From: Solidesulfovibrio sp.
GTDB lineage: Bacteria; Desulfobacterota; Desulfovibrionia; Desulfovibrionales; Desulfovibrionaceae
Assembly: GCF_029978005.1 (NCBI RefSeq)
Contig: NZ_JARKOZ010000044.1
Span: 62,001 to 126,000, forward strand
DNA: 64,000 nucleotides
Direction: 5' to 3'
The translations under genes and the position numbers were made by a program. The notes below the pieces were generated by a model, which saw nothing but the letters and a program-made list of their open reading frames with translations, was not told the DNA's origin and did not search any database. Below, one piece after another: positions 1 through 64,000 of the stretch. Numbering within the stretch: position 1 is the stretch's first letter; every line of letters begins with the position of its first letter.

Positions 1-382
1 GCGCTGTTGCAGGAGGCACATGACCAACTCCGTCTGGCGGGAATCGCCCGGGACTCGCAGGACGCCATTGCCGTATCGAACCTGGATGGGTATATACTGG
101 CCTGGAATCCTTCGGCGCAGAGGCTTTTCGGCTGGGCCGAAGGCGATGCCTTGGCCATGAACATCAGGCACATGATTCCGGAGGATATCCAGGCGCAGGA
201 AATGGAGAACATGCGGCGGGTGGCGGCGGGCGACATGCAGGCGGCCTATGAGACGCGGCGCCTGACCATGGACGGGCGGACTGCCCGTATGGCTCACGGC
301 CAGCTTCCTGGTCGACGAGACCGGCCGCGTCTATGCCATGGCGGTCACGCAACGAATCGCCCGAGGGAGGCTCGGCACATGA
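1..382 (+). pseudogene. 3' end of a PAS-domain protein, frameshifted
   Basis: This is the C-terminal end of a gene that begins before the window. Residues read from base 7 form a clear PAS sensor fold (AIAVSNLDGYILAWNPSAQR, then a RRLTMDGRT strand). Near base 289 the PAS reading moves to another frame, which continues as WLTASFLVDETGRVYAMAVT and stops with TGA at 380-382. The supplied 529-residue ORF (7-1596) avoids that stop only because it stays in the wrong frame across bases 290-378, where it reads as low-quality protein. The stop overlaps the next ATG as ATGA. The break may be a true mutation or a single-base sequence error; I cannot tell. The full protein could be a multi-PAS kinase or a CheB/CheR-PAS protein. 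Confidence 0.6.
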
Positions 383-1596
383 CGGACAAGCTGCGACGAC
401 AAGCCGAAGCGTTGGCTCGGGCAGACGGTTCGGCGAACGAGCGAACCTTTTCCTCCGAGGAGATGCGGCGGGCGCTGCACGAACTGCGCGTGCACCAGAT
501 CGAGCTGGAGATGCAAAACGAGGAGCTGCGCCGGGCCCAGACGGAACTGGACGCCGCTCGGGCCCGGTATTTCGATCTCTATGACCTCGCTCCGGTCGGG
601 TACTGCACGGTGAGCGAGCAAGGGCTGGTCCTGGAGGCCAATCTCACCGTGGCAACGATGCTCGGCCTCGCCCGGGGAGAACTGGTCGGGAAGCTTTGGA
701 CCCGGTTTATTCACAAGGAGGATCAGGGCCTTTATTACCAGCGACGCAAAAAGCTCTTTGAGACCGCTGTGCCGGCCGCGTACGAGTTGCGCTTGCTGCA
801 CAAAGACAGGACCGAATTCTGGGCGCACTTTGCGGCCGTCATCGCCCAGGATGCCGAAGGCGCTCCCGTATGCCGCATCGTGGTGCATGACATCACGGAG
901 CGCAAGCAGGAGGAGCGGTTTCGGGAGGATGTCGAACGCATCATTCAGCACGACATTAAAGGCCCCCTTATCAATCTTTTCAATTTGGCGCAGTTGGTCA
1001 TGGAAGGGGCGCACGATGTCTCCCTGATGGAGGCGTTTCCGCAAATCATTCTTGGCATCCGGCAGGTGGTCCATCTCATCAATTCCGCCGAGCCCTTGCG
1101 GCAAATGGAGAAAGGAGAATACACACCCGCTAGCGAACCTGTCGAAATCTATCAGATTCTGGACACGGTGAAAGAATCCCTGGCGGTATTGTCCTCGCAG
1201 AACCATGTGGGCATCGCTCTCCAGGCCACGGCTTTGGATTGCTCGCCCGGGGAGCCATGGCTATGCGGGGAAGCTTTTCTGCTTGAAGACATGCTCATGA
1301 ATCTGGTGAAAAATGCCGTGGAGGCCTCGCCCAAGGAAGGGCTCGTCACAATCTCCTGTCAAACGGAGCCGGGTGCGTTGCGCATCGCCATCCACAATGC
1401 CGGCGCGGTGCCGGAAGCCGTCCGGGGCAGGTTCTTCGAGAAGTATGTCACGGCCGGCAAGTTGTTCGGCACGGGCCTGGGGACCTACAGCGCCCAGCTC
1501 ATCGCCAAGGCGCACGGCGGCCGCATCGAGTTCACCAGCTCCGAGGCCGAAGGAACCAGGGTGACCGTCGTGCTGCCCCGCCCCGGCATCCTGTAG
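379..1596 (+). CDS. PAS-domain sensor histidine kinase (HDIK type)
   Basis: A predicted cytoplasmic sensor kinase of about 405 residues. The ATG at 379 has a GAGGGAGG ribosome site 8 bases upstream and overlaps the upstream stop as ATGA, so I prefer it over the track start at 7. An N-terminal coiled linker (VHQIELEMQNEEL) leads to a PAS domain (YDLAPVGYCTV to HDITERKQ), then the phosphoacceptor helix with IIQHDIKGPL, and an HATPase region with the N-box NLVKNAVEA and an atypical end, FGTGLGTYSAQLIAKAHGG. The usual DxGxG box is replaced by NAGAVPE. No transmembrane segment is seen. No response regulator lies next to it. It shares kinase-core blocks with the 21.6-22.9 kb kinase. The signal sensed is unknown. 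Confidence 0.8.
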   Translation: MTDKLRRQAEALARADGSANERTFSSEEMRRALHELRVHQIELEMQNEELRRAQTELDAARARYFDLYDLAPVGYCTVSEQGLVLEANLTVATMLGLARGELVGKLWTRFIHKEDQGLYYQRRKKLFETAVPAAYELRLLHKDRTEFWAHFAAVIAQDAEGAPVCRIVVHDITERKQEERFREDVERIIQHDIKGPLINLFNLAQLVMEGAHDVSLMEAFPQIILGIRQVVHLINSAEPLRQMEKGEYTPASEPVEIYQILDTVKESLAVLSSQNHVGIALQATALDCSPGEPWLCGEAFLLEDMLMNLVKNAVEASPKEGLVTISCQTEPGALRIAIHNAGAVPEAVRGRFFEKYVTAGKLFGTGLGTYSAQLIAKAHGGRIEFTSSEAEGTRVTVVLPRPGIL

Positions 1597-2144
1597 CGCT
1601 CCCGCGGCCTGAACGCCGGCCAGACGCGGTCGGCGGTCCCAACCGCCAATCGGCCGGACGCCTTTGCGGCCGCAATGAAGGCCCAAGATGGCCCTCGCCG
1701 CCGGAAAGGCCATGGCCGCGTCTCCCGGGCGGCCCTTGCGACTCGTCCAGGGTTCGGTCCCTTTTTCGCCAATCCCGACGGTAGGGCCGCTCCAAAGCAG
1801 GGGCATGGGAAGTCGTTGGAATAGGATGTCTCGTCTTGTGGCCGAATTGAGACGGAATACTGCGCTGCAGTGCTTGGAGCCATGCCAAGGACAGGCGATG
1901 CCGAGGAGAGGACAAATCCATGACGTGCTCTCACCAAGAAATTTTGGCGTTATTTCATGATGTTCGAGGCGGAAAATCGAAAATATCCTGTGACAATCTT
2001 CAATCAAGCCTTATCGTGTCAAGAGGCACATAAACGTCAACTGCGCTCTTGTCGCCGCGATATTTTGACTAGGCGGCACATCGTCCCGTCGCAAGTGCGT
2101 AGCGGCAGTGTTTATGGGAAATGCCGCAATAAGGAGCTGATGTT
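1597..2144 (+). other. Intergenic region, no supported gene
   Basis: About 550 bases between the kinase and the AAA+ ATPase. Short ORFs exist on both strands (for example 1688-1960 plus and 1261-2007 minus), but none has a recognisable domain, a good ribosome site or convincing residue composition. The second half, from about 1940, is richer in A+T and probably carries the promoter of the ATPase gene. I see no clear terminator hairpin with a T run. Confidence 0.5.
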
Positions 2145-3224
2145 TTGGACAATCAAATATTTGAGTCACCCGCCCCCGAAGTGTGCGCCAGCAAGATTTT
2201 CGAGGCCAGCGGGGCCAAATTCGATGCGGACGTTGCGCCCGATATTTGGCAAAAGATCATGCGACACAAGTGGATACTGTCCGAGCGGCTCAATCGGGAT
2301 GTCGGTTTCAGGATCGCCTGCAACGACTTCCTCGAAAACATCGGAACGGACGAAGAACTCGCCACGCACAACCAGGAAAAGCTTCTGGTGCAGATGGGCG
2401 CGCACACCATCAGCCGGGACATATGGGACACCATCTCCGACACCCAGCCACCCAAGCAACTGATCCAAAAAAGGATTGTCCTGCCCCTGGTCGAAGGGGA
2501 GCTCTCCCGCAAGCACGGCGTCATCCCGCCGAAGACCATCATCTTTTTCGGCCCCCCCGGCACCGGCAAGACCCATTTCGTCAAGGCCATGGCCGGAAGG
2601 CTGGCCTGGTGGTTCATCGAAATCGCGCCCAGCATGCTCATGACCGACGGAGTGGACAAGATAGGAGCGCACCTTCGCGAAATAATGGAAAAAGTACGAG
2701 GCTTGAATGAGGTCGTCCTGTTTATCGACGAGTTCGAGGAATTCGCCGGCAGCCGGGACACGGCCAACCGGGTCGACAGGTCCATCACCAACGAGTTCCT
2801 CAAGCAGGTGCCGCTTATCAAAAGCCAGTCCAACAAGGTGTTGCTGGTGTGCGCGACCAATTACATCCGCCAACTCGACGTCGCCTTGCTGCGGCCCGGG
2901 CGCTTCGATTGCATCATTCCGGTGGGAACCCTGGATGACGACGGAAGAAGAACCATATTGGAATACTATTTGGAGAAGATGAACACCGGGATTGTCGATA
3001 TGGACCGCATCGTGCCCTTGACGACGAAATTCACTCCGGCGGACATCGAATATCTCTTCCAGATCGTCGCCCAGCGCGCTTTTGAAAAGGAATGCGAGAC
3101 CAGGGGTGACGTTCCGGTGACGACGGACATGATCGCCGAGGAAATTGCCTCGTTCAGGCCTTCCCTGACGGAAGCCATGGTCGAGGAGTTCAAGGAAGAC
3201 GTCGCCACCTATTCGCGGATCTGA
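2145..3224 (+). CDS. AAA+ family ATPase
   Basis: A 359-residue AAA+ ATPase of the FtsH/proteasomal/Cdc48-like type. The TTG start at 2145 is chosen because AAGGAG lies 8 bases upstream. Residues ~1-125 are a helical N-terminal region I do not recognise. The ATPase module follows: Walker A GPPGTGKT, Walker B VVLFIDEFEE, sensor-1 LLVCATN, and RPGRFD, which carries the arginine-finger type residues. A small helical lid comes after it (TPADIEYLFQIVAQRAFEKE). There is no protease, zinc or membrane segment, so it is likely a soluble remodelling ATPase or an adaptor-dependent unfoldase. Its neighbours give no partner and its substrate is unknown. Confidence 0.8.
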   Translation: MDNQIFESPAPEVCASKIFEASGAKFDADVAPDIWQKIMRHKWILSERLNRDVGFRIACNDFLENIGTDEELATHNQEKLLVQMGAHTISRDIWDTISDTQPPKQLIQKRIVLPLVEGELSRKHGVIPPKTIIFFGPPGTGKTHFVKAMAGRLAWWFIEIAPSMLMTDGVDKIGAHLREIMEKVRGLNEVVLFIDEFEEFAGSRDTANRVDRSITNEFLKQVPLIKSQSNKVLLVCATNYIRQLDVALLRPGRFDCIIPVGTLDDDGRRTILEYYLEKMNTGIVDMDRIVPLTTKFTPADIEYLFQIVAQRAFEKECETRGDVPVTTDMIAEEIASFRPSLTEAMVEEFKEDVATYSRI

Positions 3225-3240
3225 TCCGTCGGCGACATCG

Positions 3241-3280
3241 CGGGCGGTCTCCCCGAATCCCGAACGGGAGGGGCCGCCCG
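3241..3280. terminator. GC-rich stem-loop between convergent genes
   Basis: CGGGCGG pairs with CCGCCCG, and the stem extends through CTCCCC/GGGAGGGG with wobble pairs and one mismatch. It lies between the convergent ATPase and permease genes. There is no T run on either strand, so it may be a weak terminator or an mRNA-end stabilising hairpin and not a standard intrinsic terminator. Confidence 0.4.
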
Positions 3281-3405
3281 GCGGTGAAAAGACGCGCTGG
3301 CCGCCGCCGGCAACCCCCCCCAGGCCCGGGCATCCTTCGGAAATCTTCCCGTCCCCTCGGTTTCACCATGGCAAGGCGCTCCTCCAGGAGAAGCGTCCCC
3401 GTGGG

Positions 3406-4515
3406 TTATGCTTCGGGCGACGCCGCGTCGTCCGTCTCGTTTTGGGCATCGAAGAAGATCTCGAGGAAGAGAAAGGAGATGCTCAGCGCCAAAGGCCCGT
3501 ACAACAACCCGAGGGGGCCGAACATCAGCACCCCGCCGACGATGGAGACGAACACCCAGACCAGGGACATGCGCGCCGTGCCGCGCATGAAAAGCGGGCG
3601 CACGACGTTGTCGACCGAACTGACGGCCACGAGCCAGTACAGGGCAAGGAAAACCGCCATTTTGACCGAGTCCGTGGCGACAAGATAAACGAGGGCCGGA
3701 ATCATGATCAGGCTGAGGCCTACAACGGGAATGAGCGAAGCGATGACGGCCACGGCCCCCCAGAGAACGGGGCTGATCCCCGCGATCCGAAGTCCGATGC
3801 CCGTGACGACCCCGATGGCCACGCTCGTGCCCAGGCCTCCGAGGAGCACGGCCTGGGACACGGCCTTGAATCGTGCGATGATCGCGTCTTCCTGAGCCCG
3901 CCGCAGCGGCGACGCCTTGCGCAGCAGTTCCGTGAGACGCTCCCCCTCGGCCAGAAGGTAAAACAGAAACATGACCAGCACGAGCAGTTGCAGCCCGATG
4001 TTGGCGATCCCTTTGCCGGCCGAGAGGAACCAAAGGCCGATGTCCCCTCCGGAAGACAACGCCCAGACCTCGATCTTGCGCAAATCGATGGACGAGGCGT
4101 CAAGATAGCTTTTGGCCCAGTCCGGCAGGGGGCGCGCCCGGACCCAGACGACGGCTTCGACGAGCCCGCCGGTCTTGAACCAGGCAATGGCCGTATGGAT
4201 GAAGGTGACGGCCTCGCTGGTCAGCAGGGTCACCAAGCCCGCCAGGGGAAGGAGGACGAACAGGATCGTCAGAAGGGTCAACGTCGTTGCGGCGAGAAAG
4301 CGCCGCGTTCGTACGGGACGGGGCAGCCGCGCCCGCAAGGGGTGCATCAGGGTGGCCAGGACCAGGGCGAGGACCATGGCGTGCCGGAACGGCCACAGAA
4401 GCGTCGCCATGATGCTGATCGCCGCCACAAAAATGGCCAGGAGAAAAGGTCGGTAGAACCCCGGGAATTGCGCCATGCTTGTTGGCCAGCTGCGTTGATG
4501 TCTTGTACTGCCCAA
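3406..4515 (-). CDS. AI-2E family (PerM/YdiK-like) membrane permease
   Basis: A polytopic inner-membrane protein of the AI-2E/UPF0118 family, whose members are proposed to export small molecules or exchange ions; the substrate here is unknown. The protein opens with two hydrophobic helices (LAIFVAAISIMATLLWPF, MVLALVLATLMHPL). A long periplasmic or cytosolic middle domain follows, and then a block of helices including the family's Gly/Pro-rich segment (VVGLSLIMIPALVYLV and VFVSIVGGVLMFGPLGLLYGPL). Its length of about 350-370 residues is normal for the family. The TTG at 4515 has AGGA 8 bases upstream, while an ATG at 4476 (MAQFPGF) is possible but has no clear ribosome site. It appears monocistronic. 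Confidence 0.85.
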   Translation of the reverse strand: MGSTRHQRSWPTSMAQFPGFYRPFLLAIFVAAISIMATLLWPFRHAMVLALVLATLMHPLRARLPRPVRTRRFLAATTLTLLTILFVLLPLAGLVTLLTSEAVTFIHTAIAWFKTGGLVEAVVWVRARPLPDWAKSYLDASSIDLRKIEVWALSSGGDIGLWFLSAGKGIANIGLQLLVLVMFLFYLLAEGERLTELLRKASPLRRAQEDAIIARFKAVSQAVLLGGLGTSVAIGVVTGIGLRIAGISPVLWGAVAVIASLIPVVGLSLIMIPALVYLVATDSVKMAVFLALYWLVAVSSVDNVVRPLFMRGTARMSLVWVFVSIVGGVLMFGPLGLLYGPLALSISFLFLEIFFDAQNETDDAASPEA

Positions 4516-4569
4516 GACGGTGTTCCTGTTCAGGGAAAAACACCTGAACCGCGAGGATCGCCTGGGCGG

Positions 4570-4932
4570 CTACTTCCCGATACGGAAATTGAAGTGCTCC
4601 GGGCCGATCATTCCGGCGCCCGTGCCCGAGAATCCGGCGGTGACAAACTCGAAGGTGCCCAGGCGGCCATCCTCGCACGTGACCGTGCCGCTGCCTTTTT
4701 GCTGTGAGGCATGAACGAAGTCACCCTTGCACATCACGCCCTTGTTTGTCGTGAGGGTCAAATTCCCGTCACCCCAAAAATGCACAGTCGCCTTGCCTGT
4801 GAATGTCTCGGTGCTGTTAAGCACCGCGCCATGGATGGGGAGAGTCATTGAATATGCGGGGGATGCAAAAACAAGAAAAACAACTGCGAAAGCAGCGATC
4901 ACCCGGCAGCACAGCTTGAATGAGTCATACAT
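4570..4932 (-). CDS. Small exported protein of unknown function
   Basis: A 120-residue protein with a classical Sec signal peptide (VIAAFAVVFLVFASPAYS, predicted cut after the AYS). The mature ~90 residues are polar and Gly/Thr-rich, with predicted beta strands (TGKATVHFWGDGNLTLTT) and two cysteines (VMCKGD and VTCEDG) that could form one disulfide in the periplasm. The ATG at 4932 has AGAGG 5 bases upstream. I do not recognise the family. It resembles small periplasmic beta-rich proteins in general layout only. It sits just downstream of the decayed glucan-synthase gene on the same strand but has its own spacing and start. Confidence 0.65.
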   Translation of the reverse strand: MYDSFKLCCRVIAAFAVVFLVFASPAYSMTLPIHGAVLNSTETFTGKATVHFWGDGNLTLTTNKGVMCKGDFVHASQQKGSGTVTCEDGRLGTFEFVTAGFSGTGAGMIGPEHFNFRIGK

Positions 4933-5098
4933 AACAGCCTCTTGCTAGCCATTCCCAAAGAACCGTTTTTGCGGGACATCTCCATATGATTGCCCCCATG
5001 GCCTTTGGCTACTGTTGCTATATATTGCATATGTGAGGTCCTGTCCATCCTGTCGGGACAATTGAGACAGGGCCTGGATGCCTGGAACGGCGCTGCCG

Positions 5099-7028
5099 TC
5101 AGCGCAAGTCCACCGCGACGTGATGTTCCCGGCGGTCGTCCGCCAGGGGGATCAGGCCCCGGGCCCGTCCCGCGCCCGCCCCTGGGGATTCGGCGACCAG
5201 GACGCCGTCCAGCGTCACCTGGATTTCCTGTGTGGTCTTTTCGCCAAGACGCCGCCCCGGTGTACCAGGTCCAGCCGCCCCGGCCCGTGAGGTCCACGGC
5301 GTTGTAGCAGAATTCGGAAATGCCCCAGGGTACGCCGCGTTGCCGGCCGTATCCGATCTGGCGCGACACGGCGGCCTTGCAGGTCTGGTCGAGCAGGGTG
5401 GCCATGTTGCCCACAAGGGAGCGCGCCGCGTCCCGGGGCAGTTGCGTGTCGGTGTCCAGGGTGATGACGTAGCGGATCGAAGAGAGGATGGACGCATCGC
5501 CCGCGATCTCCGAAAACGTGGATACGGCCTTCCCGCGCAGCAAGGCGTTGAACTGCTCCAGCTTGCCGCGTTTGCGCTCGTGGCCCATCCAGGTCCGTTC
5601 GGAGGGATTCCACTCCCGGGGCCTGTGGAACAGGAAGAAGATGCACGGCCGGTCGTCCCGGTAGGTGGCGTTGAGCGCCTCGATCGCCGCCCTGGCCCGG
5701 GCGAGCAGGGCGGCGTCGCCCGGCAGTTCGCGCGCGGGCGCATCGGGAAAATCCGTCAGCAGGGCGAAGAACAGATTGGGGTCGCGGTTGCCGAGATAGC
5801 GGATCTCCAGGGCCCCGGCCAAGCTGTCGACGTCTTGGGCAGAGCCGAGCAGGGTGGGGACGACCGCCATGGTGCGGTGCTCGGCGGGGATGCCGCGCGA
5901 GAAATCCAGCCGGGGCAGGGTTCGCGGCGGCAGGACGAGGGTGGCCGCCAGATTGACCAGCGGCACGGCCAGGGCCGAACCGCCAAGCAGGCCTGTGATC
6001 GCCACAAGCCAGTACCGCCAGTCCCCGGGCGCGAACCCGCCGAAAACGGCCAGCGCGACCCCGGCCGTGACGACGGACAGGAGCAGGACGGGACCGAGGT
6101 ACAGGAAAAGGCGGACCGTCCGGTTCGCCCGGCCGGCCCAGGCCGCAAGCGACAGGCGGCAATCGACCGACCGTTCCAGCAGGGGCCGTCCCTTGTCGAG
6201 CAGATAGTAGCCGACATGGGCGGCGCGGTCGTCGGCGTCCAGGCGTTGCGCCGCTGCGCGCGCCAGCGAAAGGACCTGCCGGGCTACCGCCAGCTCGCCT
6301 CGCGCGCTGCTTCGCGCCACATCCTCGACGACATGCCGGTACCGGTCGCGGGTGGCGAAATCCTGAAGGGCGTAAACACCGGCGGGATCGTCGCGCAAGG
6401 TCTGTTCGACGAGGCTCAAGGACTCGACGTAGTTTTTCCAGTCCATGGCCCCGATGAAACGCAGGCTGCCGATGCTGTTGGCGATGGAAAGCTGGTTGGT
6501 CGCGGCCGTGCGTCCGGCCGCCTCGGAAAGTTGGGTCGCGGTCACCCCTTGTTCGAGGAGTTTTTGGCCGATCCATGTCTGAATGAAGGCCATGGAGGCT
6601 CCCTGGGTATGGAGCCTGGCGTGGAATTCCTCCACGAAGGCCGCGGTCAGCGGCACATCGGCGTTGGCGAACTCGGCCAGCAGCAGGATAAGCTTCTTCG
6701 GTTCCTTTTCAGCCGTGACCTGCATGCGCTGCGCCCAGAAGATGGCCGTGTCGCGTTCCTCGCGGCGGTGCGCGATGCGCCCCCCCGGCGTGGTCGTGGC
6801 CGTGACGATGTCATAGGCCGCCCGCAAAACCCGGGCATTGTCCGCGAGCCGGGGCAGCAGCATGTCCGGCCCGGGCCGCGGCTCGAGGGCATGTTGGCCG
6901 GCCAGTTTGACGGCGTGGAGATTGAGCTGCTTGAGACTGTACAGTTCCGATCGCAGCAACTCGGTGTTCTGGTCGTTGCGCAAGGCGTGGCGCGCCAAAG
7001 TTTTCAATCCGAACTCTTTGAGGCTCAT
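5099..7028 (-). pseudogene. Collapsed remnant of a cyclic beta-1,2-glucan synthase (NdvB/Cgs-like)
   Basis: Intact family members are about 2,800 residues: N-terminal membrane region, GT84 domain, glucoamylase-like part and GH94 phosphorylase. Here the N-terminal ~550 residues are well preserved, ending in the GT84 segment YVITLDTDTQLPRD. The frame then jumps straight to the glucoamylase-like block GVPWGISEFCYNAVDL, and from there to the GH94 block GRGGWTWYTGAASW. After one more frame change comes the family's C-terminal tail (VTLDGV, then LIPLADDRREHHVAVDLR, stop at 5099). Most of the catalytic interior is therefore missing. The ATG at 7028 (MSLKEFG) has AAGGA at good spacing, better than the ATG at 7034. 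It is very unlikely to make cyclic glucan. Confidence 0.75.
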
Positions 7029-7259
7029 CGGCATTCCTTGATCGAGCCCGAGATCTTGCGCGCAGGTTTGGCTTTATTTCATCAGTCTGCTGCGATCTTA
7101 AGCCGGTTTTTCACCATGTTTGCGGGTCCGACCTCCGGTGCGCCCGCAACGAGGGCTCTCCCGAGGCCCGGCGCGCTGTCGCGACGCTGCCGTGCCGCCT
7201 TCTTTCCCGACTCGCCTCCTGCGCTTGGACCGTTGCGGCCTCGCCTCACCCCGGCCTGC

Positions 7260-8786
7260 TCATCCGGTCTGCGAGGGATCGCCCTCAGGGGCGTCGGCCC
7301 AGGCATCCATGGCCGACAGGGCCCGCTTGGCGACCAACTGGAAGTGCCGGCCGAGGATGGCCAGTTCCACGGCCACGGGCAGGGCCTTGCGCTTGGTCAG
7401 GGCCGTTTTGGCAAGCAACTTCCAATAGTCGAACCTGGCCCGGGACAGGATGCCGATGCGCCACAGACTGTTGAGGAAAGCCCGGAAGTCGCTTCGGGCC
7501 AGCCTACCCCGGGCCGTGGGCGTATAGTTCTTAAGGAAGGTATTGATGCGGGCATAATAGTATTCCGGGGAGTAGAGCGTGGCCAGGAGGCGTTTGTAGC
7601 CGTTGATCAGAGCCTCGCGGTTCATGGCCGGGATGAAGTTCAGGCTGGCGTCCGTGTTTTCGCCCGTGGCGTCGCCGAGAAGCCGGTTCTCGGCCTTCAG
7701 ACGCCGCCAGAGCCGTGTCTGGGGCATGGCGGTGAGGATGCCGACCATGGCCGTGACCACGCCGATCTTCTGGATGAAGCGGATTTGCTGTTCGAAGATG
7801 CCCTCCGTGTCGCTGTCGAACCCGACGATGAATCCGCCCATGACCTGCAGGCCGTTTTGATGCAGGGTCTTGATCGCTTCCGGAAAATCCATGGACACGT
7901 TCTGTTTCTTGCCGCATTCCTCGAGGCTGTCCGTGGAAGGCGTTTCGATGCCGATGAAGACCTTGTGGAAATTGGCGTTGCTCATCATGCGCACCAGTTC
8001 GCCGTCCCGGGCCAGGTTGATGCTCGCCTCGGTCATGAACTTGAAGGGATAGCCGTGCCTGGTCTGCCAGTCGATGAGCCGGGGCAGGAACTGCTTCACC
8101 GAGGCGACGTTTCCGATGAAGTTGTCGTCCACGATAAAGACCGGGCCGCGCCAGCCGGCGTCGTGCAGGCTTTCCAGTTCGCGCAGCATCTGCTCGACGG
8201 GCTTCACCCTGGGACGACGGCCGTTCATGACCACGATGTCGCAGAATTCGCAATCGAACGGGCAGCCGCGCGAGTATTGCACGGACATGGTGACGTAGTC
8301 CCGAAAGTCGATCAGATCCCATTGCGGCAGGGGCGTGCGCGAGATGTCCGGCCTTTCGGAGGAGGCATATACGGGCTTTGGCGTTCCCCGGGCGAGATCG
8401 TCCAAAAAGGGCGGCAACGTGATTTCGGCTTCGTTGAGCACGAAATGGTCCACTCCCCGGAAACGCTCGGGCTGGGCGGTAAAGGCCGGGCCGCCGGCCA
8501 CGATGCGTTTGCCCATGTTCCGGGCTCGGGCGATGACGTCCCTGGCTCCGGCCTCCTGCACGAGCATGGCGCTGATGAAAACCATGTCCGCCCAGGCCAG
8601 GTCCTCGTCCCGAAGGGGAGCGACGTTGACGTCGACGAGTCGCTTCTCCCACTGCGTCGGCAGCATGGCGGCAACCGTCAGCAGCCCCAGCGGCGGGAAG
8701 GCCGCTTTGCGGGAAATAAACGGCAAAATATGTTTGAAGCTCCAGAAAGTGTCTGGATAAACTGGATAAATGAGAAGAACCTTCAT
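7260..8786 (-). CDS. B12-binding radical SAM protein (DUF4070-type)
   Basis: A 508-residue cobalamin-dependent radical SAM enzyme. The ATG at 8786 (MKVLLIYPVYPDTF) has GGAGG 9 bases upstream; the track extension to 8873 is not needed. The N-terminal ~140 residues are the Rossmann-like B12-binding fold (FPPLGLLTVAAML, VFISAMLVQ, VAGGPAFT). The radical SAM core carries the [4Fe-4S] motif CPFDCEFC, the GIETPS strand and GGFIVGFDSD. The C-terminal ~130 residues match the DUF4070 arrangement found in hopanoid methylases (HpnP/HpnR) and related enzymes. The likely chemistry is methyl transfer to an unactivated carbon, but the substrate is not shown, and no hopanoid genes are visible nearby. Confidence 0.8.
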   Translation of the reverse strand: MKVLLIYPVYPDTFWSFKHILPFISRKAAFPPLGLLTVAAMLPTQWEKRLVDVNVAPLRDEDLAWADMVFISAMLVQEAGARDVIARARNMGKRIVAGGPAFTAQPERFRGVDHFVLNEAEITLPPFLDDLARGTPKPVYASSERPDISRTPLPQWDLIDFRDYVTMSVQYSRGCPFDCEFCDIVVMNGRRPRVKPVEQMLRELESLHDAGWRGPVFIVDDNFIGNVASVKQFLPRLIDWQTRHGYPFKFMTEASINLARDGELVRMMSNANFHKVFIGIETPSTDSLEECGKKQNVSMDFPEAIKTLHQNGLQVMGGFIVGFDSDTEGIFEQQIRFIQKIGVVTAMVGILTAMPQTRLWRRLKAENRLLGDATGENTDASLNFIPAMNREALINGYKRLLATLYSPEYYYARINTFLKNYTPTARGRLARSDFRAFLNSLWRIGILSRARFDYWKLLAKTALTKRKALPVAVELAILGRHFQLVAKRALSAMDAWADAPEGDPSQTG

Positions 8787-9150
8787 GATGCAAGCCCTCC
8801 GCTTCCTGCGGCATGGTGTCTTGGGTTTGGGATTGTTTTCAGCATAGCTCCGAAAAGAGCAAATGACTCTCATTTTTTCGACGGTCTTTTACAATTCTTT
8901 CCGTCTCGTTTTGGACTTCATAAAATCATTTCCGGCTGGAGTGAATACGGTTTCTCGGGCACGCGAGCCCGCACGCCTTGGCGACGGCCGCGCTGTAAAC
9001 CTGGACCGCCCTGCGGACAGGATTGTTGCGGGATGGCATTGCCAGCCGCGCATCCCTTCGCCGCTGCGTATTTGCGTTACGAGGGGGCGAATTTCTTGTA
9101 ATAGCTAGGAATCTGTTCTATCGTTAGGGAGTATGAGAAAGGATACCCGT
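8787..9150. other. Divergent intergenic region
   Basis: About 360 bases separate the divergent radical-SAM and CheB/CheR genes. It begins A+T-rich (8860-8940), becomes GC-rich, and ends with an A+T-rich stretch upstream of 9133. Promoters for both genes should be here. I searched by eye for a -24/-12 element and found none with correct GG-N10-GC spacing. No ORF is supported. Confidence 0.45.
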
Positions 9151-12100
9151 ATGGCCCCCGGCAACGAGCAAGACCAGCCCGCCCCCCTCCACGGAGACGC
9201 TGAAAAGGAACGAATTCCCAAGGCTCGCCCCACGTCCAGGGTTGTCACCGCAAGGCCCGATCCGCAAGAGCCTTCCCCCGACGATGCCCAGTGCCTGTCC
9301 GAGGACCAAGCCAAGCGAGGGAAGGAGGAGCAGGAGGCCGCCAGGGCATCGGGGCAAACGAGAGCCGTCCCGGTGGTGGGCATCGGCGCCTCGGCCGGCG
9401 GCCTGGCCGCGTTGACCAGTTTCCTCAAGAATCTGCCAGCCAGGACCGGCATCGCCTTCATCCTGGCCCAGCACCGCTCGCCCCTGGCCAAAGACGACAT
9501 CCTCATCCCGCTCCTCAAGTCCCACGCCGCCGTGAACGTGGTGAAAATCCACGACGGCATGCGCATCGAGCCGGACCGGCTGCTCGTGCCCCCTGCCGGG
9601 CGTCTCATGGGCGTTTTCAACGGCCGTATCCAACTCTTCAAGGAGGAGCCGAGCCAGCGCGAGCGGCTGCCCATCGATTTCTTCTTCCGCAGCCTGGCCG
9701 AGGACCTCAAGGAACAGGCCGGCGCGGTGGTGCTCTCCGGCGCGGACACGGACGGCACCTTGGGGGCCAAGGCGGTCAAGGGACTGGGCGGACTGGTCAT
9801 CGTCCAGGACCCGGCCAATGCCGAATTCAACGTCATGCCCGCCAGCGCCGCCCAAGCCGGGGTGGCGGATTTCATCCTGCCGCCGGAAAAGATGCCCGCC
9901 CAGATCATTCAATACATGAAACGGGCCGCCACGACTTCCCGAAGGGGCGCCGCCCAGGGCGAGGAGACGCCCCAGAGCGACCTGGAAAAGGTCCTCCTTA
10001 TCCTGCGCACGAACACCGGCAACGACTTCTCGCCCTACAAACACAAAACCGTGAACCGCCGGATCAAACGGCGCATGGACCTCCAGCAGATTCGCCGACT
10101 CCCGGATTATGCCAAGTTCCTCAAGGAGAATCCCAAGGAAGTCCAGGAGCTGTTTCGCGACCTGCTCATCGGGGTCAGCACTTTTTTCCGGGATGCCGAG
10201 GCGTTCCAGGCCTTCAAGCAGGAACTGGTCAACTACATCAGAGCTCAGCCTGCGGTGAAAAAGCTTTTGCGCTTCTGGGTCCCGGGCTGCTCCAGCGGCG
10301 AGGAGGCCTATTCCCTGGCAATGCTGGCCAAGGAGGCCCTCCTGGAAACCGGGCGGGAATTCGCCATCCAAATCTACGCCACGGACCTTGACGGCCACAG
10401 CATCGAGGGCGCCCGACAGGGAACCTATCCCCTGAACATCGCCTCGGACGTGCCCGAGGAACGGCTGTCGCGTTTTTTTTCCAGGACTGACGCGGGCTAC
10501 AAGATCCGTTCGGAAATCCGGGAGATGATCGTCTTCTCGGTGCAAAACGTCCTGCAGGACCCGCCCTTTTCACGGCTCGACGTGATCTGTTGCCGCAACC
10601 TTCTCATCTATCTGAAGATGCCCGCCCAGAAACGGGTGCTGGCCTTGTTCCACTACGCCCTGGTGGAAGGCGGCCTCCTGTTTTTGGGCACTTCGGAGAG
10701 TTTGGGCAACTTGACGGACTTGTTTCACGAGCAGGACAAAAAGTGGCGCATTTACCTGCGCAAGGTCTCCCACGTGTCTCACGGCCTGTATTCCCGGTCC
10801 ACCCCATTCGCCTTCTCCCGGGCCGATACGGCCGATCAGGCCGGCAACGACGTCGAGCCCGGCCAGGCGCCCGCCCCGAACCCCAGGATCATCGCCGAGC
10901 GCTTCATTCTGGAGAAGTGCACTCCGGCCGCCGTCTTGGCCACCCAATCCGGCGAGATCCTCTACATCCACGGAAGGACCGGCAAATACCTGGAACTGGC
11001 CCCGGGAAAGCCCGCCGCCAACATCTTCACCATGGCCAGGGAGGGCATCAAGGCCGACCTGACCGCAGCCGTGGGCCTGGCCGCCTCTACGAAAAAGGAC
11101 GTGTCGCTGCGCCACCTGGCCGTCAAGATCGACGGCGGAATCCAGCACGCCCAGCTGACCGTCCACTTCGTGACCACCGCGCCCAATGGCCAGAGTCTGC
11201 TTTTGGTCTCCTTCGCCGATGTGGACAAGCCCAGGTGCAGGAAAAAGGCCGAGCTGACCGAGGGGGGCGGACAAAAGAGCCGATACGTCCAGGAATTGGA
11301 ATTGGAACTCCAGGCCATGCGGGAGAACCTCCGGACCGTGTCCGAGGAGTACGCCACCACCACCGAGGAGCTCAAATCCATGAACGAGGAGCTGCAAAGC
11401 TCCAACGAAGAATTGCAAAGCACCAACGAGGAGGTGGAGACGGCCAAGGAAGAAATGCAATCCATAAATGAGGAGCAGGTCACCCTCAATTCGGAACTGC
11501 AAAGCAAGATCGACGAGCTCTCCCATGTCAACAACGACATGTCCAATCTGCTCTCGGGTACGGACATCGCCACCCTGTTCCTGGACGCGGACCTCAACAT
11601 CAAGCGTTTCACTCCGGCCACCCAGCGGATTTTAAACCTCATCCACTCCGATGTGGGCCGGCCGGTGAGCCACATCGCCACCAACCTCAACTACGTGTCC
11701 ATGGTGGATGACGCCCGGCAGGTGCTGGAAACCCTGCGTTCCAAGGAGTTCGAAGTCTGGGCCAAGGACGGGGCCTGGTACCAGATGCGCATCCTGCCCT
11801 ACCGTACGGTGGACAATGTCATCGAAGGCCTGGTTTTGACCTTCAACGACATCACCAAGCTCAAAATGACCGAAAAGCGGGGCGCGCAGGCCCTGGGCCT
11901 GCTCGGCGGCATCATGAACGTCATGCAAACCCCGCTTCTCGTCCTGGACGGGATACTGCGCGTGACCATGGCCAACCATGCCTATTGCATGGGGTTTCAG
12001 ACCACGCCGCGAGAAATCGTCGGCCAGTTTCTTTTTGAAGTGGGAAACGGCATATGGGATGTCCCGGACCTGCGCGAGGCGCTGAAAAATGCCCGGCAGG

Positions 12101-12249
12101 GGCGGCCCGTGACGGAGAACGTCGTCGTGGAGCACGATGTGGCGGGATTCGGCACAGGGGCGTTGCGGGTCGATGTGCGTCTGATTGCGGTCGAGGGCGA
12201 GGAGAGCGCCAATATCCTGCTTACGTTTGCCAAGGAAGGTTCCGGGTAG
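9151..12249 (+). CDS. CheB-CheR-PAS fusion (chemotaxis-like methylesterase/methyltransferase sensor)
   Basis: A protein of about 1,030 residues fusing both receptor-modifying enzymes of chemotaxis. The CheB esterase domain comes first (GIGASAGGLAAL with the catalytic Ser, QHRS, GADTDGTLG with the Asp). Next is the CheR methyltransferase with an S-adenosylmethionine site (VPGCSSGEEAYSLAML) and NLLIYL. A long heptad coiled coil follows (EELKSMNEELQSSNEEL), then two PAS domains. No receiver domain precedes CheB, so control is probably through the coiled coil and PAS domains. The ATG at 9151 has AAAGGA 7 bases upstream; the track ATG at 9133 has a poorly spaced site. Such fusions usually signal to kinases, and a hybrid kinase follows after 43 bases. 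Confidence 0.88.
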   Translation: MAPGNEQDQPAPLHGDAEKERIPKARPTSRVVTARPDPQEPSPDDAQCLSEDQAKRGKEEQEAARASGQTRAVPVVGIGASAGGLAALTSFLKNLPARTGIAFILAQHRSPLAKDDILIPLLKSHAAVNVVKIHDGMRIEPDRLLVPPAGRLMGVFNGRIQLFKEEPSQRERLPIDFFFRSLAEDLKEQAGAVVLSGADTDGTLGAKAVKGLGGLVIVQDPANAEFNVMPASAAQAGVADFILPPEKMPAQIIQYMKRAATTSRRGAAQGEETPQSDLEKVLLILRTNTGNDFSPYKHKTVNRRIKRRMDLQQIRRLPDYAKFLKENPKEVQELFRDLLIGVSTFFRDAEAFQAFKQELVNYIRAQPAVKKLLRFWVPGCSSGEEAYSLAMLAKEALLETGREFAIQIYATDLDGHSIEGARQGTYPLNIASDVPEERLSRFFSRTDAGYKIRSEIREMIVFSVQNVLQDPPFSRLDVICCRNLLIYLKMPAQKRVLALFHYALVEGGLLFLGTSESLGNLTDLFHEQDKKWRIYLRKVSHVSHGLYSRSTPFAFSRADTADQAGNDVEPGQAPAPNPRIIAERFILEKCTPAAVLATQSGEILYIHGRTGKYLELAPGKPAANIFTMAREGIKADLTAAVGLAASTKKDVSLRHLAVKIDGGIQHAQLTVHFVTTAPNGQSLLLVSFADVDKPRCRKKAELTEGGGQKSRYVQELELELQAMRENLRTVSEEYATTTEELKSMNEELQSSNEELQSTNEEVETAKEEMQSINEEQVTLNSELQSKIDELSHVNNDMSNLLSGTDIATLFLDADLNIKRFTPATQRILNLIHSDVGRPVSHIATNLNYVSMVDDARQVLETLRSKEFEVWAKDGAWYQMRILPYRTVDNVIEGLVLTFNDITKLKMTEKRGAQALGLLGGIMNVMQTPLLVLDGILRVTMANHAYCMGFQTTPREIVGQFLFEVGNGIWDVPDLREALKNARQGRPVTENVVVEHDVAGFGTGALRVDVRLIAVEGEESANILLTFAKEGSG

Positions 12250-12292
12250 CAATTCTCAACGCAACCTTTGGTCTTGAAGGTTTACTGGCATT

Positions 12293-14335
12293 ATGGCGAC
12301 GCGCGACATTCTGCTGGCAGGGGCTCCGGCTTTGCTCCTGGAGATGGAGGACCGGCTCAAGGACCTGGGCTACACCGTGGCCGCAACAGCCGCCACGGCC
12401 GAGGAGGCGGCACGCCTCGCCGGGCAGCTGCACCCGCAGGTCGTGCTCCTGGGGGGCGGCAGTCTCGGCGTCGCCGATCCCTCGGCGGCCTGCCGGACCA
12501 TCCGGGCGGCCTCGGCCGCGACCATCGTCCTGGTGGTCCAGGCCATGGAAGCCTCCGCCATGGATCTTGCCCTCGATTCCGGGGCCTCGGCGGTGCTGGT
12601 GAACCCTTTTTGGGACGACCAACTCCGCGCTCACCTCGAGACGGCCCAGCGGGTCGGCCAGGCCGATGATGTCCGGTGCCTGCGCCATAATCTCGACGTG
12701 CACAAGATCGAGCTGGAGCAGCAGAACCAGGAGCTGCGGGAGGCCCGGGACCACATGGAGATCCTGCGCGACAAGTATGTCCAGCTCTATGATTTCGCCC
12801 CGGTAGGCTATATGACGACGACCCGGCATGGACTCGTGTCCGACGCCAACCTCACGGTTTGCGCCATGTTGGGCTCACAGCGATCCCGCATAGTCGGAAG
12901 CCCCTTTTTCCCGTTTCTGGCAAAGGACTCCCAGCCGATCTGGTACTCCCACCTTGCCAAGGTCTTCAAAAGCGGCGGCCGACAGGAATGCGAGCTGACC
13001 CTCCGCTCCGTTGAACCCCATACTGACCTGCAAGCCGTGAGCACGGACCAGCCCGGGCCCGGAGGCGAAACCACCTGCCTGACGGTCCTGGTGGACATCA
13101 GCCAACGCAATCGGGATCGGGAGGACCTGATGCGGGCCAAGCTGGATGCCGAGGCGGCCAGCCGGGCCAAAAGCGATTTTTTGGCCAATATGAGCCACGA
13201 ACTGCGCACCCCCCTGGCCGGCATGCTCGGCATGATCGATCTGGTCCGCCGGGAAGGCGGCCTTGGCAAAAGCGCCGCGGAGTATCTGCTCCTGGCCAGT
13301 GAATCCGGTCGACAGCTCCTCGCCATCATCAACGACATCCTCGATCTGACCCGAATCGAAACAGGACGGCTGGTGCTCTTGCCCGCCCCCTTCGCGGTTC
13401 GCCCGGCCCTGGAAGCGACGTTGGCACTGTTCGCCTCCAGTGCGAAGTCCAAGGGCCTCGCCGTTTCCATGGACGTCTCCCCCGCGGTTCCGGAACATTT
13501 GGTCGGCGATCAGACCCGGCTCGGGCAGGTGCTCACCAACCTGGTGGGCAATGCCGTGAAGTTCACCGATCAAGGCTCTATCACGGTCCGGGTGGCGGTC
13601 ATGGAAGCCCCCGGCCAGGCTGACTCGGCCGGGGTGATGCTCCAGTTCGCCGTGGAGGACACGGGCATCGGCATTGCCCCGGACAAGCAGGAAGCCATCT
13701 TCGAGAGTTTCGTCCAGGTCGATGGCAGCTTCTCCCGGCACTATGGCGGCATGGGGCTGGGGCTCGCCATATCCAAACGGCTGGTGGAGTTCATGGGCGG
13801 GCGCCTCTGGCTGGAGAGTCGGCCGGGCGCCGGGAGCTCCTTTTTCTTCACGGCTTCCTTCCATGCGGTCGAAGCTGCCGAGCCGGCCGAAAAGGCCCCG
13901 GCAAGGCCGACGGAACATCCCTCGGACTCCCTTCGGATCCTGGTGGCCGAGGACGATCCCATCAACCGGTTGTATCTTCGAGTGTCCCTGGAAGACCTGG
14001 GCCATGTCGTGGGGGAGGCGGCCAACGGCAAGGAGGTCCTCGAGAAGCTGGCTCATGGCGCTTTCGATCTGGTGTTCATGGACGTGCAGATGCCGCAACT
14101 GGACGGGGAGGAGGCCACAAAGATCATCCGGCAAACGCCGCCCCCCGGGGTGTCCTCGACGATTCCCATCGTGGCCCTGACCGCCCACGCCCTGGTCGGC
14201 GACCAGGAACGGTTCCTCAAGGCCGGCATGGATAAATACCTCGCCAAACCCGTGTCCTTGAACAAGCTGGTGAAGGTGCTCGCCTGGGCCATGGAAAATC
14301 GGCTCGATGGAAACAAGACCCGACAACCGGGTTGA
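12293..14335 (+). CDS. Hybrid histidine kinase with pseudo-receiver, PAS and C-terminal receiver
   Basis: A 680-residue cytoplasmic hybrid kinase. Residues ~1-120 resemble a receiver fold but carry QVVLLGGGS where the phospho-Asp should be, so this domain is probably a pseudo-receiver. A coiled linker (VHKIELEQQNQEL) and PAS domain (YDFAPVGYMTTT) follow. Next come the HisKA box (NMSHELRTPL) and HATPase boxes (NLVGNAVKF, VEDTGIGI, YGGMGLGLAIS). An active C-terminal receiver ends the protein (RILVAEDDPIN, phospho-Asp in VFMDVQMP, Lys in LAKPV). It lies 43 bases after the CheB-CheR-PAS gene on the same strand, so the two may be cotranscribed and act in one pathway. No output domain is present, so a phosphotransfer partner elsewhere is expected. 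Confidence 0.88.
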   Translation: MATRDILLAGAPALLLEMEDRLKDLGYTVAATAATAEEAARLAGQLHPQVVLLGGGSLGVADPSAACRTIRAASAATIVLVVQAMEASAMDLALDSGASAVLVNPFWDDQLRAHLETAQRVGQADDVRCLRHNLDVHKIELEQQNQELREARDHMEILRDKYVQLYDFAPVGYMTTTRHGLVSDANLTVCAMLGSQRSRIVGSPFFPFLAKDSQPIWYSHLAKVFKSGGRQECELTLRSVEPHTDLQAVSTDQPGPGGETTCLTVLVDISQRNRDREDLMRAKLDAEAASRAKSDFLANMSHELRTPLAGMLGMIDLVRREGGLGKSAAEYLLLASESGRQLLAIINDILDLTRIETGRLVLLPAPFAVRPALEATLALFASSAKSKGLAVSMDVSPAVPEHLVGDQTRLGQVLTNLVGNAVKFTDQGSITVRVAVMEAPGQADSAGVMLQFAVEDTGIGIAPDKQEAIFESFVQVDGSFSRHYGGMGLGLAISKRLVEFMGGRLWLESRPGAGSSFFFTASFHAVEAAEPAEKAPARPTEHPSDSLRILVAEDDPINRLYLRVSLEDLGHVVGEAANGKEVLEKLAHGAFDLVFMDVQMPQLDGEEATKIIRQTPPPGVSSTIPIVALTAHALVGDQERFLKAGMDKYLAKPVSLNKLVKVLAWAMENRLDGNKTRQPG

Positions 14336-14393
14336 TCTTGCCTTCCAGGCGGCGGACATCGGCTCAAGCAGCACCCTGCAGTGTCGTGCGGCG

Positions 14394-14439
14394 AAAAAAA
14401 AAGCGCGCGCAGGATCGATATCGATCCTGCGCGCGAAAA
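14394..14439 (-). terminator. Rho-independent terminator of the PEP-CTERM gene
   Basis: A perfect 16-base palindromic arm pair (CGCGCGCAGGATCGAT and its complement) is followed on the minus strand by nine T residues. It starts about 20 bases after the PEP-CTERM stop codon. It should end the minus-strand transcript and could also partly block readthrough from the hybrid kinase gene that converges on it. Confidence 0.85.
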
Positions 14440-14454
14440 GTCTGGGCTGGGCGG

Positions 14455-14730
14455 TTAAGCGCGCATACGCTTTCTGTAAGCCACCATTCCGAGCAGACCG
14501 GAGCCGAGGAGCAGCATGGTCGCCGGTTCGGGGGTCGCGCCAGGATCGCAACCGCCGCCGCCACCACCACCGCCACCGCCGCCACCACCGCCGTGACCCC
14601 AGCCGTCGCCGCCGTGACCCAATGACTGCGTGGCGTTGAGGTCGAGGCTGTCGGCCGCAGAAGAAACCAGCGCGGTGCTGGCGACAAGAGCAAAGGCAAG
14701 AAGCAGTCCGAGAATACTGTTGCGTAACAT
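14455..14730 (-). CDS. Glycine-rich PEP-CTERM sorted surface protein
   Basis: A 91-residue exosortase substrate. Residues 1-26 are a Sec signal peptide (ILGLLLAFALVASTALVSSA). A short polar segment is followed by HGGDGWGH and 14 consecutive glycines, then one Cys. Last comes the sorting tail: TPEPATMLLLG, a hydrophobic helix and the basic end YRKRMRA. The tail is the PEP-CTERM signal, where exosortase cuts near the PEP and transfers or releases the protein to the envelope. The ATG at 14730 has GGAGGA about 8 bases upstream; the track start at 14745 is too long. It lies after prsR on the same strand but has its own sigma-54 promoter and terminator. It is probably a structural or matrix-linked surface protein. 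Confidence 0.88.
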   Translation of the reverse strand: MLRNSILGLLLAFALVASTALVSSAADSLDLNATQSLGHGGDGWGHGGGGGGGGGGGGGGCDPGATPEPATMLLLGSGLLGMVAYRKRMRA

Positions 14731-14789
14731 TGTGTCTTCCTCCATCGATTAAGTTGTTGCGATGAACTCCTCAGCACTGACAGTGTATT

Positions 14790-14805
14790 AGCATGTTGCG
14801 TGCCA
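14790..14805 (-). promoter_or_regulatory. Sigma-54 (-24/-12) promoter of the PEP-CTERM gene
   Basis: On the minus strand the sequence reads TGGCACGCAACATGCT. It matches the sigma-54 consensus TGGCAC-N5-TTGCW with one mismatch (ATGCT), and it has the required GG-N10-GC spacing. The predicted start site leaves a leader of about 50 bases before the ATG at 14730. The gene immediately upstream encodes PrsR, a sigma-54 activator. Confidence 0.75.
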
Positions 14806-14865
14806 TGCCGTAACATAAAGAAACGTCAGGATATTTTATTGAATTGTCGGGACTTGGCCTGTGGA

Positions 14866-14907
14866 GTTGTAAAGAACGCCAACATTGCGGCTGAAAACTT
14901 TGTCAAC
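14866..14907 (-). promoter_or_regulatory. Possible activator-binding dyad upstream of the sigma-54 promoter
   Basis: The half-sites GTTGTAAAG and CTTTGTCAAC form an imperfect inverted pair about 60-100 bases upstream of the -24 element, a usual distance for an enhancer bound by a FIS-domain activator such as PrsR. The gap between the halves (about 23 bases) is wide, so this is a weak candidate. The rest of the 14806-15083 gap holds no supported gene. Confidence 0.2.
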
Positions 14908-15083
14908 CTTCGGCTGCGTTCATGAAGGGCGTACTGTGCAACATCCTTGCATAATGAAGGAAGCTGGAATGCGGGTCTGCCGCGCCGATAGCCCGCGGCC
15001 CATGGCCTTGCCCACGCGCTCCAGCGCCTGGGCCTGGACAAGCCTGGCTTCCGAGGAGGCCCATTGGCCGCTATGCCGGGATG

Positions 15084-16469
15084 TTACCGATTGCTGAAGG
15101 CTTTCGGATCGATATCGTGCTTGCGCAAGAGATCGTAAAAGGTTGGCCGACTCACCCCAAGAGACTCCGAGGCCTTGACGATGTTTCCTTCGAAGCGCCG
15201 CAGGGCTTGGGCCAGCATCTGCCGCTCCAACTGGGTTCTCGCGTCCCGGAGCGTCTTGTTGGCATTGACGATGCCCGCCGCCGGGAACTCGTCTCCGAAT
15301 CCGAGGCAGGCAGGAGCGATGTACGGTTGCTCGGTCAGGATCACCGCGCGCCGGACCTTGTTTTCCAGTTCACGAACATTGCCCGGCCAGGGATAATTTC
15401 GAATGGCGTCCAAGGCCTGGGGTGAAAACCCCAGGATTTTTTTGGGGAGTTGGCGGCCGTGGATATCCAGGAAGTGATTGGCCAACAACACGACGTCCTC
15501 ACCCCGGTCGCGCAGCGGCGGCAACTGGATGCTGACCACGCCAATACGATAATATAAATCCTCACGAAATTGCCCGAGGCGCATGGCTTCATGAATGTTT
15601 ACATTGGTGGCAGCCAGGACGCGAACGTTGATTTCGATGGTCTTGCGTCCGCCGACTCTTTGAATGCTCATGTCTTGCAGGAAGCGAAGCAGTTTCACCT
15701 GCAGATTCAAAGGCAATTCTCCGATTTCGTCCAGAAACAGCGTGCCGTTCTCGGCATATTCCACTTTGCCCCGCACCGTGCTGGTCGCCCCGGTGAAGGC
15801 CCCGCGCTCGTGGCCGAAAAATTCGGATTCGAGCAGATTTTCAGGAATGGCCCCGCAGTTGATGGATACCAACGCTTGCTCCCGCCGGGAACTTGCCTCG
15901 TGGATGGCCTTGGCCACCAGTTCCTTCCCCGTGCCGGACTCGCCGTAAATGAGAACAGGCGCATCCGAGGCCGCCACCTTGTTGATGAAAGCAAATATTT
16001 CACCCATGGCTTCACAGCCGCCGACAATGCCGTGGACGGGTTTGGGCCCGCGGGCTTGGTTGCGGCGGGGCGGTGGTGCGGAGCCTTCGATCTCCAGACG
16101 ATGGAAGGCCCGTCGGATCATGACCCTGAGTTCCCCGATGTCAACGGGTTTGCGGAAGAAGTCGTAAGCGCCGAGTTCGATGGCCTTTCGGGCGTTGGCC
16201 TCGCCGTCGAATCCCGTGATGACGATGATTTTCGAGGAAGGCCTTTCCGCGATCATTTTTTCCAAACAGCTCACTCCCTGTGACGCGTCTTCGGAGCGAG
16301 GCGGCAACCCCAGGTCAAGAGCAACCACTCCCGGCTTGACCGAGTGGAAGATTTCCATGGCTTCCTTGGCATCCCTGGCGAAATGCAAGACATAGGGGGA
16401 GTTGGAAAGCCCCCATTTGAGCTGCTGCCGGATCTCGTTGTTGTCGTCAACAATGAGGATGTGTGCCAT
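15084..16469 (-). CDS. prsR: PrsR: sigma-54-dependent response regulator of the PEP-CTERM system
   Basis: A 461-residue NtrC-type activator. The receiver (residues 1-~120) has acidic pocket DDNNE, phospho-Asp52 (VVALDLGLP) and Lys in FRKPV. The AAA+ domain has Walker A GESGTGKE, the sigma-54 contact loop GAFTGA, Walker B TLFLDEIGEL and RDRGED. The C-terminal FIS helix-turn-helix ends LGVSRPTFYDLLRKHDI. All elements for sigma-54 activation are intact. It lies 17 bases after prsK and upstream of a PEP-CTERM gene with a -24/-12 promoter, the setting of the known PrsK/PrsR pair that controls PEP-CTERM genes. That setting, more than the sequence itself, supports the specific name. Confidence 0.9.
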   Translation of the reverse strand: MAHILIVDDNNEIRQQLKWGLSNSPYVLHFARDAKEAMEIFHSVKPGVVALDLGLPPRSEDASQGVSCLEKMIAERPSSKIIVITGFDGEANARKAIELGAYDFFRKPVDIGELRVMIRRAFHRLEIEGSAPPPRRNQARGPKPVHGIVGGCEAMGEIFAFINKVAASDAPVLIYGESGTGKELVAKAIHEASSRREQALVSINCGAIPENLLESEFFGHERGAFTGATSTVRGKVEYAENGTLFLDEIGELPLNLQVKLLRFLQDMSIQRVGGRKTIEINVRVLAATNVNIHEAMRLGQFREDLYYRIGVVSIQLPPLRDRGEDVVLLANHFLDIHGRQLPKKILGFSPQALDAIRNYPWPGNVRELENKVRRAVILTEQPYIAPACLGFGDEFPAAGIVNANKTLRDARTQLERQMLAQALRRFEGNIVKASESLGVSRPTFYDLLRKHDIDPKAFSNR

Positions 16470-16486
16470 GTCTTCGACCCCTGCCG

Positions 16487-18514
16487 CTAGGAGTGGTGGC
16501 TTTCAGGCAACAGGACCGTGAAGGTGGATCCCTGGCCTGGATGGCTTTCCACCACGAGATGCCCACCATGGGCTTCGACAATCTGTTTGCTTTGGTAGAG
16601 TCCGATGCCCATTCCATCCTTCTTTGTGGTATTGAAAGGAACAAACAGATGTTTGTTTATGAATTCATCATCCATTCCACATCCGGAATCGCTGATTTTG
16701 ATATAGGGTTGTCCCTGTCGGCCGACCTCAACCATCACGGGGTATTTCCCCTGACACGCCTCCTGGGCATTATGGAAGAGATTGATAAGGACTTTGGACA
16801 TTTCAGTGCGATCAATTGTGGCGGGTACGCTGTCGCCATGCACCCGCAGGGTGCCCTGGGGAGCGATTCGCAGGGACTCCTGGGTGAATTCCAAGAGATC
16901 CACCGCTTCGCGCCTCAAGGATTCGCTTGGAGGGATTTCCCGTAGCTTGCGGATGAGCGAGGTCATCTTGGCCACGGTGTTGTCCAAGGTTTCGAACAGA
17001 TCCCGCTGGAATTCCGGTTCCTGGATGTAGGTCTTGGCGTTTTCCACCAGGATGGACAGCGCATGGACGAGATTTTTGAGGTCATGAAGAACAAAGGCCG
17101 AAACCTTGCCCAGGGCTTCCATTTCCCGCGCAGCGGCCAAGGCATCGGCCAGATGCATATTGATGATGGCGGAGGCCGCCTGATGGGCCAGAGCCTCCAT
17201 GAGTTCGAAGTCCTCTTCGTCGTACACCTCTTCGGCGTTGAACGGATGCGCGATGAGAATCAATCCTTCCAGGACCTGTCCACGCGGAAGGGCGATGCAA
17301 AAACTGGCCGGGGGCGCGGGAGGGAACGTCGCTGCATGGCGCAGGTCCGCCACGAATTTTGGGGACGTTTGGGGTCGGCACAGAGGATGATTCGACGGAA
17401 GCACGGTATCGGCATTGGCCATCGCCCACTGATGGACCGGATCGAAGTCGCCGGTTTTGGCATTTCGCAGGTACAAGGCTGCTTGCCCCATGCCCAGGCT
17501 TTCGCAAAATTGGAGGAGGACGGCTTGATAGAGGTCCTGAGCCTGGTGCGTTTCAGCCAGGCGATGGATGAAATTCAGCCATTGCAAGCGGTAATCGTAT
17601 TTGTCTTTGTAAAAGTGCTTGCTTATGAACAGCTTGATATTGCGCTGTAATGTTTCAGAGAGAAATATTGCGGCGAGGAATATCCCCCCGAAAAGGGATA
17701 ATCCAGAGATGATCGCTGATTTATTGATAAATCCGAAATGTTGTCCGGCCTGACCTATCAGGCCAATGCTGATGAGATAGATGCCCGCTGCGAAAATGAC
17801 CAGGGACTTGTATGCCAGGCGGTGAGAAAATATGATTTTTTGTTCTCCGCCTCTGGTCGCCAGTGAATACCCCATGAGAACGACTCCCAAGAGAACGCCG
17901 ATCCCGCGCGTCGGGCTTTGGGAGAGATCCAGCGCGCTGTAGAGCAGTTCCTGACTGACGACCAGGAATTGGGCGGTGAGAATGGCCATGAGGCCCAGCA
18001 CGAAAAACTTGATGCGCCAGCGTTTGACATGCGTGGCATTGACCAATGTCGCTTCCAGATTGAACAGGCACCAGAGAACGGCGATAAGAAGGCCCAGATG
18101 GTGGTAGAACCCCAATTTCGTCAGGGGAATGATCCAAGGGGTCTGGCGCAGGGGGGGCGAGAACAGGGCTTGCGCGGGCATGGTCAGCGGGATCAGAAGC
18201 AAGAGGCCGCAGGAGGAGAGGAAGAGCGCCTTCAACCAGGACATGGAATGGGGCCGGCTGATCCTGGCATAGGCCAGACTGAAACCTGCCAGAGCCCACA
18301 CGGCCAGTCCCTGGGACGCAAGACTCCAGCGTTCCAAGGTCAGGGGGGCGGCGAGAGAGCCGACGGCTGGCAAGTTCAGGAGTTCGGTGACGATCAATCC
18401 CGTCAGGGCGAGAAGCAGGAGCGTATCGGGCCAGGTGAATTGACGCCTAAACAGGACCATCATGCACACAAGCAATCCGAAAATGCTGGAGAGGGCGACA
18501 AGAATGGTTTGCAT
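16487..18514 (-). CDS. prsK: PrsK: membrane histidine kinase of the PEP-CTERM system
   Basis: A 675-residue sensor kinase. The N-terminal ~290 residues contain eight or more hydrophobic helices (ILVALSSIFGLLVCMMVLF, LLLALTGLIVTELL, and others) and no large periplasmic domain, so it probably senses within or near the membrane. A GAF-type domain follows (~305-450). The dimerisation/phosphoacceptor helix has FVLHDLKNLV (His near 476). The HATPase has NLFHNAQEA, ISDSGCGM and DGMGIGLYQSKQIVEAHGG. The membrane-GAF-kinase layout with HDLKN is that of the putative PEP-CTERM system kinase family. AAGGCGG precedes the ATG. It lies 15 bases after epsI and 17 before prsR, so all are probably one transcript. 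Confidence 0.9.
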   Translation of the reverse strand: MQTILVALSSIFGLLVCMMVLFRRQFTWPDTLLLLALTGLIVTELLNLPAVGSLAAPLTLERWSLASQGLAVWALAGFSLAYARISRPHSMSWLKALFLSSCGLLLLIPLTMPAQALFSPPLRQTPWIIPLTKLGFYHHLGLLIAVLWCLFNLEATLVNATHVKRWRIKFFVLGLMAILTAQFLVVSQELLYSALDLSQSPTRGIGVLLGVVLMGYSLATRGGEQKIIFSHRLAYKSLVIFAAGIYLISIGLIGQAGQHFGFINKSAIISGLSLFGGIFLAAIFLSETLQRNIKLFISKHFYKDKYDYRLQWLNFIHRLAETHQAQDLYQAVLLQFCESLGMGQAALYLRNAKTGDFDPVHQWAMANADTVLPSNHPLCRPQTSPKFVADLRHAATFPPAPPASFCIALPRGQVLEGLILIAHPFNAEEVYDEEDFELMEALAHQAASAIINMHLADALAAAREMEALGKVSAFVLHDLKNLVHALSILVENAKTYIQEPEFQRDLFETLDNTVAKMTSLIRKLREIPPSESLRREAVDLLEFTQESLRIAPQGTLRVHGDSVPATIDRTEMSKVLINLFHNAQEACQGKYPVMVEVGRQGQPYIKISDSGCGMDDEFINKHLFVPFNTTKKDGMGIGLYQSKQIVEAHGGHLVVESHPGQGSTFTVLLPESHHS

Positions 18515-18529
18515 GGCATTCCGCCTTGT

Positions 18530-19165
18530 CTATGAGGATATGAAGGTGTGAAGGATCGGGTACAGCTGTTTGAGGAATGATTCGGCTGCGAACACAGCTT
18601 CGGTCGAATCCTCCTCTATGGGCAGGGATACGCGCACGAAGCAAGCTCCGCGTTGTCCATTTTGGACAGAATTGGCGATTTCAGCCAGTTTGAGTCCGAT
18701 CTCGGTGGAGAGGGTTCGACCACGGACCATGAACCAATACAAGAACAGTCTCTGCTGATCTTCCTGTCGATACAGCGCCTTCGTCAGATGTATATGGTTC
18801 TTGCCAATCTCCATCTCCTGGGTGTGTGAGGAAATTTCCAGCCAGCCGTTCCCCGGCAGACAGTTTTTAGGGGAATGGATCGGTCCTGCCCCTTGTGCCC
18901 CGTCGTGGTAGCCAACGTAGAGGTCAATTGTTTTCCCGTCAGGACCTAGATAGTGGCGATAGAGATAGTCGCTTGGACGAAGAACAGACAACAATTCTTG
19001 GTTAAAGTATTCAGCATTGGCAGAATGCCAGTCACCAAGCTGTGCAGGAAATTCTGAAAGCGGTCTGGGTAGGGGCTGTATCTTTTCTTTGTGCAGGGTC
19101 ATGTACCCATATGCGGCCAAGAACAGACTGTAAACGAATACAAATCGGAGCCAGTGAATTCTCAC
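18530..19165 (-). CDS. epsI: EpsI family exosortase-associated protein (DUF3485)
   Basis: A 211-residue protein with one N-terminal membrane helix (FVFVYSLFLAAYGYMTL) and a periplasmic domain. The DUF3485/EpsI hallmark is present: YHDGAQGAGPIHSPKNCLPG, then GW. In many systems this domain is fused to the C-terminus of the exosortase; here it is a separate gene that overlaps the exosortase stop by ATGA, which keeps the two products coupled. EpsI is required for exopolysaccharide production in some methylotrophs; its precise role is not known. The conserved Cys of the NCLPG motif is intact. Confidence 0.88.
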   Translation of the reverse strand: MRIHWLRFVFVYSLFLAAYGYMTLHKEKIQPLPRPLSEFPAQLGDWHSANAEYFNQELLSVLRPSDYLYRHYLGPDGKTIDLYVGYHDGAQGAGPIHSPKNCLPGNGWLEISSHTQEMEIGKNHIHLTKALYRQEDQQRLFLYWFMVRGRTLSTEIGLKLAEIANSVQNGQRGACFVRVSLPIEEDSTEAVFAAESFLKQLYPILHTFISS

Positions 19166-20058
19166 TTGAACCTCCTTAATACCTGATGCAGGCCGGCCAA
19201 GGCGGCCAAAGCCAAAACGAAAGTGACTAAGCCGGTGAACTCATGAAAAAAGCCTTCAGCCGCCGCGGCTCCAAATTTACGGGCCAGGACTCCCGTGACG
19301 GTGACGCGCAGGACGTTGGCGCCGACAGCGATGGGAAGAGTGGAGGCCACCAGTATGATGCGATGCCGGGGAGACCGGATGAGGATCAAGGCATAGGCTG
19401 TCGACAGGGCGAAAAGCGCGGTGAGGGAGCGCAGGCCGCTGCACGCGTCCACGACCTCCAGAGTGATGTTGGGAAACATGATGATGTTTCCTTCACGTAC
19501 GACCATCATCCCCATGGCTTGGAGGATGCCGACGGAAAGCCAGCTGACGAAGAGCTTCAAAGGGAAGGCGACAGCATTGTACACAATTGCCGGAAGAGGA
19601 ATCATGTACACAAGAAAGAGCAGCGCTGAGGCCAGCAGAGAGAATACCCTTTTGCCGAACCAATAGAGAACACAACCGCACAGCGCAATCACGAGCGACA
19701 ATCGCATGGTAAAAAGTTCGAAGGCCAGCCAACCCGCCACAAGCATGATCACCGAGGCAGCGATCAGAAACAGGCCGATCTTGCTGGAGTCGACAGGGCT
19801 TGTTGCCAGCTCGGATCGTCGCATCCATACGATATACAAGGAGATCAAAGGAATGAAGAACCCGTGAGAAGCATTGTCGTCAAAATACCAATCTCGGACC
19901 ATAGACGGTATTATTTGACTATAGCACAGAGCGAGAACAACAATCCCTAGCGCGAGTGGAAGCCATTGCATGCGAATGGCTGGTCCCAGGGTGTAGGATT
20001 GTATGGAGGCAGAGTGGGTGTCTGACTGTTTGTGCACTGTGCCACGTGTTATGTGCAT
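19162..20058 (-). CDS. xrtA: Exosortase (EpsH/XrtA-type)
   Basis: A 298-residue polytopic membrane cysteine protease/transpeptidase that processes PEP-CTERM proteins. Eight or so hydrophobic helices are visible from residue 32 onward. The catalytic triad is recognisable: Cys206 in EVVDACSGLRSL, Arg251 in NVLRVTVTG and His272 in GFFHEFTG. The early YWF and NASHGFFIP segments are also typical. The ATG at 20058 has AGGA 6 bases upstream. It is the first gene of a minus-strand unit with epsI, prsK and prsR. The assignment to the A subtype comes mainly from the accompanying PrsK/PrsR/PrsT and exopolysaccharide genes; the general exosortase call is firmer than the subtype. Confidence 0.92.
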   Translation of the reverse strand: MHITRGTVHKQSDTHSASIQSYTLGPAIRMQWLPLALGIVVLALCYSQIIPSMVRDWYFDDNASHGFFIPLISLYIVWMRRSELATSPVDSSKIGLFLIAASVIMLVAGWLAFELFTMRLSLVIALCGCVLYWFGKRVFSLLASALLFLVYMIPLPAIVYNAVAFPLKLFVSWLSVGILQAMGMMVVREGNIIMFPNITLEVVDACSGLRSLTALFALSTAYALILIRSPRHRIILVASTLPIAVGANVLRVTVTGVLARKFGAAAAEGFFHEFTGLVTFVLALAALAGLHQVLRRFK

Positions 20059-20839
20059 GGTCGTTCCTGTATAGTGTTTAAATATTTAATTTGTTTTATT
20101 GTATACGACTTGTTTTATCGTGCCATACTTCTATGGGGCTGCTTATGCTGTGTATGAATTGAGAATGTCTTGCATGTCTAACACGTTGATGCATTGTCGA
20201 AGATTGTTTCCAGCCTGCACGGATGCTTGGTTTGTGAAAGCTGCTCCTCCATTTGAGTGCGCATTGTTTGCGAAAGCATGGGATAGACGGAATGCGGGGA
20301 ATGCCCCATTCGACCTGGGGTGATTCACGAGCCGATGGAGTTGTTACCCTCACCGCCCCCAAAAGGATTTTCAGAATCTGGGAAGGGAATGGTTGGCTGG
20401 GGAAGTATTAACCTATTGATATTTCAATGGTTACGAAGCCAATTGAGAGGACGTTTTCGCGCCTGGCGAGCGAACGCGCCGTGTCGCGCCCTCTGTGTTG
20501 GATAACGACCCTGAGCTCGTTGCTGTGTCGCTGTTTCGCTGTGCGCTGACCCGGGCGGGGCATGGTCTTGATTGGCCCCTGGCAAGCCTTGGCAAAAGAG
20601 CATCGTCGGAAGCTTCAATGGCAAATTCGAGACGAATGCCTCTGTGTGGTGTGATTTCGGTCCGGGCTCGAAGCCAAGGTGGTGATCAAGGGCCGGGGTA
20701 GGGCTTAGGGCGAGGTACGCACGCATCCGGGACTGGGTAAATGACGCCCGGAGCTTGCTCCCGAATGATCGGGAACAATTCAATCCGGGCCACCGCCCGC
20801 AGGAATTGACAGGGCCGGAGTATGTGAAAGGCTAATTGT
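20059..20839. other. Intergenic region upstream of the exosortase operon
   Basis: About 780 bases. The first ~100 are strongly A+T-rich and should hold the exosortase promoter (a minus-strand TATACAAT stretch lies about 55 bases before the start). From about 20330 the base content changes to GC-rich. ORFs there (20424-20783 minus, 20495-20701 plus) lack ribosome sites and recognisable domains. The mixed composition suggests decayed or inserted DNA, but I cannot name its source. Confidence 0.4.
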
Positions 20840-21487
20840 CTATATGGCGACACCGTGTTTCATGCAATAAACAGCCAATTCGACAGTCGTTTCGCAGTTC
20901 AATTTTGTCTTTAAATTTGCCTTGTGTTTTTCAACAGTCCTGTGGCTAATAAATAAGATGGATCCAATCTCCTTGTTCCCTTTGCCCTGCAGCAAAAGGC
21001 TAAGAACCTCTCTCTCGCGCCTGGAAAGTCCTTGTGTCGGCGTATCTTGTGCGTTTTTATAGCCCAGGTATCCGCATACGACATTGGCGGATACGTCAGG
21101 TGTTAAGTACTTTTTCCCGTTAGCTATCGCCTTGATGGCTGTGGAAAATTCGATGATGGATGCCGACTTGAGGAGATAGCCGTCGGCTCCTGCGGCGAGG
21201 GCGCCACGGATCACGGCGGCTTCATCGTGGCCGGTGAATGCGAGCACTTTTATTTTGGAATGTCGGGACTTGATGTCCTCTATGACGCCTATCCCTGTCT
21301 CTATGGTAGGCAGGCCCAGATCTATCATGGCGACATCTGGGGAAGTTCGTGTGATAAGCTGGAAGGCCTCCGCCGGGGTTGCCGCAATGCCTACGACTGT
21401 GATGGATGGGAGTCCGCTGAGACAAAAGCGAACGCCTTCACGCACGAGTTCGTGGTCGTCGACAAGGATCAAACGGATAGATTTCAT
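20840..21487 (-). CDS. LuxR/NarL-type response regulator
   Basis: A 215-residue two-domain regulator. The receiver has LVDDHELVREGV, phospho-Asp in VAMIDLGLP and Lys in GYLLKSAS. A NarL/FixJ helix-turn-helix follows (LSRREREVLSLLLQGKGNKEI, then ISHRTVEKHKANLKTKL). The ATG at 21487 (MKSIRLILVDDH) has GAGG at good spacing, and the track's 31 extra N-terminal residues look non-coding. It lies about 130 bases downstream of, and on the same strand as, a histidine kinase, its most likely partner. The target genes are not visible; the exosortase promoter is close by on the same strand, so local control is possible but unproven. Confidence 0.88.
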   Translation of the reverse strand: MKSIRLILVDDHELVREGVRFCLSGLPSITVVGIAATPAEAFQLITRTSPDVAMIDLGLPTIETGIGVIEDIKSRHSKIKVLAFTGHDEAAVIRGALAAGADGYLLKSASIIEFSTAIKAIANGKKYLTPDVSANVVCGYLGYKNAQDTPTQGLSRREREVLSLLLQGKGNKEIGSILFISHRTVEKHKANLKTKLNCETTVELAVYCMKHGVAI

Positions 21488-21621
21488 GGCAACCTCACTA
21501 TTTGTCCATGGCCATGTTGGTTCGCAAGAGGGCCCTGATTGGGAAGGGTCGGAGCCCCTCGTGCGGGAGTGTATATTCATTGCCGTATCACTTCATGGCT
21601 TATGCATGGTTCCTTGGGTGG

Positions 21622-22872
21622 TCATGGCCAGTTTCCTTGATTATTCCGGCGTTGTGTTGGGGCTGGAAATTTTACTGTCAATGTTGTTTCATTGATGTTC
21701 GAAGCAGTGAAGATAATGTGCCCGCCATGCGCTTTGGCGATTAACCATGCATGGTATGCACCCAGGCTGTTCTTGAAATCTTTTATATTTGTAGATTGTT
21801 TTTCAAAAAAAGCGTCTTTTATGGATTGAGGAATTGTTTCTTTGATACATATGTCGACAAATATGTGAGATGTAGTTGATCTGTGCAAGATGGTAACTGC
21901 ATTATTCGGCGGAGATAGTGCTATGACGTTTTTGATTATATTTTGAAACATATTTTCGACAAGAAATTCGTCGCCGTAAATATTCAAATCGTCACATCTG
22001 TGGGTCAGGGCAATATTTTTTTCTGCCAATATGTCTGCAAGCGTCGAGGATATGTTTTGATAAATGTCGATAAATTTAATTTGAGTTGTTTGTGGTATGA
22101 AGGTCCCCCGTTCCATTTTTTCAATTTTTTCTTTCGAATCCATCAAGATGGCAATCTGTCTCACGGCGTTATAAAGTCTTGGCAAGTGCCTTACAAGCTG
22201 TTCATTCAGGCGTCCTTTGGATATTAAGTGTGTCAGTGCGATCAAGCTTGCAAGGGGCGTTTTGATGTCGTGTCGGATCATGCGCTCGACGTCATCTTTT
22301 AACTTCTCTTTCTGCTTCTGCTCGGTGATGTCTCGGCCCACGGCCCGTGTCTCTTCGATTGTTCCGCTTTTGTTGAAGAGAGCTTTGTTTACTGACTGTA
22401 TCCAACGCACTTCGCCGGATCCGTTGATTGCACGATATTCTGTGACAACAACCGGATTGTCGGGTGTTAGGCTTGCAATTCGGTCGTATACGCTAGGAAT
22501 GTCTTCCGAAAACACGTTCTGGTGCCAATAGTTACCAATAAAATGCTCCTTGCTCTGGCCAAAAAAGCGGCAAAAAGCATTGTTGACAAAAATACAAATC
22601 CCGTTTGACTTGTATATGCTAATGAGTTCGGTTTGATTTTCTACGATAGACTGATAGAATGTGTCTGTCTGCTTGATAGATTCGCTGGCTTGTCTTTTTG
22701 GCGCAAGGTGTCGCACGCCAGATGGTTCCATGCCTCCGTATTTTGACTTGCCTTTGAATATCCTGATCGAGCTGATGCAGTTTTTGCGGTAAATTTCCGA
22801 GGTGGGCCGTCCCGCTTCGGTTCCCATAAGCATCTTGACGATCAGCGTCTCTGAAAATCGAGATTTCCGCAT
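21622..22872 (-). CDS. PAS histidine kinase with an IS3 OrfA-derived N-terminus
   Basis: A 416-residue protein in an A+T-rich island. Residues 1-~60 (MRKSRFSETLIVKML, EAGRPTSEIYRK, KSKYGGMEPS) match the N-terminal helix-turn-helix of IS3/IS911-type OrfA, including its own ribosome site (GGAG, 8 bases before the ATG at 22872). At about residue 60 the sequence passes without a stop into a PAS domain (FYQSIVENQTELISIYKSNG to VGRDITEQKQ). A kinase core follows, with MIRHDIKTPL and a degenerate HATPase (NIIKNVIAL in the N-box, LIAKAHGGH at the end). Its core resembles the 379-1596 kinase, which lacks the transposase part. It probably pairs with the LuxR regulator downstream. DNA binding by the OrfA part is only a possibility. 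Confidence 0.8.
   Translation of the reverse strand: MRKSRFSETLIVKMLMGTEAGRPTSEIYRKNCISSIRIFKGKSKYGGMEPSGVRHLAPKRQASESIKQTDTFYQSIVENQTELISIYKSNGICIFVNNAFCRFFGQSKEHFIGNYWHQNVFSEDIPSVYDRIASLTPDNPVVVTEYRAINGSGEVRWIQSVNKALFNKSGTIEETRAVGRDITEQKQKEKLKDDVERMIRHDIKTPLASLIALTHLISKGRLNEQLVRHLPRLYNAVRQIAILMDSKEKIEKMERGTFIPQTTQIKFIDIYQNISSTLADILAEKNIALTHRCDDLNIYGDEFLVENMFQNIIKNVIALSPPNNAVTILHRSTTSHIFVDICIKETIPQSIKDAFFEKQSTNIKDFKNSLGAYHAWLIAKAHGGHIIFTASNINETTLTVKFPAPTQRRNNQGNWP
22693..22872 (-). mobile_element. IS3-family orfA fragment captured as a gene start
   Basis: About 180 bases encode the OrfA helix-turn-helix of an IS3-type insertion sequence. Compared with typical OrfA (RKHGIS...YYKWKSKYGGME) this copy reads RKNCIS...IFKGKSKYGGME: several substitutions but no stop or frameshift. 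The leucine-zipper part of OrfA and the OrfB integrase are missing. No inverted terminal repeat or target duplication was identified by eye. Confidence 0.7.
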
Positions 22873-24019
22873 CGCTTTTTCTCCAGAGCGAGTTTGCCAA
22901 TGGTAAACGCTCACAGGAGCCGCCTTTACCCTCTTGAATCCATTCGCTGGCCCGGGCGGTTCCGGTGGAGAACGCGGACGGCGTCAACGAACATGTGAAA
23001 ATCCTCCTGCCGCGCAGTCGACGAGCCCATCGCAGGGGATGGCGTTCCACCGACGGAGAGCCATTCCCACTCGCGGAGGCGAAGTGTGCCTTTGGCCGGA
23101 GCACGGCAAAGCGCGGGAGATGTTCGTCGTGATTGTTGGCCGGCTCAACTCCGACTTCCAGAGGACCAGCCACAAATGATTCACCTCCTCGACGAGGCGT
23201 TAGGTCAATTGCCGGCCTCTTTCTGCCGGTGCGCGGGTTTGAACACCAGGCGAATGATACGGGAAACCGGTTGTGCAACTCCTTGTGCGACAGGAGATGC
23301 CTTTCGCTCGGTTGATTTGGCAGTGTGTCGTGACCTCGGCGATGACTTCGTAATGCGGATGGATAGTGAAACAAACCCGGCAGAAGATCTTCCTGGTGTC
23401 TCCCTGCCTGACATGCATATTCGGTACAGTGAAGGAAAAATTCTGGACGGCGCATCGATGGTCGGCCTTGGTTACGTCAATGGCGGCAATAATGGACGGA
23501 TATCCCGGACCGTAGCTCGTGCGACGGAAAGGGTGAACGAGTTCGTTGAGCGGTTCGGGGATAATAATCTGAGTTTCCATTTTTATAGTCTAATCAAAAG
23601 GAGGGAAAACACAATACGAAATAATATTAACAAATCGGTAGGGCAAGGCTATCATCTTCGGTTCCAAGGATTTGCCAGATGCCTTATAATATCCTGATAT
23701 TTTTTGATAAATAGAGCGCTTTAACAGAGGCGGCCAGTGCCTCGGCTATCCTCTCGGAGCGGGGCAGCGTGCGTTACCCCCGTACGAATTGTCGTCTGGC
23801 CAGATTTTATATGTGCAATTCCAGATGCTTCACCGGGCGGATGGGAGCAGTCCCCCAGTCCGAATGGGGCATCATCCCCATTTCTTCCGCTTCATGCCTC
23901 CAGTAAAGCCCTATCCTAAAGAATGCCCCCGATACGGACGCCTGCCTGCAAGCAACTCGCGGGCGCGGGGAGGGGGTCGGGCCGTGATGTTGCGCCAACT
24001 TGCTACCAAGGATGAGGCG
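22873..24019. other. Unassigned region, probable gene debris
   Basis: About 1.15 kb without a convincing gene. Several ORFs overlap on both strands. The most protein-like is minus 23200-23580 (METQIIIPEPLNELVHPF...), which vaguely recalls a PilZ-type fold in its middle, but it lacks a ribosome site and its C-terminal third looks out of frame. A plus-strand AAAGGAGGG near 23600 has no start codon at the right distance. Base content falls sharply around 23580-23710 and rises again before prsT. This looks like decayed coding sequence and IS-associated scar; the prsT promoter should be near its end. Confidence 0.4.
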
Positions 24020-26581
24020 ATGCCGAGAACTGTCAGGTGGGTGATGCTTTTCCTGGTCGGTCTGACGTTGTTTATGACCGGCTGCCGGGAGCAAGGCAGA
24101 GATCAGGCCCTGGCCGAGGGGAGCCGTCTCGCGGCGGCAGGCAATGCCAAGGGCGCGATGGTCGTCTACAAGGCGCTTCTGGAACGCGACCCCAAGGATA
24201 GCCAGGCGCGTTACGAACTGGCCTCGGCTTATCTCGCCCTCGGCAAGTCGAAGCAGGCCGAGAAGGAAGCGCAGCAGCTGGCGGACAGCCCCAATCCCCC
24301 CAGCCAGCTTCCGCTCCTGATCGCCAGGATTCGTGTCGCCCTGAACCAGACCGAGGAGGCGTTGAAGGAACTCGCGGGCTACCTGTCCCGGAACCCCGAT
24401 TCGGCGGAGGCCTGGGAAGTGCTCGGCCATGCCTATTTCCGCGTCGACAATTTGCCCGAGGCCGCCAAAGCTTATCAGCAATCCCTGTCCCTGAACCCGG
24501 GACAGATCGAGGCCAGGATCGGGCTTGCCGGGGTTCGGCTCGACCAGGGGCAGCTTTCGCAAGCCCGGGCCGAGTTGGATGTCTTGCTGGCCGCCAATCC
24601 CGACAATTACCGTGGATTGCGCCTGCTGGGCCAAGTCGAGGCCATGAGCAATGATTTTGCCGGGGCCATGCAAACCTATGAGCGCATCGTCGCCAAATTT
24701 CCCAATGATATCGAGGCACGTTACTACGGAGCCTTTTATCGCTTCGCCAGTCAGGGCGCATTCGAGGGTGTCGAAGGCGTCGCGCGCAAACTGATGACGG
24801 ATTTTCCCAATCGCCCCGAGGGATTCAAGCTCCAGGGACTCCTGGAGTTGACCCGCGGGGCGTCGGCGCAGGCCGTAAGCAACTTCCAGCAGGCCCTGCG
24901 CCTGCGCTCCGACATACAAACCAATTATTACCTGGCCCAGGCGTATGAACGCGACGGCAGACTGGAGATGGCCATCAGCGAGCTGGGAATTGTTCTCGAC
25001 AACAGCCCCCAGCAAGTCCAGCCCCGACAGTTGCTGGCCAGGCTGCATTTCCGGATGGGGCGGCCCGAGGCCGCCAGGGCAGAATTGGAAAAAATTCTGC
25101 AACTCAAGCCTGAGGATGCACAGGCCAAACGCATGCTCGGCGATATTTATCTCCTCAAAGGACAATTCGACAAAAGCCTGGGCTATTACGAAGCCATTCC
25201 TGAGGATGCGCCGCAAGCCATCGCCGCGCAGCTGCAGAAAAGCCGCATCCTGGTTTTGCTGGGCCACGTGGATCAGGCCGAAGCGCAATTGCGGCAGGCC
25301 CTGGCCAGGAGGCCGGACAGCCTGGAGGGGCGGCTGACCCTTGCCGGCCTGCTCAACAAACGGCAACGCCCTGACGCGGCTGCCGCCGTGCTGGATCAGG
25401 AAGGATTAAGCCAGGCAGACGCGGCCCTGGCTCATCTCGCGAAGGCCGGCATCCTTGCCCGGCAAGGCCGAACGGACGAGGCTCTGGGACTGCTGGAAAG
25501 AGCCAAGGCATTGGATCCGGCCCTGACGGCGGCCTATTGCCTCTCGGCCGCGATCTCTTTCCAGGTGCACGACACGGCCAAAGCCGTGGAGCAGTATCGG
25601 GAGCTCCTCATCCGTTTTCCCGAGGATCCCGTCGCTCATGCCGCCTTGGCCGCCTGTCTCGAGGAGGAGGGCAGTTTCGAGGAGGCCCGCACCCATCTGG
25701 AGCAAGCGGCCAAATCCAGGCAGTGCGACATCGTCCTTGACCTGGTCGCCTTTCTCGTCCGCAGGGACAATCTGCAAAGCGCCTTGAAGGTGCTGGGCGA
25801 TTGCCGTGGGGCGCAGGGGGATCACCTTCCTGCGCTCGTCGCCATGGCCCGTCTCCAGGCCGCCCTTGGCGACGCGGCCGCCAGTCTGGCCACCATCCAA
25901 AAAATCGAGGCGATAGATCAGGATACGGCCCTTGCCGAGCGATTCCGTCTGTCCGTGTACCGCAAGGATTGGCAGCGGGCCGCAACCGAAGCGACCAGGC
26001 TCATGGAGCGCCATGTGGCTTCGGCCAACGACATGGCCCGCGCCGTGTCGCTGGTCGAGGAAGGGGATTTGTCCGGCGCGCAGCGCATCGTCCGTCAGAG
26101 CTTTGCGGCGGAGCCGTCCGTGGCCGGCGCGCGGCTGGGATTGGTGGCGCTGCTGCTGCAAATGGGTCGGACCCAGGAAGCGGCGCGTTATTTTGACGCA
26201 TCCGCCTCCACGGCCCCGGCGTCTGGCATGGCCACCGCGCCTGGGGGCGAGGCCGGGCAATACGTTGCGCAAGGCGACAGCATGGTTTGGAACCGGCAAA
26301 GCATGTGGCGTCGGGACAAGAGCATTCCCATGGTGCTCAACACATTGTCCATGATCTATGCGGATAAGCCGTCGCTCGTCGGGAAAGCGCTGGAATATGC
26401 CATGGCGGCGAATGTATTGGAAGGAGATAATCCGATCATTCTCGATACGCTGGGCTATGCTTTGCTCAAAAACGATCGCCAGCCAGACGCGATATTTATT
26501 CTTCAAGAAGCTGCTTTTCTGGCTCCGAACAATGAAGACATTTCCCGTCACCTCTCTATGGCGATTGTATATAAGGACTGA
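24020..26581 (+). CDS. prsT: PrsT: TPR-repeat lipoprotein of the exosortase/EPS system
   Basis: An 853-residue lipoprotein. The signal peptide ends in a lipobox (LTLFMTGC, Cys22), so the protein is lipid-anchored, and the Arg/Glu after the Cys gives no inner-membrane retention signal. The rest is about 20 tetratricopeptide repeats (for example ALKELAGYLSRNPDSAEAWEVLGHAYFR). TPR lipoproteins of this length and layout are a marker of exosortase A loci, and related proteins in other EPS systems organise outer-membrane secretion complexes. The ATG at 24020 is chosen because AAGGA lies 7 bases upstream and the lipobox then falls at the right place; the track's 77 extra residues are unlikely. It heads the plus-strand exopolysaccharide operon. 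Confidence 0.88.
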   Translation: MPRTVRWVMLFLVGLTLFMTGCREQGRDQALAEGSRLAAAGNAKGAMVVYKALLERDPKDSQARYELASAYLALGKSKQAEKEAQQLADSPNPPSQLPLLIARIRVALNQTEEALKELAGYLSRNPDSAEAWEVLGHAYFRVDNLPEAAKAYQQSLSLNPGQIEARIGLAGVRLDQGQLSQARAELDVLLAANPDNYRGLRLLGQVEAMSNDFAGAMQTYERIVAKFPNDIEARYYGAFYRFASQGAFEGVEGVARKLMTDFPNRPEGFKLQGLLELTRGASAQAVSNFQQALRLRSDIQTNYYLAQAYERDGRLEMAISELGIVLDNSPQQVQPRQLLARLHFRMGRPEAARAELEKILQLKPEDAQAKRMLGDIYLLKGQFDKSLGYYEAIPEDAPQAIAAQLQKSRILVLLGHVDQAEAQLRQALARRPDSLEGRLTLAGLLNKRQRPDAAAAVLDQEGLSQADAALAHLAKAGILARQGRTDEALGLLERAKALDPALTAAYCLSAAISFQVHDTAKAVEQYRELLIRFPEDPVAHAALAACLEEEGSFEEARTHLEQAAKSRQCDIVLDLVAFLVRRDNLQSALKVLGDCRGAQGDHLPALVAMARLQAALGDAAASLATIQKIEAIDQDTALAERFRLSVYRKDWQRAATEATRLMERHVASANDMARAVSLVEEGDLSGAQRIVRQSFAAEPSVAGARLGLVALLLQMGRTQEAARYFDASASTAPASGMATAPGGEAGQYVAQGDSMVWNRQSMWRRDKSIPMVLNTLSMIYADKPSLVGKALEYAMAANVLEGDNPIILDTLGYALLKNDRQPDAIFILQEAAFLAPNNEDISRHLSMAIVYKD

Positions 26582-26613
26582 TTGGGTATGGGCTGACATT
26601 CATGAGGTGCACC

Positions 26614-27987
26614 ATGTCAGAATGCTGTTGCCTTAAAGAGTATGAGCATGAGTCTCTTTTGAAATGGTTCGGAGTCTATGTGCTGTTTGCTGTGGTTGTA
26701 ACATGCGCCGTGCTGGCTGCTATAAATATTGATATTTTTGAAGAGAAATCGTGCTGTGGCAAGGTTTTTTGGTATGTTGTAATTGTGGCAATGCCATATA
26801 TTTTTGTAAATCTATTGTATTCATTGATGCAATTTAAGATGAAGCTCGCCAACATTTTTCTTAAGGCGGCTCTCTCCTGTGCCATTTCCGTGGCGCTTTT
26901 CCGCACGATAGCCGAACTGAGGCCTGTCTCGGCGGATGATGCCGACATCGTTGTGTACGCACTGAGCATGTTCATTGGCATTATGCTGGTGAGGGACATC
27001 TCCCGAAATATCCCCATGGCCTTGCCGAATCTTGTCAACCGGGTGCTGCTGGTTGGGAATGACGGTTTTATGGAGAAGGCCAAGGAGCTCGTCGGCCTCT
27101 CCAATCAGCGTTTCCAGTTGGCGGGGGCCTTCTCTTTTCCGCGCCGTGACGAATCCTTGCCGGAGCAGAAGTCCGAGGACATCTTTGAAGTCGCCAAAGC
27201 GCTCAAGGCCAACAAAGTGGTCATTTCCCTGGTGGAGCGGCGCGGGGTTTTTCCTCTCCAGGAAATGCTCAACTGCAAGCTCAGCGGCATCGAGGTACTG
27301 GATGCGCCCAGTTTTTTCGAACGCATCACCGGCAAGCTCCTCATCGAAGACATCAATCCCAGTTGGTTCATCTTCTGTCACGGTTTCAACATCACCCCGG
27401 GGTTGCTCCTGGTCAAACGCTTCCTGGACGTTTGCTGTTCCCTGGTCGGACTTGCGCTGTTGGCGCCGTTCGCCCCGCTTTTGATGCTGGCCATCAAGCT
27501 CGATTCCCCGGGGCCCATCCTGTTTCGGCAAACGCGGGTGGGGCGGGGCGACAAACCCTTCGTGCTCTACAAGCTGCGCACCATGCGTCAGGACGCCGAA
27601 CACGGCACCGGGGCCGTCTGGGCTGCCACGGCCGACCCCAGGGTGACGCGGCTCGGACGGTTCCTGCGGGCAAGCCGCATCGACGAGGTTCCCCAGCTCA
27701 TCAACGTCCTGCAAGGCAAAATGAGCTTGGTGGGCCCGCGGCCGGAACGCCCCGAGTTCATCGACAAGCTCAAGAAGATCATTCCCTACTACTCCGAACG
27801 GCATTTCGTGAAACCGGGGGTGACCGGTTGGGCCCAGGTCCGTTACCCCTACGGAGCCTCCGTTGAGGATGCCCTGGAAAAACTCCGTTACGATTTATAC
27901 TATATCAAAAATATTTCCATCTTGTTTGACTTGCGCATTATCTTGAAAACAATAGGCGTTGTCTTGTTGTGCAAGGGGTCGAGATGA
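26614..27987 (+). CDS. Initiating polyprenyl-phosphate sugar transferase, PEP-CTERM associated
   Basis: A membrane enzyme of about 457 residues that should place the first sugar-1-phosphate on the lipid carrier. The N-terminal ~130 residues have several membrane helices and are encoded by A+T-rich DNA. A nucleotide-binding-like central domain follows ([14 protein letters not shown]). The C-terminal bacterial sugar transferase domain has the membrane hairpin ([20 protein letters not shown]), [49 protein letters not shown] and [10 protein letters not shown]. This layout matches the exosortase-system subfamily. The ATG at 26614 has GAGGTG at good spacing; an ATG at 26602 is also in frame. It follows prsT by about 30 bases. 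Confidence 0.88.
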
Positions 27988-28013
27988 ACATGTCGAGGTT
28001 TTGGCAGTGATGT

Positions 28014-28042
28014 TTGAAGTGTGGTGCAGCCATTATTATAAG
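28014..28042 (+). promoter_or_regulatory. Candidate sigma-70 promoter for the export operon
   Basis: TTGAAG and TATAAG are separated by exactly 17 bases in an A+T-rich gap between the sugar transferase and the Wza-like gene. It would give a leader of about 90 bases before the ATG at 28142. A second internal promoter would allow the export genes to be expressed apart from prsT and the sugar transferase. Confidence 0.45.
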
Positions 28043-28141
28043 TGAAATAGTTGTCTATGTGTGCTTATGCGAAGATTTATTGTGCAATATGGACCTGTCG
28101 TGTTGGAAACGTTTGAGAATTCATTGAAGTGGAGAAGCACT

Positions 28142-29002
28142 ATGCTGCGCAAGATCTGTTCTGGCGTCATGGGGCCTTGGTGTTCCGCGGATAAAAACCA
28201 GTTCATGGCGATGGTTCTTTTTACGTTCCTCACCCTTGTGCCTTTCGCGGCCCAGGCCAAGGATTACACGTTCACCGCCGGTGACAAAATCCATATCAGT
28301 GTGGCCGGCGAGCCTGAATTTTCGGGCGATGCAACGGTACGCCCCGATGGGAAGCTCGCCGTTCCCAACGGCGGGGAGGTCCAGGCCGTGGGCATGACCG
28401 CGGCGCAACTGCAAGCCGAGGTCACCGACAGGGTCAAGGAATACATCCTCAAGCCGACGGTCAACATCTCGGTGGTCGGTTCCGGCAACAACAAGGTCTT
28501 CGTGACGGGCGGGGGCGTGAAGCCTGCGGTGGTCGACATCACGCAGCATGCCACGCTGCTCAATCTGCTGACCAGCCTCGGGGACATCAGCGGCGCGGAT
28601 TTGCGAACCGCCAGCGTGGTGCGCGATGGTCGGGACATCAAAAAGGATTTCCATGACCTCATCGTGGGCAGTGATGTTTCCCAGGATATCCCGCTTATGG
28701 CCGGGGACACGATCCTGCTGCCGCCCACCGCTTCCAACCGGGGCGTGTACGTGGTCGGCGCGGTCAACGTCCCCAAGCTCGTGGTCTACCGTGAAGGCAT
28801 GACCTTGCTCGAAGCCATTCTGGACGCCGGAGGGTTTTCCAAGTTCGCCAGCCCCAACGACACCAGGATTATTCGGACAACGGAAGGAAACGGGCAAATC
28901 ATAAAGGTCCAGGCTAAAAAACTGATTCGTGACGGCGATTTGACGCAAAACGTAGTCCTGCGCGGCGGGGACCTCGTTATCGTGGACGAAAGTTTCTTCT
29001 AG
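28142..29002 (+). CDS. Polysaccharide export outer-membrane protein (Wza-like, SLBB)
   Basis: A 286-residue protein of the polysaccharide biosynthesis/export family. A signal peptide is visible (MVLFTFLTLVPFAAQA). The Poly_export domain follows (YTFTAGDKIHISVAGEPEFSGDATVRPDGKLAVP) and then two SLBB-like beta-grasp repeats (KVFVTGGGVKPAVVDI and GVYVVGAVNVPKLVVYREGMTLLEAI). It lacks an obvious lipobox and a long C-terminal amphipathic helix, so it is the short exosortase-system type and not full E. coli Wza. The ATG at 28142 has GGAG 7 bases upstream; the track's 27-residue extension is unsupported. It probably forms or caps the periplasmic and outer-membrane exit channel with the next genes. 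Confidence 0.88.
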   Translation: MLRKICSGVMGPWCSADKNQFMAMVLFTFLTLVPFAAQAKDYTFTAGDKIHISVAGEPEFSGDATVRPDGKLAVPNGGEVQAVGMTAAQLQAEVTDRVKEYILKPTVNISVVGSGNNKVFVTGGGVKPAVVDITQHATLLNLLTSLGDISGADLRTASVVRDGRDIKKDFHDLIVGSDVSQDIPLMAGDTILLPPTASNRGVYVVGAVNVPKLVVYREGMTLLEAILDAGGFSKFASPNDTRIIRTTEGNGQIIKVQAKKLIRDGDLTQNVVLRGGDLVIVDESFF

Positions 29003-29016
29003 CACACGGGGGGGGT

Positions 29017-30501
29017 ATGTTTGCTGTTATAAAAGAATACCAGCATTACAAGCGGCTTATTTATCTCAAGAAGGGGATATTCTTACTGGTGGCGCTCCTG
29101 GCCATGACGACCGCCATTGCGGTAAGCTATCTCATTCCGAAAAAATACGAGGCGAAAACGACTATCTTTATACAACAAAACGTCTTGACTGATCTGGTGA
29201 AGGGCCTGGCTGTTTCGCCGTCCGTGCAGAACAAGATACAGACTTTGGCCGTGCGCCTGACCAGCCGAAACCTTCTTTTGCAGGTCATCAAGGACTTGGA
29301 TCAGGATATGCTGCTGCCGACCAGAAACGACCAGGAAGCGTACATCAAGGACCTGCAAAACCGCATCATGGTCAATCTCAATGAAAAGCAAGGCGTGGTC
29401 ATCATCAGTTTCTGGGACAGGTCCTCGTACTTCGCCAAGAATTTTATCAATACTTTGGCGTCACTGTACATCGAGCAAAATACTTCCATCAAACGCGAGG
29501 AATCAACGGAAGCCACAAAATTTCTGGCCGAACAAATCGAGGTATACAAGAAACGTTTGGCGGAAGCCGACGTCGTCATCAATAATTTCAAGAGCGAAAA
29601 CACCATTATCTTGACCAGCGACGAGGCCTATCTCCGTACCGACATCAGGGAGGCGGAGCAGAAGATCGTGGAGCTCAAAGCCCGCCAAACCCAGATTGAG
29701 GCCAAACAAAACCTGGCGCTCAACGCCAAGGCCCCGGTCTACCGATCCAACGTCAGCCAGAGGCAGGCCGAATTGAACCGGTTGCTGCACATCTATACCG
29801 AAAAGCATCCCAAGGTCATTCGGGCCAGGGCGGCTTTGCTGGTAAACCGCAGCAGTTCCGCGGGCAATGGAGCCGGGGCAGGCGCCCGGGATGGCGCACC
29901 CCCTTCGCGGCTTTTGCAGGCCGAGATCGACACCGTCAAATCCATGCTGGAGCGCCAAAACAAGATCATCGAGGGCAATATGGCCCTGCTTCGGGAACGG
30001 CCCCGCGTCATGGCCGCCCTCGATGACCTGATCGCCAAAAAGAATCAGGATGCCGCCCTCTACGGCCAGTTGGTGACCCGATACGGGCAATCTGAAATCT
30101 CGAAGGATATGGAGCTGAAAGACAAGTCTACCGTTTTTCGCATCATCGATCCGGCCGTGGCTCCCGAGGTTCCGGTCAGCCCCAACAGGCCGGTCATCAT
30201 TCTCATCGGAATTCTCCTGGGATTGGTCGCTGGAGTGGCCGCCGTGATATTGTCCGAGCGCTACGACCATTCGATCCGGTCCCTTCAGGAGCTCAGAACC
30301 TTGGGACTGCCTGTCTTTGCCGTGATTCCCCTCATGACCACCGCGGTGGAGGCCAAGCAGCAGGCCAAGCGCAACAGGCTCGTCCTGGCCATGGCTGGCG
30401 GTTATTTCGTCCTCGTTCTGGGCGTGTTGGCGGTGGAGAGTCTCAAGGCCATGGGCGTGACAGGCACTTGGCTGCAGAAAATCGGTCTCTATTCCCTTTA
30501 G
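29017..30501 (+). CDS. Chain-length determinant protein (Wzz family, exosortase type)
   Basis: A 494-residue inner-membrane polysaccharide co-polymerase. There is a membrane helix near residues 20-42 (GIFLLVALLAMTTAIAVSYLI), a long periplasmic coiled-coil arm (ATKFLAEQIEVYKKRLAEAD and onward), and a second helix near 390 preceded by the Pro-rich PVSPNRPVIILIG. A third hydrophobic segment lies near the C-terminus (LAMAGGYFVLVLGVLAVE). It has no fused kinase domain; the kinase is the next gene. It is thought to set polymer length and couple synthesis to export. A G-rich ribosome site lies just before the ATG at 29017, 14 bases after the Wza-like gene. Confidence 0.87.
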   Translation: MFAVIKEYQHYKRLIYLKKGIFLLVALLAMTTAIAVSYLIPKKYEAKTTIFIQQNVLTDLVKGLAVSPSVQNKIQTLAVRLTSRNLLLQVIKDLDQDMLLPTRNDQEAYIKDLQNRIMVNLNEKQGVVIISFWDRSSYFAKNFINTLASLYIEQNTSIKREESTEATKFLAEQIEVYKKRLAEADVVINNFKSENTIILTSDEAYLRTDIREAEQKIVELKARQTQIEAKQNLALNAKAPVYRSNVSQRQAELNRLLHIYTEKHPKVIRARAALLVNRSSSAGNGAGAGARDGAPPSRLLQAEIDTVKSMLERQNKIIEGNMALLRERPRVMAALDDLIAKKNQDAALYGQLVTRYGQSEISKDMELKDKSTVFRIIDPAVAPEVPVSPNRPVIILIGILLGLVAGVAAVILSERYDHSIRSLQELRTLGLPVFAVIPLMTTAVEAKQQAKRNRLVLAMAGGYFVLVLGVLAVESLKAMGVTGTWLQKIGLYSL

Positions 30502-30526
30502 CAACCGAAAAAGGCGAACGTGCACC

Positions 30527-31351
30527 ATGAGCAGAATCGAAGACGCCCTGAGCAAAGCCACCCAACGGCAATCCGGAATTTCCCCGCCCGCGGCATGGTC
30601 CTCATTCAGACACGAAAACACGACCTTGCCGCCTCCGACGCCGGTCGAACCAGGCCGTCTTTCGGAGGAAAAACTGGTGGTGCTCAAAAATCCCGCCTCC
30701 CTGGAAGCGGAGGAGTTCCGGAAGTTGAAGGAATCCCTGGTCAAGGCGATCACGTCGCCGGGAACCTTCAATAACATCGTCTTGATCACCAGCGCCCACC
30801 ACGGCGAGGGCAAGTCGCTCATCACTGCCAATTTGGCCATCAGCCTGGCCCAGGAATACGACCATACCGTGATGGTCGTGGACGCCGACCTGCGCCTGCC
30901 GTCCTGCCATCGATACCTGGACGTCAAACCCGAGAAGGGGCTGGCGGACTGCCTGGCCGAAGGGCTGGACGTGGGCAGCGCGTTGGTCAAGACCGGCATC
31001 CCCAAACTGGTGCTGCTGCCCGCGGGGAAAAAGACCGTCAAAAATCCCCTGGAGTTGCTTTCCTCCAATTCGATGCGCCGGCTCATGACGGAAATGAAGC
31101 AGCGTTACCCCGACCGGATCCTGCTCGTCGACACGCCGCCTGTACTTCTTTTTGCCGAAACGCGCGCATTGTCGGATCTGGCCGATAGCGTGGTCCTGGT
31201 GGTCAGGGAAGGGGAATGTTCCCTTGAGGAGGTCCGGGAATGCATGACGTTGCTCAACAATAAGGTTTTGGGATTGGTCTACAACGCCACGAGTTACGCG
31301 CCGACGGCCGCATCTTACGCGGATTACGATTACTCCTCATGCCTGGAATGA
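30527..31351 (+). CDS. BY-type tyrosine autokinase (CpsD/Wzc kinase domain)
   Basis: A 274-residue cytoplasmic P-loop protein-tyrosine kinase partner of the preceding chain-length protein. The start MSRIEDALSKA is typical of exosortase-system kinases. Walker A is the variant SAHHGEGKS, Walker A' is VMVVDADLRLP and Walker B is RILLVDTPPV. The C-terminal tail carries a tyrosine cluster (YAPTAASYADYDYSS) that is the expected site of autophosphorylation. Phosphorylation cycling in such proteins controls polymer length and export. The split arrangement (co-polymerase and kinase as two genes) is like Gram-positive CapA/CapB, but is normal for this locus type. Confidence 0.87.
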   Translation: MSRIEDALSKATQRQSGISPPAAWSSFRHENTTLPPPTPVEPGRLSEEKLVVLKNPASLEAEEFRKLKESLVKAITSPGTFNNIVLITSAHHGEGKSLITANLAISLAQEYDHTVMVVDADLRLPSCHRYLDVKPEKGLADCLAEGLDVGSALVKTGIPKLVLLPAGKKTVKNPLELLSSNSMRRLMTEMKQRYPDRILLVDTPPVLLFAETRALSDLADSVVLVVREGECSLEEVRECMTLLNNKVLGLVYNATSYAPTAASYADYDYSSCLE

Positions 31352-31369
31352 GGATAATAGGGGCAGCAA

Positions 31370-32704
31370 TTGTACAAGAGTTTCTTTAATTTCCGGCGAA
31401 AGCCTTTCGAGCTGTTGCCGAACCCTGACTTTCTTTACCCAAGCCGGTCCCACAAAAAGGTGCTGTCCTACCTTGACTACGGCATTCGGGAACATTCGGG
31501 GTTCATCCTGCTCACCGGCGAGGTCGGTACCGGCAAGACGACGCTTATCCGGGAGTTGATCAAGAAACATCTGCGCAATGTGCTTTTGGCCCGCGTCTTC
31601 CATACCAAGGTGGAGTCGCAACAGCTTCTGGCCATGATCAACGCGGATTTTGGCCTGGACATCGGCGATAAGGACAAGCCCGCCTTGTTGCGCGACCTGC
31701 AGGAGTTTCTCATCGAGCAGTATGCCAAACGCTGTCCGGTGGTGCTGATTATCGATGAGGCCCAGAACCTCTCGAAGAGTGTTCTGGAAGAAGTCCGGAT
31801 GCTTTCCAATCTGGAAACAGAGAACAGCAAGCTGTTGCACATCATCCTGGTCGGGCAGCCAGAGCTGCGGCGGGTGCTGTCGGATCCGGACCTGCTGCAA
31901 CTGCGCCAGCGCATACAGATCATCTGCAACATCGAGCCTCTGGCCGAGGGGGAGATCGAGCATTATATCCGCTACCGTCTGGAGGCCGCGGGAAATCGGG
32001 ACGCCCTCCGGATCGCCGCGGAATGCTTTCCCATCATCCACTCCTACACTCGGGGAATTCCACGGCTCATCAATATATTGTGCGATTATGTCCTGCTTGA
32101 CGCCTTCGCCAACGAGACCCACGAGGTCGGGCCGGGCATGATCCATGAAATCGCCCAGGACCTGAATTTCAACGAGCAGTATTGGCAAAGCACCGCCCGA
32201 GGCGTCCCCGAAGAGCAGGACAAGGGAGATGGCGCCGTGGACGCACGGTTCAATCAACTCTCCCGGCAGGGGATATTGCTGAAAATCGATCGCCGATTGC
32301 AACGCCTCGAGTCGCGCCAGGTCAGCCAGCTTCAGACCCTCAATGGGGAACTGCGCCGGATTTTCGAAACCCTGAACCAGCGGGTGGATGCCATTTGCCA
32401 ATGCATGGCGGGAGGGGGCAACGGTTCGGCCAGTGCAGTATCGAACAGAGCGACGGATTCGAGGCTTGCCTTTCCCAATCCCGGAAGAGAGAAAATGGCG
32501 TCCCTGCCTGTCGATTCAAAAATAATGCAAGCGCCGCCGCAGCCTCTCGTAACGGACTCGGAAAAAAGGGCATTGCTGACATGCGATCCAAATGTAATTG
32601 ATTTAACAGAGGAAGTCCTGGAGGATGGTTCCATTTCTTCCGTTTTGGAGCACAAAGAAAAAAGCAGATCATGGTTTAAAAGATTGCTGTTAGGAAATCC
32701 ATGA
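31370..32704 (+). CDS. ExeA-like AAA ATPase, exosortase-system associated
   Basis: A 444-residue ATPase of the ExeA/GspA family. The N-terminus YKSFFNFRRKPFELLPNPDFLY is the family signature. Walker A is GEVGTGKTT, Walker B is VLIIDEAQNL, and sensor residues are in IILVGQPELRR. The C-terminal ~150 residues after GMIHEIAQDL are polar and predicted disordered or coiled, without a peptidoglycan-binding domain or membrane helix. The start is a TTG at 31370 with AGGGG upstream. In exosortase loci this gene accompanies the tyrosine kinase; its role is not established, but by analogy with ExeA it may power assembly of the envelope channel. Confidence 0.85.
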   Translation: MYKSFFNFRRKPFELLPNPDFLYPSRSHKKVLSYLDYGIREHSGFILLTGEVGTGKTTLIRELIKKHLRNVLLARVFHTKVESQQLLAMINADFGLDIGDKDKPALLRDLQEFLIEQYAKRCPVVLIIDEAQNLSKSVLEEVRMLSNLETENSKLLHIILVGQPELRRVLSDPDLLQLRQRIQIICNIEPLAEGEIEHYIRYRLEAAGNRDALRIAAECFPIIHSYTRGIPRLINILCDYVLLDAFANETHEVGPGMIHEIAQDLNFNEQYWQSTARGVPEEQDKGDGAVDARFNQLSRQGILLKIDRRLQRLESRQVSQLQTLNGELRRIFETLNQRVDAICQCMAGGGNGSASAVSNRATDSRLAFPNPGREKMASLPVDSKIMQAPPQPLVTDSEKRALLTCDPNVIDLTEEVLEDGSISSVLEHKEKSRSWFKRLLLGNP

Positions 32705-32781
32705 AACTTGATAATACCGAGGATGCAGTTTATAAACCCGCTGCAAGTTGAGTGATTACCTTAACCGGCAGGTACGGGCCC

Positions 32782-34002
32782 ATGCAAAAATACTGTTTCC
32801 TCATCGGCTTAGTCGTTTTTATCTTTGGGGCATCGCCTTCTGCGCGGGCCGAGCTGAATTATAAGGGTACCATTGCCGTGGGCCAGGAATATAACGACAA
32901 CGTCAATGAGACATCGCATCCAAGGTCGGACTTTGTCTCGCTGCTCAGTCCGGCCATTCAGGCGGAATATTCCGCCAGTCGGTTCCTGGCTTCCGTTGAC
33001 TACCAAGGTGAACTTCGCATCTATGACAATGGGCAGCGGCAGAATGAAATGATCAACAATCTTGAGGCTAAACTGAATCTGCAACTCATAAAGGATCTGT
33101 TGGCCGTCGAGGCCACGGACAGCAATCACATGGTCTTCACCAATGCTGCCCAAGGCCAGACCAGGGCGGCCGACTCCACAGCCGATCAGACCAATCAGAA
33201 TATTTCCACGTTCGCCGCTATATTGACCCCCCGCATTACGGACCGCACCCAGGCGAGGCTTGGCGTCATGGCAAAGGAAGATCTCTATTCCGGGGGCAGC
33301 GACACGGTGAACAAAAACATCAATGCGGCGTTCGCGGATCTTCTGCACGAGATGACAGACCGGTTGGAGGTCGGGGTCAGCGTGCGGGGCGAACGGCAGT
33401 TCACGGAACAGCGCAATCTCAACCGCTATATCGCTTCTGTGGTCGGAAGATATACGTACAAGCAGGATTGCTTTGTTTACGGCCGCATTGGCGCCGTGGA
33501 GACAATCCCTGACGACGCTTCGGTCAACCTTATGCCCACCTGGTCAGCCGGCCTGACCCACTCCTTTGGGAGGACAGCCGTCATTCTGGAAAGTCAGGGC
33601 GATTACGTGGACAATCCCACCTCGGTCTACGATTCGTTCCGGGCTCTGTATACGGCCACAGTCACCCATGCGTTCGACCGGGCCAAGGTTACGGCCAATG
33701 CGGGCTATTCCGACTTTTCCGGGCCTGATACGCAGCATTCCAATGACTTCACCCTGTCGGCTCAACTTGAATACGAACTCACCGCGCGTTTGGCGGCCCT
33801 CGTTTCCGCAAGCCGTGTGGACACGATCACGAGCAACAACAGCGTCCAGAGGGTCTATGGCACGGCCGAAGTGCGCTACGAGTTGCCGAAGGAATTCGAA
33901 CTCAAGGGCTATTACCGGCTTAAGCTGAACGATTCCTATAATTCCGATAGCTCGACCTATCACGTCAATATCGTGGGCCTAGCCCTCACAAAAAGATTCT
34001 GA
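32782..34002 (+). CDS. Outer-membrane beta-barrel protein of the EPS locus (EpsL-like)
   Basis: A 406-residue outer-membrane protein. The signal peptide is clear (FLIGLVVFIFGASPSARA). The mature part is composed of alternating amphipathic strands rich in Tyr, Asn and Asp (YKGTIAVGQEYNDNVNE, DYQGELRIYDNG, and more), with a C-terminal strand ending in Phe (NIVGLALTKRF), which is the usual outer-membrane assembly signal. The length and position fit the exosortase-linked beta-barrel family between the ExeA-like ATPase and the DUF3473 deacetylase. It is the best candidate for the outer-membrane pore of polymer export, working with the Wza-like protein and PrsT. The ATG at 32782 puts the signal peptide at the start; the track start at 32752 adds ten residues. 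Confidence 0.82.
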   Translation: MQKYCFLIGLVVFIFGASPSARAELNYKGTIAVGQEYNDNVNETSHPRSDFVSLLSPAIQAEYSASRFLASVDYQGELRIYDNGQRQNEMINNLEAKLNLQLIKDLLAVEATDSNHMVFTNAAQGQTRAADSTADQTNQNISTFAAILTPRITDRTQARLGVMAKEDLYSGGSDTVNKNINAAFADLLHEMTDRLEVGVSVRGERQFTEQRNLNRYIASVVGRYTYKQDCFVYGRIGAVETIPDDASVNLMPTWSAGLTHSFGRTAVILESQGDYVDNPTSVYDSFRALYTATVTHAFDRAKVTANAGYSDFSGPDTQHSNDFTLSAQLEYELTARLAALVSASRVDTITSNNSVQRVYGTAEVRYELPKEFELKGYYRLKLNDSYNSDSSTYHVNIVGLALTKRF

Positions 34003-34009
34003 GGCGAGC

Positions 34010-34918
34010 ATGTCTGATCCTCCCAGCAATGCCCTGACGGTTGATGTGGAGGATTATTATCATGTCAGCGCCTTCGAATCCGTCATCGCGCCCGGGACCT
34101 GGGACGGACTCGAATCCCGGGTCGAAGCCAACACCCGGCGCGCGCTGGATTTGCTGGCTGCGTATAAGCTTGCCGCAACCTTTTTCGTGCTCGGCTGGGT
34201 GGCCAAGCGCCACCCCGATCTGGTGCGGGCCGTCCAGGCCGCCGGCCATGAGATCGCCTGCCACGGTTTTCAACACCGACGCATCCTCTTCCAAACGCCA
34301 GAAGCCTTCCGCCGGGACGTTGCGTCGGCCAAGGCCCTGCTGGAGGATATCACCGGCCAGCCGATCCGGGGATACCGCGCCCCGAGCTACTCCATCACGC
34401 CGGCGACCGCATGGGCCCTGGATATCCTGATAGAGGAGGGGTTCGCGTATGATTCCAGCGTGTTCCCTGTCGTGCACGACCTGTACGGGTTTCCCGGAGC
34501 CCCGCCGTATCCCCACTGCATAGCGCGCCCTTGCGGCAAGATCCTCGAGTTTCCTCCGACGACGTTGCGCCTGAACTTCCTGGTCCGTTCCCTGGCCCTG
34601 CCCATCGCGGGGGGAGGATATCTCCGGCTTTTCCCCGGTTGGTTCACCCGATGGGGGCTCGCCCGGTTGGCTCGCGACGAAGGCCGGCCGTGCGCCGTGT
34701 ATTTCCATCCCTGGGAAATCGATCCTGGTCAGCCCCGTATAAAGGCCGGCTGGAAGTCCCGGTTCCGGCACTACTACAACCTGGAGAAGATGGAACGTCG
34801 CTTACGCGACTTGTTTGAAAACATGGCGTTCGCACCGATGGGCATGGTCTTGGCGGCGTTGGAGCCGCTCCCTGTCTTTTCCCTGGAACGCCCGCTTCCC
34901 GCAAGCCGCCTTTCCTAA
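34010..34918 (+). CDS. Polysaccharide deacetylase with DUF3473 (exosortase A system)
   Basis: A 302-residue NodB-fold deacetylase. The metal and catalytic site is visible as LTVDVEDYYH (the Asp pair at the strand end) and HGFQHRR (metal His). RGYRAPSYSI is also conserved. After the NodB core comes the DUF3473 extension (GGGYLRLFP, YFHPWEID). No signal peptide is seen, so it may act on lipid-linked or cytosolic intermediates, or leave by an unusual route. It removes N- or O-acetyl groups from a sugar polymer. It begins 8 bases after the beta-barrel gene with GAGGCGAGC before the ATG. Confidence 0.88.
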   Translation: MSDPPSNALTVDVEDYYHVSAFESVIAPGTWDGLESRVEANTRRALDLLAAYKLAATFFVLGWVAKRHPDLVRAVQAAGHEIACHGFQHRRILFQTPEAFRRDVASAKALLEDITGQPIRGYRAPSYSITPATAWALDILIEEGFAYDSSVFPVVHDLYGFPGAPPYPHCIARPCGKILEFPPTTLRLNFLVRSLALPIAGGGYLRLFPGWFTRWGLARLARDEGRPCAVYFHPWEIDPGQPRIKAGWKSRFRHYYNLEKMERRLRDLFENMAFAPMGMVLAALEPLPVFSLERPLPASRLS

Positions 34919-34962
34919 ACATCCCACCCGCTCGCCAAACCACGAGCCAGCAGGATCGCATC

Positions 34963-36366
34963 ATGGGCATCAATTCCCTTTTGGGGCTTTTCGGATCGAT
35001 GACATTTAGCCAGCCGTGGGTGATGACCGTATTTTTCTTGCTCTTTTACATCGCCCTGGGGTGTCTGGCCATTGTGCGTCCGGTCGCCGCCATGGTCATG
35101 TATTTCGGCACTTCCATCATGAACCCCCAGGCGAGCTATCCCATCTTCATGGGCATTCCCCTGGCCAAGATCACGGCCGGGATGGGGCTGGCCGTTTGCC
35201 TGCTCAACGTGCGCAGGCTCAACTTCCGTTTCCCGCTGACCATGATGACCATGGCCGCCTTTTTGGTCATGGCCTGTGTGAGCGCCCTGGCGGCCGTGCA
35301 GCCGGAGTTGGCGGAAAAGCGCCTTGATGAATTCCTCAAGGTGGGGCTGCTGACGATGCTGACGGTCTGGGCCATGGCGGATCGAAAGGACTACAGCTTC
35401 TTTTTCTGGGGAATAGTGGCCTGCTTGTCCTACGATATCCTCAAAAGCCTTGTGGAAACCCAAACGCGACAGGCCTGGGTCGGCATCCAGGGCGTCGCCG
35501 GCTGGATCAATGACTCCAACGACTGGGCCTTGGCCTTGGCCATGGGGCTGCCGCTGTTCTACGTCGCGCTGGCCCTTCACTGGCACCGGGGGTGGAAGGC
35601 GCGCATCCTCTTCGGGCTGGCGGCAATCGGCGGGCTTTTGACCCTGACCCTCACCTATTCGCGGGGGGGCTTCCTGGCTGCCGCCATGTCCGGACTGGTT
35701 TTTTTGCTCCTTGACCGCAAGCCGTGGCGGGCCGTCTGGGTCGGCTGCTTGATGGTGCTCGTGGTCTCTTTTTATATGCCCGGCTCTTATGTGGACAGGG
35801 TGGAGAGCATTTTCGGGCTCGGACAACAGGCCGAGTCGGCCTGGGAGAGGCCGTCGGACGATCCCGAGGAATACAACGGTACGGAAAGGGTGTATTACTG
35901 GAGGATTGCTTATGAGGTCATGCGGGAGAATCCTCTCAAAGGGGTGGGATGGGGTAATTTTGTGAAGGAATACGAACGACGCCTCAACACGACGGAAGGA
36001 TTTGTGGCTCACAGCACCTGGTTTCAAGTGGGGGCCGAAGCTGGAGAGATAACGCTTTTCCTCTATGCCATGATGATCGTGTTGACGCTTGTCGCGACGT
36101 TTCGGGCCTATCTGCGGGCCAGGCGGGCCGGGGATGCCTGGGCGCAATTGCATTGCCGCGGAGTCATCGCAGGGATAATCGCTTTCTGCGTCGGCGGCTC
36201 CTTCCTGAGTCGGGAAAATTCCGAGCTTCTTTTCGTCTACATCGCCATGGCGGCCGTGCTGTCCGGCCTTGTTCCGCGCGCGCTGCCCTCGCCGGCAAGC
36301 AGGGCCGCCGACTTGACGGCAGGGGCGGCTGTCCGTGGCGTGACTGGCGCGGTGCGCCAAGCCTAG
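34963..36366 (+). CDS. O-antigen ligase/polymerase-like membrane protein, exosortase A associated
   Basis: A 467-residue membrane protein with about ten helices (VFFLLFYIALGCLAIV, MMTMAAFLVMACVSALA, and others). A large loop near residues 280-345 contains YYWRIAYEVMRENPLKGVGWGNF, the conserved feature of O-antigen ligase/Wzy-type proteins, and VAHSTWFQVGAEAGEITLFLY, which carries the HS motif. It matches the putative O-glycosylation ligase subfamily found with exosortase A. It may polymerise repeat units or transfer glycan onto a protein or lipid acceptor in the periplasm. Sequence alone does not tell which. A link to glycosylated PEP-CTERM protein is attractive but is inference. Confidence 0.85.
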   Translation: MGINSLLGLFGSMTFSQPWVMTVFFLLFYIALGCLAIVRPVAAMVMYFGTSIMNPQASYPIFMGIPLAKITAGMGLAVCLLNVRRLNFRFPLTMMTMAAFLVMACVSALAAVQPELAEKRLDEFLKVGLLTMLTVWAMADRKDYSFFFWGIVACLSYDILKSLVETQTRQAWVGIQGVAGWINDSNDWALALAMGLPLFYVALALHWHRGWKARILFGLAAIGGLLTLTLTYSRGGFLAAAMSGLVFLLLDRKPWRAVWVGCLMVLVVSFYMPGSYVDRVESIFGLGQQAESAWERPSDDPEEYNGTERVYYWRIAYEVMRENPLKGVGWGNFVKEYERRLNTTEGFVAHSTWFQVGAEAGEITLFLYAMMIVLTLVATFRAYLRARRAGDAWAQLHCRGVIAGIIAFCVGGSFLSRENSELLFVYIAMAAVLSGLVPRALPSPASRAADLTAGAAVRGVTGAVRQA

Positions 36367-36498
36367 TTTCCCGTCGATACAGGGATATTTTATAAAGATG
36401 CAACCCGAAGGGCTGGCAGGCGGGTAGAGGACATTCCCCGGCCGGCGTTTCCGGTCCTGGGCGGTCCATGGCTGCAGCCTGGCCAGGGGGCCACTCCC

Positions 36499-37722
36499 AT
36501 GCAGGTTCTGGTTTACACGTCGCTGTATCCCAATGCGGCGAACGCCGTTCACGGCATATTCGTCGCCCGACTGGTGCTCGCCCTGACCCGGCTGGTCCAG
36601 GTGCGGCTGGTGGTCCCGGAAAACGGCTACCACTGGCTGGCGTCCGTTCCCCGCCGCTGCGGCCAGCCCCAGGAGGGGATCGTCGAGACGGATCGCTGTC
36701 GTTTCTGGACCATCCCCAGGCTGCTCAAATCCCTGGACAGCCGTTTCATGGCCTGGTGGAGCGGCAAATGCTTCCGCCGGGCCCTGGCGTTCGAGCCCGA
36801 CCTCATCCACGCCCACTACGCCTATCCGGACGGCGCCGCGGCAGCCAGCCTGGCCGCCCGGTCCGGGCTTCCCTTGGTGGTCACCTGCCACGGTTCGGAC
36901 ATCAATGTCCTGGCCCGGCATCCGGCGCGAAGGCGCATCATCGCAAAGACCCTGCGTCAGGCTGCGGCCGTGGTGGCGGTCTCGCAGGACTTGGCCGGAA
37001 AAATCGCCCGCCTCGGCGTAGACCCCGGACGCATCCTCCATATTCCCAATGGGGTGGATTGCGACAGGTTCCCCTTGGCGGACAAGGGGCAAGCGCGTCG
37101 GGACCTGCACCTGGAAGCAGGGGTTCCCCTGGTCGCAGCCGCGGGACGCCTGGAGCCGGTCAAGGGATACGACCGCCTGTTGCGCGCCCTGGTCCTGCTC
37201 CCGGACGTGCATCTTGCGCTGGTCGGAGACGGCAGCCAGGGGCCGGCCCTCCAGCGCCTGGCCCGGGAGCTTGGCCTTGCCCGGCGCGTGCGCTTTGCCG
37301 GCCGGGTGTCCCACGACGCGCTGGCTGCCTATTACCAGGCCGCCGATGCGCTGGCCATTTCCAGCCACAGCGAAGGCTGGCCCACGGTGATCCATGAGGC
37401 CCTGGCCTGCGGGACGCCCGTGGTGGCCCCGGCCTTGGGCGGCATTGCCGAGGCCCTGGCCGATCCCCGCGCCGGGGTGCTGCTTGACTCGGCCGAGCCC
37501 GAGCCGCTGGCCGCGGGCATCCGGCGCGTCCTGGCCTTAACCGTTGATCCTTGCGCACTGCGCCAAATCGCGGCCGCGCACGATTGGTCGCGCATCGCCG
37601 CGCGGTATGCGGCGCTTTATGCGTGCGTGTTGCGGCACACCCCGAACTTCCCGCAGGAGGTCTCCCATGAGTTTCTTCCGAAAAATGCTGCTCGCGGCCC
37701 TGCTGCCGCTTCTGCTCCTTGA
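36499..37722 (+). CDS. Glycosyltransferase family 4
   Basis: A 407-residue retaining glycosyltransferase with the GT-B fold. The N-terminal domain has SLYPNAANAVHGIFVARLVLAL and VTCHGSDINVL (acceptor side). The C-terminal nucleotide-sugar domain has GRLEPVKGYDRLLRAL, LVGDGSQGPALQ and SEGWPTVIHEALACGTPVVAP (the E-x7-E motif). It is cytoplasmic and adds one sugar, of unknown type, to the repeat unit. The final ~18 residues overlap the start of the next gene by 56 bases, so the C-terminal tail may not be functionally important. Confidence 0.88.
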   Translation: MQVLVYTSLYPNAANAVHGIFVARLVLALTRLVQVRLVVPENGYHWLASVPRRCGQPQEGIVETDRCRFWTIPRLLKSLDSRFMAWWSGKCFRRALAFEPDLIHAHYAYPDGAAAASLAARSGLPLVVTCHGSDINVLARHPARRRIIAKTLRQAAAVVAVSQDLAGKIARLGVDPGRILHIPNGVDCDRFPLADKGQARRDLHLEAGVPLVAAAGRLEPVKGYDRLLRALVLLPDVHLALVGDGSQGPALQRLARELGLARRVRFAGRVSHDALAAYYQAADALAISSHSEGWPTVIHEALACGTPVVAPALGGIAEALADPRAGVLLDSAEPEPLAAGIRRVLALTVDPCALRQIAAAHDWSRIAARYAALYACVLRHTPNFPQEVSHEFLPKNAARGPAAASAP

Positions 37723-38701
37723 AGCGTCTTCCGTCCTTGCCGGCCAGGAAGTCCAGGTGCGGCCAGGCGACGATCCGGACACGCTCAGCAATCGGCTCCG
37801 TTCCCTGGCCCCCGGAAGCGTCGTGCGGCTCATGCCGGGGACATACGGCAAAAGCCTGCGCATATCCGAGCTTCGGGGCACGCCCCAAGCCCCCATCCGC
37901 ATTGCCGCCGCACCGGGCGCCTCCTTGGAGGGGCGGGGAGATCAGGGAGCCAAAAGCTTTGCTCACGGTTCCGGCATCCTGTTGGAAAAATCCAGCCACG
38001 TGGTCATCGAGGGCCTGACCATCTCCGGGTTCCAACGCGGCGTCACCGTGGGGAACTGCCAGTCGGTGACCCTTAAGGGCAACACCATCCGCGACGTGGA
38101 CAGTTACGGGATCATGTCCTACCGCAGCGACGGCACGGCCATCGTCGAGAACCGCATCGAGCGCTGCCATTCCGAGCACGGCATCTATGTCAGCGACGTG
38201 GCGGCGAACATCGTGATCGCCAAAAACATCATCCGCGACACCCACGTCAACGGCATCCACATCAACGGCGCGGTGGCCGGGCCGGTCATCACCGACAACC
38301 AGCTCGAACGCACCGGCTCCTTCCCCACCAAGGAAGGCGGCGCCGGCCTCACCCTCGTCGGCGGGACCACGGCGCCGATGGTCGCGCGCAACCACTTCAA
38401 GAACATCTACGGCCAGGGCATCACCCTCGACGCCCCCAATGCCGTGATCGAGGCCAACACCTTCGAGTCATGCGCCTGGAGCGGCGTCCTCGGCCTGGCC
38501 CATGGCACGGGCCTGCGCTTGTCGGGCAACGATTTCCGCAACGCCGCCGTGATCCCGCTCCAGTTCAGTCCGGCCGTCATCGCCTCGATGACCGCCGCCG
38601 GCGACCGTTATTCCAGCACCTTTCCCGTGTGCGAATCCCCCGACAACAAGCGGACCTATTCCCTCAAGGAATGGCAGGCGTTGGGCAAAGATGTCCAGTG
38701 A
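37667..38701 (+). CDS. Secreted right-handed beta-helix protein (PbH1 repeats)
   Basis: A 344-residue exported protein. The ATG at 37667 has GCAGGAGG 6 bases upstream, and the signal peptide follows at once (MLLAALLPLLLLEASSVLAG), so the track start at 37544 is wrong. The body is a run of parallel beta-helix turns (SSHVVIEGLTISGF, CQSVTLKGNTIRDV, AANIVIAKNIIRDT, AGPVITDNQLERTG). This fold is used by polysaccharide lyases, epimerases (AlgG type) and NosD/pectate-lyase-like proteins. No catalytic signature is certain. In this operon it likely edits, cleaves or binds the nascent polymer in the periplasm. Confidence 0.82.
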   Translation: MSFFRKMLLAALLPLLLLEASSVLAGQEVQVRPGDDPDTLSNRLRSLAPGSVVRLMPGTYGKSLRISELRGTPQAPIRIAAAPGASLEGRGDQGAKSFAHGSGILLEKSSHVVIEGLTISGFQRGVTVGNCQSVTLKGNTIRDVDSYGIMSYRSDGTAIVENRIERCHSEHGIYVSDVAANIVIAKNIIRDTHVNGIHINGAVAGPVITDNQLERTGSFPTKEGGAGLTLVGGTTAPMVARNHFKNIYGQGITLDAPNAVIEANTFESCAWSGVLGLAHGTGLRLSGNDFRNAAVIPLQFSPAVIASMTAAGDRYSSTFPVCESPDNKRTYSLKEWQALGKDVQ

Positions 38702-39875
38702 ACCGCAACGGCCCGTCGTGGTCTATCACCACCGCACCCAAGGCGTGGACGCCCAGGGCATCCACGTCCACGAGATGTGCCGGGCGTTCGAAACGCTGGG
38801 CTACACGGTGGCCAAGGTGGCGCTGCACGCCCGGGAACAGGTGGGGCGGGATTCCCGTCCGGGCCTGGTCAGCCGTCTTGTCGCCCGCCTGCCGCCCGCG
38901 GCCTACGAGTTGCTGGAACTGGGGTACAACCTCGTCGGCGTGCCCCGGCTCTACCGGGCCGTCCGACGGCATCGCCCCGCGTTCGTTTACGAGCGGTACT
39001 CGCTCTACAACCTGAGCGGAATCGTGGTGTCCAAACTGACGGGCGTCCCCCTGGTCCTCGAGGTGAACTCCCCCCTGGCCAGGGAAAAGGCGCTGCACGG
39101 AGGTTTGGCCTTCCGACGCCTGGCCCAGGCGATGGAGACGTATATCGTCAACCACGCCACCCGGACCATCGCCGTCACCGGCGTGCTGCGGGGCATGCTG
39201 GTGGAGAGGGGGGCCGAGGCGGCCCGGATCGCGGTCATGCACAACGGGGTCAATCCCGGCGACTTCGACGACCCGGCAAAGCCCGCAGGCCAGGCCGCAT
39301 TCCCCGTCAGGCTGGGGTTTGTCGGCTGGTTCCGGCCGTGGCACGGGCTGCTGGAAATGGTCGCCGCCCTCCATGAACACGGTCTGTTCCGGGAGGGGGT
39401 CGCTTTGCTGCTGGTCGGGGACGGGCCGATCAGGCCGGATCTGGAACGGATGATTCGCCGATGCCGCCTTGAGGACCGCGTGACCATCACCGGACCCACG
39501 GACCGCCGGGTCCTGCCCGGCCTTCTGGAGGGGGTGGATATCGCGATTCAGCCGGCGGCTACGGCATACGCCTCTCCCATGAAGCTTTTCGAGTATCTGG
39601 CTGCGGGCAAGGCCGTGGTGGCCCCGGATCAGGACAACATTCGCGAGGTGGTGCGCCACGGAAAAGATGCCCTGCTTTTCGCTCCCGGCGATTGGGACGA
39701 CTTCGCCGGACAGGTCCGCTCCCTCGTGCGCGATCCGGCCTTACGCCAGCGATTGGGCCAGGCCGCCCGCCGGTCCATGGTCGAAAACCGGCGGACGTGG
39801 ACGGACAACGCGGCCCGGGTCGTGGCTTTGCTCGGCAAGCCGTTCCCGAGCCGCGGGCGGCCACCCCGACCATAA
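38691..39875 (+). CDS. Glycosyltransferase family 4
   Basis: A 394-residue GT-B enzyme. N-terminal YHHRTQGVDAQGIHVHEMCRAF and C-terminal GWFRPWHGLLEMVAAL, LVGDGPIRPDLE and SPMKLFEYLAAGKAVVAPDQDNIREVV identify a retaining GT4. It overlaps the beta-helix gene by 11 bases and ends 23 bases from the convergent epimerase gene, so it is the last gene of the first EPS operon. The sugar donor is unknown. Confidence 0.87.
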   Translation: MSSEPQRPVVVYHHRTQGVDAQGIHVHEMCRAFETLGYTVAKVALHAREQVGRDSRPGLVSRLVARLPPAAYELLELGYNLVGVPRLYRAVRRHRPAFVYERYSLYNLSGIVVSKLTGVPLVLEVNSPLAREKALHGGLAFRRLAQAMETYIVNHATRTIAVTGVLRGMLVERGAEAARIAVMHNGVNPGDFDDPAKPAGQAAFPVRLGFVGWFRPWHGLLEMVAALHEHGLFREGVALLLVGDGPIRPDLERMIRRCRLEDRVTITGPTDRRVLPGLLEGVDIAIQPAATAYASPMKLFEYLAAGKAVVAPDQDNIREVVRHGKDALLFAPGDWDDFAGQVRSLVRDPALRQRLGQAARRSMVENRRTWTDNAARVVALLGKPFPSRGRPPRP

Positions 39876-39898
39876 GGGGCAAAGACGCAGCCGTCGTT

Positions 39899-40888
39899 TT
39901 ACCGGACGACCTGGGCTTCCCGCTCAAGGGGGGCGGCGATTTCGCGCATGCCGGCGACGGTCTTGGCCAGGCCCTCTTTGATCGAAATGCCCGGAATCCA
40001 GCCCGTGTCGCGCAGAAGCTTCGAATTATCGGCCACGGAGTAACGGATGTCGCCCTGACGCGCCTCGGCGTAGATGGGTTTGTTGGTTCGCTTGGCCATG
40101 CGTACGGTCAACCTGGCCAACATGTTGATGCTGACCCCGCAACCGGTGCCTACGTTGTACACCCCGGAAAGCGGCCACCCCCTCATGAAGCCCGCGGCCG
40201 TCGTCAAGGCCCGCAGGGCGTCCTCCAGAAAAAGAAAATCCCGTAGTTGCATGCCGTCCCCATGGATGATCGGGGGAAGTCCCGCTTGGGTCCTTTCCAG
40301 AAACTTGCGCACCACGCCGTCGTAGGGCCCTGCCTTGGCGCGGGTGGGGCCGTAGATGTTGAAAAAACGCAGGGAACACCCGTATCCCGATTGGTCGATG
40401 GCCTGCGACACCAGATACTTGGACAATCCGTAGGGGCTTATGGGATCGCCGGCGTCCGCTTCGAAAACCGGTCTGAGGAGGGGACTGCCGTATTCGGCGG
40501 CGGAACCAGCGAAGACGAAGGTCCGGCATTCGTACTGTATGGCCTTGGAATGCAGGAAGCTGGATGCCTCATGATTGACCTTCATGGTCTGCGCGACATG
40601 GTCCATGGAATAGGGCACGCTGATAATGGCCGCCAGATGAAATATGGCAGATATTGGAGAATGTTTTTTAATGAGTTGTTCCATGAACAATGTATTTGTT
40701 ATGGATTTGTTGTGAAATAGAAAGGCCGGATCGCCGATGAAGTCGGTCATGTTGTCTAACGATCCTGAGAAAAGATTGTCGACGCCGATGACGATGCACC
40801 CCATCCGAAGTAACCTCTTCGTCAAGTTTGAGCCGACATTTCCTGCGCATCCTGTCACGATACATATTGGCTTGGTTGAGCAGGTCAT
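39899..40888 (-). CDS. NAD-dependent nucleotide-sugar epimerase/dehydratase (GalE-like SDR)
   Basis: A 329-residue extended short-chain dehydrogenase. The NAD site is VTGCAGNVGSNL with Asp in VIGVDNLFSG (NAD preference). The catalytic residues are SAAEYG and the YxxxK motif in SPYGLSKYLV, and the substrate region has RFFNIYGP. It likely interconverts a UDP- or GDP-sugar for the glycosyltransferases around it; the substrate is not certain. The ATG at 40888 has GAGGT 8 bases upstream; the long extension of the track ORF (to 41584) has no homology. It is the only minus-strand gene in this half of the locus, and its first third is A+T-richer than the rest. Confidence 0.86.
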   Translation of the reverse strand: MTCSTKPICIVTGCAGNVGSNLTKRLLRMGCIVIGVDNLFSGSLDNMTDFIGDPAFLFHNKSITNTLFMEQLIKKHSPISAIFHLAAIISVPYSMDHVAQTMKVNHEASSFLHSKAIQYECRTFVFAGSAAEYGSPLLRPVFEADAGDPISPYGLSKYLVSQAIDQSGYGCSLRFFNIYGPTRAKAGPYDGVVRKFLERTQAGLPPIIHGDGMQLRDFLFLEDALRALTTAAGFMRGWPLSGVYNVGTGCGVSINMLARLTVRMAKRTNKPIYAEARQGDIRYSVADNSKLLRDTGWIPGISIKEGLAKTVAGMREIAAPLEREAQVVR

Positions 40889-41624
40889 GAGCTGGCTACC
40901 TCGTATGTTGTATGGTTGGTATGGAGCTGTGGCTTGGTCGCCGTGATAAATGTTGAGGATATGCATAATATTGTATGGAACTCGCCAAATTATATAGTTA
41001 TATTGGTGCGTTGCGATGAGCGTGCGGTTCGCGTTCAACTGTTGCCGCGTTGGTTCGATGTTCGGGGTTGATGTTTCGGATTCCGCTAGAGCAAGCGCCG
41101 TGCCTCTGGGGATGGCGCTTAGTATGGTGGAATAATAAACAAAAAAATCGGCGTGTGCCGGGGAGGCGAATTTTGAGGGCCAGAACCGACAGTCTTTGTC
41201 GGGATTGCTTACAGAGCGTGCCGAAGGACGAGGTCTCAGGAAACGTGCCGCGGCCAGAGAAGTGCGCGGGGGATGGGCCAGGGTCGCGGCCGATCCGGGT
41301 CGCATCGAAAATAGATCGTGTTTGAAGTCTGTTGGAGGAGAAAGACTTTCCCAAAACGATGGGGACTGTGGCCGTCGAGGTTTGCCGACCGGCAGGGCGA
41401 TGGAGGGCGGCCCGTTGGCCCGGGAGGGTTGGCCCGCATACGCCCGGCGTATGCTCCCGCAGGCGGCGGGGAGGGTCGACGAAGCCGCCGGACGGACGGG
41501 AAAAAACAATCGGCGCAAGTCGCGGATTAGGTAGCAGCCCCCATCGCGGGGAATGTTTCGGCGGCGTAGAGAAGCAAAAGGCAAGGGAAGTTATCGGCGG
41601 CAGAGTTCTTGTGACCGGAGAACG
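40889..41624. other. Divergent promoter region, no supported gene
   Basis: About 735 bases between the epimerase (minus) and the Stp1 operon (plus). The first 120 bases are A+T-rich and carry a minus-strand TATAAT at 40989-40994 without a good -35 partner. From about 41170 the sequence becomes GC-rich. ORFs such as 41332-41628 have a GGAGGAG upstream but the encoded residues look random. The start of the long glycan operon must lie here. Confidence 0.45.
41436..41454. repeat. Perfect inverted repeat in the operon leader
   Basis: GCATACG and CGTATGC flank a 5-base centre (CCCGG). It lies 170-190 bases before the Stp1 start. It could be an operator for a dimeric regulator or a small RNA hairpin; no T run follows, so it is not an intrinsic terminator. 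Confidence 0.35.
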
Positions 41625-42878
41625 ATGATGCTGCGTGAAGGCACGCTACGATCCACAGGCGATACGCCGACCGTGCATCCTGGCGGAGCGCGGGAAATCC
41701 TCGTGTTGTGCCATCGCATTCCCTATCCCCCCCACAAAGGGGATAAGATCAGGTCCTTTCATCTGGTGCGCCATCTGGCCGAACGGGGGTGGCGCATCCA
41801 TCTCGGCATGTTGGCGGACGACCCGGGCGACCTGATCCACCGCGAGGCGTTGCGGCCTTACTGCGCAAGCCTGGCGGTGCAGCGGATGCCCTGGTGGCGC
41901 AGACTGCGATCCCCCTTGGGGGCGATCAGGGGAACGTCGTTTTCCGTGGAATGCTTCCGCGACGGCTCCTTGCAGGACTATGTGGATACGGTCCTGGCTT
42001 CGCGGCCAATCGAAGCCGCCCTGGCGGTCAGCGCGCCCATGGCCGAATACCTGCGCGCGACGCCGGGACCTTTGCCGCCGAGGATGCTCCTGGATTTGGT
42101 GGATGTGGATTCCGAGAAGTGGCGCGCCTACGCCGGCCGCACCGCCTGGCCGCTCAACCGCGTGTACGCCCTGGAAGCACGGCTTCTTGGCCGGTACGAG
42201 CGCCTGGTTTCCGAAATGTTTCAGATCACGCTTCTGGTCACCGAGGCCGAGTCGTCGCTTTTCCGCCGGATCGGCGGCGCGAAGGACAAGGTCCGCACCC
42301 TCTCCAACGGCGTCGATCTGGAGTATTTTGTCCCGCCCGATCCCGCCGCACGCGTCCGAGGGCGGACGGTCTTTTGCGGGGCCATGGATTACCGGCCCAA
42401 CATCGACGCCATGGTCTGGTTCGCCACCGCCGTTCTGCCGCGTCTGCGCCGACGCCTGCCGGAAACCACCCTGACGATCGTGGGGGCCAACCCGACCCCC
42501 CCGGTGCGCGCGTTGGCCGCACTGCCCGGGGTGCGCGTGACGGGCGGCGTGGGCGATGTGCGCCCCTATGTCGCCGAGGCGGCCTTGTCCGTGGCCCCCA
42601 TGCGTCTGGCCCGGGGGGTGCAAAACAAGGTCTTGGAAGCCATGGCCATGGGCAAGGCGGTGTTGGCCACGCCGCAGGCCTTTGAGGGGATCGAGGCCGT
42701 CGCCGGTCAGGACCTGGCCGTGGCCCCGGACGACCCCGAGGCCTTCGCCGCAGCCGCCCTGAAACTGCTGCTGTCCCCGGAAGCTGCGGCGAGCATGGGC
42801 GCGTGCGCCAGACGGCGCGTGGAGCAAGGCTACAGCTGGTCAGCGCGATTGGCGCCGCTCGAAAACATGTTGGGGTAG
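41625..42878 (+). CDS. Stp1-type glycosyltransferase, PEP-CTERM/EpsH1 associated
   Basis: A GT-B enzyme of 417 residues. The N-terminal block ILVLCHRIPYPPHKGDKIRSFHL is the signature of the exosortase-linked sugar transferase subfamily (stp1). DLVDVDSEKWRAYA and the C-terminal FCGAMDYRPNIDAMVWFA, RLARGVQNKVLEAMAMGKAVLATPQAFEG complete it. The ATG at 41625 (or 41628) follows CGGAG; the upstream part of the track ORF is not needed. It opens the second, long glycan operon and shows that this operon belongs to the exosortase system too. Confidence 0.88.
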   Translation: MMLREGTLRSTGDTPTVHPGGAREILVLCHRIPYPPHKGDKIRSFHLVRHLAERGWRIHLGMLADDPGDLIHREALRPYCASLAVQRMPWWRRLRSPLGAIRGTSFSVECFRDGSLQDYVDTVLASRPIEAALAVSAPMAEYLRATPGPLPPRMLLDLVDVDSEKWRAYAGRTAWPLNRVYALEARLLGRYERLVSEMFQITLLVTEAESSLFRRIGGAKDKVRTLSNGVDLEYFVPPDPAARVRGRTVFCGAMDYRPNIDAMVWFATAVLPRLRRRLPETTLTIVGANPTPPVRALAALPGVRVTGGVGDVRPYVAEAALSVAPMRLARGVQNKVLEAMAMGKAVLATPQAFEGIEAVAGQDLAVAPDDPEAFAAAALKLLLSPEAAASMGACARRRVEQGYSWSARLAPLENMLG

Positions 42879-42884
42879 CCAGGG

Positions 42885-43913
42885 ATGCGCGTACTTGTCG
42901 TCGACGATGCAAAGCGGGAAGCCTGGGACGCGTTCGTGGCCGGCCACCCCAAGGCGACCCCGTTTCACCGCTGGGCCTGGATGGACGCCATCCGCCGCGC
43001 CTACGGCTTTGCCCCCACGCCGCTCGCGGCCTGGCGCGACGGCCAGGTGGCCGGTGTGCTGCCCCTTGTGCGCATGCGCCTGCCCGGTCTTCGCGGCTGG
43101 CTCGTCTCCTTGCCATATTGTGATTGCTGCGGCCCCCTGGCGGAGGATGCCGCCACAAGGCAGGCCTTGGTGGACCAGGCGCTGGAACAGACCCGCCGGC
43201 AGGGCGCGGCCGGGTTGGAACTGCGCCAGTCGCGGCCCGAAGCGGGGGAATGCGCCAAAGTCCTCATCCGCATGGCGCTGCCCCAGGGCGCGCAGCAACT
43301 CATGGCTTCCTTCCGGTCCAAACTGCGCAGCCAGATCAACAAGCCCAAGCGCGACGGCCTGACGGCGGCGACCGGCGGCATGGAGCTGCTGTCGGTCTTC
43401 TACCGGGTTTTTTCCCGGAACATGCGCGATCTCGGTTCCCCGGTCCATTCCCTGGATTGGTTCAAGGCGGTGCTGCGCGGGTTCGAGGACCTGGCCCGCG
43501 TGACCGTGGTCGCCATGTCGGATGGCACTCCGGCCGCGGCCGCCATCTGGATGGTCCAGGGACGGACGGCCTTCGAACCCTGGGCTTCGTCCCTGCGGGA
43601 ACACAACCGGGCCAATCCCAACATGCTCTTGTATTGGTCCATGCTGTCCCAGGCCGCGGCCGCCGGGGCGGAGGAGTTCGACATGGGCCGTTGCACGCCG
43701 GGCGTCGGGACGCACCGCTTCAAACTCCAATGGGGCGGGCGGGAGCTGGGGCTTGCCTGGGAGCGCTTCGCTCCATCCGGCCGTCGGTGGCCGCCAGCTG
43801 CAAAACGCAGCCCCGGCGTGTCGCGCCGGGCGCTTGCGGTCTGCTGGAGTCGGCTGCCCCTTGCCGTGGCCAACACTCTCGGTCCGGCGCTTCGGCGCTA
43901 CATCTCCTTATGA
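42885..43913 (+). CDS. FemAB-like acyl/aminoacyl transferase, exosortase associated
   Basis: A 342-residue protein with tandem GNAT-like folds of the FemAB family. Conserved segments include PFHRWAWMDAIRRAYGF, SKLRSQINKPKRDG, FSRNMRDLGSPVHS and the end FDMGRCTPGVGTHRFKLQWGG. FemAB proteins in peptidoglycan synthesis move amino acids from tRNA to a peptide; the exosortase-linked subfamily has an unknown acceptor. It starts 6 bases after the Stp1 gene and ends with ATGA overlap into the Wzm gene region. It may add an amino acid or acyl group to the polymer or to the sorted protein. Confidence 0.85.
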   Translation: MRVLVVDDAKREAWDAFVAGHPKATPFHRWAWMDAIRRAYGFAPTPLAAWRDGQVAGVLPLVRMRLPGLRGWLVSLPYCDCCGPLAEDAATRQALVDQALEQTRRQGAAGLELRQSRPEAGECAKVLIRMALPQGAQQLMASFRSKLRSQINKPKRDGLTAATGGMELLSVFYRVFSRNMRDLGSPVHSLDWFKAVLRGFEDLARVTVVAMSDGTPAAAAIWMVQGRTAFEPWASSLREHNRANPNMLLYWSMLSQAAAAGAEEFDMGRCTPGVGTHRFKLQWGGRELGLAWERFAPSGRRWPPAAKRSPGVSRRALAVCWSRLPLAVANTLGPALRRYISL

Positions 43914-43924
43914 GGAACGATGGC

Positions 43925-44749
43925 ATGTCGCACGTGAAAGCAGCCTTGCGTCTCTGGGACTACAGGGAATTGCTGTCGACGCTGGTCTGGAAGGAAATCG
44001 TGGTCCGATACAAGCAGGCCTACCTCGGCATCGCCTGGACGGTGCTCAAACCCGTCATGCTCATGCTGGTGTTCACCCTCATGCGCAGTTTTATCGGCAT
44101 CGACAGCGGTTCGATCCCGTACCCGGTGCTGACCTTCACCGCCTTGATCCCCTGGGTGTTCTTCCAGGAGGGCGTGGCTTTGGGGGTGAACAGCATCGTG
44201 CTCAACGCCGGGTTGGTAAAAAAGATCTATTTTCCCCGCGAAGTGTTCCCCCTGGTGTCCGTCCTGACCAAGATGGTGGAATTTTGCGTGGATTTCGCGG
44301 TGCTTTTGGGGCTGATGGCCTGGTATGGACTTTCGCTTACCACCCAGGCCGCCTGGCTGCCGCTTTTGCTGGCCTATCTGGTCCTGACGACCCTGGCCGT
44401 GAACCTTGCCGGCGCGGCCCTCAACGTCTTTTACCGCGACGTGTCCCAGTTCCTGCCGGTGGCCATATCCCTGGTGATGTACGCCTCGCCCATCATTTAT
44501 CCCCTGTCCCTGGTCAAACGGGTGCTTTTGGTCTCGCAAGCCGCCGGAGTCCATTCCGATCTGCTCTATTTCCTTTACACCCTAAACCCCCTGGTGGGCA
44601 TTGTGGACGCCTTCCAGAGCGTGTTGCTGCGCAACCAACCGCCGGATTTTTCCGTGATATGGCCAGGAGCCCTGTTCGTGGCGATGCTGTTGCCGGCCAG
44701 CTACGAATATTTCAAACGCGCGGAGCATTCTTTCGCGGATGTCATCTAG
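43925..44749 (+). CDS. wzm: ABC-2 type polysaccharide/lipopolysaccharide export permease (Wzm)
   Basis: A 274-residue inner-membrane permease with six helices (VMLMLVFTLMRSFIGI, FCVDFAVLLGLMAWYGL, and others). The cytosolic coupling region VWKEIVVRYKQAYLGIAWTVLKP at the N-terminus, KKIYFPREVFPLV in the middle and NPLVGIVDAFQSVLL near the end are typical of Wzm/KpsM/TagG. The ATG at 43925 has GAGG 9 bases upstream; an in-frame ATG at 43910 overlaps the femAB stop as ATGA. It forms the membrane channel with the next gene and flips or exports undecaprenyl-linked glycan. Confidence 0.88.
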   Translation: MSHVKAALRLWDYRELLSTLVWKEIVVRYKQAYLGIAWTVLKPVMLMLVFTLMRSFIGIDSGSIPYPVLTFTALIPWVFFQEGVALGVNSIVLNAGLVKKIYFPREVFPLVSVLTKMVEFCVDFAVLLGLMAWYGLSLTTQAAWLPLLLAYLVLTTLAVNLAGAALNVFYRDVSQFLPVAISLVMYASPIIYPLSLVKRVLLVSQAAGVHSDLLYFLYTLNPLVGIVDAFQSVLLRNQPPDFSVIWPGALFVAMLLPASYEYFKRAEHSFADVI

Positions 44750-44807
44750 TGTCGCCTCTGCAATCCCCTTGCGCGACACGAACAAATCCGAGGAGCGGCA
44801 ATCAGCC

Positions 44808-46031
44808 ATGACCGCCATTGAAGTCGTCGCCATGACGAAGGAATTCCAATTGGGGCAGATCGTGACCCTCAAGCAGAGCGTAAGCAACGTGTTGCGCACG
44901 GTCACAGGGCGGACCCCGGAAAAGCCGGAGCGGTTCAAAGCGCTGGATAACATCGATTTTTCCGTCCAATCCGGTGAGGTCGTCGGGATCATCGGCTCCA
45001 ACGGCGCGGGCAAATCCACCCTGCTCAAGATCCTCTCGGGCATTACCGCGCCGAGCGCGGGCGCCGTCCGGGTACGGGGACGGGTGGCTCCGCTCATCGA
45101 GGTGGGAGCCGGATTGCATCATGAACTGACCGGCCGGGAGAACATCTACCTCAACGCCTCCATTCTCGGCGTCCCCCGGCGGAAAATCGAAAAACTGGTG
45201 GACCCCATTCTGGAGTTCTCGGAGATCAGGCCCTTCGAGGATACGCCGGTGAAGAAATACAGTTCGGGGATGAAGGTCCGGTTGGGCTTCGCCATCGCCA
45301 CGAACATCGAGGCCGACATCCTCATCGTCGACGAGGTGCTGGCCGTGGGGGACATCGCCTTCCAGCGAAAATGCTTCGATAAGATGGAAGACCTCATCCT
45401 CAACCAGAAAAAGACCGTGTTGCTTGTCAGTCACAATATCCGCCAGGTGCAGCGCATCTGCACCAGGGTCCTGCTTTTCGAGTACGGCAAGATCGTCGCC
45501 GATGGGCCGACACAGGAAGTATGCCAGACGTTTTTCGAACAAAGCGACAGGATCATTTACGATCGGGCTTCTCCTGTCTGGGGCGATTTCGAGTCTTCGG
45601 ACGGCTTCGAGTTGCTGTCGCTGTCGATGACCACGCCCGATGGCCAGCCGTTGCGGCGGGTGCACGCCAACGAACCTGTGGAAATCCGCATCCTGTACCG
45701 AAACGGCAATCCCCTGGTGCGGCCGAAATTCGGCATCGGCGTGCATACCTCCGATTTCCTTTACCTGACCACCTACGACAGCCGTGACGAGATCTGGATA
45801 GACGAGGTCGGCCCCGGCGAACACGAGGCGGTCTGCCGTATTTCCCGGATTCCCTTTACGCCGGGCATCTACTCCCTGCGCCTGGGCGTCAGCGGCGGCG
45901 GGGTGGAGAAGCGCATTTTCTACGGCGAGAACCTGCTGAATTTCCAGGTGCAAGGCGATGAGCGCCACCGCAATGTGTCCGGTTCGGAGGGGCTGGTCCT
46001 GCTCGACGCGACCTGGCGGCAGCTGGCCTGA
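44808..46031 (+). CDS. wzt: ABC transporter ATPase with C-terminal cargo-binding domain (Wzt)
   Basis: A 407-residue ATPase. Walker A is GSNGAGKST, the signature is KYSSGMKVRLGFA and Walker B is ADILIVDEVLAVGD. Residues after about 245 form an extra beta-sandwich (FELLSLSMTTPDGQPLRRVH to LNFQVQGDERH), the Wzt C-terminal domain which in O9a-type systems recognises the capped non-reducing end of the polymer before export. Its presence suggests the exported glycan is finished in the cytosol and terminated by a specific cap. MTAIEVVAM at 44808 is the family-like start; an ATG at 44739 is also in frame and would overlap wzm. Confidence 0.88.
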   Translation: MTAIEVVAMTKEFQLGQIVTLKQSVSNVLRTVTGRTPEKPERFKALDNIDFSVQSGEVVGIIGSNGAGKSTLLKILSGITAPSAGAVRVRGRVAPLIEVGAGLHHELTGRENIYLNASILGVPRRKIEKLVDPILEFSEIRPFEDTPVKKYSSGMKVRLGFAIATNIEADILIVDEVLAVGDIAFQRKCFDKMEDLILNQKKTVLLVSHNIRQVQRICTRVLLFEYGKIVADGPTQEVCQTFFEQSDRIIYDRASPVWGDFESSDGFELLSLSMTTPDGQPLRRVHANEPVEIRILYRNGNPLVRPKFGIGVHTSDFLYLTTYDSRDEIWIDEVGPGEHEAVCRISRIPFTPGIYSLRLGVSGGGVEKRIFYGENLLNFQVQGDERHRNVSGSEGLVLLDATWRQLA

Positions 46032-46038
46032 GGCGGGG

Positions 46039-47055
46039 ATGGCGATGGATGTAAAATCTCTGACCGAGGCCCTGGCCTGGAGGCTCGAACTCTTCTGGGA
46101 CAGGCTGGAGCGGTTGCGCACGGCCCTGGTGGTCGTCAACTACCACCGCCTCTACGCCCGGGCTCCGGACACCCCCTTTGATCCGACGGTGTACGGGGGC
46201 ATCTCCCTCGACTATTTCCGCCGGCAGCTTCGCTGGCTCAGGGACAACGCCCGGATCCTTTCCGAGGAGGAGCTCCTCGACTGCCTCGCGCGGCGGCGCG
46301 CCTTCCCCAGGCGCGCCGTGGCGCTCACCTTCGACGACGGCTACCGGGACAACTACGACCTGGCTTTTCCCGCGCTGCGGGAGCGGGGGATGCCGGCCTT
46401 TTTTTTCATCCCCACCGGGCCCCTGCTGGATCGGAGATTGGGCTGGTGGGACATCGTGGCCTATCTGGTCCGGCGCAGCCCCGTGCCGGTTCTGGAGCTG
46501 GAGGGGGTGCGCCACCGCCTCGACGGGCCATCCGCCAGGCAGGCCTGCATCAACATCCTCCAGGAACGCTACAAGACCTTGCCCGAGGCGAAGACCCGGC
46601 ATCTGACGGCCTCTTTGGCCGAGAAGCTGGAAACGGCCTTCCCGCCGGCCGCGCTGCAGGACGCCGAACTCATGACCGTGGAGCACCTGCGGGAAATGAC
46701 AGGGGCCGGCATGGCCGTCGGCGCGCATACCCATAGCCATCGTGTGCTCGCCACCCTGGCGCCGCAGGAGCAACGGCGCGAACTCGTTGAGGGCAAACGC
46801 CTCCTGGAGGAGCAGCTGGGGAGGCCGGTCCGTTCCCTGGCCTATCCCGTGGGACGGCGCGACAGTTTCGGCGAGGAGACCAAGCGGATGGCCCGGGAAG
46901 CGGGCTACTCCATGGCCTTTTCCCTGTATTCGGGATGCAACCGCCCAGGCTCCCTGGATCCCATGGATATACGGCGCAGCGCCAAGCGCAGGCCCTTCGA
47001 CGCGTTCACGGCCAGCATCCTGTATCCGGGGCGCGTCTTGAGGGCGGCGCGATGA
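46039..47055 (+). CDS. Polysaccharide deacetylase (NodB fold)
   Basis: A 338-residue NodB-type deacetylase. The catalytic/metal motifs are VALTFDDGYRDN, VGAHTHSHRVL and RSLAYPVGRRDSF. There is no signal peptide or clear membrane helix. It has none of the DUF3473 signature of the 34.0 kb enzyme, so it is a different subfamily and probably has a different substrate. It begins 8 bases after wzt, at the ATG at 46039 (a second ATG is at 46045), and overlaps the next gene by ATGA. Confidence 0.86.
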   Translation: MAMDVKSLTEALAWRLELFWDRLERLRTALVVVNYHRLYARAPDTPFDPTVYGGISLDYFRRQLRWLRDNARILSEEELLDCLARRRAFPRRAVALTFDDGYRDNYDLAFPALRERGMPAFFFIPTGPLLDRRLGWWDIVAYLVRRSPVPVLELEGVRHRLDGPSARQACINILQERYKTLPEAKTRHLTASLAEKLETAFPPAALQDAELMTVEHLREMTGAGMAVGAHTHSHRVLATLAPQEQRRELVEGKRLLEEQLGRPVRSLAYPVGRRDSFGEETKRMAREAGYSMAFSLYSGCNRPGSLDPMDIRRSAKRRPFDAFTASILYPGRVLRAAR

Positions 47056-48284
47056 ACGCGGGCACGCGCGGTCGACCGCGACTGGGATATCTGCTGCGCA
47101 CCTTTCCGGTGCTTTCGCAGACATTCGTGAGCGGGGAGATTCGCGCCGTGTCGGCGCTGACCGGGCATGCGCCGGTGGTGGCGGCCCTTTGCCGCCCCGG
47201 GCCGGGCCAGGGCGGCGGATGGAAGCCGGATGCCGGCGACGCCTTGCTGTACTGGCGCGATGTCGACAAGAGGCGGCTGCCGGAACTGGCCCTGGAACAC
47301 CTCCGGCTTCTGGCCGACGCTCCGGGAAGGGCGCTCGGGTGTCTGCTGCGGCCGGGACCGCAGCCGCTTTCAGCGACGGACCGCATCAAGGCCCCGGCCC
47401 TGGCGGCCTTTTTCACCCGGCATGGGGTGACCCATATCCACAGCCATTTCGGCTGGGAACAAGCGGAGATGCTGGCTTACGTGCGCCGGCTGACCGGAGT
47501 TCCCTTCAGCCTGACCGTCCACGCCGCGGACATTTTCGTGGAGCCGGACAAGCTGGCCTCCAGGCTGTCCGAAGCGGCCTTCGTCGCCACCATCAGCCGC
47601 TATAACAAAAAAATGCTGGTGGAGCGCCTGGGCCTGCCCCGGGAAAAAGTCCACGTGGTGCATTGCGGCGTGGATCTGGCGGCCTTGCCGGTCTGTCCCG
47701 CGCCCCGGGGCGCGGTGTCCAGACTCGTGTCCATCGGCCGCATGGTGCCGAAAAAGGGTTTTGACGTGCTGTTGGGGGCGTTGGCCTTGCTGCGCGGCGA
47801 AGGCATCGCTTTCGAGGCGGAATTGGTGGGCGACGGGCCGTTGCGCCCGGAACTCACCCGATTGGCTGCGGCGTTGGAACTGACCGGGGCGGTGCGCTTC
47901 ACCGGCGCCCTGGAACCCGAAGCAGCCATGGCCAGGCTGCGGCGGGCCCATGTCTTCGTCCTGGCCTGCCGCCAGGGTCCGGATGGGGACAAAGACGGCA
48001 TCCCCGTGTCCCTCATGGAGGCCATGGCCCTGGGACGGCCCGTGGTTTCCACCCGGTTAAGCGGAATCCCGGAGTTGTTGGACGAGGGATGCGGCCTGCT
48101 GGCGAAGCCCGATGATCCGGTCTCCCTGGCCGAGAAAATCCTCCTGATACTCCGGGACGGGGACCTGGCCGCGCGTCTGGCCCTGGCCGGACGGGAACGG
48201 GTGGAGCGGGAGTTCACCCTGGAAGGGCAGGCCCGGCGGATTGTGGCCCTGGCCGGCGGCTGGCGGGCGGAGGGGCGGACATGA
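47052..48284 (+). CDS. Glycosyltransferase family 4
   Basis: A 410-residue GT4. The N-terminal LGYLLRTFPVLSQTFVSGEI is typical of the colanic-acid WcaL/AmsK-like branch, and the C-terminal domain has GRMVPKKGFDVLLGAL, LVGDGPLRPELT and GIPVSLMEAMALGRPVVSTRLSGIPEL. The start at 47052 gives an ATGA overlap with the deacetylase; the track ORF start at 46935 is upstream shadow. The donor and linkage are not known. Confidence 0.88.
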   Translation: MNAGTRGRPRLGYLLRTFPVLSQTFVSGEIRAVSALTGHAPVVAALCRPGPGQGGGWKPDAGDALLYWRDVDKRRLPELALEHLRLLADAPGRALGCLLRPGPQPLSATDRIKAPALAAFFTRHGVTHIHSHFGWEQAEMLAYVRRLTGVPFSLTVHAADIFVEPDKLASRLSEAAFVATISRYNKKMLVERLGLPREKVHVVHCGVDLAALPVCPAPRGAVSRLVSIGRMVPKKGFDVLLGALALLRGEGIAFEAELVGDGPLRPELTRLAAALELTGAVRFTGALEPEAAMARLRRAHVFVLACRQGPDGDKDGIPVSLMEAMALGRPVVSTRLSGIPELLDEGCGLLAKPDDPVSLAEKILLILRDGDLAARLALAGRERVEREFTLEGQARRIVALAGGWRAEGRT

Positions 48285-49693
48285 GGATTCTCGTCTGCTG
48301 CGCCGATTGGGGCATCCCCCTGGGGGGAAGCGCGGGGTCTTCGGTGCATCTGCGTTGCCTGGCCAAGGCCCTGGCCGGGTTGGGGCACGAGGTGCGGCTG
48401 GTGGTCAGCAACGCCGGCGGAGCCGCGAAGCTGTCCATGCCCGTGGAAGTCGTTGCCGAGGAGCGGATCTGGCCAGCCGTGCACGCGCTCATCGAGCGCG
48501 TCCGGGGCCGGGCAGGGGAAGCCGCTGTCTCGACGGTAGCGGCTTCGGCGGCCGCAGGCCCGGCCGCGGCCGATGCGGCCAGCCAAGGGGCCCGGAACGT
48601 CTCCCGCCGCCCCGCCTCCGGGGGGTCCTGGAAATCGCGCCTCTACTACGAGACGTTGCCGCAGCTTGCGGACCAGGCCCAGGAGTGCCTGTTTCACCCC
48701 ATTCGGTTCGGCCGGGCCGTATCCCGGATCATGGCTTGTTTCCAGCCTGACGCCGTGTACGAGCGCTACGCCCTGTGCCAGGCGGGTGCGTCGCGGGCGG
48801 TGCGCGCGGCCGGGGGGGGCAGGGTGCCGCATGTCCTGGAGGTCAACGCCTCGTTGGCCGACGAGCGGTTCGGCCCGGCGGCGTCCGCCCGGGCCCTGGG
48901 CTGGTGGTCCGCCAGGGAGGAGGGGCGTTTGTGGCGCAGGGCCGACCGGGTCGTATGCGTTTCCGAGAAGCTGGGTCAACAGGCCGTTTCCCTTGGGGCC
49001 GATCCGGCCCGCGTTCGGGTGATGCCAAACGGCGTGGACTTGGAGGCGTTTCGTCCGGATCGGCCCAAGGGGAGGCTTCGCCGGCTGCTCGGCGTGGATG
49101 GGCGGACGATTTTGATCGGCTGGCTCGGGGCGCTTTCCCCGGGCAGGGGCGGCGAGGAGTTTCTCCGCGTGCTGGCCCAGGCGTTGCCCCTTTGCGCCGG
49201 GGCGGCGGGTGTCGTCATCGGCGGCGGTCCCCTGGAGGCGGCCTGTCGTCGTCTGGCCGGGGCGCTTGGCATCGCCGAGCGGGTGCGTTTCGTCGGCCCG
49301 GTGGATCACGACCGGATTCCGGACCTGCTCGTGGACGTGGATATCGCCGTGTCCTGCTATCCGGGACGCAAGGATTTTTACTTCTCGCCCATGAAGGTGG
49401 CCGAGTATCTGGCCTGCGGCCTGCCCGTGGTTTCCGGGCGGACCGGAAGCGGCCGCGAGGCGGTCGCCGACGGCGTGAACGGTCTGCTGGTGGATCCGGG
49501 CGTGGCCGGGGCCTGGGGGCATGCCCTGGCGAGGCTTTGCCGCGATCCGGACCTGCGGGCGCGCCTTGGCCGTGCGGCCAGGCAGTCCGCTCTCGCCGGC
49601 CCCACCTGGATCGGCAACGCCAGAGTGGTGGAGCAGGAAATCATGCGCTGCCGGGATGAACTCGCGCAGGTGGGGAGGAGGGCATGTCCATGA
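48281..49693 (+). CDS. Glycosyltransferase family 4
   Basis: A 470-residue GT4 with ATGA coupling to the previous gene. The N-terminal glycine loop is WGIPLGGSAGSSVHLRCLAKAL. A non-conserved Ala/Gly-rich insert sits at about residues 75-120 (VSTVAASAAAGPAAADAAS), explaining the extra length. The C-terminal domain has GWLGALSPGRGGEEFLRVLAQ, VIGGGPLEAACRRL and SPMKVAEYLACGLPVVSGRTGSGREAV. The donor sugar is unknown. Confidence 0.87.
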   Translation: MRILVCCADWGIPLGGSAGSSVHLRCLAKALAGLGHEVRLVVSNAGGAAKLSMPVEVVAEERIWPAVHALIERVRGRAGEAAVSTVAASAAAGPAAADAASQGARNVSRRPASGGSWKSRLYYETLPQLADQAQECLFHPIRFGRAVSRIMACFQPDAVYERYALCQAGASRAVRAAGGGRVPHVLEVNASLADERFGPAASARALGWWSAREEGRLWRRADRVVCVSEKLGQQAVSLGADPARVRVMPNGVDLEAFRPDRPKGRLRRLLGVDGRTILIGWLGALSPGRGGEEFLRVLAQALPLCAGAAGVVIGGGPLEAACRRLAGALGIAERVRFVGPVDHDRIPDLLVDVDIAVSCYPGRKDFYFSPMKVAEYLACGLPVVSGRTGSGREAVADGVNGLLVDPGVAGAWGHALARLCRDPDLRARLGRAARQSALAGPTWIGNARVVEQEIMRCRDELAQVGRRACP

Positions 49694-51291
49694 TGGAGCG
49701 CTACGTCGCCGTGCTGCCGCAGGCCGGGGATCGGGCAAACGGGCGGGGACCGTCCTTGACGGACCGCCTGAAGGGGCTTTGCGGGCGGAAACGGCTCGTC
49801 TTCCCGGCCCTTGGCGCGGACCCGGCCCGGTTGGCCGGGGTATTGTTCGAAAGCGGCGGCGCGCCGGGACGGATCACCGTGAACGGCCGGCCGGCAGACG
49901 TGCGCTGGCGTCGGGGAAGGCGTCTGCTTTTGGGGCCGGAACCGTTTTGCCGCGACGAAAACCTTTTGTCCGTCAGCCGGGGAGCCGGCGACGTCGTGCT
50001 TTTCCCGGTGGTGGAAGCGCTGGCGGACATCGGGAAGGCGGGCCTTGCGCCGGGATGGCCCTGGCGTCTGCAAACCCTGGATGGCGCGGATTTGGGGCCG
50101 GCCTCGGTCCCCGCTCCCGCGCGCGTGCCGGCCGGCGACGTCCTTTCGGGCCTTGCCCGGGGACTTTTGGCCATGATCGCCGAAAACGGGGATGTCTGGT
50201 CCTTTTATGACCTGACCGAGAAGACGTTGCGGCTGGCCGGTTGGCGCTGGGACACGGGGATCGTGCTGGAAGCCCTGTCGGCCGCCGCCAGCCGCAGGAT
50301 CGTCCCGGGCCTCGATGCCGCGGCCCGGGCGGTGGGGGATCGATTGCTGGCCACGCGGCTGACCCATCCGAACTGCCTGGGCGGCTTTCCGGAATGGACG
50401 GACCCGCGCTATCGCGAATCGCCGCATGGGGTCAGCCAATGGGTTGTCCCGTTCAATGCCGCCTTCATCGCCTCCGGCCTGAAGCGGCTGGGCAAATACA
50501 CCGGCGTGCCCGTCTATACGCTGGCCGCCAGGGACGCCCTCCTGCTGGCGGCCTCCTCGGGGCTTACGCCATCGGGCGGGATTTCCGGCTATTACTTCGA
50601 GCAGTCCCAGACCTGGCGGTATCTGGGCCAGATAAACGATTCAGGCATCCTGGGCCGCGGCCTGGCCCTGTTTCCCGGGGAATCCTGGTCGGCCGAGGCG
50701 TCCTTTCGCGCGGCCGGGTATATCCTCAAGAAGGCGGCCCGCCCCGATGGGCATATCGGCCGGGCCTGGTGGGATCCGGTCGGCGCCTGCAAATCCGGGG
50801 ACCCTCTTTTTCCGGAGTGGAAAAGCCATCCCCGGCGGGTGGTGCCAAAGGTTTTTCTGCGCGGCCAGGCCTGGGTCCTCATGGGCCTGGCCGGCGCTTT
50901 GCGTCTCGGGGCCCCGGGCCTGATCGAACGGGGGGCGCGGCGGCTCGCCGACTTCATCGTCGCCTCGCAGCAGGCCGACGGATCCTGGTTGTACAGCCAG
51001 GGACAGCCCGCACTCGGGGCCTGCGCCAAAACGACCGCCGCCCTGGCCCTGGCCCTGGTCGAATGGTCCCGGGCAACGCGGGACACACGGCCCCTGCCGG
51101 CGGTGGCCAGGGCGCTTTGCTACCTGGACGCCTGCCGGCGGCCGTCGGATGTCCCGCCCGAATTGGCCGGACTTGCCGTGGACGCCTCGAGCGAAGGCTG
51201 CATCATCTATTTTCGGGACCGGCCCGTGGTGTGCGCCTACACGGCCGCCCTGGAGTTGCTGGCCCGCTTGGCCGTGGAGGAGGGGACATGA
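49684..51291 (+). CDS. Predicted (alpha/alpha) barrel glycan-active protein
   Basis: A 535-residue protein of uncertain function. After a poorly conserved N-terminal ~155 residues it shows repeated helical pairs with aromatic and acidic residues: MIAENGDVWSFYDLT, WRWDTGIVLEALSAA, ISGYYFEQSQTWRYLGQ, GHIGRAWWDPVGACKSGD, KVFLRGQAWVLMGLAGAL and IVASQQADGSWLYSQGQ. This pattern is that of (alpha/alpha)6 barrels such as GH88/GH105 hydrolases, glucuronyl hydrolases or terpene-cyclase-like proteins. There is no signal peptide. GGAGGAGG precedes the ATG, and the gene overlaps its neighbours by 10 bases and by ATGA. It may act on a lipid-linked or cytosolic glycan. The exact family is not recognised. 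Confidence 0.7.
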   Translation: MSMMERYVAVLPQAGDRANGRGPSLTDRLKGLCGRKRLVFPALGADPARLAGVLFESGGAPGRITVNGRPADVRWRRGRRLLLGPEPFCRDENLLSVSRGAGDVVLFPVVEALADIGKAGLAPGWPWRLQTLDGADLGPASVPAPARVPAGDVLSGLARGLLAMIAENGDVWSFYDLTEKTLRLAGWRWDTGIVLEALSAAASRRIVPGLDAAARAVGDRLLATRLTHPNCLGGFPEWTDPRYRESPHGVSQWVVPFNAAFIASGLKRLGKYTGVPVYTLAARDALLLAASSGLTPSGGISGYYFEQSQTWRYLGQINDSGILGRGLALFPGESWSAEASFRAAGYILKKAARPDGHIGRAWWDPVGACKSGDPLFPEWKSHPRRVVPKVFLRGQAWVLMGLAGALRLGAPGLIERGARRLADFIVASQQADGSWLYSQGQPALGACAKTTAALALALVEWSRATRDTRPLPAVARALCYLDACRRPSDVPPELAGLAVDASSEGCIIYFRDRPVVCAYTAALELLARLAVEEGT

Positions 51292-54104
51292 GAATCCTCC
51301 ATGCTTGCAAGCATTTCTATCCCCGGGTCACGGGTGTGACCAGCCATGTGGAGCATCTTTCCCGGGAGCAGGCGTTGTCGGGCCATCATGTGGCCGTGGC
51401 CACCTGGAACGAGGACGGCCAGGGACATTCTCCCGAGGGGTTGACGGTCCTGCGGGCCGATCCCGGGGCTCAGGACCAATTGATCGGGCTCATGGAGGCC
51501 TTTGATCCCGACGTCATCCACGCCCACTCGATCTGGGACGTGTCCCACGCCGCCGCCCGCGCCGCCCGGCGCTTGGGGCGGGCCTACGTGATCACCACCC
51601 ATGGCACGTGCCATCTCCTGGCGGCCGCCCACGCCGCCGCGTCCCTGAGGCAAAGGCTGCATTGGAATGTGTGGCGTCGGCGCGTGTATTGGCTCGACCT
51701 GTTGCGGGGCGCCGACGTGGTCATCGCCCTCAATGCCCTCGAGGAAACCCATGCGCTGACGGCCGGGGTCGCCATCGATCGGATCCTGCGCATCCCCAAT
51801 GCCGTGGACGCGGAGCTTTTCCACCCCCCGCGCGGCGGAGAGGACTGGCGCAGGAATGCCGACGCGCAGTGGTTCACGGTGCTGTTCGTCGGATCCATGG
51901 AGGAGCATAAGGGGATTTTCGACGTCCTCGAAGCGGCCGCGGCCCTGCGGACATGCGTTCCGTTCGCGCGTTGGCTGCTTTGCGGCGACGGCCCCGACCT
52001 GGAACGTGCCTTTCTGACGGCGGACGCCAGCGGCGTGACGGATGTCGTCGTTTTCCTGGGCAGGGTGGAGCGGGCCAGGATCCCGGAGCTGTACCAGCTT
52101 GCCGATGCGGTGGTGGCGCCTTCGCACATGGAGGCCTTTTCCACGGTGCTGCTGGAAGGCATGGCCAGCGGCCTGCCGTGCGTTGGCACCAACGTGGGCG
52201 GCACGCCCTGCATCATCGACCATGACGAGACCGGGTTCCTCATCGCCCGGGGCGACTCCCGGGCTTTGGCGGACAAGGTCGGCTGGCTGGCGCGCCATCC
52301 CCGGAAGGCTGCGGCCATGGGGCAGGCCGGACGGGAGAAGGTCAGACGCAATTTCACCTGGCCCCAGGTGGCCGCCCGCATCGAAGGGGCCTACCGCTTG
52401 GCCCTGGGCCTCCTGCTGTGCTGCCTGATCCTTTGCCGATCGGCCCTGGCCGCCGATGTCGCGGCGGTGGACATGTTGACCATGCTCGATCCGCTGACCG
52501 GCCACGACATGGACGTCCCGGCCAGGGCGTGGCGGCAGGCCAATCCCGTCTGGAACGGGTCGGCGATAACGCTGCGCCTTGCCCGGGGGGAGACGGGGGC
52601 CTTTCAACTGGTGCTGTTGCCCGAGGCCGGGGAGCGCCTGGAGGGCATCCGCATCGTGGTGGAATTGTCCGAACAGGTTCCCTGGACGGCCTACCGCGCC
52701 TGGCATATCTGGAACGTTCCCGAGGTGGCCGTGCCCATGGGGGACGACAAGCCTTCCTTCGATATTCCGAGCCGGCTGCCCGTCGAGCGCCCCCCCACCG
52801 CCGCGTTTCGGGCCTTCCCTATCGTCGTCGAGCTGTCCGCGCCCCGGGGGCTCGAGTGCGACCGGGTGCACGGCCAGGTCCGCGTCACCTGGAAGGGCGG
52901 CGGTGCGACCCTGCCGTTGGCGCTGACGGTGCTGCCCCTGACCTTGCCGGTGCACCCAGCCTTCCTCGTGGAGATGAATTCCTACGGCGACTACCTGCGG
53001 TTGCTGCCGGCCGATCGGGAAACATTCTTGTCCATCCACCGGCTGTTCCGGCATTTCCGCTGCACCTTCACCCTGGTTCCCTACCGGCAGGCCGGCGACC
53101 CGGTCCTGGACTTTCTGACCCCGACCCTGGCGGCGGACGGGAGCCCGGATTTCACGGCCTTCGATGCCGCTTTGGCGGGTCTTTTTACCGGCGCGGCCTT
53201 TCCGGACGGTCAGCCGCTTTCCCATTTTCTCCTGCCTTTCCAGGCGCAGTGGCCCGTTCCCCTGAAGATGAACGCTTCGCGCTTCGCGGCGCGAAACGTC
53301 GAGTTGCGACAGGCCGTTGCCAGGCATATCGCGATCAAGGACTGGCGGGCCACCCGGTTTCAGGAATTTCACAACGAAAACCCGGAACATGGAGCCAAGG
53401 TGCCCTGGCGGCTGGACGAGCCGGTCACGCAACGGGATTTGGCCGGTCACGACCGCTTCCTGGGCTTTCTCGGCCTGGCCTGCGGGGCCGGCGACGGGGC
53501 CTGCCCCCTGCACTATCGCATCGATATATCCGACTGGCGTCCTCTTCGCAGGTGGCTGCAACGGCTGGCCGTCAAGGGGGCGAGGGATTGGTCCGTATCG
53601 GCCGATCCCGCCTTTCTGGACAAGGAAGCCGTGCGTTTTTTCCGTGAATCGGGCGGAGACTGGCTGTTGGCCTACGGCGAACTGCCGGGATTCCGGAGCA
53701 AGGACCGGCCCACGCCCTGGGTGCGCTTCCCGGTGTTCCTGGCGCGATTTTCCACCTTGGGCTTGGACGGCTTCGCGCAATGGCAGGTGGACTGTTGGCG
53801 GGACAAATCACTCGAAGGCATTCCCGATGCGGCCGTCCCTCTGTTGTATTCAAATGCCGCCGGAGCCCGGGATCTGATCTGGCCCGGGGCGTACCTGGGA
53901 CTTGACGGCCCCTTGCCCTCCTTGCGGCTTTTCGCCCTTCGTGAGGGCCTCAACCTGATCGATTACGCGTCCTTGGCGCGGAAATGCCGGCCGGAGATGG
54001 CCCGTGTCCTCTGCAGCGCGCTTGCCGGCGTGTCCGACGCCGCGTCGGCCTATGCCCTCAAATCGAGGCTCGCCGCAGTGGCGTCGGGAAGGTGCGGCGA
54101 ATGA
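51288..54104 (+). CDS. Fusion: GT4 glycosyltransferase, signal/TM segment, DUF4091 (GH123-like) domain
   Basis: A 938-residue fusion. Residues 1-370 are a complete GT4 (HACKHFYPRVTGVTSHVEHL, GSMEEHKGIFDVLEAAAAL, SHMEAFSTVLLEGMASGLPC) ending at its usual last helix. Residues 371-390 are LALGLLLCCLILCRSALAA, which has the form of a signal peptide or membrane anchor. Residues ~391-938 resemble DUF4091/GH123-like proteins (GLDGFAQWQVDCW, GLDGPLPSLRLFALREGLN). A TTG at 52398 with AAGGGG 8 bases upstream could start a separate exported DUF4091 protein. As one chain, the GT would be cytoplasmic and the GH-like part periplasmic, which is topologically reasonable. The start at 51288 overlaps the previous gene as ATGA. 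Confidence 0.8.
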   Translation: MRILHACKHFYPRVTGVTSHVEHLSREQALSGHHVAVATWNEDGQGHSPEGLTVLRADPGAQDQLIGLMEAFDPDVIHAHSIWDVSHAAARAARRLGRAYVITTHGTCHLLAAAHAAASLRQRLHWNVWRRRVYWLDLLRGADVVIALNALEETHALTAGVAIDRILRIPNAVDAELFHPPRGGEDWRRNADAQWFTVLFVGSMEEHKGIFDVLEAAAALRTCVPFARWLLCGDGPDLERAFLTADASGVTDVVVFLGRVERARIPELYQLADAVVAPSHMEAFSTVLLEGMASGLPCVGTNVGGTPCIIDHDETGFLIARGDSRALADKVGWLARHPRKAAAMGQAGREKVRRNFTWPQVAARIEGAYRLALGLLLCCLILCRSALAADVAAVDMLTMLDPLTGHDMDVPARAWRQANPVWNGSAITLRLARGETGAFQLVLLPEAGERLEGIRIVVELSEQVPWTAYRAWHIWNVPEVAVPMGDDKPSFDIPSRLPVERPPTAAFRAFPIVVELSAPRGLECDRVHGQVRVTWKGGGATLPLALTVLPLTLPVHPAFLVEMNSYGDYLRLLPADRETFLSIHRLFRHFRCTFTLVPYRQAGDPVLDFLTPTLAADGSPDFTAFDAALAGLFTGAAFPDGQPLSHFLLPFQAQWPVPLKMNASRFAARNVELRQAVARHIAIKDWRATRFQEFHNENPEHGAKVPWRLDEPVTQRDLAGHDRFLGFLGLACGAGDGACPLHYRIDISDWRPLRRWLQRLAVKGARDWSVSADPAFLDKEAVRFFRESGGDWLLAYGELPGFRSKDRPTPWVRFPVFLARFSTLGLDGFAQWQVDCWRDKSLEGIPDAAVPLLYSNAAGARDLIWPGAYLGLDGPLPSLRLFALREGLNLIDYASLARKCRPEMARVLCSALAGVSDAASAYALKSRLAAVASGRCGE

Positions 54105-55153
54105 ACGCGGCGATGAAACGGGTTGTGGCCAGAAGCTGTCAGGGGCTTGGCGTCGACAGGATTCTGCGGCGGTTGTCGCCGGGCCGGTTCGTGGTGTTGA
54201 TGTTTCACCGGGTCGTGTCCGCGGCCAGGTTGAAGACCAGCGCCAATGCCTCCCTGATGGTAGCGGAAGGGACTTTTCGCCGGATGGCCGAGACCCTGGC
54301 CCGGCGAAGCCATTGCCTTCCTCTGCGCCAGGCCCTCTCCCTGGCCGCAACCGGGGCCAGATACGCCAAGCCCGTGGTGGCGCTCACCTTCGACGACGGA
54401 TACGGCGATTTCTTCGAGGCGGGTTTTCCCGTTCTCCGCGCGTTCGGCCTTCCGTCGACCATGTTTCTCGCCACGGGTTTTCTCGATCATCCGGATCGTT
54501 TTTTTTGGTGGGATGCCGTGGAAGACTTTTTCGCCGGCCCCCGGGACCTGGAGAGGTTTGCCGGCGCGTCACTGCCAGAGGCGTTTTGGCGGGAGCTCTC
54601 GGCGGTGTCGCAGACTCCTTCCCTGGCCAGCACCGCGGCGTTCATCAGAGGCCCGCTTCGCCGCCTCGATCCGCGCGCACGCTCGCGCTTCCTGAGGATG
54701 CTTCCGGTCCGGGCGGACAGACGGCCGGCCATGCTGTCCTGGGAGCAGGTCCGGGCCATGGCCGCCTCGGGCCTGGTCGATTTCGCCGCGCACGGCGTCA
54801 CCCATCCCCTTTTGGACGAGATGGAGCCCGGGAGCGCTTTGGAAGAAGTGGCGGCGTCGAAGCGGCGCATCGAGGAGGAGACGGGGCGGCCTGTGACCTC
54901 CTTCGCCTATCCTGCCGGGCGCATCCCCTCGTATTACAGGGAAATGCTGGCGCAAGCGGGCATCGATCTGGCCGTGTCCACCCGATTCGGGCCCAATGAC
55001 GCCCGAAGCGACCCCTTGCTGCTGCGACGGGTGGACGCGCGCTTTTGCTGCCCGGACGAGGTCTTTGATCCTGCGTACTTCATGGCGGTTTGTTCCGGCT
55101 GCCTCGACTGGCTTCACGTCCTTCGGGAGGCGAGACATGCCTTGGTCGGTTGA
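54101..55153 (+). CDS. Polysaccharide deacetylase (NodB fold)
   Basis: A 350-residue NodB-type deacetylase. Motifs are FVVLMFHRVV at the start, VALTFDDGYGDFFEAGFPVL (Asp pair), FAAHGVTHPLLDEM (metal His) and TSFAYPAGRIPSYY. No signal peptide is seen. It is the third deacetylase in the window and the second in this operon, and is more like the 46.0 kb enzyme than the DUF3473 one. It begins with an ATGA overlap with the DUF4091 fusion and overlaps the next gene by 17 bases. Confidence 0.86.
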   Translation: MNAAMKRVVARSCQGLGVDRILRRLSPGRFVVLMFHRVVSAARLKTSANASLMVAEGTFRRMAETLARRSHCLPLRQALSLAATGARYAKPVVALTFDDGYGDFFEAGFPVLRAFGLPSTMFLATGFLDHPDRFFWWDAVEDFFAGPRDLERFAGASLPEAFWRELSAVSQTPSLASTAAFIRGPLRRLDPRARSRFLRMLPVRADRRPAMLSWEQVRAMAASGLVDFAAHGVTHPLLDEMEPGSALEEVAASKRRIEEETGRPVTSFAYPAGRIPSYYREMLAQAGIDLAVSTRFGPNDARSDPLLLRRVDARFCCPDEVFDPAYFMAVCSGCLDWLHVLREARHALVG

Positions 55154-56132
55154 TGCCCTGGAGGGACTGCAAAGCGGCGGGGCCGTCTCGGACGCGGCCT
55201 CCTGGCTGCGGGCCTGCGCGGAAACCGACGCCGGCGAAACGGTGGTGCTGCGGCAGGGTCGCGTGCTTTTGCCGCTGCACTGGCGGCGGCGGCATGGCCT
55301 TGTGGTGGTGGAGGCCCTGGGGCAGGAGCACCGGTCCGTGGCCGGGCCGCTCGGCGTCGGGGAAGAGGGCATGCCGGCCCTGCGGCCCGAGGATCTTCCG
55401 CACAAGGCCGACCTCGCCGATTTCCGGCGCTTCCCCGCGGCCTATGCCGACAGTCTGTTTCCCTCGTGCGCCTCCCGGTTGGCGCGCGTCGACATCGAGC
55501 GCTTCAAACGGACGCTGGCCGCCGACGAGGAGGCGTTTCTCGCCACCCTTTCCAAAGGGGCGCGCAAGGATCTGCACTACGCGATGCGACGGGTGGAGCG
55601 GGTGTTCGGAAAGGACGCGGCGCGCCACGAAGCCGTGATCCTCCAGGCGGCCAACTGGGAGGCGACCTGGGAAAAGGCGGCCGGACTGGCGCGACGCAGC
55701 TGGCAGGGAAGAGCCGGGGTATCCGTTTTCACAAGCGGGAAAAGGGAACGCTTTTTAGAGAAATTGATGCAAAACGGCATGATGGTGAAAATGCATTTCT
55801 ATCGTTGCGGAGACGTTCTGACCGCGGTCGCCATAACGATGGAGACAAACTGTGAAATATTGATTTACGCCCACGAATACCACTGTGCTTATGCAAAGTA
55901 TCGACCGGGGCATATCCTCAATTTCCACGTCATCGCCGAGGCCCTGTCCCAGGGTATCCCCATCCTTGATTTCGGGGTTGGGGCCACGCGGCATAAATAC
56001 GAATGGCAGTGCGTTCCGCAGACGTTGTGGAGAGTGCTCGTGCCGTTGAACTGGAAGGGGCGGCTGGCCTTGGCCTATCAACGAGCGCGCTGGGCCTGTG
56101 GGGGATTGCGCGACCGGGCGGCGAAGACATGA
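55137..56132 (+). CDS. GNAT/FemAB-like acyltransferase (BioF2/CelD type)
   Basis: A 331-residue protein of the GNAT acetyltransferase_6 / CelD-BcsL type. The middle has FLATLSKGARKDLHYAMRRVER and the catalytic fold shows WEKAAGLARRSWQG, FLEKLMQNGMMVKMHFYRCGDVLTAVAI and the end GIPILDFGVGATRHKYEW. Such proteins are proposed to attach acyl or amino-acyl groups to exopolysaccharides (for example in cellulose and capsule loci). GGGAGG precedes the ATG at 55137. The second half is encoded by A+T-richer sequence than its neighbours. It is distinct from the exosortase-type FemAB at 42.9 kb. Confidence 0.8.
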   Translation: MPWSVDALEGLQSGGAVSDAASWLRACAETDAGETVVLRQGRVLLPLHWRRRHGLVVVEALGQEHRSVAGPLGVGEEGMPALRPEDLPHKADLADFRRFPAAYADSLFPSCASRLARVDIERFKRTLAADEEAFLATLSKGARKDLHYAMRRVERVFGKDAARHEAVILQAANWEATWEKAAGLARRSWQGRAGVSVFTSGKRERFLEKLMQNGMMVKMHFYRCGDVLTAVAITMETNCEILIYAHEYHCAYAKYRPGHILNFHVIAEALSQGIPILDFGVGATRHKYEWQCVPQTLWRVLVPLNWKGRLALAYQRARWACGGLRDRAAKT

Positions 56133-57331
56133 TGGCCACCGCATCCGACAACCCCGTCCCGCGACGGCTTTCCCGCGAGGGGGAGGCCGGGGTCTTGCCC
56201 GAAGTCGACGGGCTTCGCCTGGCGCATTTGATTCTCGACATGGGGTTTGGCGGCGCGGAACGGTTGGCCCAGGACGTCGCCATCGCCCTGCAAGAGCGGG
56301 GCGCGCGGTGCCATGTCGTCTGTTTCGACGCCATTTCCGGCAATACGGCCCCCCTGGCGCGCCATGGAATTCCGGTCGAACTCATTCAAAGGAAGCAGAT
56401 CGCCTTCGACAGCCGGGCCTGTTTGCGCCTGCTGCGGCGTTTGAAGGCCCTTGGCGTGCAGCTCCTCCATGCCCACGACCTGTCCAGCCTGTCCTATGCC
56501 GTGGCCGCGGGGCTGCTCTTGGGCATTCCCGTGGTCATGACCGAGCACAGCCGCCACTATATCGAGGCGCGCCGGATCAGGCGGCTGGAGAAACGCCTGC
56601 TTTGCCTGGGGGTGCGCCGATTGGTCGCGGTCTCGCCGGAACTGGCCCGGGCGAGCGTCGAGCGGGACCATGTCGCGCCTGGCAAGGTCGCGGTGATCGA
56701 GAACGGCGTGGACGTGGAACGCTACGCCCGGGCGCAGGGCCGCGCTTTTCGCGAGGAGCTCGCCCTGGGGCCCGGCGAGGCCCTGGTGGGCATGGTCGGC
56801 CGGCTGGAGGCGATCAAGGGGCCCGACGTGTTGTTGGAGGCGTTCACCGCCCTGGCCGGGCGCTTTCCCGGGGCCAGGCTGGCATATGTCGGCGAAGGGG
56901 GGCTGGGGGAGGCGCTTCGCGCCCGAAGCCAGGCTCTGGGGTTGGCCGCGCGGGTGCGCTTTCTGGGGAGCCGCTCGGACATCCCCCAGGTCATGTCCGG
57001 CCTGGACATCCTCGTCCTGCCGTCCCTTTCCGAGGGGCTGCCCCTTGCCCTGCTGGAAGGCATGGCCGCGGGCCGGGCCGTGGTGGCCACGGCGGTGGGG
57101 CGGGTCCCGGGCATCGTGCGGCCTGCCTGGGAGGGCGAAAACGGAAGGCTCGTGCCCCCCGGCGATGTCCGGGCCCTCGCCCGGACCCTCATGACCCTGC
57201 TCGGGGATGCGCCGTTGCGGGCGAGGCTTGGGCGGGCAGCCCAGGATTTTGTCGCCAGGCGCTACCGCCTGCAGGATACGTTTCGAAACTACCAGACGGT
57301 CTACGCCCAGGCCTTGGCCGGGAGAACCTGA
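56129..57331 (+). CDS. Glycosyltransferase family 4
   Basis: A 400-residue GT4. N-terminal LILDMGFGGAERLAQDVAIAL, then HAHDLSSLSYAVAAG and EHSRHYIEARR (acceptor domain). C-terminal GRLEAIKGPDVLLEAFTAL, YVGEGGLGEALR and SLSEGLPLALLEGMAAGRAVVATAVGRVPGIV. The first ~30 residues before the fold are unconserved; a later start is possible, but the ATGA overlap at 56129 supports this one. It is in the exosortase-type GT branch that also occurs in other EPS loci; the sugar is unknown. Confidence 0.88.
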   Translation: MMATASDNPVPRRLSREGEAGVLPEVDGLRLAHLILDMGFGGAERLAQDVAIALQERGARCHVVCFDAISGNTAPLARHGIPVELIQRKQIAFDSRACLRLLRRLKALGVQLLHAHDLSSLSYAVAAGLLLGIPVVMTEHSRHYIEARRIRRLEKRLLCLGVRRLVAVSPELARASVERDHVAPGKVAVIENGVDVERYARAQGRAFREELALGPGEALVGMVGRLEAIKGPDVLLEAFTALAGRFPGARLAYVGEGGLGEALRARSQALGLAARVRFLGSRSDIPQVMSGLDILVLPSLSEGLPLALLEGMAAGRAVVATAVGRVPGIVRPAWEGENGRLVPPGDVRALARTLMTLLGDAPLRARLGRAAQDFVARRYRLQDTFRNYQTVYAQALAGRT

Positions 57332-57333
57332 AC

Positions 57334-60225
57334 ATGCCTGCGCCGCCTCCGCCCGATCCCCGCGAACTGGCGCGTTCCGCGTTGGATTGGCTGCGCCGTC
57401 TCCAGGTCCGGGAGGACGGCTATGACCAGGGCGGCATTGCCGATCCCCTGGACGGGCGGGTGGCCGGGGAGCACTACGCCACCACGCATTTCGCCTGGTG
57501 CTGCGCCCTCCAGCACCAGGCCCGGCCGGACGGGGAGTTGCTCGAGGCGGCCCTGAGCGCCATGGCCTTCCACCTGCGCACTTCCCCGGACGAGTACGCG
57601 CCGGGGACATGGTCCTACCACTGGGATTTCAACAACCTGGCCTCCGTGGAGACATACTTGCTGTTGCGCGGGGAGGCGCCGGGCGCCTTGGGCGAGGCGT
57701 GGCTTGCGAGCCTGCGCGGTTGGAAGACCAATGTCCACTGGGCGGTGAACTGGGTGGCCATGCGGGCCTTGGCCCATTTCAGGCGGTTCGGGTTGTTCGG
57801 CGACGACTCGGATCGCCTCGCGGCGGGCGAGTGGCTGGCCTATGTGCTGGCGTCGCAACTGCCTGACGGAGGCATCGAGGACGTTCGGGGCAAGAGCCTG
57901 CCCAGCCAGTACCATGCCTACGTCGCCTGTCTGCTGCACCGCCTGTTGCCGACCCATCCCGGCGTGTCGCGGGCCGTCGTCCTGTCGGCGCGCTGGCTTC
58001 TGGCCATCACCGGCCCGGACGGCGAGAGCAACGCCCTGGGACGCGGCCAGGGGCAGGTCTTCGGCTATGCCTGCGCGGTCTACCTGTTTCGGGCCGCGGT
58101 GGGGCTGGACCCGCAGCATGCCCCCCAGTACCGCTTCGCGGCCCGGAAGACCTTGGAACGGTTGCGTCGGTTCCAGACAGGGGAAGGATGGTGGCCGCTG
58201 GTGTGCAACCGGCTTCCCGTCAAACGTCGGGCAGGCTGGTACGACTATCACCATTTGAGCGTGTACAACGCCTTCGCCGCCGTCTGGCTGACCCTCGCCG
58301 GGGCCTTGCCGATGCTGCCGGGACCGGCGGAGCCCCCCCCGTCGGGCGTCGCCTGGCTCCGGGATTCGGGCCTGCTGGCGGTGCGGCGCAAGCGGTGGTT
58401 CGCCCTCTTCGGCGCGGGCCGCGACGGGGCCGGGTACGCCACCGAGGCGGGCATCACCCCGCACGATCTCCAATGGGAAGGCCGGACGCTTTTCCGCTAT
58501 CCTCTGGGGCCGGGGCCGGGGAAGTACGGAATCCTGGCCCGGGACAGCGGACAGGAGGCCAACTGCTGGTCGCCGCTCTGGAGGGTGGGGGACGGGCCCT
58601 GGCGGGCGCCGACGGGCGCGCAAGGGACCTTGGAACCGGGACCGGGGCGCAACCGCTGGAGGTTGCGCCTGTCGCGGGATGGCGCGCTGTGGCAGCGGGA
58701 ACTTGTGCTGGGGCGGCGTTTCCTTGAGGCCAGGGACAGCCTGGATTTGCCGGCAAACCCTGGCGATTTGCCGGACGTGACCATCCGGACCCACAATTTC
58801 GGCTGGGCGGCCGACAGCCCGTGGCGGCTGGGACCGACGTATGCGCGGGATACCCTCGACGGCACGGTTCTGCGGCTCTGGGGCGGCGAGCCCCTGGCCG
58901 AGGCCGGGACGCTGGAAACCGCCTGGGGCGAAACCCGCGTCCTGGCGGCCACGGGAAACGGCGCGTCCGTTCGCTGCGGCTGGCGTCTGCGCCAGGGACC
59001 GGCCCCCGTCGGGGGACGGCTGCCCGGCATCGTCTGTTTGAGTTGGGACCCGTGGTCCACGCTTTGGAAACGCAAGCAACGGCTGCTCTTCGAGCTGGCC
59101 CGCAGTGGCCGGTCGCCGCGTACCCTGTACGTGGAGCCGAGCATCCCCCTGACCGGGATTCTCGAAGACGCCTGGAGCCTTGTGCGGCCGCAAGGGGAGC
59201 GCTCCCGCCGCTGTCTGCGCGGGAGGCCCGTGGATATTGGCCATGGCTTGCATCTGGCCTCTCCCTTGTGGCCTTGGCCGGGGCGACGCACCTTTCCGGG
59301 GCTGGGCCGGGCCAACCACCGGTCCTGGCTGGCCCAGCTGCGCCGCTTCGTCGACCGGGTCGGGTTCCCCGACGGCTACGTGCTGTGGCTGTACCATCCG
59401 GCCCAGCGCGACGCCTTGGACGTCCTGGGCGACGACGCGGAACTGGTGGTCTTCGATTGGACCGACGATTGGGTCCAGGCCCTGCCTGAGGAGCAGGCCG
59501 CCAGGGACGGGCGGCTCCTTGAAGACCGGCAGCGGGAAATGCTGTGCCGGGCGGATGTGGTCTTCGCCGTGTCCAAAGCCCTCGTCAAACGGGCCGAGGC
59601 CTGGTGCCCGCAAGTCCATTACCTGCCGAACGCCACGGATCCGGAGGTGTTTCGGCCCTGGGACCCGGGCCTGTCCCCCCACCCCCTGCTGGGCCGCCGG
59701 CCGGCCCTGGTCTATCTTTCCCAGATCAACGAACGCCTGGATGTGGAACTGCTCCGGGCGATCGCCCTGGCCAGGCCCCAGTGGGCCGTGATCATGGCCG
59801 GTCCGTTGGTATGCGGCGAAGCCGTGGTCGCCCCGCTGCAAGGGCTTGCCAACGTGCTATGGACCGGCCCGTTGCCGTATCAGGAGGCGGCGGCATTGGC
59901 CGCCCAGGCCGATGTCTGTCTTTTGCCCCACCGCGAGGACGCCCTGACCGGCGTGCTCGATCCCATCAAGATCTACGACTACCTGGCCACGGGACGCCCC
60001 ATCGTGTCCACGGCGGTGGCCATGCACCCGGATGTGGCGCCGTTGGTGCGGGTGGCCAGCGGCCCGCGGGCCTTCATCGAGGCCGTGGAATCGGCCCTGG
60101 CCGAACCGCCTTCGGCGGCCGAACGCCGGGCCCGGGCGGCCAAGGCCCATACCTGGGCCGCCCGGGCCCGGCAAGCCGCCGACGTGCTCGAGAGGTTTTT
60201 CCCCGAGGGGGCGCCATGCGCATAG
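57334..60225 (+). CDS. Fusion: alpha-barrel/beta-sandwich glycan-lyase-like module with C-terminal glycosyltransferase
   Basis: A 963-residue fusion with no stop or good internal start between its parts. Residues ~1-330 are an alpha-helical toroid (ALDWLRRLQVREDG, HYATTHFAWCCALQHQ, KTNVHWAVNWVAMRAL, YDYHHLSVYNAFAAVWL). Residues ~345-560 are a beta-rich part (SGLLAVRRKRWFALFGAGRD, YATEAGITPHDLQWEG). The order recalls heparinase II/III or chondroitin-AC lyase-like proteins. From ~563 a GT-B glycosyltransferase begins (GIVCLSWDPWSTLWKRKQ) and includes LYHPAQRDAL, VVFDWTDDWVQALPE, YLPNATDPEVF and GVLDPIKIYDYLATGRPIVS. There is no signal peptide, so both parts appear cytosolic. It starts 2 bases after the previous gene. 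Confidence 0.78.
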   Translation: MPAPPPPDPRELARSALDWLRRLQVREDGYDQGGIADPLDGRVAGEHYATTHFAWCCALQHQARPDGELLEAALSAMAFHLRTSPDEYAPGTWSYHWDFNNLASVETYLLLRGEAPGALGEAWLASLRGWKTNVHWAVNWVAMRALAHFRRFGLFGDDSDRLAAGEWLAYVLASQLPDGGIEDVRGKSLPSQYHAYVACLLHRLLPTHPGVSRAVVLSARWLLAITGPDGESNALGRGQGQVFGYACAVYLFRAAVGLDPQHAPQYRFAARKTLERLRRFQTGEGWWPLVCNRLPVKRRAGWYDYHHLSVYNAFAAVWLTLAGALPMLPGPAEPPPSGVAWLRDSGLLAVRRKRWFALFGAGRDGAGYATEAGITPHDLQWEGRTLFRYPLGPGPGKYGILARDSGQEANCWSPLWRVGDGPWRAPTGAQGTLEPGPGRNRWRLRLSRDGALWQRELVLGRRFLEARDSLDLPANPGDLPDVTIRTHNFGWAADSPWRLGPTYARDTLDGTVLRLWGGEPLAEAGTLETAWGETRVLAATGNGASVRCGWRLRQGPAPVGGRLPGIVCLSWDPWSTLWKRKQRLLFELARSGRSPRTLYVEPSIPLTGILEDAWSLVRPQGERSRRCLRGRPVDIGHGLHLASPLWPWPGRRTFPGLGRANHRSWLAQLRRFVDRVGFPDGYVLWLYHPAQRDALDVLGDDAELVVFDWTDDWVQALPEEQAARDGRLLEDRQREMLCRADVVFAVSKALVKRAEAWCPQVHYLPNATDPEVFRPWDPGLSPHPLLGRRPALVYLSQINERLDVELLRAIALARPQWAVIMAGPLVCGEAVVAPLQGLANVLWTGPLPYQEAAALAAQADVCLLPHREDALTGVLDPIKIYDYLATGRPIVSTAVAMHPDVAPLVRVASGPRAFIEAVESALAEPPSAAERRARAAKAHTWAARARQAADVLERFFPEGAPCA

Positions 60226-61340
60226 CCGTGGATGCTTCCGTGCTGCATCTGCCCGAATTGCGGGGCATCGGTTCCTATCTTTGCGAGCTTTTGGCCGCCT
60301 GGCCCGAGCCGCGGGACGAGTTCGCGCTGCTCAGTCCCGGCCCCATCCCGGAGGGGCGTCTGCGCGGCCCGGCGCAAAAGCGCGTGCTCGTTTTGCCCGA
60401 ACCGCGCGGCAACCGGTTCTACACCTGGCGGTGGTGGTCGCTCCCCCGGGCCGTGCGCCGGCTTGCGCCGGATCTGCTGTGGTGCCCGGCCAATCAGGCC
60501 GTGCCCGTCGCCGGATTCCCCCAGGCCGTGACCGTCCACGACACCTTGTTGCAGGAGCGGGTGCGCCACGTCGGGCCGATCGAGCGCTTCTACCACGGCT
60601 GGCTCAGCCCCTGGTGGACGCGCCGGTACGCCGCCCGGATCATCACCGTGAGCGAATTTTCCAAGGCACGCATCCGGAAGGTCTTCGCCTGCGCTTGCGA
60701 GCGCGTCCGGGTGATCGCCAACGGGGCCACTCTGCCGGCGCGACCGTTTGCCTCGAAGGAGCAGGCCAGGGCCTACCTGCGGGCCAAGGGACTGGTGGGA
60801 CGGCCGTATGTCCTGGCGTTGGGGGCGCAAAGCCCCTGGAAAAACACCGCCGGGGCCCTGCGGGCCTTCGCCCTGGCCGGCCGGCAGCTTGCGGAAATGG
60901 ATTTCGTGGTGGCCGGCGTGCAGCCGCGTGCCCGGGAGCGATTTGCGGCCCTGGGCCGGGAACTGGGGCTTTCCCCAAGGCTGCGCATGCCGGGCTTTGT
61001 CGCGTCGGCTGACCGGGATGCCTTGTACCAGGGGGCCGAAGTTTTCGTCTATCCTTCGCTTTGGGAAGGCTTCGGCCTGCCCCCCCTGGAGGCCATGGCC
61101 CTGAACACGCCGGTAGTGGCTTCCGACGCGGCATCCGTGCCCGAGGTGGTCGGCAAGGGGGCGCTTCTCGTCGATGCCGCCGATCCCGGGGCCCTGGCCC
61201 GGAGCATTGTGGACGTGTTGCATTCCCCGGAGCTGGGGCGATCGCTGGTCGCGGCCGGGCGGGAGAACGTCAAACGCTTTCGCTGGGACGACGCGGCCAG
61301 GGCCCATCGAGACCTCTTCATGGAGTGTGCGGCGCGATGA
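60216..61340 (+). CDS. Glycosyltransferase family 4
   Basis: A 374-residue GT4 of the mannosyltransferase-like branch. It has IAVDASVLHLPELRGIGSYLCELL at the N-terminus, VTVHDTLLQERV and ITVSEFSKARIRKVF in the middle. The donor domain has LALGAQSPWKNTAGALRAFAL and YPSLWEGFGLPPLEAMALNTPVVASDAASVPEVV. It overlaps the fusion gene by 10 bases and the next gene by ATGA. The SLWEGFGLPPLEAMA motif is the nucleotide-sugar binding site. Confidence 0.89.
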   Translation: MRIAVDASVLHLPELRGIGSYLCELLAAWPEPRDEFALLSPGPIPEGRLRGPAQKRVLVLPEPRGNRFYTWRWWSLPRAVRRLAPDLLWCPANQAVPVAGFPQAVTVHDTLLQERVRHVGPIERFYHGWLSPWWTRRYAARIITVSEFSKARIRKVFACACERVRVIANGATLPARPFASKEQARAYLRAKGLVGRPYVLALGAQSPWKNTAGALRAFALAGRQLAEMDFVVAGVQPRARERFAALGRELGLSPRLRMPGFVASADRDALYQGAEVFVYPSLWEGFGLPPLEAMALNTPVVASDAASVPEVVGKGALLVDAADPGALARSIVDVLHSPELGRSLVAAGRENVKRFRWDDAARAHRDLFMECAAR

Positions 61341-62602
61341 AACGTATCCTGGTGGTCGAGACCGGAGCGGGATTCGGCGGCGCCCTGACCAGTCTGGCGA
61401 CATTGCTTGCCTGCCTGAACGCCTCCGTGTGGGAGGTGCATCTGCTTACGGCCTACCCGCAGGACTGTATCGAGCCCGCAGGCGCGGTGCGTCGGGTGGG
61501 GGTTTTGCCGCGGCAGCGGCGCTATGGCCCGAACTGCGGCCTGGAGTCGGCCTTGCGGCCGGTTTTGGGAAGACGGGCCGGCAATGCCGCCTTTTTGGTC
61601 GATCTGCTCACCACGGGTCGAAGATTCGCCCGGAACGTCGCGGCGTACGCCCGGAAGCACCGTATCGACATCATCCAGGGCAACAACGGCATTCTCATCA
61701 ATGACGCCGTGATCCTCGGCGCGCGGCGGTCGGGCCGGCCGTGCGTCATCCACGCCAGGGGCGGCGAATATCCGAGCCGCCTGGCAAGCTGGCTGGCCGG
61801 AAGCGTCTCCCGCGTGCTGGCCGTGTCGGGCTATGTGGCGCAAACCATCCGGATGCTGGGCTTGGGGCCGCAGCGAATCGTCCTGACGCCGGAAGGCCTG
61901 GACGTCCCGGCCTTTGTCGCGGGCGTCGACGCCGCGGGCTTTCGACTGCGGCACGGCCTGCCGCGAGAACTTCCTTTGATCGGGCTGGTGGGTTGTCTGG
62001 TGGGTTGGAAGGGGCATGACGTCTTCCTCGAAGCCTGCGCGCAGGCCTTGCCCGGGATTTCGGCCGGGGCGCTGATCGTCGGAGGGGAGCCGGACGGCTC
62101 GGGCCGGGAGTTGGCGCGGCTGCGGCACAAGGCCCTGGAACTGGGCATCGGGGACCGGGTCTGGTTCACGGGGCACGAGAAGGACGTGGCCTCGGCCATG
62201 GCCGCGTGCCAGGTGGTGGTTCACGCCTCCACCAGCCCGGAGCCTTTCGGCCGGGTGATCCTGGAAGCCATGGCCCTTGGGCGTCCGGTTGTCGCCAGCC
62301 TGGCCGGCGGGCCTGCGGAGATCATCGAGTCAGGTTCGGACGGGTGGCTCGTGCCGCCGGGCGACGCCCGGGCCCTGGCCGGGGCCATCCGCAGCCTGCT
62401 CGCCGATGCCGGCATGCGCGAGCGCATCGGCCTGGCCGGTCTGGAAAAGGTCCGCAAGCGCTATGCGCTTCGCGCCCACGCCGCGAAGGTGGAATCGGTG
62501 TGGGAGGAATTGGCGCGACTGCCTGCGGATGCAGGGGAAACCGGAGCGGTTCGGGCGTCGGGCGCTGACGCGAAGCCGGCGGGGCGTCACGAAAAATCCT
62601 AA
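61337..62602 (+). CDS. Glycosyltransferase family 4
   Basis: A 421-residue GT4. ILVVETGAGFGGALTSLATLL is the N-terminal loop; the middle has IIQGNNGILINDAVILGAR and the donor domain IGLVGCLVGWKGHDVFLEACA, IVGGEPDGSGREL and STSPEPFGRVILEAMALGRPVVASLAGGPAEII. The ~30-residue C-terminal tail is Ala/Gly-rich and unconserved. It is the last gene of the overlapping series; about 95 bases of non-coding sequence follow. Confidence 0.88.
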   Translation: MKRILVVETGAGFGGALTSLATLLACLNASVWEVHLLTAYPQDCIEPAGAVRRVGVLPRQRRYGPNCGLESALRPVLGRRAGNAAFLVDLLTTGRRFARNVAAYARKHRIDIIQGNNGILINDAVILGARRSGRPCVIHARGGEYPSRLASWLAGSVSRVLAVSGYVAQTIRMLGLGPQRIVLTPEGLDVPAFVAGVDAAGFRLRHGLPRELPLIGLVGCLVGWKGHDVFLEACAQALPGISAGALIVGGEPDGSGRELARLRHKALELGIGDRVWFTGHEKDVASAMAACQVVVHASTSPEPFGRVILEAMALGRPVVASLAGGPAEIIESGSDGWLVPPGDARALAGAIRSLLADAGMRERIGLAGLEKVRKRYALRAHAAKVESVWEELARLPADAGETGAVRASGADAKPAGRHEKS

Positions 62603-62698
62603 CCGCGTTCATTTTGGCATGTTCCCGAGGGCCAGGGCAAAGATTTGGGCTGGGACAAAGACCCGGATCATGACTGGCCAGTGCAAGAGAGGTGCTTC

Positions 62699-63832
62699 AT
62701 GTCTCTGCAACATATTCCTTTTTATGACGGGATCGCTTCCCGGTGCGCCTTTGTCGGGACGACCATGAGAAACGTCATGAAACGCAATGCCACGAAGAAG
62801 CCGGAGGCGTTCCTGCGCATCAGCCAGCTTCATGATCGCTACATGTATCTTCTGGCCGAATTCTTCGTGCAGGCAGGGTATTATGTGTATATTGCAGCGC
62901 CGATAAAAATTGAAGATTACTACAAGAGGGATGCCTATGCAGCCTATGTGGGCATGTCAAAAAATATGAAATATACTAAATATTTGGTTAAAACTGACCG
63001 GCCAAAGGCCCTGTTGTGCTCCGACTCCGCCGTGGACGGGCGGACTGCATCGATGTTCGAGATGAGCATTTTTCTCAACTATGACGTCGATATTCCTCCT
63101 GGAACGCGGGATGGGGCACTGGTTTTGCCCTATCCCATGCATCCCAATGTATATCGTACGGGTCAAGTGGCCATGATTCCGGAATTGCGGCGGCTTCCCA
63201 AATGCGTGGGCGTTTTTTTTGCCGGAAACATCAAGCCGGAGTATGCATCCGAATCCAAGTTGTTACGGCATTACGTCTCCCGTCCCGCCGCCGTGGAGAG
63301 CGTCTTGCGCCGGTTCGGCCGACGCGTGCGGTTGTTTTCCAGGCGCGAGGCGCTGCTGCGCGCCCTCGCCGAAGAGGACCTCGGGTCCTCCATTGTCGTG
63401 TTCGACGCCACCACCGAGCGACTCGGGCGGGAAGAGTGGTTCCCCGTGCTGGCGAGGAGCCGGTTTTTTTTGGCCCTGCCAGGGGTGGTCATGCCCATGT
63501 GCCACAATTGCGTCGAGGCCATGGCCTTGGGCGTGGTGCCGATCCTCGGTTATGGGCAGCTGTTTTCCCCGCCGCTCGAATCTGGGGCCGTTTGTCTCGA
63601 GTACGTTTCGGAAGCGGAACTCGCCGCGGCCATCGAAACGGCCTTGGCCATGGACGCGACGACGTACGCCCGAATGCGGCGGCGCAGCCTGGACCATTAC
63701 GACCGCTACATGGTCCCAAGCGCCTTTCTCCGCGGGCTCTCGCATGCCCGAGGGCGAACCGTGGAACTCCGCTTCGCCGCCGAAGGGGTCAGCGAGAAGG
63801 TGGCCAGGACCACGGCGACAGCCTGGGCTTAA
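62699..63832 (+). CDS. Exostosin-like (GT47-type) glycosyltransferase, tentative
   Basis: A 377-residue protein unlike the GT4 enzymes before it. The C-terminal half has VFDATTERLGREEWFPVLARSRFFLALPGVVMPMCHNCVEAMALGVVPILGYGQLFSPPLESGAV. The arrangement of a short-lived FFLALPG strand, then CHNCVEAMALG and a PI strand, is that of exostosin/GT47-like enzymes. The N-terminal half (YYKRDAYAAYVGMSKNMKYTKYLVK) is not recognised and is encoded by A+T-richer DNA, which may reflect separate acquisition. The ATG at 62699 has GAGAGGTG at good spacing; the track start at 62645 is less likely. The sugar is unknown. Confidence 0.6.
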   Translation: MSLQHIPFYDGIASRCAFVGTTMRNVMKRNATKKPEAFLRISQLHDRYMYLLAEFFVQAGYYVYIAAPIKIEDYYKRDAYAAYVGMSKNMKYTKYLVKTDRPKALLCSDSAVDGRTASMFEMSIFLNYDVDIPPGTRDGALVLPYPMHPNVYRTGQVAMIPELRRLPKCVGVFFAGNIKPEYASESKLLRHYVSRPAAVESVLRRFGRRVRLFSRREALLRALAEEDLGSSIVVFDATTERLGREEWFPVLARSRFFLALPGVVMPMCHNCVEAMALGVVPILGYGQLFSPPLESGAVCLEYVSEAELAAAIETALAMDATTYARMRRRSLDHYDRYMVPSAFLRGLSHARGRTVELRFAAEGVSEKVARTTATAWA

Positions 63833-63840
63833 GCCGAAAC

Positions 63841-63999
63841 CTATGACGGGTTCGCTGTCCGGCGGTGCTCGCGCCCGTCGGCGAGATGGCCGCTTCTCTC
63901 GGCTCCCGTGGCGGTCTCGGGCATGTTGTTGATCATCGAGCGCAGAAGGGCGCTCAGGGCATCCGCCGGCGAGTCCTCTTTCGGGCGCATTTCAGGCCG
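63841..63999 (-). CDS. C-terminal end of an unidentified minus-strand gene (partial)
   Basis: An open frame enters from the right edge and stops at a TAG (63841-63843 on the plus strand). It reads RPEMRPKEDSPADALSALLR, then SMINNMPETATGAERSGHLA, and so on: acidic and polar, with a plausible helix. The segment is too short to assign a family. It would converge on the GT47-like gene with only 8 bases between stops. Confidence 0.35.
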   Translation of the reverse strand, partial: RPEMRPKEDSPADALSALLRSMINNMPETATGAERSGHLADGREHRRTANPS

Positions 64000-64000
64000 G

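Follow-up and report, generated by a model that had tools for sequence, protein, structure and literature searches.

A glycosyltransferase fused in frame to a GH123-like domain through a predicted internal signal sequence in an exopolysaccharide cluster of Solidesulfovibrio

In a 64,000-nucleotide stretch of DNA from a sulfate-reducing Solidesulfovibrio sp., hereafter the window, a single open frame encodes a glycosyltransferase (GT), a short hydrophobic segment and a domain resembling glycoside hydrolases (GH). Such an arrangement could represent one protein that spans the inner membrane, one gene that yields two products, or two genes run together by mutation or sequencing error. In order to decide between these readings, we analyzed the domains, the junction and the homologous loci. 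In what follows G000 is the genome of the window, G004, G010 and G013 belong to the same genus, and G565 and G538 belong to another. The features of the gene are:

51288..54104, + strand: whole fusion gene (open frame; conserved in G004, G010 and G013)
51288..52397, + strand: GT4 glycosyltransferase domain, residues 1-370 (Pfam; alignment with the separate GTs of G565 and G538)
52384..52400, + strand: AAGGGG and TTG, the proposed internal start (absent from the three other fusions)
52398..52436, + strand: hydrophobic core of the predicted internal signal sequence, residues 371-383, LALGLLLCCLILC (alignment, hydrophobicity)
52437..52451, + strand: c-region RSALA with a signal peptidase I-like A-x-A, predicted cut after residue 388 (alanine conservation)
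52452..54101, + strand: GH123-like (DUF4091-type) glycosidase domain, residues 389-938, predicted to be periplasmic (profiles, AlphaFold model, fold search)
53415..53420, + strand: DE dyad D710-E711 (motif PWRLDEP; D322-E323 of the domain; alignment of homologues)

When the open reading frames of the window were read, 51288-54104 was found to be uninterrupted over 938 codons plus a stop, which bears out the earlier note's description of a GT4 that runs without a stop into a hydrophobic segment and a GH-like domain. The frame starts at the ATG at 51288, has AGGAGG upstream and overlaps the stop of the preceding gene by ATGA (51288-51291); at the other end, its stop (54102-54104) shares an ATGA (54101-54104) with the start of the following gene. 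An ATGA-type gene junction is absent between the GT and GH halves in the window sequence. The gene directly upstream (49684-51291), which encodes 535 amino acids and has zero Pfam matches, is kept with the cluster in four genomes of the genus and partly in G565 and G538. A comparison with plasmid records gave no match.

Residues 1-370 matched the Pfam families Glycos_transf_1 (PF00534; E 7e-37, 127 bits against a cut-off of 26.4) and Glyco_transf_4 (PF13439; E 1.5e-19, 71.1 bits against a cut-off of 28.5). In the alignment with G565 and G538, the domain ends at residue 370, the very point where the separate orthologous GT genes stop. The E-x7-E motif of retaining GT-B enzymes is present, with E282 and E290 invariant in four fusions and also kept in the two separate GTs. 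Judged by its sequence, this half is a complete GT4 transferase.

The C-terminal half fell under every Pfam threshold, those of DUF4091 and GH123_cat (PF13320) included, so that a Pfam-only annotation would name just the glycosyltransferase. Remote homologues of this half reached 17-19 bits on GH123_cat against a cut-off of 23.1, with only the most divergent of them (L032) passing, and we therefore refer to the domain as GH123-like rather than GH123. Profile searches were more informative: the first matched a solved beta-N-acetylgalactosaminidase (8k2f) at E 3e-14, and the second reached E 3e-37 to solved GH123 and related beta-N-acetylgalactosaminidases, with 5l7v, 5fqe and others also matched. 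An AlphaFold model of the GH domain alone, based on ten homologues, had a pLDDT of 86 and a pTM of 0.89; a model of the whole fusion on four sequences was poor (pLDDT 52) and was set aside. Foldseek placed the GH model in the GH123 superfamily (E 1e-16 to 1e-22, probability 1.00, TM-score 0.52-0.66), the next unrelated fold following at E 1.8e-7, and its overall fold fits a beta-sandwich, a barrel and a DUF4091 region. The D710-E711 dyad is invariant in the alignment of ten homologues, and an Asp-Glu dyad is catalytic in GH123 and related enzymes (PMC11087588). By the profile matches to solved enzymes and the model, the earlier DUF4091/GH123-like assignment was right.

It had also been proposed that relatives be searched for the same fusion or for split genes, and both were found. 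In the 14 genomes of the genus that were compared, the GT part was matched at high similarity in four, which are also the four with the GH part, in every case within one open frame; the other ten yielded no close homologues of either part. The three other fusions are 71, 60 and 52% identical to the window protein, and insertions and deletions at the junction come in whole codons. In G013 the GH half changes frame near a contig end (L018:19176-19511), through either sequencing error or decay. A search of the family (288 genomes) returned only two further close homologues, in G565 and G538, which have the same gene order and in which GT and GH are separate genes. There, the second gene overlaps the GT gene by 20 nt in a different frame. 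The separate GTs end ...LEGVYAQVIS or ...LEDVYAQVSR, and the second genes open with MRRLSADVRRCLTLAGLALAVLLSV... or MRRFPVDIKRYAGVCFLLALCLGW..., each with a classic N-terminal signal peptide of its own. The fusions run from ...IEGAYR directly into LALGLLL...; they thus lack the GT tail and its stop as well as the ATG and charged n-region of the second gene, and the last helix of the GT sits where the second gene would start and encode its signal n-region. Given these syntenic, overlapping and differently framed genes with an N-terminal signal peptide, the segment embedded in the fusions would be a former signal peptide.

Within the phylum, more distant homologues occur as standalone proteins of approximately 970-990 amino acids with N-termini that look, by eye, like signal peptides; some lie near genes that by eye resemble those for glycosyltransferases, asparagine synthases or exosortases. 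In a tree, the fused and separate forms were joined with full support against the standalone forms, with the branching order among fused and separate forms left unsettled. The fused state is probably derived, since separate genes are more widely distributed. One standalone homologue (L031:7747-10775, in G053) is split into two frames and adjoins asparagine-synthase-like and glycosyltransferase-like frames, as judged by eye, with a similar neighbourhood in L030 (G266).

What, then, does the junction segment do? Residues 371-383 form the sole strong hydrophobic segment in the fusion protein. The hydrophobic core measures 13 residues in G000 and G004, where it is flanked by two arginines, and approximately 15-17 in G010 and G013; a core of this size has the length of a signal peptide and is shorter than a typical membrane anchor. 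It is followed by R-S/P-A-x-A-A or C-P-A-L-A-A in the four fusions. Of the 50 alignment columns over residues 371-420, the four fusions agree fully in just seven, three of which hold the alanines at -3, -1 and +1 of an AxA|A site for signal peptidase I (hypergeometric probability 0.0018, or approximately 0.017 for -3 and -1 alone), a weak test in that four related sequences are treated as independent and, with so few of them, only suggestive. An N-in/C-out orientation requires positive charge before the segment, and the net charge of the preceding 20 residues is +4 in three species and -1 in G013. A search of the genome for the signal peptidase I family gave two matches. From these sequence features, cleavage of the fusion by signal peptidase I appears probable.

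The best explanation is, in our moderately confident view, a single polypeptide that keeps its GT inside, places its GH domain in the periplasm and is probably cut by signal peptidase. The earlier note's one-protein reading, with GT inside and a GH-like part outside, gains support from the conservation of the fusion in four species. That conservation as a single chain would also suit an uncut, bifunctional inner-membrane protein, in which the segment is a permanent single-pass anchor and synthesis and trimming are physically coupled. Hydrophobicity summed across a 19-residue stretch is close to zero or negative in G000, G010 and G013, which is compatible with membrane insertion, and the 15-17-residue segment of G010 and G013 could also remain as an anchor. 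However, a 13-residue core between two arginines is short for that purpose, the AxA|A is invariant amid variable residues although a permanent anchor does not need it, and the segment matches the signal peptide of the separate orthologues. We consider an uncut anchor possible, and appreciably less probable than cleavage.

According to the earlier note, a second, secreted protein might instead start internally, at the TTG at 52398-52400 behind AAGGGG at 52384-52389; both lie at the positions given. Since G565 carries GAGGGGG at the same place, AAGGGG is meaningful in position, sitting with the TTG at the position of the ribosome-binding site in the separate genes of G565 and G538. In the other three fusions, however, the TTG is CTG, CTG and CAG, and AAGGGG is replaced by GAGCAG or GAGGCC. 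We therefore reject this start as a conserved mechanism. A GTG at residue 361 fares no better, being GTT in G004 and GTC in G013. The ATG of M344 is the sole start codon upstream of the segment that is common to all four fusions and has AAGG upstream in G000, but it lies within a stretch conserved in the GT. No start with a ribosome-binding site common to the four fusions was found, M344 included, nor was there a peak of synonymous conservation at their junction to hint at a hidden start. The fusions also lack the start codon and charged signal n-region that the separate genes have, which speaks against a separately started GH made alongside the fusion from any of these codons; we regard such a product as improbable. 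Two products from one gene may nevertheless arise, by signal-peptidase cleavage instead of internal initiation.

Loss of a stop between two normal genes by local mutation or sequencing error has next to no chance of being correct and is rejected: loci with separate genes do exist in another genus, a finding that the earlier note would have taken to refute a genuine fusion, but they do not imply a local mutation, given that the fusion has been kept across diverged sequences, with a stop-free junction in four independently sequenced species. The fusion is thus genuine and conserved, and it arranges known domain families in a new way.

The fusion lies in an exopolysaccharide cluster of the exosortase/XrtA type with many GTs. 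Its neighbours include GT4s, two genes of the polysaccharide deacetylase family, a GNAT-domain gene and a Wzt-type ABC ATPase, which by eye adjoins a permease-like frame. At 15087-36363 the window holds an exosortase/XrtA (PEP-CTERM)-type system with PrsK, PrsR, an exosortase, an ATPase, an outer-membrane protein and a deacetylase. The exosortase subfamily TIGR02602, as well as TIGR02916, TIGR02915 and TIGR03006, scored over cut-off in the window, and the exosortase fell just under the XrtA-specific cut-off (193 vs 208 bits). A second long fusion, at 57328-60222, joins an N-terminal part of approximately 545 amino acids without a stop to a C-terminal glycosyltransferase-like domain. As judged from the open frame and the junction sequences, it is open throughout in G000, G004 and G010 and also in G565 and G538, and would for this last reason be older than the GT4-GH123 fusion.

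Taking the cleaved single polypeptide as our preferred reading, we infer its topology, cleavage, direction of change, substrates and function as follows. The GT4 domain would stay in the cytoplasm, and the internal signal sequence, placed right after the last helix of the GT, would send the GH123-like domain across the inner membrane. Signal peptidase I would probably cut after A388, leaving at the inner membrane a GT of approximately 42 kDa that ends in a hydrophobic tail, and releasing a hydrolase of approximately 61 kDa in equal amount. The GT would add a sugar in the synthesis of an exported exopolysaccharide. The hydrolase, with its DE dyad, may act on the polymer in the periplasm, trimming it or clearing it away, perhaps by cutting N-acetylhexosamine linkages; GalNAc is the best-known substrate of the GH123 superfamily. 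The division of labor between a GT that builds and a periplasmic GH that trims or clears would hold by analogy. As to origin, two overlapping genes most likely lost the GT stop together with the second gene's start and signal n-region. There is perhaps an even chance that the whole constitutes a biosynthetic polyprotein, i.e., a cytoplasmic GT and a periplasmic glycosidase made at a fixed 1:1 ratio and cleaved at an internal signal, so that synthesis and trimming are coupled at translation.

The novelty resides in the architecture and the probable processing; the chemistry is not new. The loci probably show both the earlier and the later state: one genus has two overlapping genes, and the other has a fixed fusion, where the final helix of a cytoplasmic enzyme takes over the role of a signal peptide's beginning. 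Should cleavage be borne out, this would be a bacterial example of one chain giving two enzymes for opposite sides of a membrane. The reading also gives a GH123-like enzyme a testable role in exopolysaccharide synthesis instead of degradation.

Our literature search for GT-GH fusions and for bacterial polyproteins carrying internal signals found nothing usable, and the comparison is therefore with systems that share single traits. The fusion resembles the GT4s of XrtA/PEP-CTERM clusters (e.g., TIGR04063 and TIGR03088) in domain family and cluster setting, but scores far under their equivalog cut-offs and carries a putatively secreted hydrolase at its C-terminus. In Bradyrhizobium, fbcH encodes a cytochrome b/c1 precursor, one gene giving two proteins through an internal signal sequence that is cut by signal peptidase. 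The likeness to fbcH lies in this layout of a bacterial gene; the proteins themselves are unrelated to these respiratory cytochromes, and cleavage of the GT-GH fusion is only predicted. The Pel and PNAG loci, according to two studies (PMC9894940, PMC9384988), have periplasmic hydrolases in synthase-dependent systems; they share with our locus a glycoside hydrolase encoded inside a polymer biosynthesis locus, whereas their hydrolases belong to other families and the GH here is the tail of a GT near a Wzt-type ABC ATPase. Finally, the GH half is like GH123 and related DUF4091 beta-N-acetylgalactosaminidases (NgaCa, BvGH123 and NgaDssm; PMC11087588) in its C-terminal fold, profile similarity and DE dyad. 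Unlike these enzymes, it shares approximately 14% identity with solved members, scores under the Pfam cut-off, is fused behind a GT within an exopolysaccharide synthesis cluster, and is known here from its sequence and a model.
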